From: Rugalucina vietnamica
Taxonomy: Eukaryota; Mollusca; Bivalvia; Lucinida; Lucinidae
DNA length: 64,000 bases
NCBI GenBank assembly: GCA_964017185.1
Contig: OZ024876.1
Span: 31,774,778-31,838,777 of the forward strand
Reading direction: 5' to 3'
The stretch's first letter is position 1. Every line of letters starts with the position of its first letter. The translations under genes were made by a program, and so were the position numbers. The notes beneath the pieces were generated by a model. The model searched no databases, had not been told where the DNA came from, and worked only from the letters and a program-made list of their open reading frames with translations. Positions 1-64,000 of this stretch are shown here, one piece after another.

Positions 1-96
1 GGCATTTTCCAATTCACAAGGCAGGCGGTGAAAATGCAAAAACCAAAAATTTTTGAAAACACAAATAATTTTTTTTTTTTTTTTTTTTTTTGAGTT

Positions 97-939
97 TTGA
101 GTGCGAAAGAAGGCACAACAATAAGTAGGGGTACAATGATCCTGATAAACAATAACTTTCCATGTGACATTGGGAGAACTTCAGTTGATCCAAATGGAAA
201 TTACATAATAATGGAATTGAAATTTCCAGATACAACATTAATATTAGCAAGTATTTATGGACCTAATGAGGACAGGCCTCAATTTTATAAAAATCTCAGG
301 AAAAACATAAAAGATTTTAACAATGACAATGTCATTATTTGCGGAGACTGGAACCTAGAATTAGATCCAGACCATGATACTGAAAATTACAGACATATAA
401 ACAATCCCAATGCCAGGTTAGAAGTTTTGAAATTAATTGACGAGGATGATTACATTGATATTTTCAGGTTCAGTAGTGATGAGAAAGGTTTTACCTGGAG
501 GAGGCTAAATCCTGAAAAGAAGCAAGCTCGTCTAGACTTTTTTTTAGTCAGCTCTGAAAATTTCCAATACTGTTATGACTGTAATGTGTTACCTGGCTAT
601 AGAACGGATCATTCTGCAATTATGTTAAAACTAAAACTAAATCAAAATGAAAAAGGTCGAAGTTACTGGAAATTTAACAATTCTTTACTAAGGGACTCTG
701 AATACATTAAAATTGTCAAAAAAACAATAGGTGAAGTTCTGGATACATACAAAGTTAAAAAAAATAAAGAAAATGAACCACATACAGAAAACACAGGAAT
801 AATATATACAATAAATGACCAGCTTTTACTTGAAATGATTCTTATTGCAATAAGGGGGGAAACAATAAAATATAGTTCAAGGAAAAAAAGGGAGAGTTTA
901 AAGCAAGAAAACCAGTTAGAGGAAGACATTAAAAAATAG
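97..939 (+). pseudogene. LINE ORF2 fragment: apurinic endonuclease domain
   Basis: This 280-codon stretch is the middle and C-terminal part of an APE-type endonuclease, the domain that nicks target DNA for target-primed reverse transcription. Visible motifs are SRG near residue 10, GDWN (83-86, metal and catalytic loop), RLDFFLVS (145-152) and TDHS (170-173, catalytic histidine). The first catalytic block of a complete domain, the N-terminal N/E region, is missing upstream of the poly-T run. The frame ends at a stop next to an A-rich run at about 932-939. The RT part resumes in another frame, which fits an indel in the run. The start codon is only the first ATG-like position in an open frame and is not a real translation start. 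Confidence 0.88.
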
Positions 940-1049
940 AGCATGATATTTCAGAGAATTTAGAAAACACAACCCCAGAAATATTTATCACTTTAAACGA
1001 AAAAAAGAATCAATTACATGAAATCAGGAATCATAAACTAGAAGGTGTT

Positions 1050-2900
1050 ATGTTAAGATCTCGATGTAGATATGAAGATTTAGGGGAGAAACCAACAGCA
1101 TATTTCTTAAATCTGGAAAAACGAAATTTTACAAATAAGGTAATTACTAAGATAATAGATGATGATAAGGAATATACAAGTACAGAAGAAATTCTAAACT
1201 GTCAGAAAAGATATTATAAAACATTATACAGTGAAAGCATTATTATTGACGACAACCCCATTGAAAATATTCTTGGAGAAAATAAATCTAAATTATCTGT
1301 CCATGATTCAAATAGTTTAGAAGGGGAATTAAAATGTTCAGAATTAGCAGAAGCACTTAAGAACATGAAAAATTCGAAAACACCTGGAAATGATGGGTTC
1401 ACTGCTGAATTCTTTAAGTTCTTTTGGATAGACTTGAAAATGTATATTCTTAACTCTCTTAATTATGGATATAAAACAGGATCATTATCTATTACTCAAA
1501 AGCAAGGCATAATAACATGCCTTCCTAAACCAAATAAATCACCATATTACTTAAAGAACTGGCGACCTATTTCCCTTCTTAATGTTATTTATAAATTAGC
1601 GTCTTCTGTCATCGCATCACGTCTCAAAAAAGTATTACATAAACTGGTTCGTGATGATCAAAAAGGTTTTATATCAGGGAGATTTATAGGTGAAAACATA
1701 CGAATAATATATGACATCCTTTTTGAAACAAAACAACAAGAAATTCCTGGTTTACTACTCTCAGTTGATTTTCAGCAAGCATTTGACTCTGTATCTTGGA
1801 AATTTATTGCTAAAACACTTGACTACTTCAATTTTGGACCTTCTTTTAAAAAATGGATTAAAATATTTCAAAATGGCTCAGAATCATGCATTTTACAGAA
1901 CGGTCATATGTCTGATTATTTCTGTCTTCAAAGGGGCTGTAGACAAGGGGACCCAATATCCCCATACATTTTTATTTTATGTGCAGAAATATTAAGCCAT
2001 ATGATAAGAAAAGATACAAACATTCGAGGAATTGTTATCAAAAATAAAGAATTCAAACTGAGTCAGTATGCTGATGACACACAAATATTTTTAGACGGTA
2101 AAGAAATATCATTAAGGAAGACACTACAAAACTTACATTTATTTTATCGTATGTCAGGACTTAAAATTAATGTGGATAAAACAAGGGCAATTTGGATTGG
2201 AAGCATGGCTAAATCAAATAAGAAACTTTGCAAGGAATTTAAACTTGATTGGGATCAGGGACCTATGAAAATTTTAGGAGTCACCTTCACACCGGAAATT
2301 TACAACCTATGGGACCATAACTCCAAAGATTTATTAAAAAAGGTGGAAAGCACCCTTTTAAATTGGTCAAAAAGAAAAATAACATTGCTTGGTAAAATTA
2401 CTGTCATAAAATCAATTGCAATCTCGAAATTTGTTCATCTGTTTTTGGCTCTGCCAAATCCACCAGAAAATTTAGTGAAGACATTGAACAAATTGTGTTT
2501 TAATTTTATATGGAATGGTGGGCCTGACAAAATAAAAAGAAAATTTATTGTGAAGGATATATCCAAAGGTGGACTGAGAATGTTACAAATAGATAGCTTT
2601 ATTGCTGCCTTAAAGATTACATGGCTTAGGAGAGAAATAGTACAACCTAACTGCACTTGGAACACTTTATCTAATATAGATTTAAATAATGTTTATACCA
2701 AAGGTAGTAATTATGCCAGTAAAAAAGTGGAAGAATTAAAAAATCCTTTTTGGAAAGATCTGCTTAGAAGTTGGATAATGTTTTGTAACGCTGCCAAAAT
2801 ACAAACATTAGAAGATGTTTTATTTTCCCCTTTATGGTATAATTCAAATTTCCAACATGCAAAATATATTTATTATAAAGATTTTATAATAAGGGTATAA
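1050..2900 (+). pseudogene. LINE ORF2 fragment: reverse transcriptase domain
   Basis: This 616-codon piece carries a nearly complete non-LTR reverse transcriptase. Motifs in order: TPGNDGFTAEFFK (111-123), NWRPISLLN (170-178), KGFISGR (205-211), SVDFQQAFDSV (238-248, first catalytic aspartate), RGCRQGDPISPYIF (295-308), QYADDTQIFL (339-348, catalytic Asp pair), then the thumb region with an ILGV motif. All three catalytic aspartates are present. The GCRQGDP and KTPGNDG forms fit the L1/Tx1 group. The frame is open upstream of the listed ATG, so the start is arbitrary. It ends at a stop about 5 bases before the next fragment begins in a different frame, so this copy cannot make a full-length protein. 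Confidence 0.92.
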
Positions 2901-2905
2901 GAAAT

Positions 2906-3727
2906 GTGATTGATCTTTTAGATACAAATGGTAACTTTTATCAGTTCCAGCAGCTTCAGAAGGTTTATAATATTCAAGGTACATTTTTGGATCATGCAAC
3001 ACTTTTGAGGAATATACCAGCTCATTGGAAGCAGTTAGTAAACCAAGATAACATATCATGTCAGGCCCACAAACAAAATGTAACAAGAAACTGTTACATT
3101 AACTATCTTTGTATAGACAAAAAAGGCTGTAGAACCTTCTACGACATTCTTATAAGCAATGCAATTCCAACACCACCTTCAGAAAGGTGGATGAAGGAAC
3201 TTGGTGAAATAGATCAAGAGGAATGGAATAGTTTTAACAAAATGGTTAAAAATATAGAGGAAATTAAACTGAAAGAATTTCAATTTAAAATTAATAATCA
3301 TATCTTAGTTACAAAATCTTTCCTCTATAAGATTAATAAAGTTGACAATGGGATGTGCAGTTTTTGCAACCAACATCCTGAAACCATTCTTCATTTGTTT
3401 TACTACTGCAGAAAGGTAAAATCATTTTGGGCAGAACTGAGGACTTGGTTGGAACTTAAAGCAGACTTAACACTACAGTTAACGGTAAAAAATATTTTAT
3501 TTTCTAAGCAAGGACACAATGATCTATTAAATTACTTAATATTACTTGCAAAATACCATATATACAGAACAAAATTTTTTATAAATCAAATAAGCTTTGA
3601 AAACTTCTTAACTTATCTTAGAAAGAAGTACAAAAATGGAAAATACATTGCAAAGTTGCACAACAAAACAGATGTATTTTTCACAAAATGGTCAGCTTTA
3701 TATTCTATGCTAGAAGGTGACTCATGA
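2906..3727 (+). pseudogene. LINE ORF2 C-terminal fragment with CCHC zinc knuckle
   Basis: This 273-codon piece continues ORF2 after a frameshift near 2900. Its C-terminal half has a Cys-His cluster: C151, C154, H163 and C168 (C-x2-C-x8-H-x4-C). That is the nucleic-acid-binding knuckle placed after the reverse transcriptase in L1/Tx1-type elements. The surrounding text (KSFLYKI upstream, FW downstream) is typical of the same region. Its stop at 3727 is probably the original end of ORF2, because sequence after it is short-ORF, AT-rich and leads into the poly-A tail. Confidence 0.85.
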
Positions 3728-4101
3728 TTTTAGTACTTATTACATTGAGAAGTTGCACAGAAGAATTTTAATTATGATTGAGAAATTAGCCCCCTCCTAG
3801 CATGCATAGATGGACGAGCCAATCAGAGCATTTTAAATGAACCGTGCTGCTTTCATGTTATAGTAATACTGCTTTCTCGATATTGTGGCAATGAAAAGCG
3901 TTACAGCTCAGTGATAAAAAAAAAACAACATATAAGTAAAATGAATGTATGAAAGAGAAAGTGTGAGTGTGTTATTTTTCTTTTATAGTGCATGCATTGT
4001 AAACGGGTGAGGGGGATCCCCGACCCCCTCCTCGTATTTAGCGGGGTAATAAATATTCACAGCACGAAAAAAAAAAAATAAAAAAATAAAAAAATAAATA
4101 A
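3728..4101 (+). other. LINE 3' UTR and A-rich tail
   Basis: Non-coding sequence follows the last ORF2 fragment. It includes a short G/C-rich hairpin-like stretch at about 4007-4043 (GGGGGATCC next to CCCCCTC) and ends in a run of A with T interruptions from about 4064. The layout fits a retrotransposon 3' UTR. No target duplication could be paired because the 5' boundary is not defined. Confidence 0.6.
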
Positions 4102-4261
4102 TTTTGGTACCACATTGTTTCTTATGTTCTTACTAAGAAAATGAATACCCACACTTTATGTTTTCGTTCATAAATAACGGAGTTATAGGCGTTTGAATTT
4201 CTGAGGTGAGACACATTTAATGACGTCAAGAAAATGGAAACGTCAGAAGTAATCCAAAATC

Positions 4262-4392
4262 TACAGTGAAGATATAGGCTGATATCAGTCACTAGTGACT
4301 TTTGATATCAGTGAGATTTGATATCAGTGAAATTTCATATCAATGAAAATACCAATTTTATCAAGTTTTGATATACATTGGTTTTCACTGTA
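4262..4392. mobile_element. Miniature foldback with GATATCAGTG words
   Basis: A 131-bp unit is bounded by 9-bp inverted ends, TACAGTGAA and TTCACTGTA. Inside are GATATC words at about 4281, 4304 and 4320 and a CATATC variant, most followed by AGTG. No clean target duplication is visible. It follows the same plan as the larger GATATC elements elsewhere in the window, but the tips differ, so membership in the same family is not claimed. Confidence 0.45.
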
Positions 4393-4669
4393 AAGTATAA
4401 AATAAAATTAATTTATTTATCTTACAAAACATTAGCAGAGTATACAGCAGTAAGTTATGGACTGCCAATATTGTGCACTATTTATTTAAATTCACTATGG
4501 TAAATGGACTTTATACATATAAGCTTAAAGGTTTCGTTCTAATCCTATTCGTTGATGTTGTATGTACTCGTGTTTATATACTCGCATGTCAAAATATCGA
4601 GAATTAATTGTTTAAACTAGCAGTGCATAATCCTTAAAACGCCAAATTTAATGACAAAAAATAAGGACT

Positions 4670-5066
4670 CGGTAGTGCTAGAATGTCTATTCCCAAAATG
4701 TCTACTCCCATAATGTCTACTTTCAAAATGTTTATTCCCATAATATATACTGTGCCAAAATGTCTATTCCCAAAATGTATATTCCCAAAATGTCTACTGT
4801 AATAAAATGGCTGTTTCTATAAATCTTATTTTATAAAGGTTAAATGAAATAAACAATGGGCTATATTGAATGAAAATATAAAAACAAAGTTTAAACTGTT
4901 AAACCAAAGTTCAACTAGCCATTTAAACTTTTATATAGTAGACATTATGGTAATAGATATTTACCACAGTAGACATTATGGAAATAGAAATTTTTGGGAA
5001 TAGACATTTTGGGAGTAGACATTTAGGGATTAGACATTTTGGGAGTAGACATTCCAGCACCTACCC
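4670..5066. mobile_element. TIR element with inward-facing AATGTCTATTCCCA word arrays
   Basis: The ends form an imperfect inverted repeat: left GGTAGTGCTAGAATGTCTA, right (reverse complement) GGTAGGTGCTGGAATGTCTA. Each end continues as an array of a 15-16 bp word, AATGTCTA(T/C)TCCCA. There are about eight on the left (to 4800) and about seven in opposite orientation on the right (4935-5055), around a ~120-bp AT-rich centre. No ORF is present. The array design resembles that of the GATATC elements with a different word. No target duplication could be paired, and a poly-C run follows the right end. Confidence 0.7.
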
Positions 5067-5159
5067 CCCCCCCCAAAGGCCACATGTTGTCTTCTTTGTT
5101 TGCATTGTACACGATATTTGAAACAGAAAATCTCATACTACTGTCCATGTAATATTTTT

Positions 5160-5980
5160 ATTTGCATATTGGTTTAGGTCTGTCCGTCCGTCCAGGCCAG
5201 TGCGTGAGTTACTCTTAGCGCTCGGTCAAGAACCGTTAGAAGTAGGATCTTGAAATTTGGTATGTGGTTTGCATATGACAATAAAGAGGACCCATATTTT
5301 CTCTTTTAGGTAAATTCAAGGGGCTAGGGGTCAATTCTGTGAGAGTTATTTCCCTTTTTAATTCTTGATAAAGTGAATAGATAGTGGGTACCTTGTGTGC
5401 GCAACTCCTCCTACAGTTTAATACCGATTCTTTTGAAAGTGACCATATTTTTGAAGATATGCATATCGTTTGTTTGGATATAATCCTCAGATTATTTTGG
5501 CGCCTCGCTCGGGGCACGAGAGCCAAGTTCTACTTGCGGGTGTGTCAGGTGGTTTTTCCCCGGGTACTCCGGTTTTCGCCCCACCTACCAATTGATTCGT
5601 CTCGATATGAGTGAAAAAGCTTGAAAGGGACGTAAAACTGAATCAAAAAAAAAAAAAAAAAAAAAAAGATTATTTTTGTCACTTTAATAGCAATTTGAAC
5701 TTAGCCATTTTTCGGGCATTTTTACAATGAAAGTGAATGGACAGTGGGTAGCTTGTGTGCGCATTTCCTCCTACAGTTTAATACCAACTCTTTTAAAACT
5801 TTACAAGTGTTATGGAAATGGTCTGAAGATATGCATATCGTTTCAATATAATCCTCAGATTATTTTTTGTCTTTTTTTCATAATTTGAACTTAGTCATTT
5901 TTTTCGTGAATTTTAGTGAATGGATATACGTGTGTGCGCAACTCCTCTTACATTTTAATACCGATACTTTTGAAACTTTT
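5160..5980. repeat. Scrambled partial repeats (GTGTGCGCAACTCCTCCTAC family)
   Basis: Three degenerate copies of one segment lie here, at about 5376-5495, 5733-5860 and 5917-5975. They share the phrases GTGAATGGACAGTGGGTA, GTGTGCGCAACTCC and TTTAATACCGATTCTTTTG. Another piece of the same repeat is at 6975-7095. The copies are interrupted by a SINE fragment. No coding potential is seen. This is probably the decayed remains of one larger repeat family. Confidence 0.5.
5505..5664 (+). repeat. SINE fragment (3' part, MetaSINE-like core) with poly-A
   Basis: This stretch matches the body and tail of the complete SINE at 9921-10166. Shared parts are the TTGCGGGTGTGTCAGGTGG core, the CCGGTTTTCGCCCCACC segment and the end CTTGAAAGGGACGTAAAAC, followed here by about 20 A. 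The tRNA-like head is missing, so it is a 5'-truncated copy, as expected of retroposition. Confidence 0.75.
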
Positions 5981-6112
5981 TGGCCCGCCGGGGTTCAAAT
6001 GGTGTTTTTCTTTTGCTCCGGAGTTAGTAAATTATTTGGCGCCCAGGGATCTCCAGCGTCGGGCAGCTTACTCAATCTGTGAGTCCTCGTTTTTGATTCT
6101 GTTTATCGTGAT

Positions 6113-6544
6113 TTTCTCATTATTGTGTTCACTGCTCTTAAAGGATCTCAGTTTTAATTTTTATTTGCTATTATTGCAGCTGGTGTTGAGCCGTGTGGCG
6201 GCCCTTAAAAGTCTCCCCGTACATCGTCCATAGTGCAGGCTATATTTTCTTTTTGGTCCTTTGAGATCAGCGAGTATATTCTGTGAAATCAAAAATCTAT
6301 TATCGGCCAAGATTCATTTTCTAGCCAATGTTTAATATATTTGGTCCCATTTAGATAATACTAGTCTTTGTATCGACTACCCTGTTGCAAGTTGCAAAAT
6401 TACAGCAATTCTCTTTGGCTCAGTGTTGTCAAATCTAAAGGGTCACTGACGAGACTTCAATAGTCGAAACCGCGGTATGGCCCATCCCCTTTCTCATTAT
6501 TGTGTTCACTGCTCTTAAAGGATTTCAGTTTTAATTTTTATTTG
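6113..6544 (+). mobile_element. Retrozyme-like unit with hammerhead ribozyme and 55-bp direct repeats
   Basis: A short non-coding insertion inside a family-C repeat. Its two ends are 55-bp direct repeats (6113-6167 and 6490-6544) that differ at one base. The repeat distance is 377 bp, so about 1.15 units are inserted. A hammerhead ribozyme lies just upstream of the right repeat (6440-6483). Two further dispersed copies of the unit (around 10500-10760 on plus and 12750-13005 on minus) share the sequence upstream of the ribozyme. An insertion longer than one unit, with a self-cleaving motif per unit, is what reverse transcription of a multimeric or circular RNA would leave. The architecture resembles animal hammerhead retroelements, but the family assignment is inference. 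Confidence 0.75.
6440..6483 (+). ncRNA. Hammerhead ribozyme, apparently intact
   Basis: All conserved parts are present in order. Stem I 5' strand GGGTCA (6440-6445). Core CTGACGA (6446-6452; position 7 is C, a position known to tolerate change). Stem II GACT/AGTC closing a 5-base loop. GAA plus A15.1 (6466-6469). Stem III ACCG/CGGT (6469-6476), which is palindromic with no loop. A17 at 6477 as cleavage-site base. Stem I 3' strand TGGCCC (6478-6483). Every stem base pairs, with one G-U in stem I. Cleavage would fall between 6477 and 6478. A loop-less stem III predicts activity mainly as a dimer, as described for short-stem-III hammerheads of animal retroelements. Open stem I makes it type I. 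Confidence 0.82.
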
Positions 6545-6965
6545 TTTGTCCATGGTGATTCATTGACTAGTTAGAGATTCATTACGAGGACCGAACAACT
6601 GAATGTTGTGAACCACTGCAGAAGCTGAGCGTGAGGTTAGGTACCCAAAAATCGATTTAAGCCCGCCAGTAATTTTATATTTCTGATCGTTCCAAGGCGA
6701 TACTTCTGTGGTGGTTCTTATTGTTTTCTGTCTTGGAAATTAAAATTAATGTTTGTGCTGTTGGCGCCTTATGTATGTTTTCATATTTTTAGTTAAGTTT
6801 AGGTAACTGAGTGACCAACTATTGGGAAAATAGCTGCTCATTCGCCTTACGATATGTTTTCATGGTATAAAAACCTGGTTGTTAATTTAGTTTTTCCCAC
6901 TTCGGTTTTTGGAGTGGGAATCTTGTTCTGATTGCGCTTTTTCCTGATCTTTGCCTCCTTGTACC

Positions 6966-9145
6966 TTTTTACAGATGCTGTGACCATGCTTTGAAGATAT
7001 GCATGTGGTTGGGATATACTCTTCAGATTAATTTTTGTCACTACCTTTGCAATTTGAACTCAGTCATTTTTCAGACATTTTCACAATGAAAGTGAGGTAC
7101 CTGTTGGGGGCATAGTGTTTCATAAACACATTTTCTAGTTCAAAAATTGTGAAATCATGACATTTTTCTGAACCGTATGGAATGCATGATTTTGTTTACA
7201 GTTTGGAATGCATTGCTTGCAACGGTCATATTCAATTTAATTTTGACAATTACTAGTTTGGGGTAGAGTTTTAGTAATTTTTTTAAACAAATCTATATCG
7301 ATTTTAAAAAGGTATTCCTCATAACCCGTAGCTTAAGTACTATAAGTTCAACTGATAAAGGTTAAAATAAGCAAAGACCAAGAACTGGCACAATCAGAAC
7401 CAAAACACCACCAAAAACAGAGGTTGGAAAACACCAAATTGACAATCAGGTGGGCATCCAGTATCCTGAACTTGATAAATGTATAACCATATTAACTGTC
7501 CAAGCAGCTCAAAACATCGATTCCAAAGCATTAAACTAAATTATATTTAGTTGTTCGGCCCACTTGAGTTATCTCTTAAAGGTACAGCTGCACAAAAGCC
7601 GACACCAAAACATGCAGCAAATAGATGAAGACAGTTTAGAGTCCTTTGGGTTACCATTAAAAGGTTAAACTTGTTTTGCACTACGAAAAATGAAAAAAGT
7701 GAATATATCAGAATACTTTGTTGAGTGTTTCATGACAGGGGTAGAATTTATTTTTGTGGATTTGATTTATGTTGAGTTTGAAAGTGATAAACACTGATAA
7801 ATTCAAGAAAAATAATATTTTATTATTTATTATTCCTAAGAGATGGGCATGTTGCAACCACCTTGAAAAATTCTGTCAGACCAGAAAGCTCGCAAGGTTC
7901 ATCAAGTCTTGATCATGAAATACAGTCAATGACCAAAAGTATATCTACAACTTCGAAAACTCCATAGACTTGCGTGTATTTGTAAACAAGAAAACTTCGT
8001 TATCCGGGGTCAGAAGGACAACGCATTTTCATGATTTGGTGTCATTTGAAATTTAAATAAACCAAATAAACAAGGTTATTTGATGACTATGCATTTTATA
8101 TACAACAATTTTATTTTAGTAAAATTTGAAAAGGCCAATTTCCCATTGACACCAATGGCCGGACGTTGCTGAAAAATGTAAAAATAAATCTCACATGTTG
8201 TTTTTAAAAAAATTGTAGCTTTAAAACGCATGCATGGAATAGTATGAAAATGCCATGTTTATTGCTTTATTCATTTACCTTTCAAATAACAGCAAAATCG
8301 TGAAAATTTGTTGACCAGGAGATTTTTCGTCTAAACACTTGATACATGTAAGCATGTAGAGTTTCCGACTGTAGGTTACTTGAGGAAAGTTGTATATGCA
8401 ATGAGCTTTAAATCAATGCTTGTTAGCTAAAAGAAGAATTTTTATGTGCGGCACAGATACAAAGAATAAAATGTGCTAAGAGTAACCTGAAAATTTTAAT
8501 ACAGTATGCTGAATCATTTTATTGGAGACCTTACTAACTTTGATTTTTCTATAATTTGAACGAGATTGCATTGCTACATAATATCTATTTTATATAATAT
8601 GTATTTTTTTTCAATGATTCTTTTACCAAAGAGAAACATTTAACTTTCCATAGTAGCTATAATGAAGCAATTTTTGTTTCACGCACGTCGCTTCCAACTT
8701 TTTAATATGATATTAAAACCTACAAAAGATCTTTAATTTTAATGAATTATCTGGTTTGTTTCCAATCGTTCCCTTTATTTGACAAGTCATATTAAAGGCA
8801 TTCAGTGGTAATTGCTTTCTTTATTCGAACAAATTTAGTAACATAACTAATCTACCTTCACCAGACTTTTAAAGATTCTTTTGAATTAGAATGGCAATAT
8901 TATATTTTCCTCAAAGACCAAACGAAATCATCTGTTGTAATTTACAAACTTGGGGAATTCATGCGTAAAATACCCATCAAGCGTACATGATATCAACAGC
9001 AATTTTGCTATTAGCACAGCTAGATATAAATATTTGATTTAATCGAACTAACAACTTAAAGGTCATTGATTAAGATAAAAGATGTGAAAATGAGTCAACT
9101 TATAGTTGCCTGTAATGAATACAATCATATGATTGAAACCTTTCA
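6966..9145. other. Intergenic AT-rich DNA, nothing recognised
   Basis: Apart from a repeat scrap at 6975-7095 related to 5376-5860, no gene, long ORF, clear inverted-repeat element or RNA gene could be supported in this 2.1-kb stretch. Confidence 0.5.
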
Positions 9146-9157
9146 CAATCAGCTAGC

Positions 9158-9262
9158 ATTAAAGAGTAAAATATAAATCTATATTTATTAAGCCCCAATC
9201 TCTGGAGCCTGCATTACAGGGCGAAATATAAATCTATATTTATTAATTCCCAATCCCCATGG
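9158..9262 (+). repeat. Two-copy tandem repeat of about 62 bp
   Basis: The phrase AATATAAATCTATATTTATTA followed by a short C-rich segment (CCCCAATC or CCCAATCCCC) occurs twice, at about 9168 and 9231. It looks like a small local duplication. The word TAAATCTATATTTA is itself nearly palindromic. Confidence 0.6.
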
Positions 9263-9699
9263 CTTTACCTGCTAACAAGATACGATAATAGGACCCGCAT
9301 GCTTGTTATTAGGGCTTTGTAAAGATTGATCTTCAGAAAGCGCTGTAATTGTCTACGAGTCGTAGAAGGCGTGAAATCGCCTTAATTCACTGATCCGATA
9401 GTAATGGAACATTTCCATACACACAGGTAAATCCTAACTTCTTATTTGTTGACGCTAGATTTGCAGTTTTAAGATGATTAGCCTAATAGTCTAATTTCAT
9501 GCTTCCGTCTGTAGTAATTTCAGAATTGAGTTAGTCTACATGGAATATGAGAGAATATAATTGCGAGAATATAATTGTGGACATATCATGAGGTCCCTAA
9601 ACCTTAAGCATTGCTTCCAACATACAGCTGGCAGAAAAAAGGGTGTTTTTTTTTTTCGAAATATTTAGTAAATGTCGACGCCGTCGTGTTGACAATAGA

Positions 9700-9790
9700 T
9701 ATGGCGGCACCAAGCGGGCCCATGACGTCAAAATGACGTCACATCAATGTCGATCTGACGTCATTTTGACGCCATGTGCCTGCTGGGCAG
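9700..9790. promoter_or_regulatory. Palindrome with three perfect CRE (TGACGTCA) sites
   Basis: TGACGTCA occurs at 9723-9730, 9734-9741 and 9756-9763, with a degenerate fourth site (TTGACGCCA) after it. The sites form the arms of an imperfect inverted repeat centred near 9748. The outer arms GCGGGCCCATGACGTCAA and the mirrored CATGTGCC/GGCGTCAA suggest a small foldback repeat. TGACGTCA is the consensus of CREB/ATF factors. No gene lies within several kb, so real regulatory use is doubtful and it may just be a repeat. Confidence 0.4.
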
Positions 9791-9832
9791 TACAATGATC
9801 CGGCGTCACATTCTGGAAAACTTGCTTCTGCA

Positions 9833-10210
9833 GAGATTGAAGTTTTAGCTTTCACTGGATGATGAAAAACATTAGGCTGTTCTAATGTCTGGGGCTTCTC
9901 CGAGACATTAAAACAACTAAGGCGGCCCCCGTGGCCGAGCGGTTAAAAGCGCTGTTTCTTAATCACTCGATCATCTCACCGCTGTGACTGGTGTGTGTTC
10001 GAGCCCCGCTCTGGCCACATGCGAGACAAGCCAAGTTCTGCTTGCGGGTGTGTCAGGTGGTTTTTCTCGGGGTTCTCCCGTTTTCGCCCCACCTACTGAT
10101 TGGCCCGTCTCATATGAGCTGAAATAATCTTGAAAGGGACGTAAAACTGAATTAAAAAAAAAAAATAAAACAACTAATGTTTTTCATCATCCAGTGAAAG
10201 CTAAAATCTA
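9833..10210. mobile_element. Foldback element with a SINE inserted at its loop
   Basis: Left arm 9841-9874 and right arm 10173-10206 are inverted copies over about 34 bp (key phrase TTTCACTGGATGATGAAAAA and its complement). Without the SINE the unit would be a foldback of roughly 120 bp. The SINE target duplication AAAACAACTAA is part of the right arm start, so the SINE arrived later and used the loop side as target. Confidence 0.75.
9921..10166 (+). repeat. Complete tRNA-derived SINE (MetaSINE/RUDI-like) with 11-bp TSD
   Basis: A 246-bp retroposon flanked by perfect direct repeats AAAACAACTAA (9910-9920, 10167-10177). The head resembles a class II tRNA (Leu/Ser type): box A TGGCCGAGCGG at about 9931-9941 and box B GTTCGAGCCCC at about 9997-10007, which would act as an internal RNA polymerase III promoter. 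The body has the conserved TTGCGGGTGTGTCAGGTGG and GTTTTCGCCCCACC core also seen at 5505-5664. The tail is CTTGAAAGGGACGTAAAAC plus A-rich DNA. The core resembles the central domain of the MetaSINE superfamily known from bivalves; that match is from memory of the family, not a search. Confidence 0.85.
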
Positions 10211-10499
10211 AATTTCAATACTTATATTTACATTTTATAGTATCAATCAAGTATCAGATTTTTAATTGCACATATCATCGCTCATTTTCATGTCATTTGA
10301 TATTAAGTCCGACGACGTAATTTCGGAGCAGCCAAAACGTCAAATTTTCGCGCTTAACATCATTACGATACGTGACCGACGTCACGCCAACAAGAGTAAA
10401 CAAACAACGTCACTGGCTGGTTTTGACGTCGCCCCACCCATAGGCGTGGTCTTTAGATCACGTGACTTAATGTTTTTCATTTGGAAATGAAGAACATCA

Positions 10500-10760
10500 A
10501 GAAAGATACTTTCTTACTGTACGCTAAGAATAATCTTCTTAACAGTATTTTGATTATTTGGCCCCTTTGGGAATAAGAGTCTTTGATTTAGACTACACTG
10601 GTGTAAATTCTTGAAATTGCAGAATTAATGTCTGGCTTTCGCTGCCGGTTTTGTAAAGGGTCACTGATGAAGGTTCATTACCCGAAATTGTACAATATGG
10701 CCCACCTTTTCACTTTTAATGCTTTTACTGATTTCAAAGGATCTAACAATTATATTTTAT
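10500..10760 (+). repeat. Second hammerhead-unit copy (retrozyme-like)
   Basis: This aligns with the unit at 6113-6489 for at least 200 bp upstream of the ribozyme (shared phrases TTTGG.CCC.TTT, AGTCTTTG, GACTAC.CTG, GGCTTTCGCTG/GGCTCAGTG) and for about 50 bp after it (AAAGGATCT). The flanking direct repeat is not evident. The boundaries are approximate. Confidence 0.7.
10658..10703 (+). ncRNA. Hammerhead ribozyme, one stem II mismatch
   Basis: Stem I is GGGTCA (10658-10663) and TGGCCC (10698-10703). The core CTGATGA (10664-10670) is the canonical form. Stem II AGGT/ACCC around a TCATT loop has an A-C mismatch at the base pair next to the core, where active hammerheads use G-C. GAA at 10684-10686 is conserved. 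Stem III is the palindrome ATTGT/ACAAT (10687-10696). A17 is 10697. Stem III differs in sequence from the 6440 copy yet stays perfectly self-paired, which is covariation support. The mismatch probably lowers or abolishes activity. Confidence 0.75.
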
Positions 10761-11004
10761 TTCATCTAGGGCAATAAAAATGTAAATATTATACTATAAG
10801 CCTTCCTCATGAACCTGACGGTCAAGATGAGTTAATAGAAAGGCTAAATGATAAGTAACAGCGGCTACGAACTGTGTAAGCTGATATTTAACTATAGGCC
10901 TACTCCTCTTTAAAAAATCCGGCCACCCTGTTATGTTGTAATGCTTGACAAAATCAAGTGTACAAACAGTCTTTTTGTATGCATTGTACTTCTATTGCTG
11001 AGTT

Positions 11005-11930
11005 TTAAGAATGCCGTTGCTAACATTTGACATTTCGGAACTGCCGGTTTTTATTTTGTTGAATATCTCGTAAACGGTTGCAGTTAGTATTTTGTATTTG
11101 AATACATATTGATGTTGAACGAGTCATGAAAATTGTCAATCTAAGGAACTTCATTTTTTTCCCCCATTTTCTGCAACTTTTTACAAAATTTTAAGTGTCA
11201 GCAAAATTGAGGGGTAAGGGTAAATTAAACTGGAATATTACACAACTTGAAATTACTTGCACTGATTTGATGTTTGTTTACAAGATCTTCTTCATCAGTA
11301 TTTCTTTCTTAGGTGTGCTAGTTTTAAAGTTTTGGGTGGTTTCACGAAATGGGGTGTAAGAAATAAAACAGCCGAAAAAAGGCTTAAAATGACGATTTTT
11401 AAGTTGTCGGTTCACTCTTATACATGTATGTACACTACCCTATACTTTTCATTCTTTTATTCGAAAAATATGAGCAAGTTCTATGTTGTGTGAAGATACA
11501 ATAAAAATTTTGAATCTACAAATATGGATTTGACACATGTATAAATATTGAATTTTTTCCGACTTTTCAAGGTAGGGGGTAGTGTTTTTAAATTAGTGGA
11601 AAAATTGTCATCCACTTCAAGATGAAAATTTATGTTTGTTTTAGGTCTAAAAGTGTTAGCGTTACTTTAAACAAAATGACTTTTGAAGGCATTCAAGATG
11701 TATTGTTTGTCCAGGAAGGTATAAGTGAAAGAATTGAAAATTAAATTAGTTTTTCTAATTTTCAAACATGTTGTTAGAGGTCTCATTTCAAAGGCCTGTA
11801 GCTTAAAAAAAATGCACATGACCCTATATTTATTTTGTTTTCATATGTCTTATTTTATATTTTGGAATCAAGAAAGAGCGATTAGAAAAAAAAGTTTGAA
11901 TACTTTTTCATTGGCAGCGATTATCCTTAA
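11005..11930 (+). mobile_element. Family-D TIR element (TTAA target), copy 1
   Basis: A 926-bp non-coding element homologous to 55612-56566 (opposite orientation) and 22925-23654. The ends are TTAAGAATGCCGTTGCT on the left and, read inward from the right, TTAAGGATAATCGCTGCC. Shared interior text includes GAATATTACACA.CTT.AAATTA, GTGTGCTGGTTTTA/GTGTGCTAGTTTTA and CAAAATGACTTTTGAAGGCA. TTAA at both edges suggests a TTAA target, as used by piggyBac-type transposases, but the tips do not prove the superfamily. No transposase ORF is present. Confidence 0.7.
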
Positions 11931-12749
11931 ACGCAGATGTGAATATATGGTAGTAAGGGTACAAATAGGTGGGGGACCTGGAAGGCCAGTCTGCGTTAGT
12001 GACGCGTACATATTGGCCTCCTTCGGATACAAGTGCAGTGTCAAAGCCTCTGTGGAGTATTGATAGGCTTCTCACTTTTTAGTCAGGGATCGTGGGTTCT
12101 GAATGCAAGGCCACTGCAGCCTTCCGCTCACCTTTTTCAGCATGCCCTATCCCCATCTGACATAACTTCTTAGTAGGACGTAAAAGCCTGAGTAGTAATG
12201 GGTGCACCCATTACTACTAGCCTGGCATAGCATTTTAAATTCACTTTTTGGTTGGAATAGAGTAGTCAATATGGTATGAAAATATCAAGCACAATTATAC
12301 AAAAAATATGCAGATGCAAACAAGTTTTAAAATTCTTACCGTGACAATTTTGGGTGACCGAGGAGTATATCGTGTTAGTCTGAAAACTTATGTTCATTTA
12401 GAATTGTGCACACAGTACTGGCACATGTGCATCTAGCTTCGGATGCGCGTCCTATAACTTGGTGGCTAGGGAAGACCGTCTCGATATATAGTTCGGCAAA
12501 TAGGCGGCAACTTTAATATTCATATCTGCGCGTGGTAGGCTAGTCCATCTGTTCAAGTAGGGAGATTTTAGAAAAGTCTAACTCAGTCAGCCTAGACTTC
12601 TGTCACATATTTACCGTTAAAAATCAGATACCTGTATTTTGTCCAATCCAATGAATTAGACAAACTCGTACTTCATTCTTATTTTCTAACGGAAAGCATG
12701 TGAGTTGACTCTTTTAAGTGTATACCTTTGGCGTTTACCTAAGTCAAAG
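11931..12749. other. Intergenic DNA, nothing recognised
   Basis: No gene or clear repeat could be supported. An inverted pair, GGTGCACCCATTACTACT next to AGTAGTAATGGGTGCACC at about 12188-12221, forms a short perfect hairpin of unknown role. Confidence 0.4.
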
Positions 12750-13005
12750 GTAGACCATACCCAATAACGTATTCATGAGGTAACGCCCATACAGTGACCC
12801 ATTTGCTGAACTATATAATCAAAATGGGGCCAAATATATTAAACTTTGGTTAGAAAACGAATCTTAACCGATAATAATTTTCTGATTTCTCAGAATACCT
12901 TTGCTGATCTTAAAGGACAAAAGGAAAATATAATCTGTACTATAGATGATGTACGGGGAGACTTTTTAGGGCCGTCACACGGCACAACACCAGCTGCAGT
13001 AATAA
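12750..13005 (-). repeat. Third, decayed hammerhead-unit copy
   Basis: Read on the minus strand this matches the unit at 6165-6445: GCAGCTGGTGTTG, AAGTCTCCCCGTACATC, ATATTTTC, GATCAGC, TTATCGG, TTTAATATATTTGG.CCCAT, then GGGTCACTG at 12800-12792. After that point the ribozyme core is scrambled and the GAA box is not in place, though GGTATGG.C of the cleavage region persists near 12761-12753. It is an old copy with a dead ribozyme. It extends the unit to a third locus on the other strand. Confidence 0.65.
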
Positions 13006-13009
13006 AGTT

Positions 13010-13411
13010 TGCTTCAGACTCTGGGGTCCATGCCTATGATGGGGCTAGAGGTCAAGGTCTAGAACATCTTTTTATTTATCAATTGAAGAATGACATTCTG
13101 TTTTCCATCTAGGACCGAGGACCTGACCCTCAATGTCCGCGATCAAGTCCTAGACTGAGTATACATGCCAGCTCTGTATACTGCTATAACATAGATTGTC
13201 ATTCTACTACATGGGGTTGTAGGCAAAGTCCTTTTTGCAACTGCATATTTCTAAGATATACTTGTTGAGGGTGCTCTCTTTGATTTGGGAATTGAGGTTC
13301 AATGTGTTAGGGGAGAGCATGTTCTCCGGGGAGGTCATGGGGTGATGGGGGGGGGGGGGGCGTCCAGCTGGGGGTATACGTGCCTCTCAAGGCACTTTTT
13401 CTAGTGATAAC
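13010..13411 (+). repeat. Family-F repeat with poly-G, copy 1
   Basis: This aligns with 21290-21936. Shared phrases are GAGTATA.A.G.C.GCTCTGTATACTGCT, GGTTGTAGGCAAA, CATATTTCTAAGAT, CTCTCTTTGATT.GG, a poly-G run (13349-13361) and GGTATACGTGCCTCTCAAGG near the end. No ORF. The class is unknown. Confidence 0.6.
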
Positions 13412-13557
13412 AAATACCATTTATAAGCATTATGAACTGGTGATTTATGTATAAAACCACTTGCCCAAAATTTTAGGTTGCCATATGTATAATCGGTAAA
13501 TCTCCTATTGACAGATGTCTTGCAACAATAAAACCGACCTTTTGCTGCTTTGGTTTT

Positions 13558-14136
13558 ATATATAAATCATATGAGCACGGATCTGACAAAAGGGGTCTTC
13601 GGGCATTCAAGTGAGTTTTTGCTTTTAAGATTTAAATCCATCTAAAATATTTAGCATGCTCTGATATTTATTAATATTGTAACAACACAAGACACACAAT
13701 GTTATTTTGTATCATGTATGTTGCCATGGCAACCATTGTGCCATAAGGACTCTGCTCATTTTAAAAAGCCAGATGTGCCTTTTGTTATGCATGTTTTATC
13801 AAATAGTGTGTGAATGTGTGCCTACTGCAACGTTTGTACATTAGCATAGATGTTGAATGTCAAGAAACACATGGAATTTCTAGAATTTTAGCCCTTTTCA
13901 ATGACAGAAAGACCTTAACGTCATCAACGTCGAAACGTCATCAACTTACTTCATGATGTCATGTTTACACATATTTCACCGCTCATATCTTTGCTATTTG
14001 TGAAGATAATCTCTTCAAATGATCAGGAAATACTCAGAGGAACTTGGTCTTTCACATGTAAATTGATATATTAATTTTTTAATTTTCAATCATAAGGCCC
14101 CTTTTGTCAGATCTTGGTCCATAAATAAATATTTTG
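13558..14136. mobile_element. TIR element, GGATCTGACAAAAGGGG ends
   Basis: The inverted ends GGATCTGACAAAAGGGGTCT (13579-13598) and, reversed, GATCTGACAAAAGGGGCCTT (14094-14113) extend outward with weaker similarity to about 13558 and 14136. The ~580-bp interior is AT-rich and non-coding, with ACGTCATCAACGTCGAAACG direct words near 13918. No clear target duplication. Confidence 0.6.
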
Positions 14137-14618
14137 GATAAAAACTGTAGTCATGATGAAGTCACTCACTGAATTGTTGTTTGAACAAATACATTGGAAA
14201 TCATGTGCAAGCTGAATGCTTTACATGATATAACTGATATAATCCAATTATGTAAACATGTCGTGGCAAAGGTCACTTTGGTTCCGTATTCCGTTAACTT
14301 AACAGGTAAACGGGACACAGTTGGTCACGGGGAGGTGACAATCAACAATGCAAAGATTATAACAGACGATTTGGCAAATTGTAGGATGCACACGTACTCC
14401 CTGTGTATGAGAAGTGACCATCATGTTTTTATTGATCGGACTGCTTTAAATAGGTATATTTTCAACAATGAGATTCTATTATGGTAAACAAGATATGCCC
14501 ACGTTGTACTGGAAAACTGTCTAAAGCTAAAAGGTACCTCTTCCCTATTGTTAAAAAAAATTAATCACGCGAGGAAAACCGGCTAGGTCAAAATAATTTT
14601 CCTATACATCAAATATTT

Positions 14619-14852
14619 GAGCCGCCTCGTGGGAAAACCAACAATCTGCATATACGAAAACAAAGGCGCAGATCAGCTTCGCGGTAACCGCGAAGCTGAT
14701 CAGCGCCTTTGTTTTCGCTACTCGGATAGTGCAATTCCTCTTCTACTTAAATCCAAAATTTCAAGCTTCTAGCTCTTTTCTATGACTGTACAGATCGATT
14801 TGTGTCGGGCCTGTTCGGAAACCACATTGTTGGTTTTCCCACGAGGCGGCTC
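14619..14852 (+). mobile_element. Family-A MITE, copy A1
   Basis: A 234-bp element with ends GAGCCGCCTCGTGGGAAAAC and the complementary right end, flanked by 4-bp repeats ATTT. The centre is a long hairpin with inner arms CAGCTTCGCGG/CCGCGAAGCTG between GCGAAAACAAAGGCGC and its complement. One fixed A-A mismatch (CGCAGATC versus GATCAGCG) breaks the palindrome and gives it polarity. This copy is intact. Short ORFs inside MITEs of this family are by-products. Confidence 0.9.
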
Positions 14853-14988
14853 ATTTTTGTGCGTAGTGGGGGTACTGTGGTAGCGGCTAGATTTTCAGTG
14901 GTTTGGGATTATCGAGCTACATGTATTCAGTACATAACCAATTCTGTGTCACAGCTTAGCAATACCAAATATGGCATCAGTCTCAGTT

Positions 14989-15220
14989 GAGCCGCGACGC
15001 GAGAAAACCGGTCTTAGGGGTTTACGACCAGGTCCGACACAAACCGGCCTATGCAGCTACAGAAGATGGCTAGGAGCTTGAAATTTCGGCTTAAGGAAGA
15101 AGAAGGGTTGTACTATCCGTGTAGCGAAAACAACGGCGCTGATCAGCTGTGCGGTTACTGCACAGCTGATCTGCGCCTTTGTTTTCACATAGGCAAAAAT
15201 TCGGTTTTTATATGACGCTC
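14989..15220 (-). mobile_element. Family-A MITE, copy A2
   Basis: A 232-bp copy in reverse orientation, with 4-bp flanking repeats AGTT. The inner arms are CAGCTGTGCGG/CTGCACAGCTG, a different pair from A1 that still folds, with one G-T wobble. It lies 136 bp from A1 in opposite orientation. Confidence 0.88.
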
Positions 15221-15706
15221 AGTTCATTGATATGCAAGCTACAATGTGCCTGTAATTCCTGTCTAATTTCTGTAATACTTTAATACTCCTATTACCGGGA
15301 AGAATAACTATTTGAAATTATTTTACCCCACAAAGGCACTACAGGATGATGAAAGGATGAAACATAATTATGTGGAATTAATTTGACAAATACTGCCGAC
15401 ACATTTATAGATAATTTGACCAGAAAAAATAATCCATCATGTATGTTCATTGAGAAAACGACGTTGTTTGTCTTTCATGCTATTCTCACAAACAGCGTGA
15501 CACGGCTATTACTTACTATTTATGGGAAATGCTGTAGGTTATATTTACATATTTCAGTCGCTGGAAATATCAAATATTAACATTGCTGTGCGATATGTGA
15601 TATATTTCGCCGTTTTCCTGTGGCGTTGGTGACGCTAGACCTATGATTTTGTATCTTTCGTGAACGTCTTTACACCGGGATGACATTAAAATGCAATTTA
15701 TGTTTT

Positions 15707-15987
15707 CATTACGAAAACACGCCCATGCAATATACAGAGAAATTTAAAGATGTAAAAAATGAAAATTTTCAGTAGAAAATTTTTGATATTTTTTTTTCTT
15801 ATTTTTGCTCAAAACTTAGATTGTGGGTACACGTTAGAACCGCCTCGGCGAGGCGGTTCTAACGAGTACCCACAATCTATGTTTTGGAGCAAAATAAGAA
15901 AAATAGGTATACCCCTGCATACCCCATTTTTTCTGTATAAAAGTGGGGTATAAGGGGTATTAATTTCACGGATATGTTTTCCTGATG
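15707..15987 (+). mobile_element. Family-B MITE, copy B1
   Basis: A 281-bp palindromic element. The left tip is CATTACGAAAACACGCCCAT; the right tip read inward is CATCAGGAAAACATATCCGT. The centre is a near-perfect hairpin: GATTGTGGGTACACGTTAGA then ACCGCCTCGGCGAGGCGGTT and the complement. The outer arms carry TTTTTCTTATTTTTGCTCAAA and the complement. The right part has GGTATACCCCTGCATACCCC and its near-complement. No ORF, no convincing target duplication. Confidence 0.88.
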
Positions 15988-16434
15988 TTATATTGTTAAC
16001 TGTATATGCCTTTCAGCTTTGATATATGAATAAGGGCTATCTATTCTAGACACTAATCCAATGACCATGTCGATGTTCAAAAAATAAATGACTAACAAAT
16101 ATTGAATCGACATCAAAGGGTGAAGTTTATTGCAAAATATGTTTTTGTCGTGAAACAATTAAACAACTTTAAGCGATCTCATTTCGAACGCGTTTAAAAT
16201 AAATTAACTCCGAGGAATTTGAAATGGTCATCAAAATCTCAAATACAACGTAAACCGAAGTATGGTGACCGCGCCGCCCTGTCTGCCTTGTGTGAACACT
16301 TGCTTTGATCGTATGGTCAGTGGTCAAGTGAATGGTCAATCAAGTCAACGAGGCACTTGATGTTTTATACTTGTTTAGTTGCTTGTAAAATATTGAAACC
16401 CCGTTTCTTTTCGTTGTAATTTGGAAAAAGCAAT

Positions 16435-16690
16435 CATTACGAAAACTTGCCCATGTGGAGCTTATATACAGAGATCTTTTAGCTGTAGAAAATTCTCTTG
16501 GAAAAATGATATTTTTCATATGTTTGCTCAAAACATTGATTGTGGGTACACGTTAGAACCGCCTCGAGTACCCACAATCTATGTTTGCATCAAAAATAAG
16601 AAAAATAGGTATACCCGTGCATGCCACAGTTTTACTATATAAAGGTGGGGTATAAGAGGGTATACATTTCACGGACATGTTTTCCGGATG
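16435..16690 (+). mobile_element. Family-B MITE, copy B2
   Basis: Tips CATTACGAAAACTTGCCCAT and, read inward from the right, CATCCGGAAAACATGTCCGT. The central hairpin is shortened: the CGGCGAGGCG centre is lost, leaving GCCTCGAGTACCC. Confidence 0.82.
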
Positions 16691-16769
16691 GATCTCAGTT
16701 TGCATACGAACATAGGTGCGTTAACCTGGTTTAGACAACTGTCATTTCAGTCAAAGTTACAGTGACTTG

Positions 16770-17714
16770 TATGAGGTGCCGTTTTAGGCTACTATTTATT
16801 CCCTATTTATGGATATCCATAATTCATTTTAGGATATCCATAAATCATTTTTGGATATCCATAAATGAATTAAGGATATCCATATTTCATTTAAGGATAT
16901 CCTTAAATCGATTTGTGGATATCCTTAATTCGGCTGAATTATACATATCCTATACATAAATTGATTTTAGGATATCCTTAAATGAATTAAGGATATCCTG
17001 AACTACAACCTTAATTAAGGATATCCATGATTTTATTTAAGGATATCCTTAAATAGGATGAGTATTGGATATCCATAATTCGATTTAGGGATATCCTTAA
17101 ATCGATTTATGGATATCCTTAAATATGTTGTATTTTAGGATATCCATAATTCATTTAAGGATATCCTTAAATCACAAGAAAATTATATAAAAGACAATAG
17201 GAAATATTTTCAAAAATGAATTTAGGATATCCTTAAATTGAAATATGGATGTCCTTAACTCAGCCTATTTATGGATATCCTAAATTCTAATTATGGATAT
17301 CATTAATTCGAATTATTGATATCCTAAATTCAATACTATTTTTAGATATCCACAAACACATTAAAGGACATCCTTAAATAAGCTGATAGAAGGATATCCA
17401 TAATTAGAATTTAGAATATCCTAAAATCGATTTAAGGATATCCTTAATCCAGCACGATTTTAGGATATCCGATAAAGTTTATAGATATCCTTAAATGTAT
17501 TTATGGATATCCTAAATTCATTTATGAATATCCTATATTCACTTTTGGATATGCACAATTCATTTATGGATATCCTTAAATAATTTATGATATCCGTAAT
17601 TATTTAAGGATATTCTTAATTCAATATAGGATATCCGTAAATGAATAATGGATATCCATAAATTAATTATGGATAGCCATAAATAAGGAATAAATAGTAA
17701 AACGGCACCGAATA
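16770..17714. mobile_element. GATATC-array TIR element 1 (945 bp) with 6-bp TSD
   Basis: Direct repeats GACTTG (16764-16769, 17715-17720) flank the element. The tips are TATGAGGTGCCGTTTTA on the left and TATTCGGTGCCGTTTTAC read inward from the right; both then reach CTATTTATTCC and TATTTATGG. Nearly all of the interior is an array of GGATATCC or close variants, about 29 intact GATATC, with AT-rich spacers such as ATAAATCATTTTT. The first six start at 16811, 16832, 16853, 16874, 16895 and 16917, a 21-22 bp period. No ORF or transposase. The tips match the 3,085-bp element at 57796-60880, so this is probably an interior-deleted or array-expanded relative. The 6-bp TSD and tips do not match a superfamily I can name. 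Confidence 0.88.
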
Positions 17715-17720
17715 GACTTG

Positions 17721-17998
17721 GAGCATAGGTCTTGTGTGGAAATCATAATGTTTTTTGTTTTTTTGTACATATATATTTTCAGCCAGAAGTTTTAACAGAA
17801 AAGAACACGGACAATGGCCCGAGCCCCATCCTATAGCTCACCGTGTGGGCCTTCGGCTCGGGTAGGCTTAAACGTCTAAAAGATGAAATTTTCATATTTA
17901 AATTCCTTGAAGCAATTCGCTTTTGATTGCTGTCATGTTAAAATGTCATATGGATGTCTATAAACATTCATGATGAGCAGGGTATAATTCCAGCTCAA
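17721..17998. other. Short intergenic stretch with GC-rich hairpin
   Basis: CCCGAGCC and GGCTCGGG at about 17819-17861 form a hairpin with a ~30-base loop. Nothing else is recognised. Confidence 0.35.
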
Positions 17999-19272
17999 CT
18001 AATCTATACCCATCAAAATAAGTTTTGCACCATTTAGATTTCTCGTATTTTAAAGTGACATTTTCACTAACAAATTTTCAACCTAGCTTTTTGAATTTGC
18101 ACAGTCTGAAAGAGTTTCATAATGTGTGTGATAAGACCAAAACAAGTTGCGGAAACGATTTTAGGAAAATTTAAAATGAAAATTCCCATTTTCTGTAAAT
18201 ACAGAAAATTGGAAAATCGAAAAACATTACGAATTTTTTCTTATTTTTGCTCAAAACATAGATTGTGGGTACACGTTAGAACCGCCTCAACGAGACGGTT
18301 CTAACGAGTACCCACAATGTATGTTTTGGAGCAAAAATAAGAAAAACAGGTTTACCCCTGCATACCCCAGTTTTGCTATTTAAAAGTGGGGTTTGAGGGG
18401 GTACACATTTCACGGACATGTTTTGATGATTCCTCCAAAAATGACACAGAGTTAAGAACACATTTTTGCTTCCCAATTTACAAACAAGAGCCCAAAAGCT
18501 AATGATTATGCCTAAAAACAATTTTAAAAGTCAAAATGCTTTTTTTTTGAAAAAATTGCATTTTTTAAGAAAAAATCGTAAATATTGGAGAAAATGAGAA
18601 GAATCAAAATTCATGTCAATTTTTGATCACTATGAGAGATGTTTTGACACCAAAACCTGCCGCTTGTTTTCTTTCTGTTAAAGGCAATCTCGTTTCAAAG
18701 ATACTGCATGAGTATGTTTTTGATATGCAGCTTTTTAAAAAGTCGGAATTTGAATGGGTTGAAAAGCAGTACCTCCAGTTAAACATTAAGGGGCGTTGCA
18801 TGCTGTGTTTGAAGGAAAAACAACCCATTTTATTGGAGAGATGAGTTACAAAGCTTTATCCCAGAATTTAAACAAAATCTCAAAAATCGCTATTTTTGGT
18901 CAAAAATAATGTTGTTGTTTTTTTTGTTTTTTTTTTCAAAAAATACAGTTTTTAGTTTTTTGCTTTAAAAGATTGCTTTTAGTATCTTGAGTGAGGCTGT
19001 GAAACAAATTCAGGTTTGGAAGCCCAGAAAAAAAAAGATGCTGGCTTTTTGCTGCATCCCAAATTTTGGTGTTTTCAAAAACATGAATTTTTGCACATTT
19101 TTACTTAGTCTTTTTAAGAAAAATATTGATTTGTTATTCACGAAGTCCAGGCCTTTAACATGGCATTAAGTGTTAAAAGTTTATTTGAAAAAGATCTATA
19201 GTTAACATTATTTTAAAATGAGAAAAAAATATTGACTGGTGCAAAACTTCTTTTGATGAGTATATGATAAGT
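17999..19272. mobile_element. Foldback/TIR element with a family-B MITE inside
   Basis: The sequence TATACCCATCAAAATAAGTTTTGCACCA (18005-18032) has its inverted counterpart at about 19235-19262, and weaker similarity continues inward to TATTTTAAA on both sides. This marks ends of a ~1.27-kb element. It contains family-B copy B3 at about 18180-18430 and otherwise AT-rich DNA with homopolymer runs. No coding capacity is seen. The exact ends and target duplication are not resolved. Confidence 0.55.
18180..18430 (+). mobile_element. Family-B MITE, copy B3 (decayed left tip)
   Basis: The central hairpin is intact: GATTGTGGGTACACGTTAGA and complement around CCGCCTCAACGAGACGG, where both arm bases changed together relative to B1. 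The right tip (CACGGACATGTTTTGATGAT) is slightly changed and the left CATTACG tip is not recognisable. Confidence 0.75.
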
Positions 19273-19323
19273 TTAAAAACTCAAGACTCGTTGCATTAAT
19301 TTAGATATATAAAAGATTTGGAC

Positions 19324-19904
19324 CTACTGTCTAAACACCATCTTCCAGAAACTGCATTTTTCAAAATCTCACTTTTCTGCAAGACCTTAAGAAAAAATAT
19401 GAGCATGTCATCATTTTGCATTCCAAAAGTCTTAAGAAGTGCCACAAAATTTTTGAAAATCGGTTTACAAATAAAAATTTTATGCCAGAAAATATTTTTG
19501 CATAGGGCTTTTTCCTTTGTAAAATTGCTAGCAAGGGAAGTTACTATTTTCCCGGGAAAAAAAATCTAAATTGATTATTTTTCGTCTAAAATGCATCAAA
19601 CCATAACAAAATTGTATTGTATGCATAGCTGAGCGCCAAACTCTTAAAATTATTCCACAGATTTGCTTGATTTTCAATTTTAATGTGTTTGGATTACCTC
19701 CCTTGCACATGCAAAATTCCTAGAAAAAATATTTTGGGGCATAATTATTTTATATTAGTGAACTGATTTTCAAAATTTTTGTGGCACTTTTTATGACTCA
19801 TGGGTTGCAAAAAGATGTCATTGTCATATTTTTCTTGCGGTATTTCAGAAAAGTGAGATTTTGAAAAATGCAGTTTCTGAAAAATGCCGGTATACAGACA
19901 GTAG
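19324..19904. mobile_element. Long foldback element, about 200-bp arms
   Basis: Ends CTACTGTCT (19324-19332) and AGACAGTAG (19896-19904). The arms match over about 200 bp each: AGAAACTGCATTTTTCAAAA, AATCTCACTTTTCTG, AGTGCCACAAAA and further words occur in inverted form on the right. The ~150-bp centre is AT-rich. The arms have diverged by substitutions and small indels, so the element is not new. No ORF. Class unknown. Confidence 0.75.
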
Positions 19905-20668
19905 CCTCTAAATTCACATTTGTAGATTTATTTTAAAGGTGGTTTACGAAAACACAAACGACCATGAGAGTTTCTTGTAAACATCCCGATTCAAGTGCAC
20001 TCCATTGAAATGGTCAAATGTACAACCTTAATCTTAATTAATATTCATTTGAATTCTTATTTTTCATGCTGTTAATGACAAATATTTTTCCAGTTAACGA
20101 CAACTAAAGTAGAAAATGATCATGTCATTTTTTATGTGACAAAATTAAAATTCACGCTCGATTTTGCATACCAAAAGACGAAAATTCCTGGACTTACAAT
20201 TTTCTTTCAGCGGGACTTCACTGTTTCTGCGGCACTCCAATATGTCTTCCGATGTCGTCTGGTTTCTGTATATTGATAATGGTTGATGAATTGACATTCT
20301 GCTTTTGTCGGTGATTAATTTGGCGTTAATAGTTGACAAATAAATGTGTTCTCTAGCAAAAAGACAAAACATATTGATGTTATCCTTTAAATACAGAATT
20401 TGTCACGGGATGCTGAGGTCACGTGATTAGTTATCAAGTGGTTGTTAATTTCAATAACGGTTAATTTATACGTTTGAAGAATGGGTACTTCAGTTCCTGG
20501 TTGTTGTCACTTTATAGTATTCGAACATTGCTGATAGCTTTGCGGTAAGTTCGTACTCACACAAATGGGGTAGATTTGTCGAAGCAAAATATCATGGAAC
20601 ATTCGATGTTGTCAACTGTTTGAGATCAGCGTGGCAGTGAGAGCATTTTGACACCAGTGATATATTTT
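19905..20668. other. Intergenic DNA, nothing recognised
   Basis: No gene, TIR element or known repeat could be supported in this stretch. Confidence 0.4.
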
Positions 20669-20790
20669 CATTACGAAAACACGCCCATGCAATATATAGA
20701 ATTTTTCCAAATTGTAAAAATTGAAAATGTTCAGTAGAAAATATTGTTCTTATTTTAGTTCAAAACATTAATTGTGAGTACACGTTATGC
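20669..20790 (+). mobile_element. Family-B MITE fragment, copy B4
   Basis: The left tip CATTACGAAAACACGCCCAT and left arm to GAGTACACGTTA are present. The central hairpin and right arm are missing. Confidence 0.75.
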
Positions 20791-21011
20791 CCGGGCAGTT
20801 AAATAATGCCGAGGAGTAGTTAAGTGTTCGTCTTTCCGCTCGTTAGTAACTCTGGAACGTTCGTAGAATTATGTTAAAGTTTTGATTATAATATAATATC
20901 CTTACATGGGCAATGTAGTAGAAAACGAATGTAGTAGAAAACGAAGATGTAAATTGTTGCGTTTCTTTTGCGTTTAAATATATCACGAACAAGTTATCAG
21001 AAACCACATAT

Positions 21012-21245
21012 GAGCCGTCTCGTGGGAAAACCAACAATGTGGTTTCCGAACAAGTCTGACACAAATCAGCCTGTACAGTCACAGAAGCAGGCTAGAAGCT
21101 TGAAATTTCGGATTTAAGAAGAAGGGGAACTGTACTATCCATGCAGCGAAAACAAAGACGCTGATCAGCTTCGCGGTGACCGCGAAGCTGATCTGCGTCT
21201 TTGTTTTCGCATATGCAGATTTTTGGTTTTCTCATGGGGCGGCTC
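21012..21245 (-). mobile_element. Family-A MITE, copy A3
   Basis: A 234-bp reverse-oriented copy with 4-bp repeats ATAT on both sides and inner arms CAGCTTCGCGG/CCGCGAAGCTG. The T-T mismatch marks its orientation. Confidence 0.9.
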
Positions 21246-21289
21246 ATATATTTGGACGATAGTTATCCTATAGTGATTGTTGTTTATCA

Positions 21290-21853
21290 GTGTGTTCGGA
21301 CCCAAGGCCCCGTGTTTTGGTAGGGGCTAGAGATAAAAATCTAGGTCATCTTTAAATGTGTTGTTTACAATACTAATGTTTTTCTCTACGTACACACCTT
21401 AACAAATACTAATAGTAAATGCATTCCTATTTAGAGCATAGATACCCTGTAGATTTGACACCAAACCCTGTGTACTATCCCCAGGGGTGGACTAAAGGTC
21501 AAAATCTAAGACACCTTTATAATATTTAATAAATAGTTACCATGGTAAATTTTCTGTTAGTCTAAATGTATACAACCACTCATCAGAAAACATTTATACT
21601 TAGACCTTATGTACTCTGTAAAGTTCAGGCACTATGGTATATGATCCTTTTCCACAAACAACTCCTACATTGAGTATATAAGTCGGCTCTGTATACTGCT
21701 CTAAAAGAGACTTACGATAACATTCTTATCTACGACACTCCTCTGTGGCTGTAGGCAAATTGCGTTGCAACTGTTCATTTCTAAGATGTACTCTCTTTGA
21801 TTCGGAAATTGGGGTTCGGTGTCAGAAGTGAGAGGGAACGCGTCGAGGTTTTT

Positions 21854-21886
<33 letters not shown>

Positions 21887-21936
21887 GTCTACCAGCCTGG
21901 GATATACGTGCCTCTCAAGACACCTTTGTCTAGTTT
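21290..21936 (+). repeat. Family-F repeat with poly-G, copy 2
   Basis: This is the second copy of the repeat at 13010-13411. It shares GTCGGCTCTGTATACTGCTC, GGCTGTAGGCAAATTG, CATTTCTAAGATGTAC and GGGATATACGTGCCTCTCAA. A (GT)n tract at about 21856 runs into poly-G (21870-21887). Confidence 0.6.
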
Positions 21937-22016
21937 TCATGTCGTTTTGTTTTCGCCTACAAAGTCATAAAAACATAACCAGACGTGCACTTTGGTAATG
22001 CACCTTCTTTGAATAT

Positions 22017-22250
22017 GAGCCGCCGCATGGGAAAACCAACAATCTGCATAGGCGAAAACAAAGGCGCAGATCAGCTTCACAGTAACTGTGAAGCTGATCA
22101 GCGCCTTTGTTTTCGCCACACGGATAGTATAATTGCTCTTCTACATATATCCATAGTTTCAAGCTTCTAGCTTTATTCTGTGACTGTACAGCCTGGTTTG
22201 TGTCGGACCTGGTCGGAATCCAAATTGTTGGTTTTCTCACACACAGGCTC
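22017..22250 (+). mobile_element. Family-A MITE, copy A4
   Basis: Flanked by ATAT on both sides. Inner arms CAGCTTCACAG/CTGTGAAGCTG, so both arms differ from A1 at matching positions and still pair perfectly. Confidence 0.9.
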
Positions 22251-22796
22251 ATATGATACTGATGACACTCCAACATTGCAATCAATTAAAGATGTGATGA
22301 AAGGTGCTGAGGTCATATGACATTTTGTCGTCATTTCGGCCACTTTGTCATTCGCCTGCCCCGAACTGACCACTGTTTATTACTCCTAGGGTGAGGCAAT
22401 TGTGTCTCATCATCCAGTGTAGCTCATCCGTAAAGGTATCAATATCTTGTTTGTCCTAACAAATCAATTATTGAAATTAATTCTGTAAACGACGCCAGCT
22501 CTTCTTTATTTAGTCCGATGACAAGAGATTAACACTGGTTTTAGACAGTGACGATAACTGGCCATTTGTTCGACAGAGATTGAATTTCAATTACATCAAT
22601 TTATTACTGCTTTGGCAAAGCGCTATATTTCACTTGCATGAAGAGCTCTTAAATATTTGCAGTGAATGTATTGAAGAGTGCCCTTGTCACTTGGTCTGTA
22701 TTCTGTATGATATTATTTTATATATTATGCGATTTTTCAATGTGGGAATTGGACAAAAACGTCTGGCTTTATATACGATAAATGCAACTTTTCTTG

Positions 22797-22898
<102 letters not shown>

Positions 22899-22924
22899 AT
22901 GTCCTATAGAATTACTTTGGTTGT

Positions 22925-23654
22925 GGGGAACAACTTTTCAGAGAAGTTTAGTCAGTGTCGGGGTGGGGTAGATTAAACTTGAATATTACACATCTTCAAA
23001 TTAATTGTACTAGTTTGATGTTTATTTTAGCAGCAGTAAATGTCTATGATGGCCTTGTATGTCTACATGGTCTTATAAGTCAGTCTTTGTGTCTTTGGTG
23101 TGCTGGTTTTAGGTGGTTATATGAAATGGGCTTGAAGAAAGAAAACAGCAGAAAAAATGCTGAAAATGGCGATTTTCAAGTTGTTGGTTCTCTCTTATAT
23201 GCACACTACCCTATATATTTCTTTCTTTTATTCGAACAATATAACCAAGTGATATGTTGTGTGAAAATACAAGAAAAAGTTTGAATCAACAAATATGGGA
23301 TTTCAAAATAGTGATTTTTTCCGACTTTTCAAGTATGGGCGTAGGGTTGGAAAAGGAATCGTAAAATTTTGTCATCCACTCCAAATTGCAAAATTTTCTA
23401 TGCTTTTGGCCCAAAATAGTCTGCGTTACGTAAATATTATGGCTTTTGAAAGTATTTTTGTTCAAGACAGGTATGTTTCAAAGAATTAAAAATTAAATTA
23501 ACTTTACCAAATTCAGAGGCCTCATCCACAGGTCTGTAGCTTGAAAAAAATGCACACTACCCTTAATACTTATTTTGTTGTCAAATGTCTTGTGTTGTAT
23601 TTTGGAATAAAAAAAAGAGTGGTTAAAAAAAGTTTGAATACTTATCATCCTTAA
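22925..23654 (+). mobile_element. Family-D element, 5'-truncated copy
   Basis: This matches the inner and right parts of 11005-11930 and of 55612-56566 reversed: GGGTAGATTAAACTTGAATA, GATTTTCAAGTTGTTGGTTC, CCGACTTTTCAAGTATGGG. It ends at ATCCTTAA (23654). The left terminal repeat is missing and the copy starts just after the (TA)n tract. Confidence 0.75.
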
Positions 23655-23677
23655 GAACAGCATGGAAACATGCATTT

Positions 23678-23911
23678 GAGCCGCTGCACCAGAAAAACAA
23701 TAATCTGCATGTATGTGAAAACAAAGACGCAGATCAATTGTGCAGTAACTGCGAACCTGATCAGCTCTTTTGTTTTCGTTACAAGGATAATACAATTCCT
23801 CTTCTTTCTAAATCCAAAATTTACAGCCTCCAGCCATCTTCTGTGCTTGTACCTCTCGGTTTGTGTCAGACCTGGTCGGAAACCCAAATTGTTTTTTCCA
23901 TGCGGCGACTC
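23678..23911 (+). mobile_element. Family-A MITE, copy A5 (decayed centre)
   Basis: Flanking 4-bp repeats ATTT. The central arms ATTGTGCAG/CTGCGAACC no longer pair fully. It sits 23 bp after the family-D fragment. Confidence 0.85.
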
Positions 23912-23983
23912 ATTTGATTTTTTACCTTTATGCTTTTAACAGATATCTGCATTTGCACATTTAATGCTCTATGATCCACAACT

Positions 23984-24207
23984 GGCCCCGAGGTTATAAA
24001 ACTTTTTTCATGCTCAACTCCACCGAGACTAATATTCATCCTGCTGATAAATGTTAAAATGCCAATAATTGTTGGCATTTAAACATTTATGAGCAGGATA
24101 AGTTACTAGTTGTTTTAGTTTTGAACTTGAATTTTCCACATTTATAAGTAGTTGAAATTTCATGCTCAGCTGAGCTGAGCTTGAAAAAAGTTTTATAACC
24201 TCGGGCC
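23984..24207. mobile_element. Small TIR element, GAGGTTATAAAACTTTTTTC ends
   Basis: A ~224-bp element. The left end GAGGTTATAAAACTTTTTTC has its exact complement at the right end (about 24181-24203), with GGGCC-type outer bases on both. Inside is a second hairpin around CCAATAATTGTTGG with arms ATAAATGTTAAAATGCC and GGCATTTAAACATTTAT. It lies 110 bp downstream of the secreted-protein gene's stop. Confidence 0.75.
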
Positions 24208-24320
24208 CTGATTAACGCCCTCTTATCTCCTTCTAGACGTGAATAAAGTTGCCGTTTCCTTATTCAGTTCCCGTGTGTTTTCTTTACTTCAACCATACTA
24301 CTGCCATGTTGTGTAAAGAC

Positions 24321-24869
24321 CTATTGCCTCGAAAATTGTCTGTTCCATTTGCGGAGTAAAGCTTTGGTTTCCGCAGGACTCTCTTGATAAGTAATCAGTC
24401 TGGGAACTCTGTTGTCATTGGAGACACCGTAGTAAAGCCTTGCTTCGTCACTGTCTAATACGGACAACACGGGGCGAGCCGGTCCACTGCCATCTTTCGA
24501 GGGAACCAATAGTCGGATAATTTGGTTTTCTACCCGACCACTCACACCACGGTCACTCATTCTCACTGTTTTAGGCCCAAGAGAATAGAAATCCTTTAGC
24601 GCATCGCGCATTGTCCCTACTTTTGTATATAGTTTTATGTCTACTCCGTCAGTGTTCTGCCATTTGAAGGGGCGGGCTGTTTTGATCAATTCTTTCCAAG
24701 CTGCACTGAATGGTAAACGTGCTCTCTTTTCTCTATCGGTCGGAGTATGATGTGAATAAAGTTGCATTTGCTCTGTACTGGAAGACGTTTCCCTTTCTTC
24801 GTAACCGTCACCAGTCTGAACTAGTATACAGAGAACCGACAACAAAAGCCATATTGTAGTCAAGTCCAT
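24321..24869 (-). CDS. Small secreted protein of unknown function (182 aa, single exon)
   Basis: The protein is not recognised. The start at 24869 is chosen over an in-frame ATG 12 codons upstream because it opens directly into a signal peptide: residues 1-20 are MDLTTIWLLLSVLCILVQTG, with a likely cut near residue 20-22, and the context (G at -3, G at +4) is favourable. The mature part is hydrophilic and has no cysteine at all, so it is not a disulphide-stabilised toxin- or growth-factor-like fold. A basic site EKRAR (48-52) could be a proprotein cleavage site, leaving a ~130-residue domain from about residue 53 (LPFSAAWKELIK, then DALKDFYSLGPKTVRMSD, and a C-terminal VLDSDEARLYYGV segment). 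Codon structure is consistent throughout and the surroundings are non-coding. It may be a lineage-specific secreted factor. A 5' exon is possible, since a pyrimidine-rich TTATTGTTCAAG lies just upstream. Confidence 0.7.
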   Translation of the reverse strand: MDLTTIWLLLSVLCILVQTGDGYEERETSSSTEQMQLYSHHTPTDREKRARLPFSAAWKELIKTARPFKWQNTDGVDIKLYTKVGTMRDALKDFYSLGPKTVRMSDRGVSGRVENQIIRLLVPSKDGSGPARPVLSVLDSDEARLYYGVSNDNRVPRLITYQESPAETKALLRKWNRQFSRQ

Positions 24870-24905
24870 TTCACACCTTGAACAATAACAATGATATAAA
24901 ATCAT

Positions 24906-25319
24906 ACTATTTAAAACATTTAAGGGGACATATTACGCATTATTTCCATATATCGCAATGAAAAGGCCCGAACTTGGACTCCCATTTAACAGTAATATAC
25001 AAAGCTCCAGGAGGTCAGTCCCTTTTGCATCATCTGTGTAATTAGTTGGAACTAGCCAATTCTACACACAGAGGACGACTTTCCTTGAATCCGTGGACTT
25101 GCAGAAAAATTCCAAAATTTTGGTAAAAAATGGGGAAGTTCGTCAGGAAATTCACTGTGTATTGCATGGGCAAGTTTTCGTAATGTGTCATTACGATGTA
25201 AGAAATATAGTGTTGTGTCCCTTTAATAGAAATTTAATACAAAAATTAAGTATGATGTAAAAATTTAAAACACAATTCCAAAATTCAAATTTTTACCGAA
25301 ACATGAGACCGAAATCAGG
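24906..25319. other. Intergenic DNA with a solo family-B tip
   Basis: At 25152-25185 lies GCATGGGCAAGTTTTCGTAATG and its left neighbour ACTGTGTATT, the inverted outer tip of a family-B MITE without the rest of the element. Nothing else is recognised. Confidence 0.55.
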
Positions 25320-25859
25320 CCTTTTAAAAACTCCCTAGAGGCCTGTGAAAAAGTACACGCGTCCAAATGATAATGACGGGTACGTCCATTCGTCTTAATT
25401 GGGTTAAAGTAATGGTTATTTGACTATGTAACGCTCCGGTGCCAGGTCTTGGCGAGTAAGTACCCGAAGACTCGCAGACTCGCTCCTTCGGTCTACTGGT
25501 GTTTACACGTTGCAACGAACACAACAATTATGAATGTAATTTCAAAGATAAGCTATTTTAATTATCATTTCTATTCAGTTTTAGGTGGTCGACGGTAGGC
25601 GGCGGGTGCTGTGCTGTCTGGACATTGGTTTCCGCCACACAGTGCCTGCGGCTTACCCTCGTCAATTATTTTCAATTGCTGTGATTTCTGTCTATGTTTT
25701 TCCTTCTTTAATTTTAATTTTGCTCCTAAAGTTAACTTTGTTTTAACTGCAGTTATAATTACCTTAAGCGTAAGATCTAGTAAGATTCTTAGTTTTTTTT
25801 TTATTATATATTCTGTGTACATGTATATAAATGTTGATAAGTATAGTATTTAAAAGTAC

Positions 25860-26062
25860 TTTTTACGCTCTTAAGTAGTAACTTAAATATTATGTATTGT
25901 TTTATATAACTTTCTGTTTATATTTGTATTTTATGGATAAAAACAGTGTCTCGTAAGCCAATTATTGGCTGAGTATCAACCGTTTTATTGTGTAAATTGT
26001 TATAAACTTGTAAAGTTGATATGTGACACTTTAATAAACTATTACTTACTTACTTACTTACA
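25860..26062 (+). repeat. Probable LINE 3' end with (ACTT)n tail
   Basis: A short AT-rich segment ends in AATAAACTATT followed by five ACTT-like units (about 26040-26062). Short tandem tails of this kind mark the 3' ends of several non-LTR retrotransposon clades. No reverse transcriptase is present upstream in this copy, so it would be heavily 5'-truncated; the true start is unclear. Confidence 0.4.
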
Positions 26063-26087
26063 TGTTTAAAGCCTGACAAAATAGGCC

Positions 26088-26866
26088 CTTCACGTTACAG
26101 ACGTATAGGTTATAACTTGAATGTTATGCGACAGTCTGCATGCTTAGTTTTTAACCCAATCATGGTTGATAACTATGCTGCCTTCTTTAATTGCACGCCG
26201 GTGGGTCGGGCGTCAGACTCTATGATGGCCCCGACTTAAAGCTATTCATTTTAGTTGGTTGGGGCCGGAGCTTCTTGTCTGTTGCTTGGCCCACCGGGGT
26301 CCAACTGGTGTTTTTCTTTTGCTCCGGAGTTAGTAGGTTATTCGGCGCCCAGGGATCTCCATCGTCGGGCAGCTTACTCAATCTGTGAGTCCTGGTTTTT
26401 GATTCATCAGGATGTTTATCATGATTTATTTGTTTGTTCTTGATGATTCATTGACTAGTTAGAGATTCACCACGAGGACCGAAGAACTAACTAAATGTTG
26501 TGAACCACTGCAGAAGCTGAGGGTGAGGTTAGGTACCTGTAAAACCGGTTTAAGCCCGCCAGTAACTTTGTGTTACTGATCGTTCCAAGTCGATACTTCT
26601 GTAGTGGTTCTTTTTGTTTTATGTCTTGGTGTTTGAAATTTTTTGTGCTGTTGGCGCCTTATGTATGTTTTCAAATTTTTAGTTAAGTTAAGGTAACTGA
26701 GTGGCCACGTATTGGGAAAATAGCTGCTCATTCGGCTTACGATATGTTTCATGGTATAAGTACCTGATTGTTAGTTTGGTTTTTTCCCACCTCGGTTTTT
26801 GGAGTGGGAATCTTTTTCTGATTGCGCCTTTTCCTGATCTTTGCCTACTTGTACCTTAGTGGACCA
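26088..26866 (+). repeat. Family-C interspersed repeat, reference copy
   Basis: The most complete uninterrupted copy. Landmarks in order: CGTTACAGACGTATAGG, CTGCATGCTTAGTTTTTAAC, CCACCGGGGTCCAACTGGTG, TGAACCACTGCAGAAGCTG, GTAAAACCGGTTTAAGCCCG, CTGTTGGCGCCTTATG, the hairpin TTCCCAC/GTGGGAA near 26788-26813, and the end CTTGTACC. Partial or reversed copies are at 5975-6965, 34340-35163 (minus), 35431-35783 and 62590-62830. No ORF. The 3'-proximal hairpin recalls Helitron ends, but the diagnostic terminal CTRR is not evident. Confidence 0.75.
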
Positions 26867-29430
26867 AGGTTTCGAAATAAAATGCGGTAAAAAAGTTACC
26901 TGGGCTAAAGTAACTTAAAATCCCATAGTAAACCAGTATTTGCAACTTACATGTATTTGAGTTGATGTGTACAATAGGTCATTTATTCCCTTTTACATAT
27001 GCTAAAGTACGTGAGAAATTTAGTAATGTAATATGTGATTTGATTTCAGATGTAATTACATACACATACATGTACATGTGATTATATAGATCAATATATT
27101 GCTCAAAATTAGCTAATGCTCGCTTTACCATTTTTCGTATATTGCAATATAAAACATCCAATGTTTGTCCGTATTTTAAATGGTCCGTGCGCCCACGGGT
27201 CACAGATAGTGTGCTTCCTAAGTGTACGAATCATTATTGTTGTATAAATACCCGTGACACACGATATTAATAGGCGTATATTAACGAAGAAAAAAGCCAT
27301 GTATTAATGTGACAATTAGCCTGCACGTATGTACTGTTAATACACCGCTTTTATTTATGCTCGTACCGGGCGCCACGCAAAGCACGTGTTAATTATGTAT
27401 AACTGAACTCCACCCATAATAATAAATGCTTTTGCGCGTAAGAAAATGTGAAGACTCTAAAATATAGTGCACCATTATTTCTTCCTTTTATGCTGAATTA
27501 ATGCACTAATAGCGATCAAAATGAATTTGTCATTCATTAACATTCGCGAAGTCCATCGGGGAGTGTGGAAATCTCGGGCTACGCCCTCGATTTTCAACTC
27601 TCCCCTCGGTACCTAGCAAATGCTAATGAATGGAAATCATGTTTGATCCCTATATTGTAAGACTTAAATTTTGCCCTAAAATGGAGAAGCTCAACCCAAG
27701 TATTGCAAGTAAGTATGCAATCCTCTATTATTTACTGTCACGGAAAGATCAAATCATGAAAAATGTTCGTGACTTTGTGGGCTTTCACTTGGAAAAAGTG
27801 ATAATTTTTCATGAAGACGATGACAACAACAACATCATCATCACTCTTTCTAAATATGCGGTTTAATATGTTCGTAATTGGAAAGTATTTTTCCATAACC
27901 ATTTGCTCTCTAACTTTATGCATTTATTCTAGAATCATCCGCACCATATTATTTGCATATTCATTGATAACGTGGCTCTGCCCCGGTTTTATAATCTATA
28001 CACCAGAGTCCCAGATTCAACAGTTATTCAATCAAGTACTATAACCAACAGTAAGCCGAGATGAACCGTAAAATTTACGGAAAACCCCGAGCACAAACCG
28101 GCGAGAAAAAAAACTTTTGGATACCTAAGGCATAAAAGACCAAGGACATCTATGGATTAAATGGGAGTTCTCCCTAATTGATAAATATGTCACTTTCAAA
28201 GACGCAAAGGCCTGGCTCTTTGTTGTTAGTATATTCTGGCATATTTTGAAAGTCAGTGGTACTATTTATGTCGGTTTTAAAATTTTTTAGCATTGTGCAA
28301 TACACATAGATTGAAAGCAAATTTACTTTTGAACATGCACTGTATATCTATTTATATATCTACAGAAGCTAAATATACACACCCTGACACTGGTTTGACA
28401 AGAAATACGGCCATGAATATTTACAATTCTATAGTTGATGTCTTTAAAATTGTCCTTTAAAATTGTGCTTTATTTTGTTCATGGAAAATTTCATAAAATT
28501 ATACATTTTCGTCTTGCTGACCCTGTTCCCCCCCCCCCCTAGACCCAGGATGCCACTTTGATATGATGTGTATATGTGAAAAACACATAAACACATTTAC
28601 TGTCGAAAGGACATGCTGGGTCTAGGGGGGAACGTACCTATACGCACGCATAAAGACTAATTTTCAATTGTGCTATCTTAAAAATAAAAACATCATAAAA
28701 TTATTAAAGCTGAATATTTTGTCTATTTGAAACAATTTACACCTTAAAGATATTTTTGACTTTGCAAAAGTTATTTATTAAAACTGTAATATTGCCCTAT
28801 TTATCTTATAGTGAATATCGACTCATACCTTGACTATTACCTATACGAACTTTCTGTCGTATGTCTAGACCAGAGCGCACTAGTCTATAGCCTACAAGAC
28901 ATGTAAGAAAATAACATGTTCTGTATAAATACAGTTTAGATGTAAATTGGCTATTCTGATAAAATATGGACTTACATGGTTAAATCTGACAGAACTTCTC
29001 TTTAAAAGCATGGCAGTTGACGTTGTAAAATTGTGATACTTGCTGTTGGGTGCCCATTTTTATTTCGTTTATTTATTGTAGGTAGGCTTGAAGCTTTTTG
29101 GTTTTCGCCTGCTAATCGTAAAAGCTTAAGCAAGCCGTCGAAGTAACTTACTAAGTGTTACTTCATTTTCGCCATTAAAACTTTACCTGCTGAACGATTT
29201 ACAAAATTTTTGCAGGTCCAATAAGGACATACTAAGATCAAGATTTTGACATAACAAGAAAAGATATGACACACAAAGTGTCATATCATTTGACTCAATT
29301 ATGAAGAAGATGTTGCTGCAGTTACTCTTCTACAAGGCCGAAAAATGTTTTTTTCAAAAAATGCCCCTCCCTCATCTGTTTTAACCGCCCCTCATCTTAT
29401 GGCTCAAATAAAAAAGGGCCTCTTTTTTGT
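26867..29430. other. Intergenic DNA with a few hairpins
   Basis: No gene recognised. Short foldbacks are present. One at about 27556-27608 has arms CGGGGAG..AAATCTCGGGC and GCCCTCGATTT..CTCCCCTCG. One at about 28524-28633 has TAGACCCAG and CTGGGTCTA with C and G runs outside. One at 29261-29286 has GATATGACAC and GTGTCATATC. These are probably decayed foldback repeats. Confidence 0.45.
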
Positions 29431-29759
29431 TCAAATGTGATAATTCTATACTTGGTATTGGTTTTTGCTATTCATAGCCATGGCGGCCATCTTGGTCATG
29501 TGACCTGGACCATTTATGGTGGAACACCGGTAAAAAAATATCACTCCGCCGTACCCCACGAAAATAGTGCATTTAAAAATTTCATCCACACATGTTTGAT
29601 GCTGAATAGTGAGAACATTTCCTACATTCTGTGTAAGATCTCGCATTTACTACAAAGTATCGCCATAATACAACATATTAGTGCACAAATCACCATGCCA
29701 AAACGGACTATATCTCATCGGAGGCTTCTGTTTGTACACTACCCCCTACTAAAATCCGG

Positions 29760-30128
29760 ACCATTCTAGAGTGTAAAATCCACCCATAGGTATATTGCAA
29801 AATGGATTACCGGAAAATCGAGATGGTCAACCCCCCTAGGTAGTGGCACCTTTGGGTAGGGGTGTGGCTGGGCTATCAAGTTAGAGAAGACCTTTTGGTG
29901 GTGCATTGTTGGGTACCAGCTGGGAGTGTCACAAAGTGAGGGAATTTGCATTGCGGCCTATGGGAGATTTTTTACTGGTGTTGGACCTTATACAAACTTT
30001 CGTTCCACTTTCCTAAGGATGCGCCACATGAAGTTTGGCTTTGATTGGCCAAGCGGTTTCTGAGGAGAGGGTCAAAAGTGTGGACGACGACGACGGACGA
30101 CGGAGCATGGGTATATTACACTAAAAAA
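29760..30128 (+). repeat. Decayed repeat with (GAC)n-like motif
   Basis: It contains TTTGATTGGCCAAGCGGTTT, GGTCAAAAGTGTGGACGACG and a short GACGAC run at about 30086-30105. The phrasing resembles an interspersed repeat common in bivalve genomes (recollection, not a search). Its continuation AGCTCAGGTGAGCTAAAATT lies at 31868-31888, on the far side of the element at 30129-31864, which therefore split it. Confidence 0.5.
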
Positions 30129-31864
30129 AAGTTATAAGAGGCCGCCTCTTATTTTTTCTTCTAGTTCGGAAGATGAAAAACGATCAATTAAAATTCATGA
30201 TCATATGAATAATTCAACATCTAACAGTGGCTCTTTGAGTTTCTGCATTCAAAAACGCGTACTATAAGACTTAAGTTTACCAATTTTTTCATCCATCATT
30301 ATTTTCAAAATCAAATGTTTGAAAACTTAACATACGCTTTTAATATGTCAAGTGATGCTCAAATTCATGTTTCGAGACGAGTTTGTGTGCTTTTCTCACG
30401 TCCGCGAGTTGCTACGTTACGTTTAAAAAATCATGCAAATCACGTGCCCAGCATTCCACGTGCATCACATGTTACCAATTTTTGCCTTGTTTGATTGGTA
30501 AAAGTATCGCAACGAATAAACCGGAATGACATTTGAAAGTTTTCTCATTAAAGCGAAATCGCATGTCATTTCAGCAATTAAACACATATGGGTTCACCTC
30601 GGGGGGAAAGGCCAGGGAACAAAATGACGTCAATTACGTCATACACCGGGGTCGTAACCTGGTACCATAATGGAACCAAATCTCTACGATCATGGTACTG
30701 TACTCTTTTTGGACACAATAAGATGTTAAATGACTGTTTTGGGAATAAAAGGTAAACTTTTCATATGCCGAGAAACAATGTTAATTTTGAGGTGACACCC
30801 CTGGAAACTTTGACGTAGCGTAATTGCCTCAGGAAAAGATGGCTTTCCGGCGAAAAGTAGAAATTGTGGTTCCTAAAGGATTAGATATTGATGGGTTAAA
30901 GAGTTTAGTTCAGTTCATCTTAAAACCAATTTGCAATTTCGAAATCAAATAAAAATTGCTAAACTTAAGTCTTATAGTATATATATCACACACAGCCGAA
31001 GCATGAGTAAAGGTACCCTCTTTTCATAAAGTCTCACTTTATTAACATCAAATTAAATGTCATATTATGACGATATTTTTTACATTTGAATTTACTTGAA
31101 AGTGCTACTGACTGCAGCCATGATGCCAGATAAAATTAAGTCAGATTTGTTGCTGCAATAAGAATCTTCGTTTCTGTTAAGACAGCAACGTGAATAACAG
31201 GAATTCAGCTTTTGCATGCAATTTGCATACGAACTTTGTCCTTCTATGGTTGCGTTATTATCAGCAGCATGTCATTGAAATTTTCAGTGATTATTAAAGT
31301 CTAATACTAGACTCTGATTAACTTTGAATATTTAAAAAATCGTCCACAAATTTTGTTATTTTGTTCGTTGAATATTTGCTTTGAAACGGGAAGTGTGCGG
31401 CAGCCGTGACCTGTTTGTCCTCGAAAATAGTCTTAAACAACTCATTCTAGTTATAGCTCTCATTTCCAGGCCTCATCAAGTGAATTTAAGAGGGATTAAC
31501 ATGTTTAAGAGGCACATGGATGAATTTTCCAAAAAATCTCAAAAATAGCGATTTTTTAAAATGCGTAAAACATCTACCAGTAGAGAAAATTCGAATATTG
31601 GGTGTTTTTCCAAGCCACAAGGGCCCCTTTGATGACACCCGTTCCATATTTCAATAAATGTTGTGCTTTATCCATTTTTTTATTTATTTAAAACAATTAT
31701 TTTTTGCATTTTTACTCCAAAAACACGTTTAGTTAAAGAAAAGTATTTCTGAAAACTTTGAAACTTTACTTACTTGAAATACACGTCTTTAGGCAAAGAA
31801 TCGTGCAATTTTGGACATCTCTAAGAAACCAAAAATGGGTTTGAAAAGTGGCCTCTTATAACTT
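30129..31864. mobile_element. TIR element of 1.7 kb, AAGTTATAAGAGGCC ends
   Basis: Left end AAGTTATAAGAGGCCGC (30129-30145) and, read inward from the right, AAGTTATAAGAGGCCAC (31864-31848). The interior is AT-rich and non-coding and holds a second TIR element at 30262-30977. The element interrupts the repeat at 29760-30128. The target duplication is not resolved because the tips themselves contain TTATAA. Confidence 0.65.
30262..30977. mobile_element. Tc1/mariner-like MITE (TA target), nested
   Basis: Perfect 18-bp inverted ends CTATAAGACTTAAGTTTA (30262-30279 and the complement at 30960-30977), flanked by TA on both sides (30260-30261, 30978-30979). A TA target duplication is the hallmark of the Tc1/mariner superfamily. 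The 716-bp interior has no transposase. Perfect ends suggest a comparatively recent insertion into the host element. Confidence 0.75.
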
Positions 31865-33269
31865 ATATAAGCTCAGGTGAGCTAAAATTCTCAAAGGTTT
31901 AGAGTACATTTGTGTTACGTCCCAGACACACCGCTAAGCACGAGCTGTAGGCGCGCAGCAAAACCGTTCAACGCGCGTCTCACACACGCTTAGGCCACGC
32001 TACTGAAGCAATATCTCATTAAATCGGAACGCGCATGTAGCGTACACTGGCGTGCCTCAAACGTGCACCAAACAAGTATGTTCAAAGTGCCTGGAACGCG
32101 CATGGAACTTATTCGAAACGTATATGTCAGACGTCCGAAACACGCAGAGCTTCTAGAAAATTTTTAAGCATGTTTATTTTTTATCCCAAACGCGCACGAA
32201 ACACACACCGTTTTTAGCGACGTACAGCGTCGCGCACCGGACGTACACCAAGGGTACCCAACGTACTCGTATGGCGTTTTGAACGTGTCTCCGACGGGCG
32301 TCATTCGTATTTGGAGTTTTGCAATTTTTTCAACACGCTCGGCGCGCGTTTCACTTACACGTTAATGTGTGATTTCACTAGCAATCCAGATGCCGCTAAT
32401 ATGTTAGGAAATTTCCGTAAATTTGGTCGCTTCCCGGCCCGGTTATGGTTTTTATCGATAACCGTGACGTAATGTTCTAAAAATAGATATGAACGCATGA
32501 TTCCTCGTCTTAAAGAATAGATATCGACTAATCCGCGAATCTGTACTAAAGCAGAGTATTGAGTCGTTTCGACCCAATATAAAATAAAGAATATCACAAA
32601 AGGACAAATTAATGAAGCCAACACGAAAAACAGCCATTATGAATAATTATTCTCACGAATAGACAGTCAATGTTAACATTATAAAATAGCTAAAAATAAT
32701 GTTTTGTGCATTCTGTAATTATACTTTAGAAAGCAAAAACAACAATCTGTATCGAAAAAGACGGGGGCGAAAAATATAAGTCTCCCACAGACCGTGAACT
32801 GAAATGACTGGACAATTTACGCATTATGGCCAATAATCTCACTTTTCAATTCAAAACTTCAATAAAATTCAAATTGTTAAGTAGCACAATTGACCAAACA
32901 ATTAATTTTCATTCATAGGGTTATAATTTTATTTCCAAAAAATAATAATTTCGACAAATAAACAGTCTTTCAAAAACGGACTATTTTGTCCCTCGGACGA
33001 ATATCTATAGTAAGTTTTGCAATACATAATGACATCTATAATTGGTTATGGAGTGAAGAGCTTTGAGTCATAAAAATAACTTTCCTATCAACCTCCACAC
33101 AAAAATTTTCTGCGAAAAAAACATTATCAGGGGCAAGGTTTTAAACTTTAGTATACAGGTCCAGTATCGCAGGCCTGAGTCATTTGACATAAACTTCTTC
33201 ATGCCTTAGATAGCAATACCTCATAAAACAAAGTGCATCTAGTTGAATATTGGTTCATATGTATCAAAT
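31865..33269. other. Intergenic DNA with a CpG-rich patch
   Basis: About 31917-32350 is unusually rich in CG words (ACGCGC, CGTAC, GCGCGT) compared with its surroundings, with loosely repeated phrases such as AACGCGCATG and ACGCGCACGAAAC. No ORF or RNA gene supported. The rest is AT-rich. Confidence 0.4.
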
Positions 33270-33503
33270 GAGCCGCGTCATGAGAAAACCGGATTTTTGC
33301 CTAGGCGAAAACAAAGGCGCAGATCAGCTTCGCGGTAACCGCGAAGCTGATCAGCGCCTTTGTTTTCGCTACTCGGATAGTACAATTCCTCTTCTTTCTA
33401 AATCCAAAATTTCAAGCTTCTAGCTCTTTTCTGAGACTGTACAAGCCGGTTTGTGTCGGACCTGGTCGGAAACCCCGAAGACCGGTTTTCTCGCGTCGCG
33501 GCT
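33270..33503 (+). mobile_element. Family-A MITE, copy A6
   Basis: Near-complete copy with inner arms CAGCTTCGCGG/CCGCGAAGCTG and ends GAGCCGCGTCATGAGAAAAC and GTTTTCTCGCGTCGCGGCT. Bases at the right edge are slightly altered, so the 4-bp duplication (AAAT) is not exact. Confidence 0.87.
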
Positions 33504-34339
33504 AATGATTATGACAGGACGTAATCAAAATATTATCTTGTCGCCTGCTGAGAAATTTCTCCCGCACGTTGTCTTATTCTCAATTGCAGCAGCTTAAGAA
33601 GAAGGCGTTTTCTGTTTAACTCCAAGTCAATTAATTATCGTCTGCTATTTAACGTTCGAGAATCTGTTTATCTTGGAATGGCAGAGCATTTGCAGAAGTC
33701 TATCTGATTTACAATAAAAATATTTGCGATCCGAGGGAATCGAACGCAATCAAACGCTAACTCAATTCCGACACTCGTATACCATTATTACTAGAAACGA
33801 TTTATGTAATATTGTGACAATAATTGAAACCAATGTTTTCTTGTAATTGTGTTACTATCTTGTTGATACAAACCAAAGACAACTATTGATATCAGAACCA
33901 CGCGCCGAGATTAATTTCAAAACACCAGAGAACTCGAAATTACACTGTCGTCTGCAACCGCACGCGCCTTTTCCTAGTATTAATAAACAGAGCACGAAGA
34001 CAGCGGACTGCGAAAATTAAACGGACGGTAATCGGATCTCGATTACTAGGAAATCGGTTGATAATCAACTTATATTTGGAGATTTGGAAGGACATTGTGA
34101 CAGGGCGATATGGAGTAGGATCGTCCCGGGGATCAAATGTCGTCAAGGAAACGTGTTTAAGCGCTTGTATTCCTCCTCTATGACATGATGTTATGGTTGT
34201 TAAATCTAATCTGTCTACATGGGCCCAAGAGATAGCGAAAGGCTAAAAAGGGCCGAGTCTTAGTTTCAAATACAGAATCTCGAAATCGGCATGTTATGGG
34301 ATTTAGCATAGTTTTCAAAAATCGAAAAAAGGCAAAAAT
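33504..34339. other. Intergenic DNA, nothing firm
   Basis: A box-B-like GTTCGATTCCC on the minus strand at about 33733-33744 hints at a tRNA-derived scrap, but no box A or stems were found. Nothing else is recognised. Confidence 0.35.
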
Positions 34340-35163
34340 GCAAACATTAAGTATTTTGTTTATCAAAAGGTACAAGTACAAAATGAACATGAAATGGTAC
34401 AAAATGAACATGAAATGGTGCAATCACTGAGAAATAAATTTCCACTCCAAAAACCGAGGTAGGAAAAACTAAATGGGCAGTTGGGTACTCTAAATAAGAA
34501 AACATATCGTAAGCCGAGTGAGCAGCTAATTCCCAATAGGCGACCACTCAGTTACCCGAACTTAACTAAAAATATGAAAACGTACACAAGGTTCAAATAG
34601 CACAAAAATTCGGCTCCAAAAATGATAAAACAAGTAGAACCAAAACAGAAGCATTGCCTTGGAACGACCAGCAATATAAAATTACTGGGGGGATTAAACC
34701 GGTTTTACAGGGCCCTAACCGCATGCTCATCTTCTGAAATGGTTCACAACATTTAGTTAGTTCAGTGTTCGGTCCTCGTGGTGAATCTCTAACTAGTCAT
34801 TGAACCATCGAGGAAAAGCAAATAAATCATGATAACCACCATCATGAATCAAAAACGAGGACACATAATCAGTAAGCTGCCCAGCGATGGAGATCCTTGG
34901 GTGCAAAACAACTTGCTGAAAATCTGGATCAAAAGAAAAACACCAGTTGTACCCAGGAAGAGGGGCACCAAGCAACAGACTAGAAACTCCAGTCCTAACC
35001 AACTTAAATGAATAGCTTTAAGTCGGGCCATCACAGAGTCTGACGCCCGACCAGACGCAATTAAAGAAGGCAGCATAGTTATCAACCATGATTGGGTTAA
35101 AAAATAAGCATGCAAACTGTCGCATAACATTTAAGTTATATCCTACTGTATACGTCTGTAACG
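34340..35163 (-). repeat. Family-C repeat, reverse copy
   Basis: Read on the minus strand it follows the order of 26088-26866, from GTTACAGACGTATA (35163) to the hairpin ATTTCCACTCCAAAAACCGA region (about 34436). Near its lower end lie two direct copies of GGTACAAAATGAACATGAAA (34370-34420). Together with the plus-strand copy at 35431 it forms a large inverted pair. Confidence 0.72.
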
Positions 35164-35430
35164 TATGATGATTTTTTCTGAATTGAAAAGAAAAAACATT
35201 CCTTCCTATAAGTTTCTTTTTGTAAACCAAGTCACCATAAAATTCTGGTTCCGGAAGACCCGCACGTAGAAGCATCTTTATAACCCAACATCAAATTTGG
35301 AAATCAATTCATAGTGGCTGCGATAAAATTTAGGAAATGTTTTTCGAGGTTTATGACACCAATATCCCCACTGGAGAAGTTTGGCTGCTATAATTTTATT
35401 TCGCGTGTTAAAGTCCACAACATGATTGCT

Positions 35431-35783
35431 TGGCCCACCGGGGTTCAACTGGTGTTTGTATTTTGCTCCGGGTTTCAGTAGGTTATTCGGCGCCCAGGGA
35501 TCTCCATCGTCGGACAGCTTACTCATCAGGATGGTTATCATGATTTATTCGTTTGTCCTTGATGATTCATTGACTAGTTAGAGATTCACCACGAGGACCG
35601 ACCAACTAACTAAATGTTGTGAACCACTGCAGAAGATGAGGGTGAGTTAGGCGCCTGTAAAACCGGTTTAAGCTCCCCCGTAATTTTATATTACTGATCG
35701 TTCCAAGGCGATACTTCTGATGTGGTTCTAATTGTTTTGTGTTTTGGAGTCGAATTTTGTGCTGTTTGAGCATTATGTACCTT
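35431..35783 (+). repeat. Family-C repeat, partial copy
   Basis: Matches 26283-26670: CCACCGGGGTTCAACTGGTG, TCGGCGCCCAGGGATCTCC, GTGAACCACTGCAGAAG, TAAAACCGGTTTAAGC. It stops before the GGCGCCTTATG and hairpin portions and runs into the GTGACTTTTTCC-array element. Confidence 0.7.
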
Positions 35784-35803
35784 TTTTCTACTTTTTTTTC
35801 TAC

Positions 35804-36000
35804 TGTGCCGGTAAGCGTAATAAGTTGCGAAATGTATACTAAGTCTATAAAAATAATAATGACCATTTTAGCCTCAAGTAGAGAAAACAGGTAATACGTT
35901 ATGTGACTTTTTCCTATGACTTTTTTCCTAACCAAATATTTGTCTTTTTTTCTGTGACTTTTTCCAGTGACTTTTTTTCCTACATTAAGCATACCGGAAC
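35804..36000. mobile_element. Small TIR element with GTGACTTTTTCC word array
   Basis: The ends GTGCCGGTAAGCGTAAT and, read inward from the right, GTTCCGGTATGCTTAAT form an imperfect inverted repeat. The right half carries four to five copies of (G/A)TGACTTTTTCC(T/A). It is about 197 bp and non-coding. Another case of a terminal repeat coupled with a short-word array. Confidence 0.55.
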
Positions 36001-36262
36001 GTGTAAAATGCATATAGCAAGGGTAGAACCGGTTTAACCGACATATACACCTTGTCGTCTCCTAGACCTCTATGTTACGCCTCTTATCCTATATGGTAAA
36101 CAATCTATACTGAACAAAAGTGAAAACGCTACACATTTATTTTAACTTGAAATTCTGTCTTGCATTTCATTTCATTGCAAAACTTTTCATAATACATAAG
36201 AATTTCATTTTTTCATTGTTTAAAATGTAAAGTTTCATGACAAGACATCAGTTACCACTATA

Positions 36263-36502
36263 CATTACGAAAACACGGCTATGTAATATACTGATTTTTC
36301 CTAAGTTGTAAAAATTGAAAATGTTCGATATTTTTTTCTTATTTTCGCTCAAAACATAGATTGTGGGTACATGTTAGAGCCGCCTAGGCCCACAATCTAT
36401 GTTTTGAACAAAAACAATTGTATACCCCTGCATACCCCAGTTTTGCTATTAAAAGTGGGGAATAAGGGGGTAAATAGTGTACACAGAAATGTTATCCTGA
36501 TG
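36263..36502 (+). mobile_element. Family-B MITE, copy B5
   Basis: Tips CATTACGAAAACACGGCTAT and, from the right, CATCAGGATAACATTTCTGT. The central hairpin is shortened to GATTGTGGG..CCGCCTAGGCCCACAATC. Confidence 0.82.
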
Positions 36503-37528
36503 GCACTGTGATTTGATTTTGTGGAAGCAAGTAAATGCGTGCTACATGCATAGAAACAGGTAAGGGGTCAGAAAGATGACCATATCATTTCTGTTGGTCA
36601 TGAAAAGAAACATAGTAAATTGAGCGCACGATACCGGCAATGCATGGAGCCAGCCACAGCCGATTTCTTGTGCCCAGTTCTGTTACAAGTGCTATTAAAT
36701 TGACACGATCTTTTCCTGACCCCAGGCTTCTTTACAGCTCTATTTGCTATGACAGAAACGAATCAAAGAGAAAGTTATAGTCAAAGAATGAAAATCTTGT
36801 AAAATGAAATATTAGGTAAACATGCATGTAAGAATTAGATAAAATAATGTGTAGCGTTTTCATTTTTGTTCAGTATAGTTGCTTTGAAGCAGACATTCTA
36901 ACTGTACTCAGTGTCACTTTCTAAGCAGTTTAGCTGTCTTACCAAGGAGTTTCTGTAATAAGTCCTTGGTCTTACGACCTGGTCGGGAACTTCCGAAATA
37001 TTTTTCTTCATGCGAGCCTCAAAACGTTTAAGTGTATTGGAATACACAGGCTATCCAAAATCACAGCGATCCGACTGTGTATAATTGCCCTGAAGCTAGG
37101 TCTACTTGAGAGAGCTCTGTTCATTGAAAACTATCTAATTATGTGACTTAATTCTACCGTCACTTGTTATTTAATTTTAATCTTATAAACACTTTCACAC
37201 GATTTGTTTTCAAAAAGAGTTATTTACTTTTTTCTGACATTAAAGGAACCTCAAACAGAAGGCAGACTGGTTGGGAAAACAGTTTGTTTAGAGCGATTTA
37301 ACAGATGAGTCTCTACCATCTTTGATCTTTCATTTCCCGAACGAGGTTTCGAGTCAAAAAGCGAGAAAATGGGCTTGTAATATCTAAGACGCAACTATAA
37401 ACACCAAAACCGTCGTTAATTGAGTTGGCATTGTTTCTCTAGGTGAATACTAGGCCACGAATAAGCATCCTCAAACATACACCCAGACTCCGGGTGTAGT
37501 ACGGGCCTTTTGACGATTAAATATGCTG
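36503..37528. other. Intergenic DNA, nothing recognised
   Basis: No gene, TIR element or known repeat was found in this kilobase. Confidence 0.4.
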
Positions 37529-37561
37529 CAAGAGATCGTGTTGACTAAGGGGAGGTGTTTC

Positions 37562-37784
37562 CATTACGAAAACTTGCCCATGCAATATACAGAAATATTT
37601 AAAGTTGTAAAAAATTAAAATTTTCAATAGAAAATTTCTGGTATTTTTCTTATTTTTGCCCAAAACACAATCTATGTTTTGGATAAAAAATAAAAGCAAA
37701 TAGGTATACCCCTGTAAACCCCAGTTTTTCTATAAAAATGTGGTGTGAAGGGGGTATAAATTTTATGGACTTGTTTTCCTGATG
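37562..37784 (+). mobile_element. Family-B MITE, copy B6, between duplicated 32-bp flanks
   Basis: The tips are intact but the central hairpin is deleted (CAAAACACAATCTATGTTTTGG). The flanks 37530-37561 and 37785-37816 are the same 32-bp sequence with about five differences: both begin AAGAGATC and end GGTGTTTC. That is far longer than a usual target duplication. Confidence 0.8.
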
Positions 37785-37816
37785 AAGAGATCATATTGAC
37801 GGAGGGGTGGTGTTTC

Positions 37817-38151
37817 AAAATGCGTATTACACCGAAAGACCTAAACATCTGGCATATGAATTCGCTGTTTGTTATGTTAAATATTAAATCATTTTTTATA
37901 ATATTAGTTCAAAATTTGTGTAATCATATTTCATGCATCACTTTATGTCATACTTTGGGTATTGGGCTTGTGTTAAAAACTAGCTCTATTGAAAACAAGC
38001 TCTACTAAAGCGTGATTGCTTCGAAAGGTTTTCTTTCTTTCCTTTTATACATGTATACATCCGAGTAACTTGTATGCATTATACATTTACATGGTTTGCA
38101 TTGACTCCAGGGCTTAGGCAAAAGGACTGCAGGTTATAGGATGAGCTTCTC

Positions 38152-38191
<40 letters not shown>

Positions 38192-39425
38192 TCTTTGTTT
38201 AAAGGGTATGACATATAAAGCAAATGAAGTAACTTCATTAAATACATTCAGCTGAAAAGATTTAATATTTTGTGTGTGTTAAACTGAAGCTTTCAAATCT
38301 TGAATGTGCTTTTAAACGTTACGCTTAAAAGATGGGGGGGGGGATTTTTTAAAGTTGGTCTGGATCAAAGTTGATTCATTTCAGTAGTTCCAATTGAAAC
38401 ATCGCCTTTTCTACAATCATCAATAGTTATATTCTTATAGAAAATAAAGACGTCTTTTTATCTCTTGACTTATTCACCATCTTCTTCTCAGCTAAATGAA
38501 CCAAGTTTTGTTACCGCATACAGAGGAATTTACCGCGAGGTTGTCCGATTCAATCCTTATCTTTCAATCTATAATTCTATTTGTCGCCTTTTCAAATTAT
38601 TCACACAAAAGGCGACAAGAAACGCCTCTGAATCAATTAAGACTTGGTGATTGACGGTCGAATACAAAAGCAGCGCGATGGAAATTGTTGAAGTATCGAC
38701 CGAAGGCGTAACCAACGACCGTAAATGTTGATTCTTTGAATGAAATTTGCCTTCTTTAAATATGTAACTTGCTTTAAAAGAGCATCACATCATCGATGTA
38801 GAATGTTACATGGTGTTTACTTCATGCTTTGAACAAAACAACGTGAATTTGTTAATATTTGGTCGGACAAACAATTGTGTACAATTCTTAAGTTGCGAAA
38901 AATAAAGACGGAACTGTCAAACAGTCGAAGAACATAGAAACGTTCTTCAAGATTTTTATTGATAGCATTAGTCGTAAGTATATATAGTTTGCGTAAATTT
39001 GATTTTAGTTTACTATTTTCCTTACATTTTAACTCAAAATTTACAAGATTATTAAAATTATTTTTAAGAAATTTGTTTGGATCAATTGATGAAGAAAATA
39101 TAATGGAAAAAATATCTATGTGAAATGCAAAAATAAAACAACTTTCTAGGATCAGTTTTCCGAATATGCAGGTAATATTTGAATCATATTAATCCCAGGT
39201 AACATTTCAATGAGATAAAACATCTTGTCTTCAGTTCTTTTTCTTTCTAAATATACCTAATATACTCATACATGGACTTTGAAAGTTTAAATTTTATAGC
39301 AATGCGTAACATTGTAAACAAACTAAATCAAAACAAAAATACACATTAAATGAATAAAATAAAGTTACCGCGTCTTCTTGATTTAATACAGTCACTTTTT
39401 GTTACAGTTTTGTGAAATTGAAGAA
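37817..39425. promoter_or_regulatory. Repeat-poor region upstream of FoxB
   Basis: Apart from the AAT microsatellite no transposon-derived sequence is recognised here, in contrast to nearly every other kilobase of the window. It precedes the FoxB start and is the natural place for its promoter and enhancers. A pyrimidine-rich stretch followed by TTACAG at 39396-39407, 19 bases before the ATG, could be a 3' splice site for an upstream non-coding exon. No TATA box position is asserted. Confidence 0.4.
38152..38189. repeat. (AAT)n microsatellite
   Basis: About 38 bp of uninterrupted AAT/TAA repeat. Confidence 0.95.
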
Positions 39426-40442
39426 ATGCCGCGGCCAGGCCGGAACACCTACGATGACCAGAAGCCACCATACTCTTATATTGCCCTGACCGCAATGGCC
39501 ATACAACAATCTTCTGAGAAAATGTTACCATTGAGCGACATCTACAAATTCATCATGGACAGGTTTCCTTTCTATAGAAAAAATACCCAAAGATGGCAGA
39601 ACTCGTTACGTCATAATTTATCGTTTAATGACTGTTTTATCAAAATACCACGTCGACCCGACCGCCCAGGCAAAGGAAGTTACTGGTCTCTACATCCTTT
39701 CTGTGGAGACATGTTTGAGAACGGGAGTTTCCTGCGACGGAGAAAAAGATTCAAACTTCATTTACCACGATACCATGGAATGGCTAGTCCAGACAGTATG
39801 AAACAGTCGTTTGACGCTCCAAATTACCTCCAAGAGCAAGCTAGAATGAGGCTTCAACAGATTGCCGCAAGCTCCAGATACCTTCCACTAGGCCATTTAG
39901 CAGGACATGGACGTACCCCCTTAAAACAGCCGTTTACGATAGAAAACATTATAGCCCCTGAATATAAGAACAGTGGATTGCTCCCAGGACATCCACTACC
40001 CCCACCTTTACCAGCATTCGCCAGTCAGTTTGCACCCGGAATCAATGCCTCACTAGCGTCAAATCTATTTCCTTACGCCAGTTTGAGACAATCAGAAAGT
40101 GATATTATTTCATCACTTGCCTCACACTATGGACATATGAACGGACGAAGCATAGTGAACGTTCCGGAATATAACTTATTAAAATCTGGTCATACTCAGC
40201 CGGCTATGCCGGTACCCGTAAAACCCTCTGCTTTTTCTGCAATTAGTCTGGCACAAAGCACAGAAAGATTAGAACAGGCTACTGCAAAGACAACATCGGG
40301 TATACTAAGTGTTGATTCGTTAGTTCAGCTGCCGTCAACGGATAGATACTCCCGGGCTATGTTGATGGATTCAAAAGAGGACCGAGATAGTCAGGTTGTG
40401 GACGTTATATCTACCAGAAGTGACAGTTGTTCACCAACGTAA
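39426..40442 (+). CDS. FoxB: Forkhead box transcription factor, FoxB class (338 aa, intronless)
   Basis: A DNA-binding transcription factor acting in the nucleus; FoxB genes pattern the nervous system and ectoderm in animals (family knowledge). The start MPRPGRNTY at 39426 matches the conserved FoxB N-terminus, so the ATG nine codons upstream is rejected. The forkhead domain covers about residues 12-110: [15 protein letters not shown] (12-26), recognition helix [15 protein letters not shown] (59-73), wing region ending RRRKRFK (104-110). The FoxB hallmark is the domain at the very N-terminus, followed by [16 protein letters not shown]. An EH1-like Groucho-binding motif FTIENIIA lies at 170-177; a weaker one, LSVDSLV, lies near residue 294. 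The C-terminus is Ser/Pro/Leu rich. Length is close to FOXB1. The coding region is one exon, as is usual for FoxB. No frameshift or missing core residue is seen. Confidence 0.96.
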
Positions 40443-40880
40443 AAACACTATGGATGTGTATAGGTTCTGGCAACACTCTACTTGCTCTTAAAATTTTAAG
40501 AGTTTAAGGCAAATCTTTCTTAAAGTGATGACCGTTTTATGAGACGATGCTTGTCAATAATTTCCAGAATTGGATTCACATCTCATCGGTCTGATGAAAT
40601 TGGGCCCAGGTAATGGCAAATTTGATAGATACAATACATGTATCTACCAGGTAAACGAGTTTATTTCTCCATACAATATATTATACATGTACATTTTATA
40701 TGTTCTCAATCTCATGACTGAAAGTTTTCCTTTATCGTGCTTTAAAGCCAGTAATTGCTTACTATTCCATACTTACATTTTCAGACCTGCAATTAACTAT
40801 TTATTTTATATTTGTCATATTTTTGTTGAGTCATACATTTTGTCTGTTATAAATTCTAAAAAATAAACAAATAAAATGCA
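40443..40880 (+). terminator. FoxB 3' UTR with polyadenylation signals
   Basis: AT-rich non-coding sequence after the stop. Two AATAAA hexamers at 40862-40867 and 40870-40875 are the best candidate poly(A) signals. The open frame at 40570-40866 has no protein-like features and is treated as UTR. Confidence 0.5.
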
Positions 40881-40985
40881 ACCAAGTGTTACATTCGTAT
40901 TCTTTTGTCATGAAAAACCCTAGAGAAGGAAAACTGAATGAAAAATTATTATAATGTATCCAAGATTTCTTGAGATTTAGAAAAA

Positions 40986-41239
40986 CATTACGAAAACTTG
41001 CCCGTGCAATATACAGAGATTTTTTCAGTTGTAAAATTCGGAAAATTTTGTTGGAAAAATCTTGATATTTTTCTTAATTTTGCTGAAAACATACATTGTG
41101 GGGCGAGGCGGTTCTAACGAGTACCCACAATCTATCACCACGGTTTTGTAGCAAAAATAGGAAAAATAGGTATACCCCTGCAAACCCAAGTTTTTATATA
41201 TTAAGGGGGTATACATTTCACGGACATGTTTTCCTGATG
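40986..41239 (+). mobile_element. Family-B MITE, copy B7
   Basis: Tips CATTACGAAAACTTGCCCGT and, from the right, CATCAGGAAAACATGTCCGT. One side of the central hairpin is deleted (CATTGTGGGGCGAGGCGGTT). It lies about 110 bp past the FoxB poly(A) signals. Confidence 0.82.
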
Positions 41240-42780
41240 AGATTCACAAGAATAGTATTATGTTTTCGTTCCTGAGTGTAACAAAATAAGGAGGCACCCA
41301 TCAAAAAGTTTATAAATAATCTTTAAAAAAAATATGGAGTTTACTGAAATTTAAGCCTTCCCGAGACGTGGGAAGAGGCGTACTTTAATTTGAATGTGTA
41401 AGTTTGCACCACTTATCCGCTGCAATTTTGCGGAAGCTAGTGTTGGAGTCGTATTTTAATGACTGTTTTCAAAAGTTTGCTGTTTTGTATTTAACAAACA
41501 TTTTTTCTTATATTTCAGCTAAATATGAGTATATGCTTTTAAAACAATATTTTGAGTTACTTCATTTCCCAGTTTGATAGTATCGTTACTATAGTTAGTG
41601 CATGATCTTCTGACACTAAGCAATCTATTGTTTATTAACAATCTTCACAGATATTCTGCTCGTACAGGAAAAATGTAAATCAACAAAAACTGTTTTCGAC
41701 AGAATATCTATTCTGAACTGTAGTAGATCCAGTTCATTATTACATTCGTTTATTCTTTTGAATTCCAGTATTAAAAAAGTATTTTTAACATAAAGTGTTT
41801 TACAGATTTTTTTGTCGCCAAAAATAAAAAAAAATATTTGTCTCAGACTCGGTATGTTTTACAGAATCACATAATTTTATAAAGGTAAGGAAATAAATTC
41901 ACTGCAAAACGTTTTCATTGCCATGTAACATTATATCCCATTAAACCCCACCTTTATATAGTGCAAATGGATTTACTGGGCTATACATCTTTTCTTATAT
42001 TTGACCCAAAAACGGAGATTGTTGGTACGCGTTAGAACCTCGGTGATCAATCAATGTTTTGAGCAAAAATATGAAAAATATTTTTTTTTCTCCATTTTTC
42101 ATTTTTTACAGCTATTTTTATTGTACGTTACACATTAAAATAAACCGACTTTGGCATTAGTGTATTTTATACAGGTACCATGTATGTTTTAAACATTTTT
42201 TGCTAAATGTTATATTGGTCGCTTTACTATGTGTTTGTATATTTATATATAAAAACGATATATAAAATAAGATTAGCACGCTTTCAATGGCAGTCCACAG
42301 CGACCTGGGTTGTCCGCTTCTTTTGCATTGTTTGAATTATGTGCTTTAAAGTCATCTTCTTCAGGAAATATGGTGCCAAAGTCCATGAAGCATTTTTTTC
42401 TGGAATTTACTTTTACTTACCTTTGCCAAAACTGGTAAATTACTTATTTTTACGAAAAGAAAAATCAGATCGAATTGCTGCCCAGTTTCCTGAAATCTGT
42501 GCTAATTTCATGATTTTGAAAACATTGGGTATTTACTGCACCATGGCAAGACATTTACTGCATAAAATTTCCTGCGGTCAGCAGCTTCGATGCACTGTTC
42601 AAATGATACAAAACAAGCTGTTGCAAGTTGTTGCACTTGAGTTACACTTTGTTACTCGAAAATATATAGTTCAATGGTCGTTAGTAACAGAAACGAAATG
42701 TATACGGATATGTTCAGATCATGATTTTTATTCGACTACGAGTATTTATCTCTTTGGAAAGTGCGGCTCTCTGGTGGTCT
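41240..42780. other. Intergenic DNA with a decayed family-B copy
   Basis: At about 41935-42130 the phrases TTCTTATATTTGACCCAAAA, GGTACGCGTTAGAACC and TGTTTTGAGCAAAAATA are remains of a family-B MITE (B8). The rest shows no gene. A 188-codon ORF at 42339 runs into the 24-bp array and has no protein-like motifs. Confidence 0.5.
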
Positions 42781-42789
42781 ACCATAGTA

Positions 42790-43800
42790 CACTGACATCT
42801 GACTCCAGTGGCTCACTAACACGCGTTTCAATTTGGCTCATTGATACCCGACTCCAGTGGCTCACTAACATGCTATTCATTTGGCACACTGACACCCGAC
42901 TCTAGTGGCTCACTAACACGCGATTCAATTTGTTCACTGCAATCCCACTGTAATGGCTCACTAACAAGCGATTCTATTGGCTCACTGACATCCGACTCCA
43001 GTGACTCACTAACACGCGATTCAATTTGTTCACTGCAATCCCACTGTAATGGCTCACTTACACGCGATTCTATTGGCTCACTGACATCCGACTCCAGTGA
43101 CTCACTAACACGCGATTCAATTGGCTCACTGCAATCCGACTGTAATGGCTCACTAACATGCGATTCTATTGGCTCACTGACATCCGACTCCAGTGACTCA
43201 CTAACACGCGATTCAATTTGTTCACTGCAATCCCACTGTAATGGCTCACTTACATGCGATTCTATTGGCTCACTGACATCCGACTCCAGTGGCTTACTAA
43301 CATGCGATTCTATTGGCTAACTGACATCCGACTCCAGTGACTCACTAACACGCGATTCATTTGGCTCACTGCAATCCGACTGCAATGGCTCACTAACATG
43401 CGATTCTTTTGGCTCACTGACATCCGACTCCAGTGACTCACTAACACGCGATTCAATTGGCTCACTGCAATCCGACTGTAATGGCTCACTAACATGCGAT
43501 TCTATTGGCTCACTGACATCCGACTCCAGTGACCCACTAACACGCGATTCAATTGGCTCACTGCAATCCGACTGTAATGGCTCACTAACATGCGATTCTA
43601 TTGGCTCACTGACATCCGACTCCAGTGGCTCACTAACATGAGATTCTATTGACTCACTGATATACGAATCGAGTGGATCACTAACATGCAATTGTATTGG
43701 CTTGCTGATATACGTTTCCAGGGGCTCACTAACATGCAATTCTATTTGCCCACTTACATCTGACTCCAGTGACTCTCTAACACGCGATTCAATTAACTCA
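42790..43800. repeat. 24-bp satellite array 1 (about 42 units)
   Basis: A tandem array of 24-bp units of the form GGCTCACT(A/G)ACAT(G/C)CGA plus TTCTATT or CTCCAGT. Two main unit types alternate (GCGATTCTATT type and CCGACTCCAGT type), with CTGCAATCCGACTGTAAT variants, making 48- to 120-bp higher-order repeats. Each unit junction contains AGTGGCTCACT, a small dyad. Because 24 is a multiple of three, several frames on both strands stay open; on minus this reads as EPIESHVS/EPLESDVS octapeptides. This is an array artefact rather than evidence of a gene. Confidence 0.9.
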
Positions 43801-43805
43801 TTTAT

Positions 43806-43829
43806 TTCGGCTCGTCTCGACGAGCCGAA
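43806..43829. repeat. Perfect short palindrome at array 1 edge
   Basis: TTCGGCTCGTC and GACGAGCCGAA are adjacent with a two-base centre, an almost loop-less hairpin directly after array 1. It may mark the boundary of the element carrying the array. No partner end was identified. Confidence 0.45.
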
Positions 43830-44465
43830 TATACGATAGGATTTTGGCTGGGAACCTACGAAAAATACCGAACACTCCGCATGACTACACAGGTTGGTTT
43901 CCGATCTACACTAATTAGTTATCCGGTAAGCCGAAAACATGTGATGTTTTAAACGTTAGCAGTGATTGGTTTAATGAAATCCAGCCAATCATCATTTTTC
44001 TTTTAAGCAAAGTTCGGATGTAGACCATTTTGCGTATGCTGATATCGGGGCCGTAAGGGTCGACTAATTACCGAACAGGAAATCCAGGAAGCAGGTCATC
44101 TCTGCCTTTTTACTTTTCGGTCTTACCAAGTCCACTCGGCCTTTTTTTTTCTTTTTAATTCAATTTTCAGAAAAACCATCGGGCAAACCGCAAGCAGAAG
44201 GTCTCGCACCGTGATCAAAGGGACCCCACTTTCACTGACACAATTCACACCAAGTAAACCATGTACACGACTTCCATACATTGGACCGTGCCTGTTCGCC
44301 TCTGAAACACCTTTAGTTTCTATAGCTATTTCATTGCAAGCAGTACTGTGGCTTATGCCTACTTAATGACTGATTAGTGTGGGTCGGAAATCAACATATT
44401 TTTATCCCACTTGTCCATTATGTTTATGCACACAGAGCCGTTTCTAGCCTATAAAAGTGTAACGG

Positions 44466-44543
<78 letters not shown>

Positions 44544-44750
44544 ACATTTACTTTACGACTAATTCTCATTAGATCAGTGTAAAAGTAATCTTTAGCTCAT
44601 GCACATCAAAAAAAGAAATTTGTTTTCTCAGAAACCACTAGCATACAAGTTTATTTGTTTAAAAAATGTATAGATTTCCAAAATGGTGTGGTCATAATAC
44701 AAAATGCTAAACGAGCCGCTTCTAGCTTTTTTAAAAAGCTATCCTTGTAT
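43830..44750. other. Unique-looking DNA between arrays with (CT)n(AC)n
   Basis: A (CT)n tract (44467-44518) runs into (AC)n (44519-44546). No gene or other repeat recognised. Confidence 0.55.
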
Positions 44751-44754
44751 CCGT

Positions 44755-44896
44755 CTCCACTGGCTCACTTACATGCGATTTTATTATTGGCTCACTGACA
44801 TCCGAGTCCAGTGACTCATTAACACGCGATTCTATTGGCTCACTGACATCCGACTCCAGTGGCTCACTAACATGCGATTCCATTGGCTCAATGATA
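44755..44896. repeat. 24-bp satellite array 2 (about 6 units)
   Basis: The same 24-bp unit as array 1 (GGCTCACTGACATCCGACTC and GCGATTCTATT types). It ends where the LINE fragment's 3' end begins, at about 44897. Confidence 0.85.
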
Positions 44897-45655
44897 TGGT
44901 CGTTCGTCTCTCACTAATGAGAAAGACCATCATTATTTCTTGAATAGGTTCGTGTGTGTTGGTGAGTTCTTTGATGGCTGACTAGGCCAATTCTAGCTCT
45001 AAACTGTCGGTTGCAAGTAGAGCAAGTCAATGTCATGGAATCAGCTGGTGGCCCATTGGTATTGGCTTTGCGTTCTCTGCGCTTTTTTCAGCTTCACAGA
45101 TTATCTTTTTTCATAGAGAGCTGCTCCTTTGTTGATGAGACATCGCCACTTTGATCGCTCCTTTGCAGTCTGTTCCCAAGACCCAATTGGTATGTCGAAA
45201 TCCTTGAGGGTGTCTTTGTAGCGTTTCTTCTGGCCACTTTGAGAGCGCTTTCCCTATAGAAGACTTTTTTGGTGGAAGTCGCTTATCAGGCATTCTTATA
45301 ACATGGCCAATCCACTTTAGCTATGTTAGCTTTAAGACAGTATGCATGCTTTGCATCCCTGCTTTCTTCAGGACATCCGTGTCTGGAATCTTGTCTTGCC
45401 ACTTGATTTTTAACAGCTTTCGCAAACAGCTTGAATGGAAATGATTAAGTCACTTTGCATGACGCTGGTATATTGTCCAGGTCTCACATGTATACAAGAG
45501 GGTTGGCAGTACCACGGCCTTGTAGACTTTCAGCTTGGTGTCAAGCTTGATTCCATTTCGCTCCAAGACATTTGCACGGAGTCTTCCAAAAGCCACACTG
45601 GCTTTTGCGATTCTGGCAGTGACCTCATCATCAATGTGCACTACTTTACTATACG
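44897..45655 (-). pseudogene. LINE fragment: RT C-terminus and C2H2 zinc finger
   Basis: On the minus strand, DDEVTARIAKASVAFGRL, then KLKVYKAVVLPTLLYTCETW (both near 45650-45470), is the region just after the reverse transcriptase catalytic core of a non-LTR retrotransposon. After frameshifts it continues through IRMPDKRLPPKK (near 45293-45258) and a C2H2 finger CSTCNRQFRARIGL..H..H (about 45030-44960). It is 5'-truncated, frameshifted and dead. Its truncated 5' end is joined in frame to array 3, and its 3' end to array 2, so it either inserted into a pre-existing array or was captured by it. Confidence 0.85.
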
Positions 45656-46590
45656 ATTCCAGTGGTTCACTGAAATGCGGTTCTATTGGCTCACTGATAT
45701 ACGATTCCTGGGGCTCACTAACATGCGATTTTATTGGCTCACTGATATACGATTCCAGGGGCTCACTAGCATGCAATTCTATTGACTCACTGATATACGA
45801 ATCCAGTGGCTCACCAACATGCGATTGTATTGGCTCACTGATATACGATTCCAGTGGCTCACTAACATGTGATTCTATTGGCTCACTGATATACGATTCC
45901 AAGGGCTCACTAACATGTGATTCTATCGGCTCATTGATATACAATTCCAGGGGCTCAATAACACGCGATTCTATTGGCTCACTTATATACGATTCCAGGG
46001 GCTCATTAACATTCGATTCTATTGGCTAACTAATATCCGATTCCACTGGCTCCCTAACATGCGATTCTGTTGGCTCACTGATATACGAATCCAGTGGCTC
46101 ACTTACATGCGATTCTATTGGCTCGAGGATATACGATTCCTTGGGTTCACTAGCATGCGATTCTATTGGCTCGAGGATATACGACTCCTTGGGTTCACTA
46201 GCATGCGATTCTATTGGCTCGAGGATATACGATTCCTTGGGTTCACTAGCATCCGATTCTATTGGCTCGAGGATATACGATTCCTTGGGTTCACTAGCAT
46301 GCGATTCTATTGGCTCGAGGATATACGATTCCTTGGGTTCACTAGCATGCGATTCTATTGGCTCGAGGATATACGATTCCTTGGGTTCACTAGCATGTGA
46401 TTCTATTGGCTCGAGGATATACGATTCCTTGGGTTCACTAGCATGCGATTCTATTGGCTCGAGGATATACGATTCCTTGGGTTCACTAGCATGCGATTCT
46501 ATTGGCTCGAGGATATACGATTCCTTGGGTTCACTAGCATGCGATTCTGTTTGCACACTTATATACGACTCCAGTGGCTCAAAGTGACAC
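45656..46590. repeat. 24-bp satellite array 3 with homogeneous 48-bp units
   Basis: About 39 units. From 45656 to 46110 they are GGCTCACTGATATACGATTC plus CAGG alternating with GGCTCACTAACATGCGATTC plus TATT. From about 46115 to 46545 nine near-identical 48-bp units (GGCTCGAGGATATACGATTC, then CTTGGGTTCACTAGCATGCG) form a recently homogenised block. Open frames on three frames (for example octapeptides EPKESYIL/EPIESHAS on minus) follow from the unit length. Confidence 0.9.
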
Positions 46591-46960
46591 TGGCTCACCG
46601 GCGTCTTGGAATGATAATTATATCTTTTATAGTATCCGTTTTAAGTGTCCTATATTTCTTTAGTAAAGTTCAAACCGAACTCTTACAAATCCCTTTCAAC
46701 ATATGCTTAAAAGGATTTCTATAGCGACAGAACAACATAAATTTGCATGATAACAGTTGGATGTATTACAATTTCAGGTTAAAATGCATGTATTAGGATA
46801 AACATAATAAACATAACCCACACCATGGATAAACCTTCTTCAACAAAAAAGAGACCAGCAAAATTGGGACCCAGCCCTATTCCAGGGTCCCAATTAGCTT
46901 TCAGTTTTCTTTTCTGAGTATGCATTTGTTTCTTTAGACAATATCAATATGGAACATCTA

Positions 46961-47173
46961 GTGCCGCGTCATGAGACAAATCGAAAATTTGCCAAAGTGA
47001 AAACAAAGGCGAAGCTGATTAGCGCCTTTGTTTTAGCTACTCAGATAGTACAATTCCTCTTCTTCTTATATCGAAAGATCTCAAGCTTCTAACTTTTTTC
47101 TGTGATTGTACAGGCCGGTTTGTGTAAGACCTGGTCGGAAACCCCGAAGACCGGTTTTCTAACGACGCGGCTC
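46961..47173 (+). mobile_element. Family-A MITE, copy A7 (deleted centre)
   Basis: The ends are recognisable (GTGCCGCGTCATGAGACAAA; GTTTTCTAACGACGCGGCTC). The left hairpin arm is largely deleted (AAACAAAGGCGAAGCTGATT). Confidence 0.8.
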
Positions 47174-47413
47174 ATATGATGTCTGTCAGACATCAATTCA
47201 ATGTGCCCTCTTTTAATTTTTATTAGACTCATTTTTACCAAAGGCGCATCTGGTTAAGTTGTGTTTGCTTATGCAAAGTATCATGAGAAACTTTGAAAGT
47301 TATGATTTATGAGGCACGGGAAGTGAATCCTTACCTTATTACATGTACCTTGTTTGTTATCAGGGGAGACTCTTCCTAGGATGTGACGCAATGGCAAACC
47401 AATAAGGGCTGAA

Positions 47414-47480
47414 TATCTTGGATTTAAGCATGAAGTCTATATGTAATGTACATATAGACTTCATGCTTAAATCCAAGATA
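47414..47480. repeat. Perfect hairpin, 32-bp arms and 3-base loop
   Basis: TATCTTGGATTTAAGCATGA and following bases to 47445 are exactly repeated in inverted form at 47449-47480, separated by ATG. No mismatch over 32 bp. It is too perfect for a microRNA precursor and has no array or TIR context. Confidence 0.9.
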
Positions 47481-47847
47481 AAGGCACTGGACAAATGAGT
47501 CGGCGGTTTCCTTTTGCATTTTCCCAAACACAGATATTCTAATTAATGCTAGTCCAAAAGTAATATTTGGTTTTACCATTGGGCATGAAAACACTTTCAT
47601 AGAGATGAATGTCAGATATGAAAAAAACTCTGACATGTGTTAAAGAAAGTTGATTTTCGCAAATCAAATTCGAAAATTCAATTGAACTTTGAAATTATTT
47701 GCGTGCTTATTAATAATATCAACCGCAGATGTTGTAAGAGTATGTTAATCCTTTATATATTTGATGTTTTGAGATGTCACCATATAAAAAGCAATGATTG
47801 TGGTCTACGCGTAACACGCAACCCCCCAAAAATGTGTGCTCGGAATT
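47481..47847. other. Intergenic DNA, nothing recognised
   Basis: No gene or repeat could be supported. Confidence 0.4.
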
Positions 47848-48133
47848 CATCAGGAAAACATGTCCGTGAAATATATACAAAATGTACTCACTTTAACCCG
47901 ACTTTCATATTTGCAAAACTGGGATTTGCAGGAGTATACCGATTTTTCTTATTTTTGCTCCAAAACATAGATTGTGGGTACTCGTTAGAACCGCCTCGCC
48001 TCATCAATCAATATTTTGAGCAAAAATATTAAAATTATAAAAAAGATCCAATGAAAACGTTTCTACTGAAAATTTTCAAGTTTTACAACTGAAAAAAAAT
48101 CTCTGTACATTGCATGGCCATGTTTTCGTAATG
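47848..48133 (-). mobile_element. Family-B MITE, copy B9 (reverse)
   Basis: Begins CATCAGGAAAACATGTCCGT and ends with the complement of CATTACGAAAACATGGCCAT. The central hairpin is partly deleted (GAACCGCCTCGCCTCATCAATC). This is the only family-B copy that is clearly on the minus strand. Confidence 0.82.
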
Positions 48134-48202
48134 TAATGTTCAGATTTTCTGCTCGCATATGTGTGCCAGATGAATAGGCTATTCAGTTGCAAAATACACT
48201 GC

Positions 48203-48452
48203 CATTACAAAAACATGCCCACGCAATATACAAAGATGTTTTTGGTTGTAAAAATGAAAATTTTCACTGAATACATTTTGATCGGCTTTTTAGATTTTGC
48301 TCAAAACATAAACTCAACAAGGCGGTTCTAACGAGACACAATCTATGTTTTGAAGCAAAAATAAAAATTAAAGGAAGACCCCTGAATATCAGTTTTGCTA
48401 TATAGAAGTGCGGTATAAGGGGATATATGTTACATGGATTTTTTTTTTCTGG
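48203..48452 (+). mobile_element. Family-B MITE, copy B10 (diverged)
   Basis: Left tip CATTACAAAAACATGCCCAC, then GCTCAAAACATAAACTCAACAAGG and ACACAATCTATGTTTTG. The right tip is worn (TACATGGATTTTTTTTTTCT). Confidence 0.75.
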
Positions 48453-48764
48453 TGTGCTTTTTGAAGCATGTGCGCTTATTAGAACGAATACGGTAATATT
48501 AAAATATATAATACAAACGCTAAAAATCCCTAGTTACATACCTCTGGTCAACGATGAGAGAATTTCTATTTTCAAAAATTTTCAAAGAAAACATTTTACG
48601 TTTAACTTCTATCAGAAGATCATGATTATATGAGTTTCCATATGAAATAAATTTCAAAACGGGGTAAACCTGCTTTTGACCGAATTATCTATAGATACTG
48701 CGACACCCTCATTTCTGAGTATTATGCGCAGGGATGTGTGCGTGAGAATAAAAGTAAAAAAAAA

Positions 48765-49043
48765 CATTACGAAAACACGCCCATGTTGTATATAGATTTT
48801 TCTTAAGTTGTAAAAATTGAACATTTTCAGCTGAAAAATTTTGATATTTTTCTTATTTTTGCTCAAATCATAGATTGTGGGTATACGTTAGAACCGCCTC
48901 GGCGAGGCGGTTCAAACGAGTATCCACAATCTATGTTTTGGAGCAAAAATAAGAAAAATAGGTATACCCCTGCATACCCCAGTTTTGTTATATAAAAGTG
49001 GGGTTCAGGGGGGTATACATTACACTGACATGTTTTCCTGATG
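48765..49043 (+). mobile_element. Family-B MITE, copy B11 (intact)
   Basis: Tips CATTACGAAAACACGCCCAT and, from the right, CATCAGGAAAACATGTCAGT. The full central hairpin (GAACCGCCTCGGCGAGGCGG) and both outer arms are present. Length 279 bp, matching B1. Confidence 0.88.
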
Positions 49044-49424
49044 AAATAAAGTGAGACTTAAAAGAATGACAGAGAGGAATGAAAAAGATGATAGTGTTAG
49101 ATTGTAAGTAGAGATGTAAGATTAAAAGTCGGCTAAAAACAATATTTCTCTACAGCGATTCTAAAAGGTGTATGTGGCTGAATGCAAGTGTTCTGTTTCG
49201 AACCCATTGCAGTTACAAAACACTGACAAAGTTGCAAAATTATCGAGGCATCCGAGTTAAACAATTAAACAATAATCTGAAATACTAATTTCAGGTGAGA
49301 GCTCACAAGACCGTTGGTGCTCCGGTTTTAAAGTTGAGATAAGCACAAGATACCGATATTATTTAGATAGCACATTGAATGGGAAATACAAATGTGTTTA
49401 CCGATGCTTTGATTAAGCACATAT

Positions 49425-49648
49425 GAGCCGCGACATGAGAAAACCAACAGTTTGCATATGCGAAAACAAAGGCGCAGATCAGCTTTGCAGTAACTGATCA
49501 GCGCCTTTGTTTTCGCTACACGGATAGTACAACACCTCTACTTTCTAAATAAAAAATACAGCCATTGGTCATCTTCTGTGCTTGTACAGCTCGGGTTGTG
49601 TCGAACCTGATCAGAAACCACATTGTTGGTTTTCTCATGGCACGGCTC
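49425..49648 (+). mobile_element. Family-A MITE, copy A8
   Basis: 4-bp flanks ATAT on both sides. One inner hairpin arm has lost about 10 bp (CAGCTTTGCAGTAACTGATC). Confidence 0.87.
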
Positions 49649-49728
49649 ATATCGTGTCACAGATGGCATTTGAAAGCCAGCGACATGCTTTAACATGTTG
49701 AATTAAGAATTTGTCATGTCTCACTTAC

Positions 49729-49874
49729 AAGTTGAATAATTAAAATCAATTTTATCTTCGCATGTGCGTCGTGCCGCTGACAAGGATGGCTTTCTTTGAT
49801 ATACGGACACCCGTCGTGAAGATCATCCCCGGTCGACGCAGCCTGATTAGCAAGTTTGTGCACATGGCTTTGAT
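49729..49874 (-). CDS. Candidate internal exon, His/Cys-containing, function unknown
   Basis: On the minus strand a strong polypyrimidine tract and TCTTAG precede position 49874, and GTAAGTGAG, a near-consensus donor, follows position 49729. The 146-bp segment between has one open frame, entered after two bases of a codon and left in phase 0. It encodes about 48 residues, including HVHKLANQAAST, DDLHDGCPYIKESHPCQRHD and a hydrophobic end KLILIIQL. The base composition is more GC-rich than its flanks. Neighbouring exons were not found, and the family is not recognised. It could be an isolated exon of a gene spread over large introns, or chance. Confidence 0.3.
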
Positions 49875-49983
49875 CTAAGATAAAAAAAAATAAAAAAAAT
49901 AACAATGTTTGTTTAATGTGACTGTGACTGAACTGTGTAGCTGGCCAGACTGGTTAGTATCGGAACCAGTCTATGTTATAGTA

Positions 49984-52900
49984 AGGGTGCCAGCCATCAG
50001 AAAAATGGTGATAGGTGGTCGGAGAGTAGCAAAAATTTTCATTCATACCCTCTGGCAGAGGACCCCCACTGGAAGCTTGAAAACCAATGTTTGGTCAATT
50101 TTAAGTCTTGCAAAAGTGTTGAAATTAACGGAAGTATAACGCAACACATGACATTCTTTAACACAGTATTCGAGGATGGGGGTGAACATACGAAACAGCT
50201 CATATCGCAACTAAAACTTATCATAGACCAATGAATATACTATCCTTGTACAGCTAAGATACTGTCCCTTCATTCAGTAGTAAGAAATGACAATAAACTC
50301 ATTTGCATCATTCATGCATATTCATGAAATATTAATTATAAGGGATGTCAATAATTTCAATTCCATTATAAACTATTTTCAGACTCATTCCATTCTGGAC
50401 CATAATTTGACTGATGTTATAGCTCAATGATGCAATTTCACCATTTCTTTAATGCAACAGGGCTACACATGTATGAAAATAATCTCAATTGTATTTTCAT
50501 GAATATTAATGAAAAAATGTGTCCTTGGTAACCAACGATATAAAAAGAATGGGTGTCTACCTACAAAAATACTCACATCTGCGCAGTCAGTTGTTCTAAA
50601 GATGACTAAAATTGAAACCACAGTAATGCATGGATATAGAGCTGCCTTTGTGGTTGTCAATAATGCAAATATTTACTACTACCTTGTATATTTATGATGA
50701 ATATATTTAATGGTACATATCAATAAAATCACAAAAAAATCATTAAAACCCTTAGTTAAACTCATTTCAGGCCTAAGCTATCATACAGACACACTTTTAT
50801 TGTACCAGTGATGCCATTCAGCAACTTTACAGATATCAAAGAATGATATAAGAATAATCTTATTTGCATATTCATGATTATTATTTATAAAAACCTAAGA
50901 AAACTTGAGGAAAAAACGCTAAAAACTTAAAGAGTAAACTCTGACATTTAAATTGACATAGGATGCTGAAAGAGGTGTTGAATGAATGCTTTGACTATGA
51001 ACTATTGCCTTAAAGTCATATATATGAATCATTTGCTTTTCACTTTCAAGAATATTTCTTAATGTGAAGGTAAGAATATTGGATAAAAATTCAAAGAAAA
51101 CTTAAGAAGGTACACCTTCAAAATGATTTGTATCTTCGCAGCTGCAGAAATTGGTAGCAAATGGGTGCTTTGACAATGTAACGTAACTGTGTAATCTGAT
51201 TTTCTGATCTAATGTGTCATGAATATTAATGAAAACTTCAGAAGTAAGAGAAAAGGTTTGGAAAAGGAATATACCAACTAAATGACTTTGAATGCTGAAA
51301 TTGACATCAAATGGTAGCTAGGACAATGTATGATTGCCATGTGGTCTCTTATACAAATCCTTTGAGATTTGGTCTCACTGATATTAAGTAAAACAACGGT
51401 ACAAATAGAAAATGACAGACTAGGAAAGGGTGTTCATCAACAAAAACACTTGTATTTTGGTTGCTTACTCATATGCTTTGGTATATCTGACAACTTGACA
51501 ATACTAATAGCAATTAGCGGATGCTATTTTCAGCTCTCAAAGGTCATTGCCGGCAGAGAAATAAGCGATTTTGTTGGTTTACCCCTTTGCATTTCCGCAT
51601 TTTTTCTCATTTCTGAAGTTCTCATTAAAATTCATGAAACATAGTTCATATGATTTAATCTTAAGATATCATGGATAAAGAATATTGGGTCCTACGAATC
51701 AGTTTATACCAATTTCAGCTCTCTATGGCTATCAGTAGCCAATATACATAGTGGTTAAGTAGGTATACTCCCACTTAATTCTTCCAAAAGATTTTTCCAG
51801 TATGATCTAAAGATTTCATTAATACTCATGAAATCCAAAAAGTGATATGACTTGCATATTACAAGTACATGCTGATTGAAAACTGCCCTAGCAGTTGTTT
51901 GGTACCATTTTTTTAGCACGTTAAGGATTTGGTACTTGAATTCCATGTTATTTTGCAGATATACTCGCTTAATTGCTCTGTGGTGTTTTCTCCATTTTTA
52001 ATTTTAGAAAATAGTCATGAAGATTATATTTCTATAAAGCTAGAGGGAAACTGTACAAAGCATTAATCATTTGTTTGATACCACTATAAGCAATCTAGAT
52101 CTATAAACAACAGTCCATGTACAAAACTTTGTTATTTTGTAGGTATATCCCTTCCAAACTTTTCTGCGATTTCCTAAGTTTTTTTATTCATATTCATGAG
52201 TATGCAAATTAAATGTTTTGCTTATTAGGCATTAAAGTAAAAGTGATGCGCTCATGGATGCATTTTTTGAAGATTAGTTTGTGATTACTTGTACTACAAT
52301 TGATATAATTATTTATTTGTTTTGTTCAAGATGAAGCTATCCTCTCTGCTCTACATATTTAAGCATTACATGTAGAATGGGAGTATTTGAATAGCCTTTA
52401 TTCTATACATAGATTCATAGGCATGATTTTTAGAAATGAATAAGGAACATATGTTGTTTAATTTACATAGAAACAAAAAGACTACGCCTTGTTTTGAAAT
52501 ATTACATGTAGATAATGTCCTTCTTTATTCATATAATGTAAAGTTACATGCGTTACATTATTCAGTAAGATCTCTGAGCCTAGGTTCTTGGCAACAGTCG
52601 TAACAGTTGTTCAGAGCTTTGGTACTCAACTATCAAGGGAGCAACAAAATTATAAGATATAACCGCCATTCCCAAGAATTAACATGTTATAGGTAAATAG
52701 TAATGCATCATTTGGTATATGCGACTGGGGGTTAGACTGCTGAATACTTCATTTAAGACAATACAAATAAGAAAGAAAAAAAAACAAACCTTGTGTGTCA
52801 TTTGAACATGGTAATGAAAATAAATATCTTGTTTTTGGCAAAATGCATAGAACACCCGCAAAAGTGAATGAAGTCACTTAAAATGTTTTTCAAAGGATAT

Positions 52901-54050
52901 TTTAATTTACATAACATGTACACATTACAGTCGGTGGAGGTCAGAAGTTTGTTCAAACAACTTTAATATGTAGCATAGGCATGCAGAATGCAGATTTTAT
53001 GAGTAACTTGAGTAAAATGATAAAATGCTGTCATTTTTTCTGTACCTCAAACAGTAATATCATATTTTCATTTTTACCAGTAATGTATGTAACAGCCTGT
53101 TACATGATAATGCCCCTATGCTCAGAGTGCAAACATCTCTTATTCGACCAAGCTTGAGTTTTCTTTAAGATAAAGGCTTTTATATTGTCCAAAGACAGTA
53201 CTCAACACCTGTTCCAGCAAAATATGACTAACCAAAATGATATTGTGAAGCTATTTCTTTGTTTGGAGCCTTACATATTGACAAATTAATTTCTGTTACA
53301 TACATGTACGTTACATGTCACAAAAATCTAAAAAAAAAAAAAAAAAAAAATAGTCAAACACATGAATTTTGTAAAAAGAAATATTTTGCTAGCTTTATTG
53401 TTGAATATATTGCCTTTAAGTTTGTTTTTTTTTAATGGATTTTCAAGTTGATGGGTCACTATAGAATGACGCAAATACAGGGATTTATTCTGTTTATATT
53501 GTTACACTATGGACAATTATTTACACTGTAAGGATCTATCATAGCATACAATTATCTTAAAATAGTATATTACTTTCTAAAGTTTAATGCAGAACCAAAT
53601 AATTAGGCAAAGTGAACCATATTAACAAAAATACTATAACTTTACAATTCAAAATAAATTTTTAGACATCTCTGAAAAATGGCGTAGTTACGTCCTTAAA
53701 GCGTAACGTATGTAACTTTATTTTTGTTTTAAAAAGAAAAATTAAGTCTCATTAGCAATCATATGTAATTTCTAGCAGCTGCAATGAAAGCATATTGCAT
53801 GGACATGAAAATAGACAACATACTTATGGTTTGGGAATCTGCTGGTTGTCCTAGAAGCCACAGATCAAACAAGCAAGGGTACGTCATTTTCACCCACAAT
53901 AAAAGTACTTTTGCAAGACCGAAAAAAATTAAAACATTGGTTTTCATACTTCCCAAAGACAGTACTAAACAACTATACAAAGGAAATTTTTGCTAAACAG
54001 GTGGCCACCTAAAGTGCTTTTTTGGTGGCTTTTTCCCATCTGGCACCTTC
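49984..54050. mobile_element. About 4.07-kb TIR element with inverted ~180-bp repeat units
   Basis: The ends are imperfect long inverted repeats of about 130 bp. Left: AGGGTGCCA (49984), GGTGGTCGGAGAGTAGCAAA (about 50014), TTGAAAACCAATGTTT (about 50078), TCTTGCAAAAGTGTT (about 50106). Right: each in inverted form, ending TGGCACCTT (54041-54049). The interior to about 52250 contains ~180-bp degenerate units marked by CATGAATATTAATGAAAAC; the rest is AT-rich with many TTACATG words and a poly-A run at 53331-53350. No long ORF or transposase is present, so it is non-autonomous. The target duplication is unresolved. Confidence 0.6.
50310..52210. repeat. Diverged ~180-bp repeats in opposing orientation
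   Basis: The marker AATATTAATGAAA or close variants recurs at about 50330, 50500, 50697, 50875, 51050, 51222 and 51380 on plus. It recurs in reverse complement form at about 51625, 51815, 52010 and 52190. Spacings are mostly 155-197 bp. The match is clearest between 51222-51280 and the inverted 52138-52197 (ATTAATGAAAACTTCAGAAG versus CTAAGTTTTTTTATTCATAT, and GGTATAT..CC..TTCCAAA). The array therefore forms a giant imperfect palindrome with its centre near 51480. Confidence 0.6.
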
Positions 54051-55611
54051 ACTAGTTAAACTGCATTTTTAAAATCAAAAGTATACAACATGCATATTTA
54101 CACTGAAAATACACAAACAATACAAATGGGATTTGAATGGAAATTGGTATACACCAGTTTTTAAAATGAATAGGATAATTAATTATTTTCTGGATGACTA
54201 TAAAACAAATTTATGCAGTGCCATCCGTTAGTAGATCTATTTTTGAAATGTCATCCCCACTTTGTCGTTTACCAACATGCCGAGGCGTTCAAGCATGACC
54301 GTGATTTGTCGTGCTAATGACCATTGAACGCCTGTAAGAGCACCAATAATGTGCCATTTGTCTTCAGCAACCAATTGTCAAGTTCAGTAACAGACGCAAC
54401 CGCGGAAAAGTTGGCTCAGTCGTTACATGTACGTATTGTCTCATATACAATTATCAAAGCCTGCTATATATTTACGTCGTATTTTAATAATGCTGCTAAG
54501 AAAGCGACAATAGGATAAGAAAGAAAAATAATATATCAATATTATTGAAAACTTTTAATAACTCATACATGGACATTTTCTGTGTATTAGCCACGACTGA
54601 GTGTCAGTTGAAAGCTATTCAGCAATTACTTGACCAGATCTAGAAGAGGGCCAAGCTGGTATTGATGACAATTGAGAAATAACAGGAGATTCTGTCAAGT
54701 GACACGTGTTCTTTGATATTTGGAAAATGTGATGATTTTCTTTTCGACGAGACGTTTTCGAAGCTTCAATGTTTAAGACCTTCAAACAAAATTTCCTCGG
54801 CAAATAAGAACTTATTACCTGAAAAGATGAATCAAATATTTACACATGACATCTTTGCTGATTCTGTTGGGAAAACACGTCCGAAGTGAATTAAAAAATC
54901 AAATTACATGTGACAGTGACACTATTTCAAAGTTCAAAACCACAGCTCAGACGACGGGTATGAAAGAAGCAGCCACCACTGCACGTCACAGATTATTAAA
55001 AAAGATGACCAGCTCTTCCAAAGTAAGGTAGTAATCCAGCTTGTGCCTACCAATGCTTTAAACAGTATTTAGCAGAAAATAAGGCAGCCACGGAACAATA
55101 TCATTTCATACGGAACTACATAGGCGAGTATCGATTTTATCTGACTAGTTATCTTCCCTTGGATATTCCTACCTTGAAAACTTGACTCTGACTCGCGTTT
55201 ATTAAGAAAAGTATATAAAACATTAAAATAATTCGTAATGATTTTCTTATTATTGATCTGTCACTATTTTATAAGATATCACAAGAAAGTGTAAGACCTC
55301 GCCGACACGCTGGTGTAAGAAAAAATAAAATAACTTAATGTTTGGCAGGGCCACTTTATTCGTTCTTTAGAACAGCAAAGATCATTCAATTCTATGTCTC
55401 CCGAGTTGAAATGCTTAGTTACGCATTTTACTGTCAAACAATACAAATTTTGGTTAATTTTCATTGTTTTTTTTTTTTACAAGAAATACACGGATTCACT
55501 AGTTTCCATATTTCTTCCAATAATGTAAATTTCACGAAAATGAATTATCAATTGTTTTAAATGGTCATTTTTGTTTAAAAACTGACTGAATGACGTAAAA
55601 TCGCGATTAAC
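54051..55611. other. Intergenic DNA, nothing firm
   Basis: Two short ORFs (54324-54518 plus, 54615-54803 minus) have mixed composition without recognisable motifs. No repeat family of this window was seen here. Confidence 0.35.
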
Positions 55612-56566
55612 TTAAGGATGTTCGCTGCCAATAGAAAATTATTCAAACTTTCTTTCTATCCGCTCTTTTTTGATTCCAAAATACAACACAAGACATTTGA
55701 AAACAAAATAAGTATAGGGTAGTGTGCATATTTTCAAGCTACACGCCGGTGAATGAGACCTCTGAACACCATGTTTTAAATTTAGTAAAATTGATTTAAT
55801 TTTCAGTTCTTTGAAACATACCTGTCTTGAACAAAAAATACATCAAGAATGCTTTCAAAAGCCATAATATTTAAGTAATGCATGCTATTTTTGACACAAA
55901 AAAATGCAACTTGAAGTGGATGACAAAATGTTACACATTGTGAGTCGTTTTCCAACCCTACCCCCATACTTGAAAAGTCGGAAAAAGTCAATATTTTGAA
56001 ATGTGCCAAACCGATATTTGCAGATCCAAACTTTTTCTTGTTTTTTTTTTCACATAACATAGAACTTGGTAATATTGTTGAAATAAAAGAAAGAAATATA
56101 TAGGGTAGTGTGCATATAAGAGAGAACCAATAACTTGAAAATCGCCATTTTAAGCCATTTTTCGGCTGTTTTGTTTGTTAAAGCCCATTTCATAAAACCA
56201 CCCAAAATTTTAAAACTATCACACCAAAGACAGAAAGACTGACTTAGAAGACCATGTACTCATATACTGCTGCTAAAATAAGCATCGAACTAGTGCAATT
56301 AATTTGAAGATGTGTAATATTCAAGTTTAATCTACCCTACCCACTAAATTTTACTGACCACTAATATTTTCTGAATAGTTGCAGAAAATGGGGGTGAAAA
56401 AAATGAAGTTCCTCAGATTGACAATTCATGGCTCATTCAATGCATATCATCAATATGTATCCAAATATAAAATATTAGGAAAATATCTGCAACCGTTTTC
56501 GAGATATTCAACTAAAGAAAAACCGGACGTTCTGAAATGTCAACTGTTAGCAGCGAACATCCTTAA
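55612..56566 (-). mobile_element. Family-D TIR element (TTAA target), intact copy
   Basis: A 955-bp element with 17-bp inverted ends TTAAGGATGTTCGCTGC (55612-55628) and the complement (56550-56566). It is homologous in opposite orientation to 11005-11930 and 22925-23654. TTAA at both edges is either a duplicated TTAA target, as in piggyBac-like elements, or part of the repeat. No transposase. Confidence 0.8.
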
Positions 56567-56749
56567 ACGGGCTCGGCTTTTGTTTCAAATGAAAACAGTT
56601 ACATGTTACATGTAAATGTTTGCTAGTAATTTTAAAGCTGCATCCTTGGAACAGTTATTTCGTATACAACATCAGTTTGGAAAAGTTCGTGCCTCAAAGA
56701 GTTGATAGATTCAGGATCAGAATACCTAACGTCATAACTTCATTCAAAT

Positions 56750-56948
56750 GAGCCACCTCGTGGGAAAACCAACAGTGTGGTTTCCGAACAGATCTGACAC
56801 AAACCGACCTGTACAAGCACAGAACGGAGCTAGAAGCTTGAAATTTTGGATTTAAGTAGAAGAGGAATTGTACTATCCGAGTAGCGAAAACAAAGGCGCA
56901 GATCAGCTTCGCGGTAACCGAATTGTTGGTTTTCCCATGAGGCGGCTC
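56750..56948. mobile_element. Family-A MITE, copy A9 (chimeric, 199 bp)
   Basis: Flanked by perfect AAAT repeats. The left part has the sequence order of a minus-oriented copy, but the hairpin mismatch is the plus-type (CGCAGATC), and the right hairpin arm is missing before AATTGTTGGTTTTCCC. It looks like a rearranged copy that nevertheless has a clean target duplication, so either it moved in this form or it rearranged in place. Confidence 0.8.
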
Positions 56949-56976
56949 AAATCTTATAGAGCTGTATTCATAATAT

Positions 56977-57214
56977 GAGCCACCGCACAAGAAAACCAAC
57001 AATCTGCACAAGCGAAAACAAAGACGCAGATTAGGCTAGCTGTGCAGTAACTGCACAGCTGATCAGCGTCTTTGTTTTCGCTACACGGACAGTACAGTTC
57101 ATCTATTTTTTTAATCCAAATTTTCAAGCTCCTAGCCTGCTTCTGTGAATGTACAGATCGGTTTATGTCGGACCTGGTCGGACCCAAATTTTTGGTTTTC
57201 TGATGTACTGGCTC
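56977..57214 (+). mobile_element. Family-A MITE, copy A10
   Basis: ATAT on both sides. Inner arms AGCTGTGCAG/CTGCACAGCT pair perfectly. A short insertion (TAGGCT) sits before the left arm. It is 28 bp from A9. Confidence 0.88.
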
Positions 57215-57268
57215 ATATGGCATTAAAGACACAAGAAGCCGCACAGGCGTGTCGCAGCATAGTGTGTC

Positions 57269-57501
57269 GAGCCTGTGCGTAAGAAAACCAAAAATTTGGG
57301 TTCTGACCAGGTCTGACACAAACCGACCTGTACAGTCACAGAAGCAGGCTAGACGCTTGAAAGTTCGGATTTAAGAAGAAGAAGGATTGTATATCCTAGC
57401 AGCGGAAACAAAGGCGCTGATCAGCTCTGCAGTTACTACACAGCTGATCTGCGTCTTTCTTTTCGCGTATGCAATTTGTTGTTTTTCTCATGCGGTGGCT
57501 C
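57269..57501 (-). mobile_element. Family-A MITE, copy A11
   Basis: A reverse copy with ends GAGCCTGTGCGTAAGAAAAC and the right end GTTTTTCTCATGCGGTGGCTC. The inner arms CAGCTCTGCAG/CTACACAGCTG are worn. No exact 4-bp duplication is seen. Confidence 0.82.
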
Positions 57502-58304
57502 TTTTGTTTGTCAGTTTTTCTTCGTAATGGTGTTTTCATGTTCTTGAGTTAAAGAAAATATTGAATTAAGAAGAGTCAATAAACTACAATCCAGTGTTTA
57601 AATTCACGGAAATGAAACCAGGCAGCGTGATTAAAATGAGAAATGTCGAATAATTTCTTGTCGATTATGGAAAGACAAGTTTCTTCACTGTGAATATTTG
57701 TCAAGCAATTGAGCCGCATTATGAGAAAACAAATATTTTGCATATGCGAAAACAAAGGCGCAGATCAGCTTCGCAGTAACTTCGAGGCTCATCAGTATGA
57801 GGCGCCGTTTTACTATAAAATCAGTATTTTTGATATCAGAAAATCGAATTTTTGATATCAAAAAATCGAATTTCTGATATCAAGAAATCGAATTTCTGAT
57901 ATCAAAAAATCAAAGCGATTTCTTGATATCAAAAATTCGATTTTCTGATATCAAAAATTCGATTTTCTGATATCAAAAAATCGAATTTCTGATATCAAAA
58001 AATCAAAGCGATTTCTTGATATCAAAAATTCGATTTTCTGATATCAAAAATTCGATTTTCTGATATCAAAAAATCGAATTTCTGATATCAAAAAATCAAA
58101 GCGATTTCTTGATATCAAAAATTCGATTTTCTGATATCAAAAATTCGATTTTTTGATATCAGAAAATCAAAGCGATTATTTGATATCAAAAATTCGATTT
58201 TTTGATATCAAAAAATCTGGAAAATTTTCCTTCTAAGAAATGATGGCTCCCTAACAAGAAACAATTAGAGTAGTTTCCCATGTAAAGTAAACAGTTTATG
58301 GGTT

Positions 58305-58600
58305 AGTTCGGGTGGTAGCTAGTGTCACGCTAGTCAAGTAGATAGCTTTTTCGCTTTGCAACCGAGAGGTTGGCTGTTCGATTCCCGATCGGCCGTAAAG
58401 GCATTTTATGTCGGTGATAAATGTTCATCCTCACTAATGAAAGGCAACTCGCTCAACTATCTGTCCCATAGTTTGACTGTTTGACTTTTCGCGAAACGCT
58501 CTGTACCAGTCGCACCTCGTGGCATCCACGTGGTTCCTTTACCGGATGGACCTAATTATCGGAATGGCCTTACTGCTGTGTAATTGTGTAGTATTTCATA
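58305..58600 (+). repeat. Possible tRNA-derived SINE fragment
   Basis: A box-A-like TAGTTCGGGTGGTAGC (58313-58320 onward) and a box-B-like GTTCGATTCCCG (58376-58387) are spaced about 60 bp, as in a tRNA-type RNA polymerase III promoter. The stems of a real tRNA do not form. The downstream body has no tail or target duplication that I can pair. Confidence 0.45.
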
Positions 58601-58902
58601 TGCATAAAAATACAAGTAGGCCTATCAGATGTGTTTCATTTAAACATAATAAAATTAACCTCCTGCAGTTGCGCATTGGGTTACGGAGGAGGGGGAATAA
58701 TTGTTAGAATTTTAACGCTGATTCAACGTTTCTTCGATCAAAACTATGACCAGACCTCATATCAGGGGTTGTCAACGTGACGATAGTCTTCAGGGACACA
58801 AGCATGGCAATTGATGTCAGCTAGACCCCCCATCGTACGCCGCAGCACACACTTGTATGGTACTTATATCAGGCTGATAATAACAATAATTATCTTTATC
58901 TA

Positions 58903-59839
58903 TACACATGGAAATAAGTTAGGGAACACTTTTAGCCCTTCGGGAAAGTTTGAAAAAATCCATTTTCCTTTTTTCTGGCGATACTGAAATTTTTATCACA
59001 TATATTTCATACCTTGGCCTAGCTACAGACCAATTTATGGAAATTCACAACATTTTTTCTTTGTGCTACGGAAGATACAATATGCCATATGTGAAAAACT
59101 CCACTTTTACTGAATACAAGTTTGCCTTTTTGCTTCTGCACTCCGCAAATTTCAATTTTTGAAAGCAAAACAGGAATAAAATGTTGAATCGGATCGTTCT
59201 GAATGAATAAATGACTTCGGACCTAAAACTTCATGCTTCATCTCCAAACCAGCTAATCATACAAAATCTACAGTTTGCATTGATTTCTATGGAGAGCAAT
59301 ATTCTTGAATATTTTGCAAATAAAGCCGTAACCGAATAATTCCACTAGGACACTTTAACCAGAATGTCCATGTTTAGATTCCTAAAGGGTCATATCAAAT
59401 ATCTGGCCCAACATTTACAACCTGCAAAATGTATACCCAAAGAACAAAACGTGGACATGAAACCTACTCCCAGAAAAGTATGGGCCTACCGCCGACAATC
59501 GGTCAGAAAATAAAGAACTTATGATCAAAGTTCCGAAAACAATGTCTCAGCTTTATGCTTACGAAAAATTACGACAAGGTGAGTTCAAATAATGAAGTTA
59601 TCGCAAAGACTAGCAGTGCGTTTCTAAAATTTAGAAAACATTTTCTGAATCAAAGATGGCCGCTCTCCGCCGCAGTTTATGTTTGATGCTAGCCATTTTC
59701 ACATAGAAGCAACTTTGGAGACTTGAGATTCTGACAAATTGTCAAAACATTCTTCATAATTTTTATAAAGAAGGCTATATACAGTCCAAAGTTGGTAGTC
59801 ACATTATTACAGGTGTTCCCTAACTTATTTCCATGTGTA
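58903..59839. mobile_element. Mariner-like non-autonomous element (TA target), nested
   Basis: Perfect inverted ends of at least 27 bp: TACACATGGAAATAAGTTAG then GGAACAC at 58903-58929, complement at 59813-59839, flanked by TA on both sides. The TA target and the tip TACACATGGAAATAAGTTAG resemble mariner-type ends (from memory). The 937-bp interior is AT-rich with no transposase. It lies inside the GATATC element 2. Confidence 0.78.
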
Positions 59840-59858
59840 TATATAATATTAAACATAT

Positions 59859-60085
59859 GAGTCTGTGCGTGAGAAAAACAACAATTTCAGTTCCGACCAA
59901 GTCCTGTACAGCCAAAGAAGCATGCTAGAAACTTGGAATGTCAGATCTAGAAAGTATTGAAACTGGTGATGTACTATCCGTGTAGCGAAAACAAAGGCGC
60001 TGATCAGATACGCGGTTACTGCGAAGCTGATCCTGCGCCTTTGTTTTCGCCTATGCAGATTGTTAGTTTCCTCATGCGGCGGCTC
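59859..60085 (-). mobile_element. Family-A MITE, copy A13 (inside the GATATC element)
   Basis: A reverse copy with ends GAGTCTGTGCGTGAGAAAAA and CCTCATGCGGCGGCTC. The T-T marker mismatch is present and the inner arms are worn (CAGATACGCGG/CTGCGAAGCTG). It sits 19 bp from the mariner-like element and inside an element that itself split another family-A copy. Confidence 0.82.
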
Positions 60086-61023
60086 TTATTCTGTTCTGCC
60101 TTCAAAGTGTCTGAATAATTAAAGGCACATTCCGGCCCATTTCAATAAAGAAACGCATGGCAAACCGTATATATTCTGCTGCGCATGTTTCAAGTCTGAC
60201 CATCGGTAATTTTACTGAACATACACAGCGGATTTCAAGTAGATTTTCGCGAAAACTATAGTGACCATAGTTAAACACCTGAACTCAGCCTATGCAAGCC
60301 TATAAATAATTTGAGGGATCTATCATTTTTTCTCAGCAAAGGAAGGCCTAAAGGATTTTTTGATATCACAAAATCGAATTTTTGATATCAAAAAATACTC
60401 ATCATTTTTTGATATCAGAAATTCGATTTTTTGATATCAGAAATTCGATTTTCTGATATCAAAAAATAAGCCTGATTTTTTGATATCACAAATTCGATTT
60501 TGTGATATCAAAAATTCGAATTTTTGATATCAAAAAATCGAATTTGTGATATCAAAAAATCAGGCTTATTTTTTGATATCAGAAAATCGAATTTCTGATA
60601 TCAAAAATTCGATTTTCTGATATCAAAAATTCGATTTTCTGATATCAAAAAATAAGCCTGATTTTTTGATATCAGAAATTCGATTTTTTGATATCAGAAA
60701 TTCGATTTTCTGATATCAAAAAATCGATTTTTTGATATCAAAAAATATTTTCTGATATCAAATAATATTTTCTGATATCAAAAAATCGAATTTCTGATAT
60801 CAAAAAATAATTTTTGATATCAAAAAATCGAATTTCTGATATCAAATAATCGGGATTTTATAGTAAAACGGCACCCCATACATCAGCGCCTTTGCATGGC
60901 TACACGAATACTGTGCTCGTACAGCTCGGTTTGTGTCGGACCTATTTGAAAACCGCATTGTTGGTTTTCTCATGACGTGGCTCATATATATGTCAAAAGG
61001 CATCATATGCGTAAATGTGATGT

Positions 61024-61040
61024 AATAATAATAATAATAA

Positions 61041-61071
<31 letters not shown>

Positions 61072-61076
61072 AAGAA
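61024..61076. repeat. (TAA)n then (GAA)n microsatellite
   Basis: About six TAA units are followed by about eleven GAA units without interruption. Confidence 0.93.
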
Positions 61077-61340
61077 TCTCTATGGTATAAAAAGTTAAAG
61101 CATTAATGCCATTCTTTCCATACAGTCATTTTACTATCTTTTATTTTTATTCTGGCAGAAATTTTCATATTTTATCTGGACATGGAGAATTGCAGAAGAG
61201 AAGCGGTGGCCAGATCTGAAAAGACACCCTTAAAGCCTCTCTTAAGACTTTGACAGTACCGAGCCTCAGTACCGGTAGTGTTGGGAACAGGCTGCACAGG
61301 TTCGATCAAAGGTGGCTATCTCATCAACGAAAGGGCAGTT

Positions 61341-61577
61341 CATTTTAAAGAAAACAAGCCCATATAATATATAACAATTTTTAAAACTGTAAAAAATGAA
61401 AATTTGCAGTGGAAAAAAAATCAATATTTTTCATATACAAGCACAAAACATTGATCGTGGGTACTATACACTTTAGAACAATGAGACAAAAATGTTTACT
61501 CCTGTAAGCCCCATTTTCACTTTATAAAAGTGGGGTGTAAAAGGGTACATGCTGTACATGGAAATACTATCCTAATG
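61341..61577 (+). mobile_element. Family-B MITE, copy B12 (diverged)
   Basis: Left CATTTTAAAGAAAACAAGCC and, from the right, CATTAGGATAGTATTTCCAT are worn tips. GATCGTGGGTACTATACACT and GCCCCATTTTCACTTTATAA mark the interior. The central hairpin is lost. Confidence 0.7.
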
Positions 61578-62028
61578 TTTTGAAGAAAAGAGAATCTTCG
61601 CGAAAACGTAGAGAACGCAATTTTAAGCCAGTGGGCTATCACCGGCAGTTTACAGGGCTAGAATTAGCCTAGTTTTACAGCGCAATCAAACATACATTGT
61701 TAATATTAAAGAAATAAAGATGACCCTTCTCAATTCTGTGAAACGAACGCATTTTACATGATTTTTTTCCGACGGTCAGATAAAAACTAAATGTCAGATA
61801 CGTGCCTTTCGTTGGATAATTTTATAACAAGTGGAAAAAATTATGTGGCGGAAACAAAATAAGACACACTCGACAAGAAACAAATAAATCTAGTAAAACA
61901 GACTTTGTCAAGGTTCATGGACATGTAAAATAAAGCTAAATTGCACGTTAGATTGTTACATAATAACAAGTTTCCACTTCACATCAATTGAGACTTGGAA
62001 TATAGGAAATGAAATATCAATATTAAAT

Positions 62029-62182
62029 GAGCCGCGTCGCGAGAAAACCGGATTTTTGCCTATGCAAAAACAAAGGCGCAGATCAGCTGTGCAGTAACTG
62101 CACAGCTGATCAGCACCTTTGTTTTCGCAGCACGGATAGTACAATCCTTCTTCTTCTTAAATCCGAAATTTCAAGCTTCTAG
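62029..62182 (+). mobile_element. Family-A MITE, copy A14 (right end missing)
   Basis: Left end GAGCCGCGTCGCGAGAAAAC, intact hairpin with arms CAGCTGTGCAG/CTGCACAGCTG, then AAATTTCAAGC, after which the sequence changes to the CACTTCT array region. Confidence 0.82.
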
Positions 62183-62206
62183 TCTGTACGGAAGCCGATA
62201 GGGGAC

Positions 62207-63266
62207 ATTTTACAGTAAAACTTCTATGTTTTTTCACACTTCTGCAAAATTTTCACTTCTGCAAAATTTTCACTTCTACAAAATTTTCACTTCTACGTTT
62301 TTTCACACTTCTGCAAAATTTTCACTTCTGCAAAATTTTCACTTCTACGTTTTTTCACACTTCTGCAAAATTTTCACTTCTGCAAAATTTTCACTTCTAC
62401 GTTTTATTGTACTTCTGACTTTTTTGCACTTCTAGGTTTTATCGTACTTCTACATTTTTATACCGTGGGCACTTTTGTGAAAAATTTACTTCTGGAAATC
62501 TACGGCGGGAAATAATGGCGGGAAATTTGTAAGCAGCACAACTCTTAATGCTAAATGAAAAGTACTCTTAATGCTAAATGAAAAGTACTATTCTGTGGTG
62601 GTTCTTATTTTTTTTATGTAGTGGTGTTTTAATTTTTTGTGCTGTTTGCAACTTATGTGTGTTTTCATATTTTTAGTTAAGTTTGGGTAACTGAGTGGCC
62701 ACCTTTTGGGAAACTAGCTGCTCATTCGGTTTACGATATGTTTTCATGGTGTAGTACCTAACTGTTCATTTTGGTTTTTTCCCACCTTGGTTTTTGGAGT
62801 GGGAATCTCTTTTTGATTGTTGCTTTTCCTGATCTTTGCTTACTTGTACACTACTACTACCACTGCTACTACTACTACTACTACTACTACTTATGCTACT
62901 GCTACTACTACTAATATTACTACTACAACAACTACTACTACTACTTCTACTTCTGCTGCTGCTAATAATACTAATAATAATGATAATAATAATAATAATT
63001 ATTACTTTGGTTTCGTTGAATAGATGCTCAATGTCCCAATCAACAATTTATTTTTCAGTCATGTTGGGACGAAGCTATCACTTTCTTGGTAGTGTACCAA
63101 TAATTTGGCGGAGCCGAAAGTGTTTTTGCTCAATAAAGACTAAACGGCATTCTTGGAGGTTCGAACCATTGATTTCTAGCTCAGGAGTCCGACGCCATAC
63201 CACTGAGCCACCGCGCTCACCTTAACAACAGCAGCAACAACTACATGTATAACAACTACTGTATTA
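62207..63266. repeat. Large tandem repeat, unit 1: CACTTCT array, (CTA)n, tRNA-like end
   Basis: Starts CATTTTACAGTAAAACTTCT and continues as an array of CACTTCT words with spacers TGCAAAATTTT, ACGTTTTTT, GACTTTTTTG and AGGTTTTAT (62220-62460). Then GGCGGGAAATAATGGCGGG, an insert of family-C DNA (about 62590-62830), (CTA)n/(AAT)n (62848-63000) and a segment with tRNA-like boxes on minus (TGGCTCAGTGG and GGTTCGAACC, about 63213-63163). Unit 2 repeats this order from 63267. The tRNA-like part lacks proper stems and is a SINE-type remnant. Confidence 0.8.
62568..62838 (+). repeat. Family-C fragment inserted in unit 1 only
   Basis: Matches the last ~250 bp of family C (TTCTGTGGTGGTTCTTATT, GGTAACTGAGTGGCCACC, hairpin TTCCCAC/GTGGGAA, CTTACTTGTAC). 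Unit 2 has AAAAGTACACTACTAC without it. The 22-bp phrase CTTAATGCTAAATGAAAAGT is duplicated on the left side of the insertion. The junction on the right uses the shared word GTAC. Confidence 0.75.
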
Positions 63267-63671
63267 CATTTTACAGTAAAACTTCTATGTTTTTTCACAC
63301 TTCTGTAAAATTTTCACTTCTACGTTTTATTGTACTTCTGACTTTTTTGCACTTCTAGGTTTTATCGTACTTCTATGTTTTTTCACACTTCTGTAAAATT
63401 TTCACTTCTACGTTTTATTGTACTTCTGACTTTTTTGCACTTCTAGGTTTTATCGTACTTCTATGTTTTGTCACACTTCTGTAAAATTTTCACTTCTACG
63501 TTTTATTGTACTTCTGACTTTTTTGCACTTCTAGGTTTTATCGTACTTCTATGTTTTGTCACACTTCTGTAAAATTTTCTTCTGGAAATCTACGGCGGGA
63601 AATAATGGCGGGAAATTTGTAAGCAGCACAACTCTTAATGCTAAATGAAAAGTACACTACTACTACCACTG

Positions 63672-63710
<39 letters not shown>

Positions 63711-63760
63711 ATGCTACTGCTACTACTACTAATATTACTACTACAACAACAACAACAACA

Positions 63761-63817
<57 letters not shown>

Positions 63818-64000
63818 TCTGCTGCTAATAATACTAATAATAATGATAATAATAATAATAATTATTATTATTACTTTGGTTTCGTTGAATAGATGCTCAA
63901 TGTTCCAATGAACAATTTTTTAGTCATGTTGGGACGAAGCTATCACTTTCTTGGTAGTGTACCAATAATTTGGCGGAGCCGAAAGTGTTTTTGCTCAATA
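63267..64000. repeat. Large tandem repeat, unit 2 (cut by window end)
   Basis: The same order as unit 1: CATTTTACAGTAAAACTTCT, a CACTTCT array with four more regular ~95-bp higher-order repeats (63290-63570), GGCGGGAAATAATGGCGGG, (CTA)n/(CAA)n/(AAT)n (63655-63880), then TTTGGTTTCGTTGAATAGAT, which matches unit 1 closely up to the window edge. The family-C insert is absent. Confidence 0.8.

Follow-up and report, generated by a model that had tools for sequence, protein, structure and literature searches.

Metazoan non-LTR retrozymes, described from coral, Mytilus galloprovincialis and axolotl, carry a type I hammerhead ribozyme, occur in many copies and co-exist with Penelope-like elements (PLEs), as do the copies analyzed here. 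Their units measure 150–450 bp (approximately 350–390 bp in mussel), are arranged in tandem from dimers upward and are low in G+C (main text of PMC7229834), compared with 377 bp and 39% for the unit reported here. No statement on a fixed array 3′ end or on a conserved module was found in that text, and the terms truncation, junction and insertion site are absent from it. Plant LTR retrozymes likewise consist of a hammerhead-flanked, non-autonomous unit with a circular RNA (probable in the present case), but differ in having a type III hammerhead, LTRs, PBS/PPT, 4-bp duplications and circles of 600–800 nt (PMC7229834). Hammerheads are also carried by some PLEs. In PAc of Anolis, the hammerhead is followed by a fixed internal start of reverse transcription, as proposed below for the retrozyme, with the cut at 26 nt and the start at 111–118 nt into the ORF; RNA 3′ of the start is required, including the first 172 nt of the ORF (PMC11167929). 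The Anolis PLE used mainly uncut RNA as its substrate and continued to insert when its hammerhead was mutated (PMC11167929), evidence against PLEs in general having to cut their RNA. The PLEs of Anolis and Adineta resemble the present retrozyme in their tandem or partial-tandem copies, 5′ truncation and target duplications of 8–10 bp or none, the latter in Adineta with microhomology (PMC11167929, PMC3846280). No literature linking hammerhead ribozymes, bivalves and satellite DNA was found.

The window (the whole 64-kb stretch of DNA analyzed) contains one retrozyme insertion within a copy of a repeat termed family C, a fragment of a second retrozyme, and three family-C copies with an empty site:

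5980..6112, + strand: host family-C repeat, left part
6113..6544, + strand: retrozyme insertion of 432 bp, 1.15 units; true 3′ end at approximately 6541, uncertain by up to 8 nt that insert and target have in common
6113..6167, + strand: 5′ partial unit, unit positions 323–377, the overhang past one lap
6168..6544, + strand: one full 377-bp unit, 39% G+C, no ORF
6168..6267, + strand: conserved module, unit 1–100, adjoining the fixed insertion end on its 3′ side, which may bind RT or act as a promoter
6440..6483, + strand: type I hammerhead with a two-pair stem III, cut between 6477 and 6478
6502..6541, + strand: 3′-end block, unit 335–374, which reaches the fixed insertion terminus (64 nt past the ribozyme cut)
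6545..6967, + strand: host family-C repeat, right part
12810..13004, − strand: second retrozyme fragment, approximately unit 2–198, 85% identical
26286..26857, + strand: sister family-C copy with empty site (around 26425)
34403..34957, − strand: sister family-C copy with empty site
35430..35785, + strand: sister family-C copy with empty site

The first-pass annotation of this DNA had described a non-coding insertion bounded by a 55-bp direct repeat with one mismatch, 377 bp apart. Both parts of that description were borne out, as 6113–6167 and 6490–6544 are 98% identical over 55 nt at a spacing of 377, and the longest stop-free stretch of the retrozyme tandem is 48–50 aa. The outer repeat, whose length varies between loci, lacks the set design of a terminal repeat and corresponds to the extra 0.15 unit that the insert carries past one full lap. 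Among 67 full units, the window copy diverges from the others by 7.3% on average, as compared to 3.2% for the others among themselves, and is an older copy. No stable fold was detected for the 377-bp unit or its 3′ part (z of 0.04 and 0.61).

The presence of a complete hammerhead at 6440–6483 was confirmed by its core, its retention across units and covariation (the last from five distinct sequences only), with a sub-threshold Rfam score. The motif comprises stem I GGGTCA/TGGCCC, CTGACGA, stem II GACT/AGTC, GAAA, and stem III AC/GT with the loop CGCG, and the cut falls between GTA (ending at 6477) and T6478, corresponding to unit coordinates 310 and 311. It was the single match on both strands of the window to a hammerhead descriptor requiring at least 4 pairs in stem I and at least 3 in stem II. 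The core pattern is kept in 60 of 67 full units, and the 44 letters of the window hammerhead are the commonest form, found in 36 of the 67 with the window's own counted in. Among five distinct related hammerheads, three pairs in stems II and III are changed on both sides (1.2 in shuffles, with 14 of 500 reaching this number), and 96.7% of the cells in the stems are paired versus 90.8% in shuffles (0/500); further pair types in the stems of these five sequences were no more numerous than in shuffled ones (353/500). The Rfam model RF00163 scored the window hammerhead at 15.6 bits (E of 2.2), under its gathering score of 34, so that automatic annotation would miss it; an Rfam scan likewise listed no hammerhead. 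A retrozyme subfamily with 374-bp units, read at L071 (G000:C1:17513657-17514757), carries a variant hammerhead with a compensated stem II (GGCT/AGCC) and the palindromic CCATGG in place of CCGCGG.

An empty site had been noted in sister copies of the host repeat. Nine insert-free family-C copies, three from the window itself and six from fetched loci, substantiate it, reading GTTTATCRTGATTTATTTG or close to it. At the window junction, 8 nt (TTTATTTG) are common to insert and target, leaving the exact 3′ end ambiguous by 8 nt, and there is no target duplication beyond these shared letters. At L016, an insertion likewise located in a family-C repeat, the 8-bp TTCATGGT is present twice versus once in empty copies. 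A strict test for target duplications over the arrays was negative, with a mean of 4.67 against 4.56. In a wider test on 40 arrays, 10 had 6 or more letters in common near their two ends (expected 4.2, p = 0.0075) and 2 had 7 or more (expected 0.7, p = 0.16). Target duplications of the retrozyme are accordingly absent or short (6–8 bp), the excess being weak. Long duplications of up to 150 bp (mean 9.1 versus 7.5) were set aside, as this test is inflated by L013, a retrozyme inside a retrozyme, and by L046, a local repeat. Just upstream of the family-C copy at 26286–26857, positions 26214–26281 (+ strand) match Rfam SECIS_1 (39 bits, cut-off 35, E of 0.00025), possibly in the 3′ UTR of a selenoprotein gene.

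The traits of the metazoan class found here are the type I hammerhead, non-coding tandem units of 150–450 bp, a G+C content below 50%, dispersed insertion with an empty site, and co-existing PLEs with a hammerhead variant (GIY-YIG matches and an atypical motif in the element PLE-964, described below). Class members have target duplications of more than 4 bp when these are present; none is clear at the window, one of 8 bp occurs at L016, and the overall excess is weak. The window insert is almost certainly a metazoan non-LTR retrozyme, and the earlier remark that hammerhead retroelements are known in animals applies to this described class (PMC7229834).

An exact 36-nt piece of the unit (unit 2–37) occurs 3007 times in the 1.09-Gb genome (47 contigs). 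A search with the retrozyme returned 95 matches from the best 40 of 4864 candidates scored, a sample that favors long copies, and many of these matches step by 375–378 bp. Tandem units of approximately 377-bp period with one hammerhead each, as anticipated by the first-pass annotation, were thus found elsewhere in the genome. The largest array read comprises 5.7 units (2144 bp), and many arrays are only 1.1–1.6 units long. Reading of 39 loci (L001, L009–L046) delimited 54 arrays, ten of which were dropped: three each at L030 and L031, which are segmental copies of L029, and four with less than 88% identity (at L013, L020 and two in L035). Among the 44 arrays of this family (RZ-A), 41 have their 3′ end at unit 374–377 (approximately 6541 in the window), 64 nt 3′ of the ribozyme cut, and the remaining three end at unit 99, 219 and 367. 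These ends were taken from fetched flanks, since the search query itself ends at that point; beyond the fixed end, sequences differ between loci and do not run on into the next unit. Three more loci from the list of module matches are also retrozymes, whose 3′ ends deviate from the RZ-A terminus by no more than a few nucleotides. The 5′ ends, by comparison, are spread over the unit (Rayleigh p of ∼0.13, n = 44). Starts within 3 nt of the cut number 1 of 42 (expected 0.8; starts 287 and 307 are omitted), and 2 of all 44 lie within 5 nt (expected 1.3).

A second family, RZ-B, surrounds a nested RZ-A array in L013. Two RZ-B units were used as query, giving 87 rows from the best 40 of 5076 candidates scored, and the rows were grouped into 46. 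This grouping is rough, since some adjacent groups, such as the pair separated by one unit at C4:58378857-58381496, probably belong to one array, and rows may be lacking for short partial units. As judged from search rows, 43 of the 46 groups end at the unit end, 59–61 nt past the cut; the exceptions stop at query 571, 540 and 344. Two of 39 RZ-B 5′ ends fall within 3 nt of the cut (expected 0.7; seven groups starting at unit 1 are omitted). Retrozyme copies thus have a fixed 3′ end and scattered 5′ ends that show no clear enrichment at the cut. Relative to published metazoan retrozymes (PMC7229834), the fixed 3′ end 60–64 nt past the cut, the scattered 5′ ends and the conserved module are measured here, whereas the circles are something we infer.

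Units of the same array resemble one another, diverging by 1.35% within arrays (46 pairs) versus 3.40% between arrays (2165 pairs), and none of 2000 label shuffles gave a value as low. Variants common to all units of an array number 15 in L046 (3 units), 14 in L038 and 9 in L035; there are none in L010, L012, L014, L027 and L028, and just 27 of 46 units have their closest relative within their own array. The likeness could also stem from gene conversion or local duplication. Inserts exceed 64 nt in 42 of 44 cases and reach 2144 nt, again in a sample favoring long copies, while a linear self-cut monomer would yield at most 64 nt because it begins at unit 311 and copying starts at 374. Two short copies do begin near the cut, one at L041 (− strand; unit 307, 61 nt), which falls outside the 42-start test, and one at L035 (+ strand; unit 309, 68 nt), which was dropped for its 81% identity; both may be products of linear monomers. 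Taken together, the fixed 3′ end, the scattered 5′ ends, the inserts longer than 64 nt and the likeness within arrays favor a circular template with one entry site and a variable length of copying. The fixed 3′ end, scattered 5′ ends and alike units, along with the lack of a clear 5′ excess at the cut, also lend support to the rolling-circle or multimeric RNA intermediate proposed at the outset. An uncut multimer is a possible template as well, given that the Anolis PLE mainly used uncut RNA (PMC11167929).

The segment directly 3′ of the fixed end is the most conserved part of the unit. When one RZ-A unit was compared with two RZ-B units, identity was 91–93% over unit 1–115 and 96–100% over the first 50 positions, as compared to 66–69% over unit 116–270, 70–73% in the hammerhead and 69–70% in the last 61 nt. 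Exact 36-mers from unit 2–37, 335–370, 279–314 (hammerhead) and 162–197 occur 3007, 1172, 464 and 115 times in the genome, respectively, and reversed-pattern controls occur 0 times. The same four pieces are present in 52, 49, 39 and 28 units of the 67-unit sample, so that the excess of the module piece appears to be cross-family. Conservation of the module fits enzyme binding 3′ of an internal start, since a template read from its 3′ end explains it only through transcription. Alternatively, the module may be an internal promoter; no convincing Pol III boxes were seen in it by eye.

In the mechanism that best accounts for these observations, genomic arrays would be transcribed, the hammerhead would cut the RNA to 377-nt monomers, and the monomers would be closed to circles, as published retrozymes suggest. 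The reverse transcriptase would come from another element and most likely be of PLE type. Primed by the nicked A+T-rich target, it would begin at a single fixed position within the circle (unit ∼374, which lies 64 nt past the cut) and stop after copying a variable length, in many cases exceeding one lap. The resulting arrays would share a fixed 3′ end, differ in their scattered 5′ ends, consist of units drawn from a single template, and lack target duplications or show only short ones (6–8 bp); the window copy would represent one such event of 1.15 laps. Retrozyme identity and reverse transcription from an internal site of circular RNA are, considered jointly, probable; the RNA circle, target priming and the enzyme are those parts of the explanation that we infer. 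The class, its circles and the suspicion of PLE involvement are already published (PMC7229834), and new here are the fixed array 3′ end, the conserved module and a mechanistic proposal that can be tested.

We tentatively propose further, at somewhat less than an even chance, that animal retrozymes are obligate users of circles: a PLE-type enzyme would dock on the conserved ∼100-nt module 3′ of the internal start, and a full, re-transcribable copy would need a circle or an uncut multimer. If true, ribozyme and ligation would be what makes a retrozyme heritable, and the module would be an enzyme-recognition tag that stays near-invariant while the ribozyme and body diverge.

A fixed start beside a conserved segment narrows the candidates for the copying enzyme, and we consider a PLE-type enzyme about evenly balanced against all others. 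GIY-YIG matches are abundant in the genome (150 rows scored of 451 candidates). In PLE-964, which forms tandem units of 3893 bp, RT and GIY-YIG domains lie in an open frame. Its hammerhead-like motif (GCCTCTGAAGAAGCCGAAAGGCGAAAGCGCGCTC/AGGC) is atypical, with one extra A, and was matched by a relaxed descriptor only and by no Rfam model. Among 49 rows for the PLE-964 leader (best 40 of 725 candidates), 29 end at query 383–388, 13 at the query end, 4 at 276, 2 at 455 and 1 at 368. All four copies that were read have their true end at ATCTCATATTATA, with (TA)n after it, approximately 136–140 nt past the cut of the motif, and 4 rows end 41–48 nt 3′ of this cut. Together with the 59–64 nt of the retrozymes, these positions indicate fixed internal ends 3′ of a hammerhead-like motif in both kinds of element in this genome. 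With a start site fixed within a few nucleotides, a named conserved tag and an open PLE RT/GIY-YIG frame in the same genome, the question of the enzyme becomes one for an in vitro test.

Similarity between the retrozyme unit and 22 GIY-YIG loci was not significant (best E of 0.17). When the retrozyme start site was aligned with PLE-964, 26.8% and 4.6% of windows scored as well, and ATCTCA ... CTATTA, recognized by eye in both elements, is for this reason a lead only. The retrozyme also differs from PLEs in that it codes for nothing, has one start site rather than two, and has no directly abutting inverted partner at the loci read, where opposed copies lie ∼655 bp (L039) and 240 bp (L041) apart; PLE-964 sits in (TA)n and retrozymes do not. 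Lacking an ORF for RT and GIY-YIG, the retrozyme itself is no PLE, yet it works like one and may use one.

The same fixed-start copying of a circle could be performed by a LINE-type RT in place of a PLE, a variant contained within the preferred explanation rather than added to it, which we regard as possible, leaning toward doubtful. The approximately four GIY-YIG families sampled yielded no PLE whose 3′ end matched or that carried the module, and LINE priming is equally compatible with the 8 letters shared at the window site. LINE enzymes, however, normally start at the 3′ end of the RNA. The combination of internal start, upstream hammerhead and needed downstream RNA is the one reported for a PLE (PMC11167929).

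A SINE-like route, in which a LINE-type enzyme copies a linear transcript of several units from a genuine 3′ end at the T-rich TTTTAATTTTTATT (e.g., a Pol III stop), with random 5′ truncation, and the ribozyme only trims other products, is unlikely. The fixed 3′ end does lie just past TTTT and TTTTT, but every unit has such a T-rich stretch, and arrays of up to 5.7 units would need repeated read-through. LINE priming commonly gives 5′ truncation together with short or no duplications; however, units of one array are alike, which a mixed donor array would not give, and the most conserved segment sits 3′ of the end rather than before it. That arrays grew from a dispersed monomer through unequal exchange or local duplication, without multi-lap reverse transcription, is very unlikely, since local homogenization also predicts likeness within arrays but a common 3′ phase (41/44 arrays, 43/46 row groups) with scattered 5′ phases needs a phase-fixing step, the empty site in a repeat is clean, and many arrays span just 1.1–1.6 units.

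Several further repeats were observed. At L075 (G000:C17:33309386-33309956), PLE-964 copies stand tail-to-tail across (TA)n with ends approximately 136–140 and 41–48 nt past the motif, an arrangement suggestive of extension on both target strands. Copies of another GIY-YIG family (L047–L057) run out into (TA)n tracts of varied length; among L058, L062 and L063, only L058 continues into (TA)n, and L060, L061 and L064 end elsewhere. In the window, two long 48-bp tandem arrays at 42790–43794 and 45650–46581 are possibly coding repeats of 16 residues, and TGATATCA-rich tandem arrays with a 22-bp period lie at 57817–58217 and 60354–60852, approximately 2.1 kb apart.
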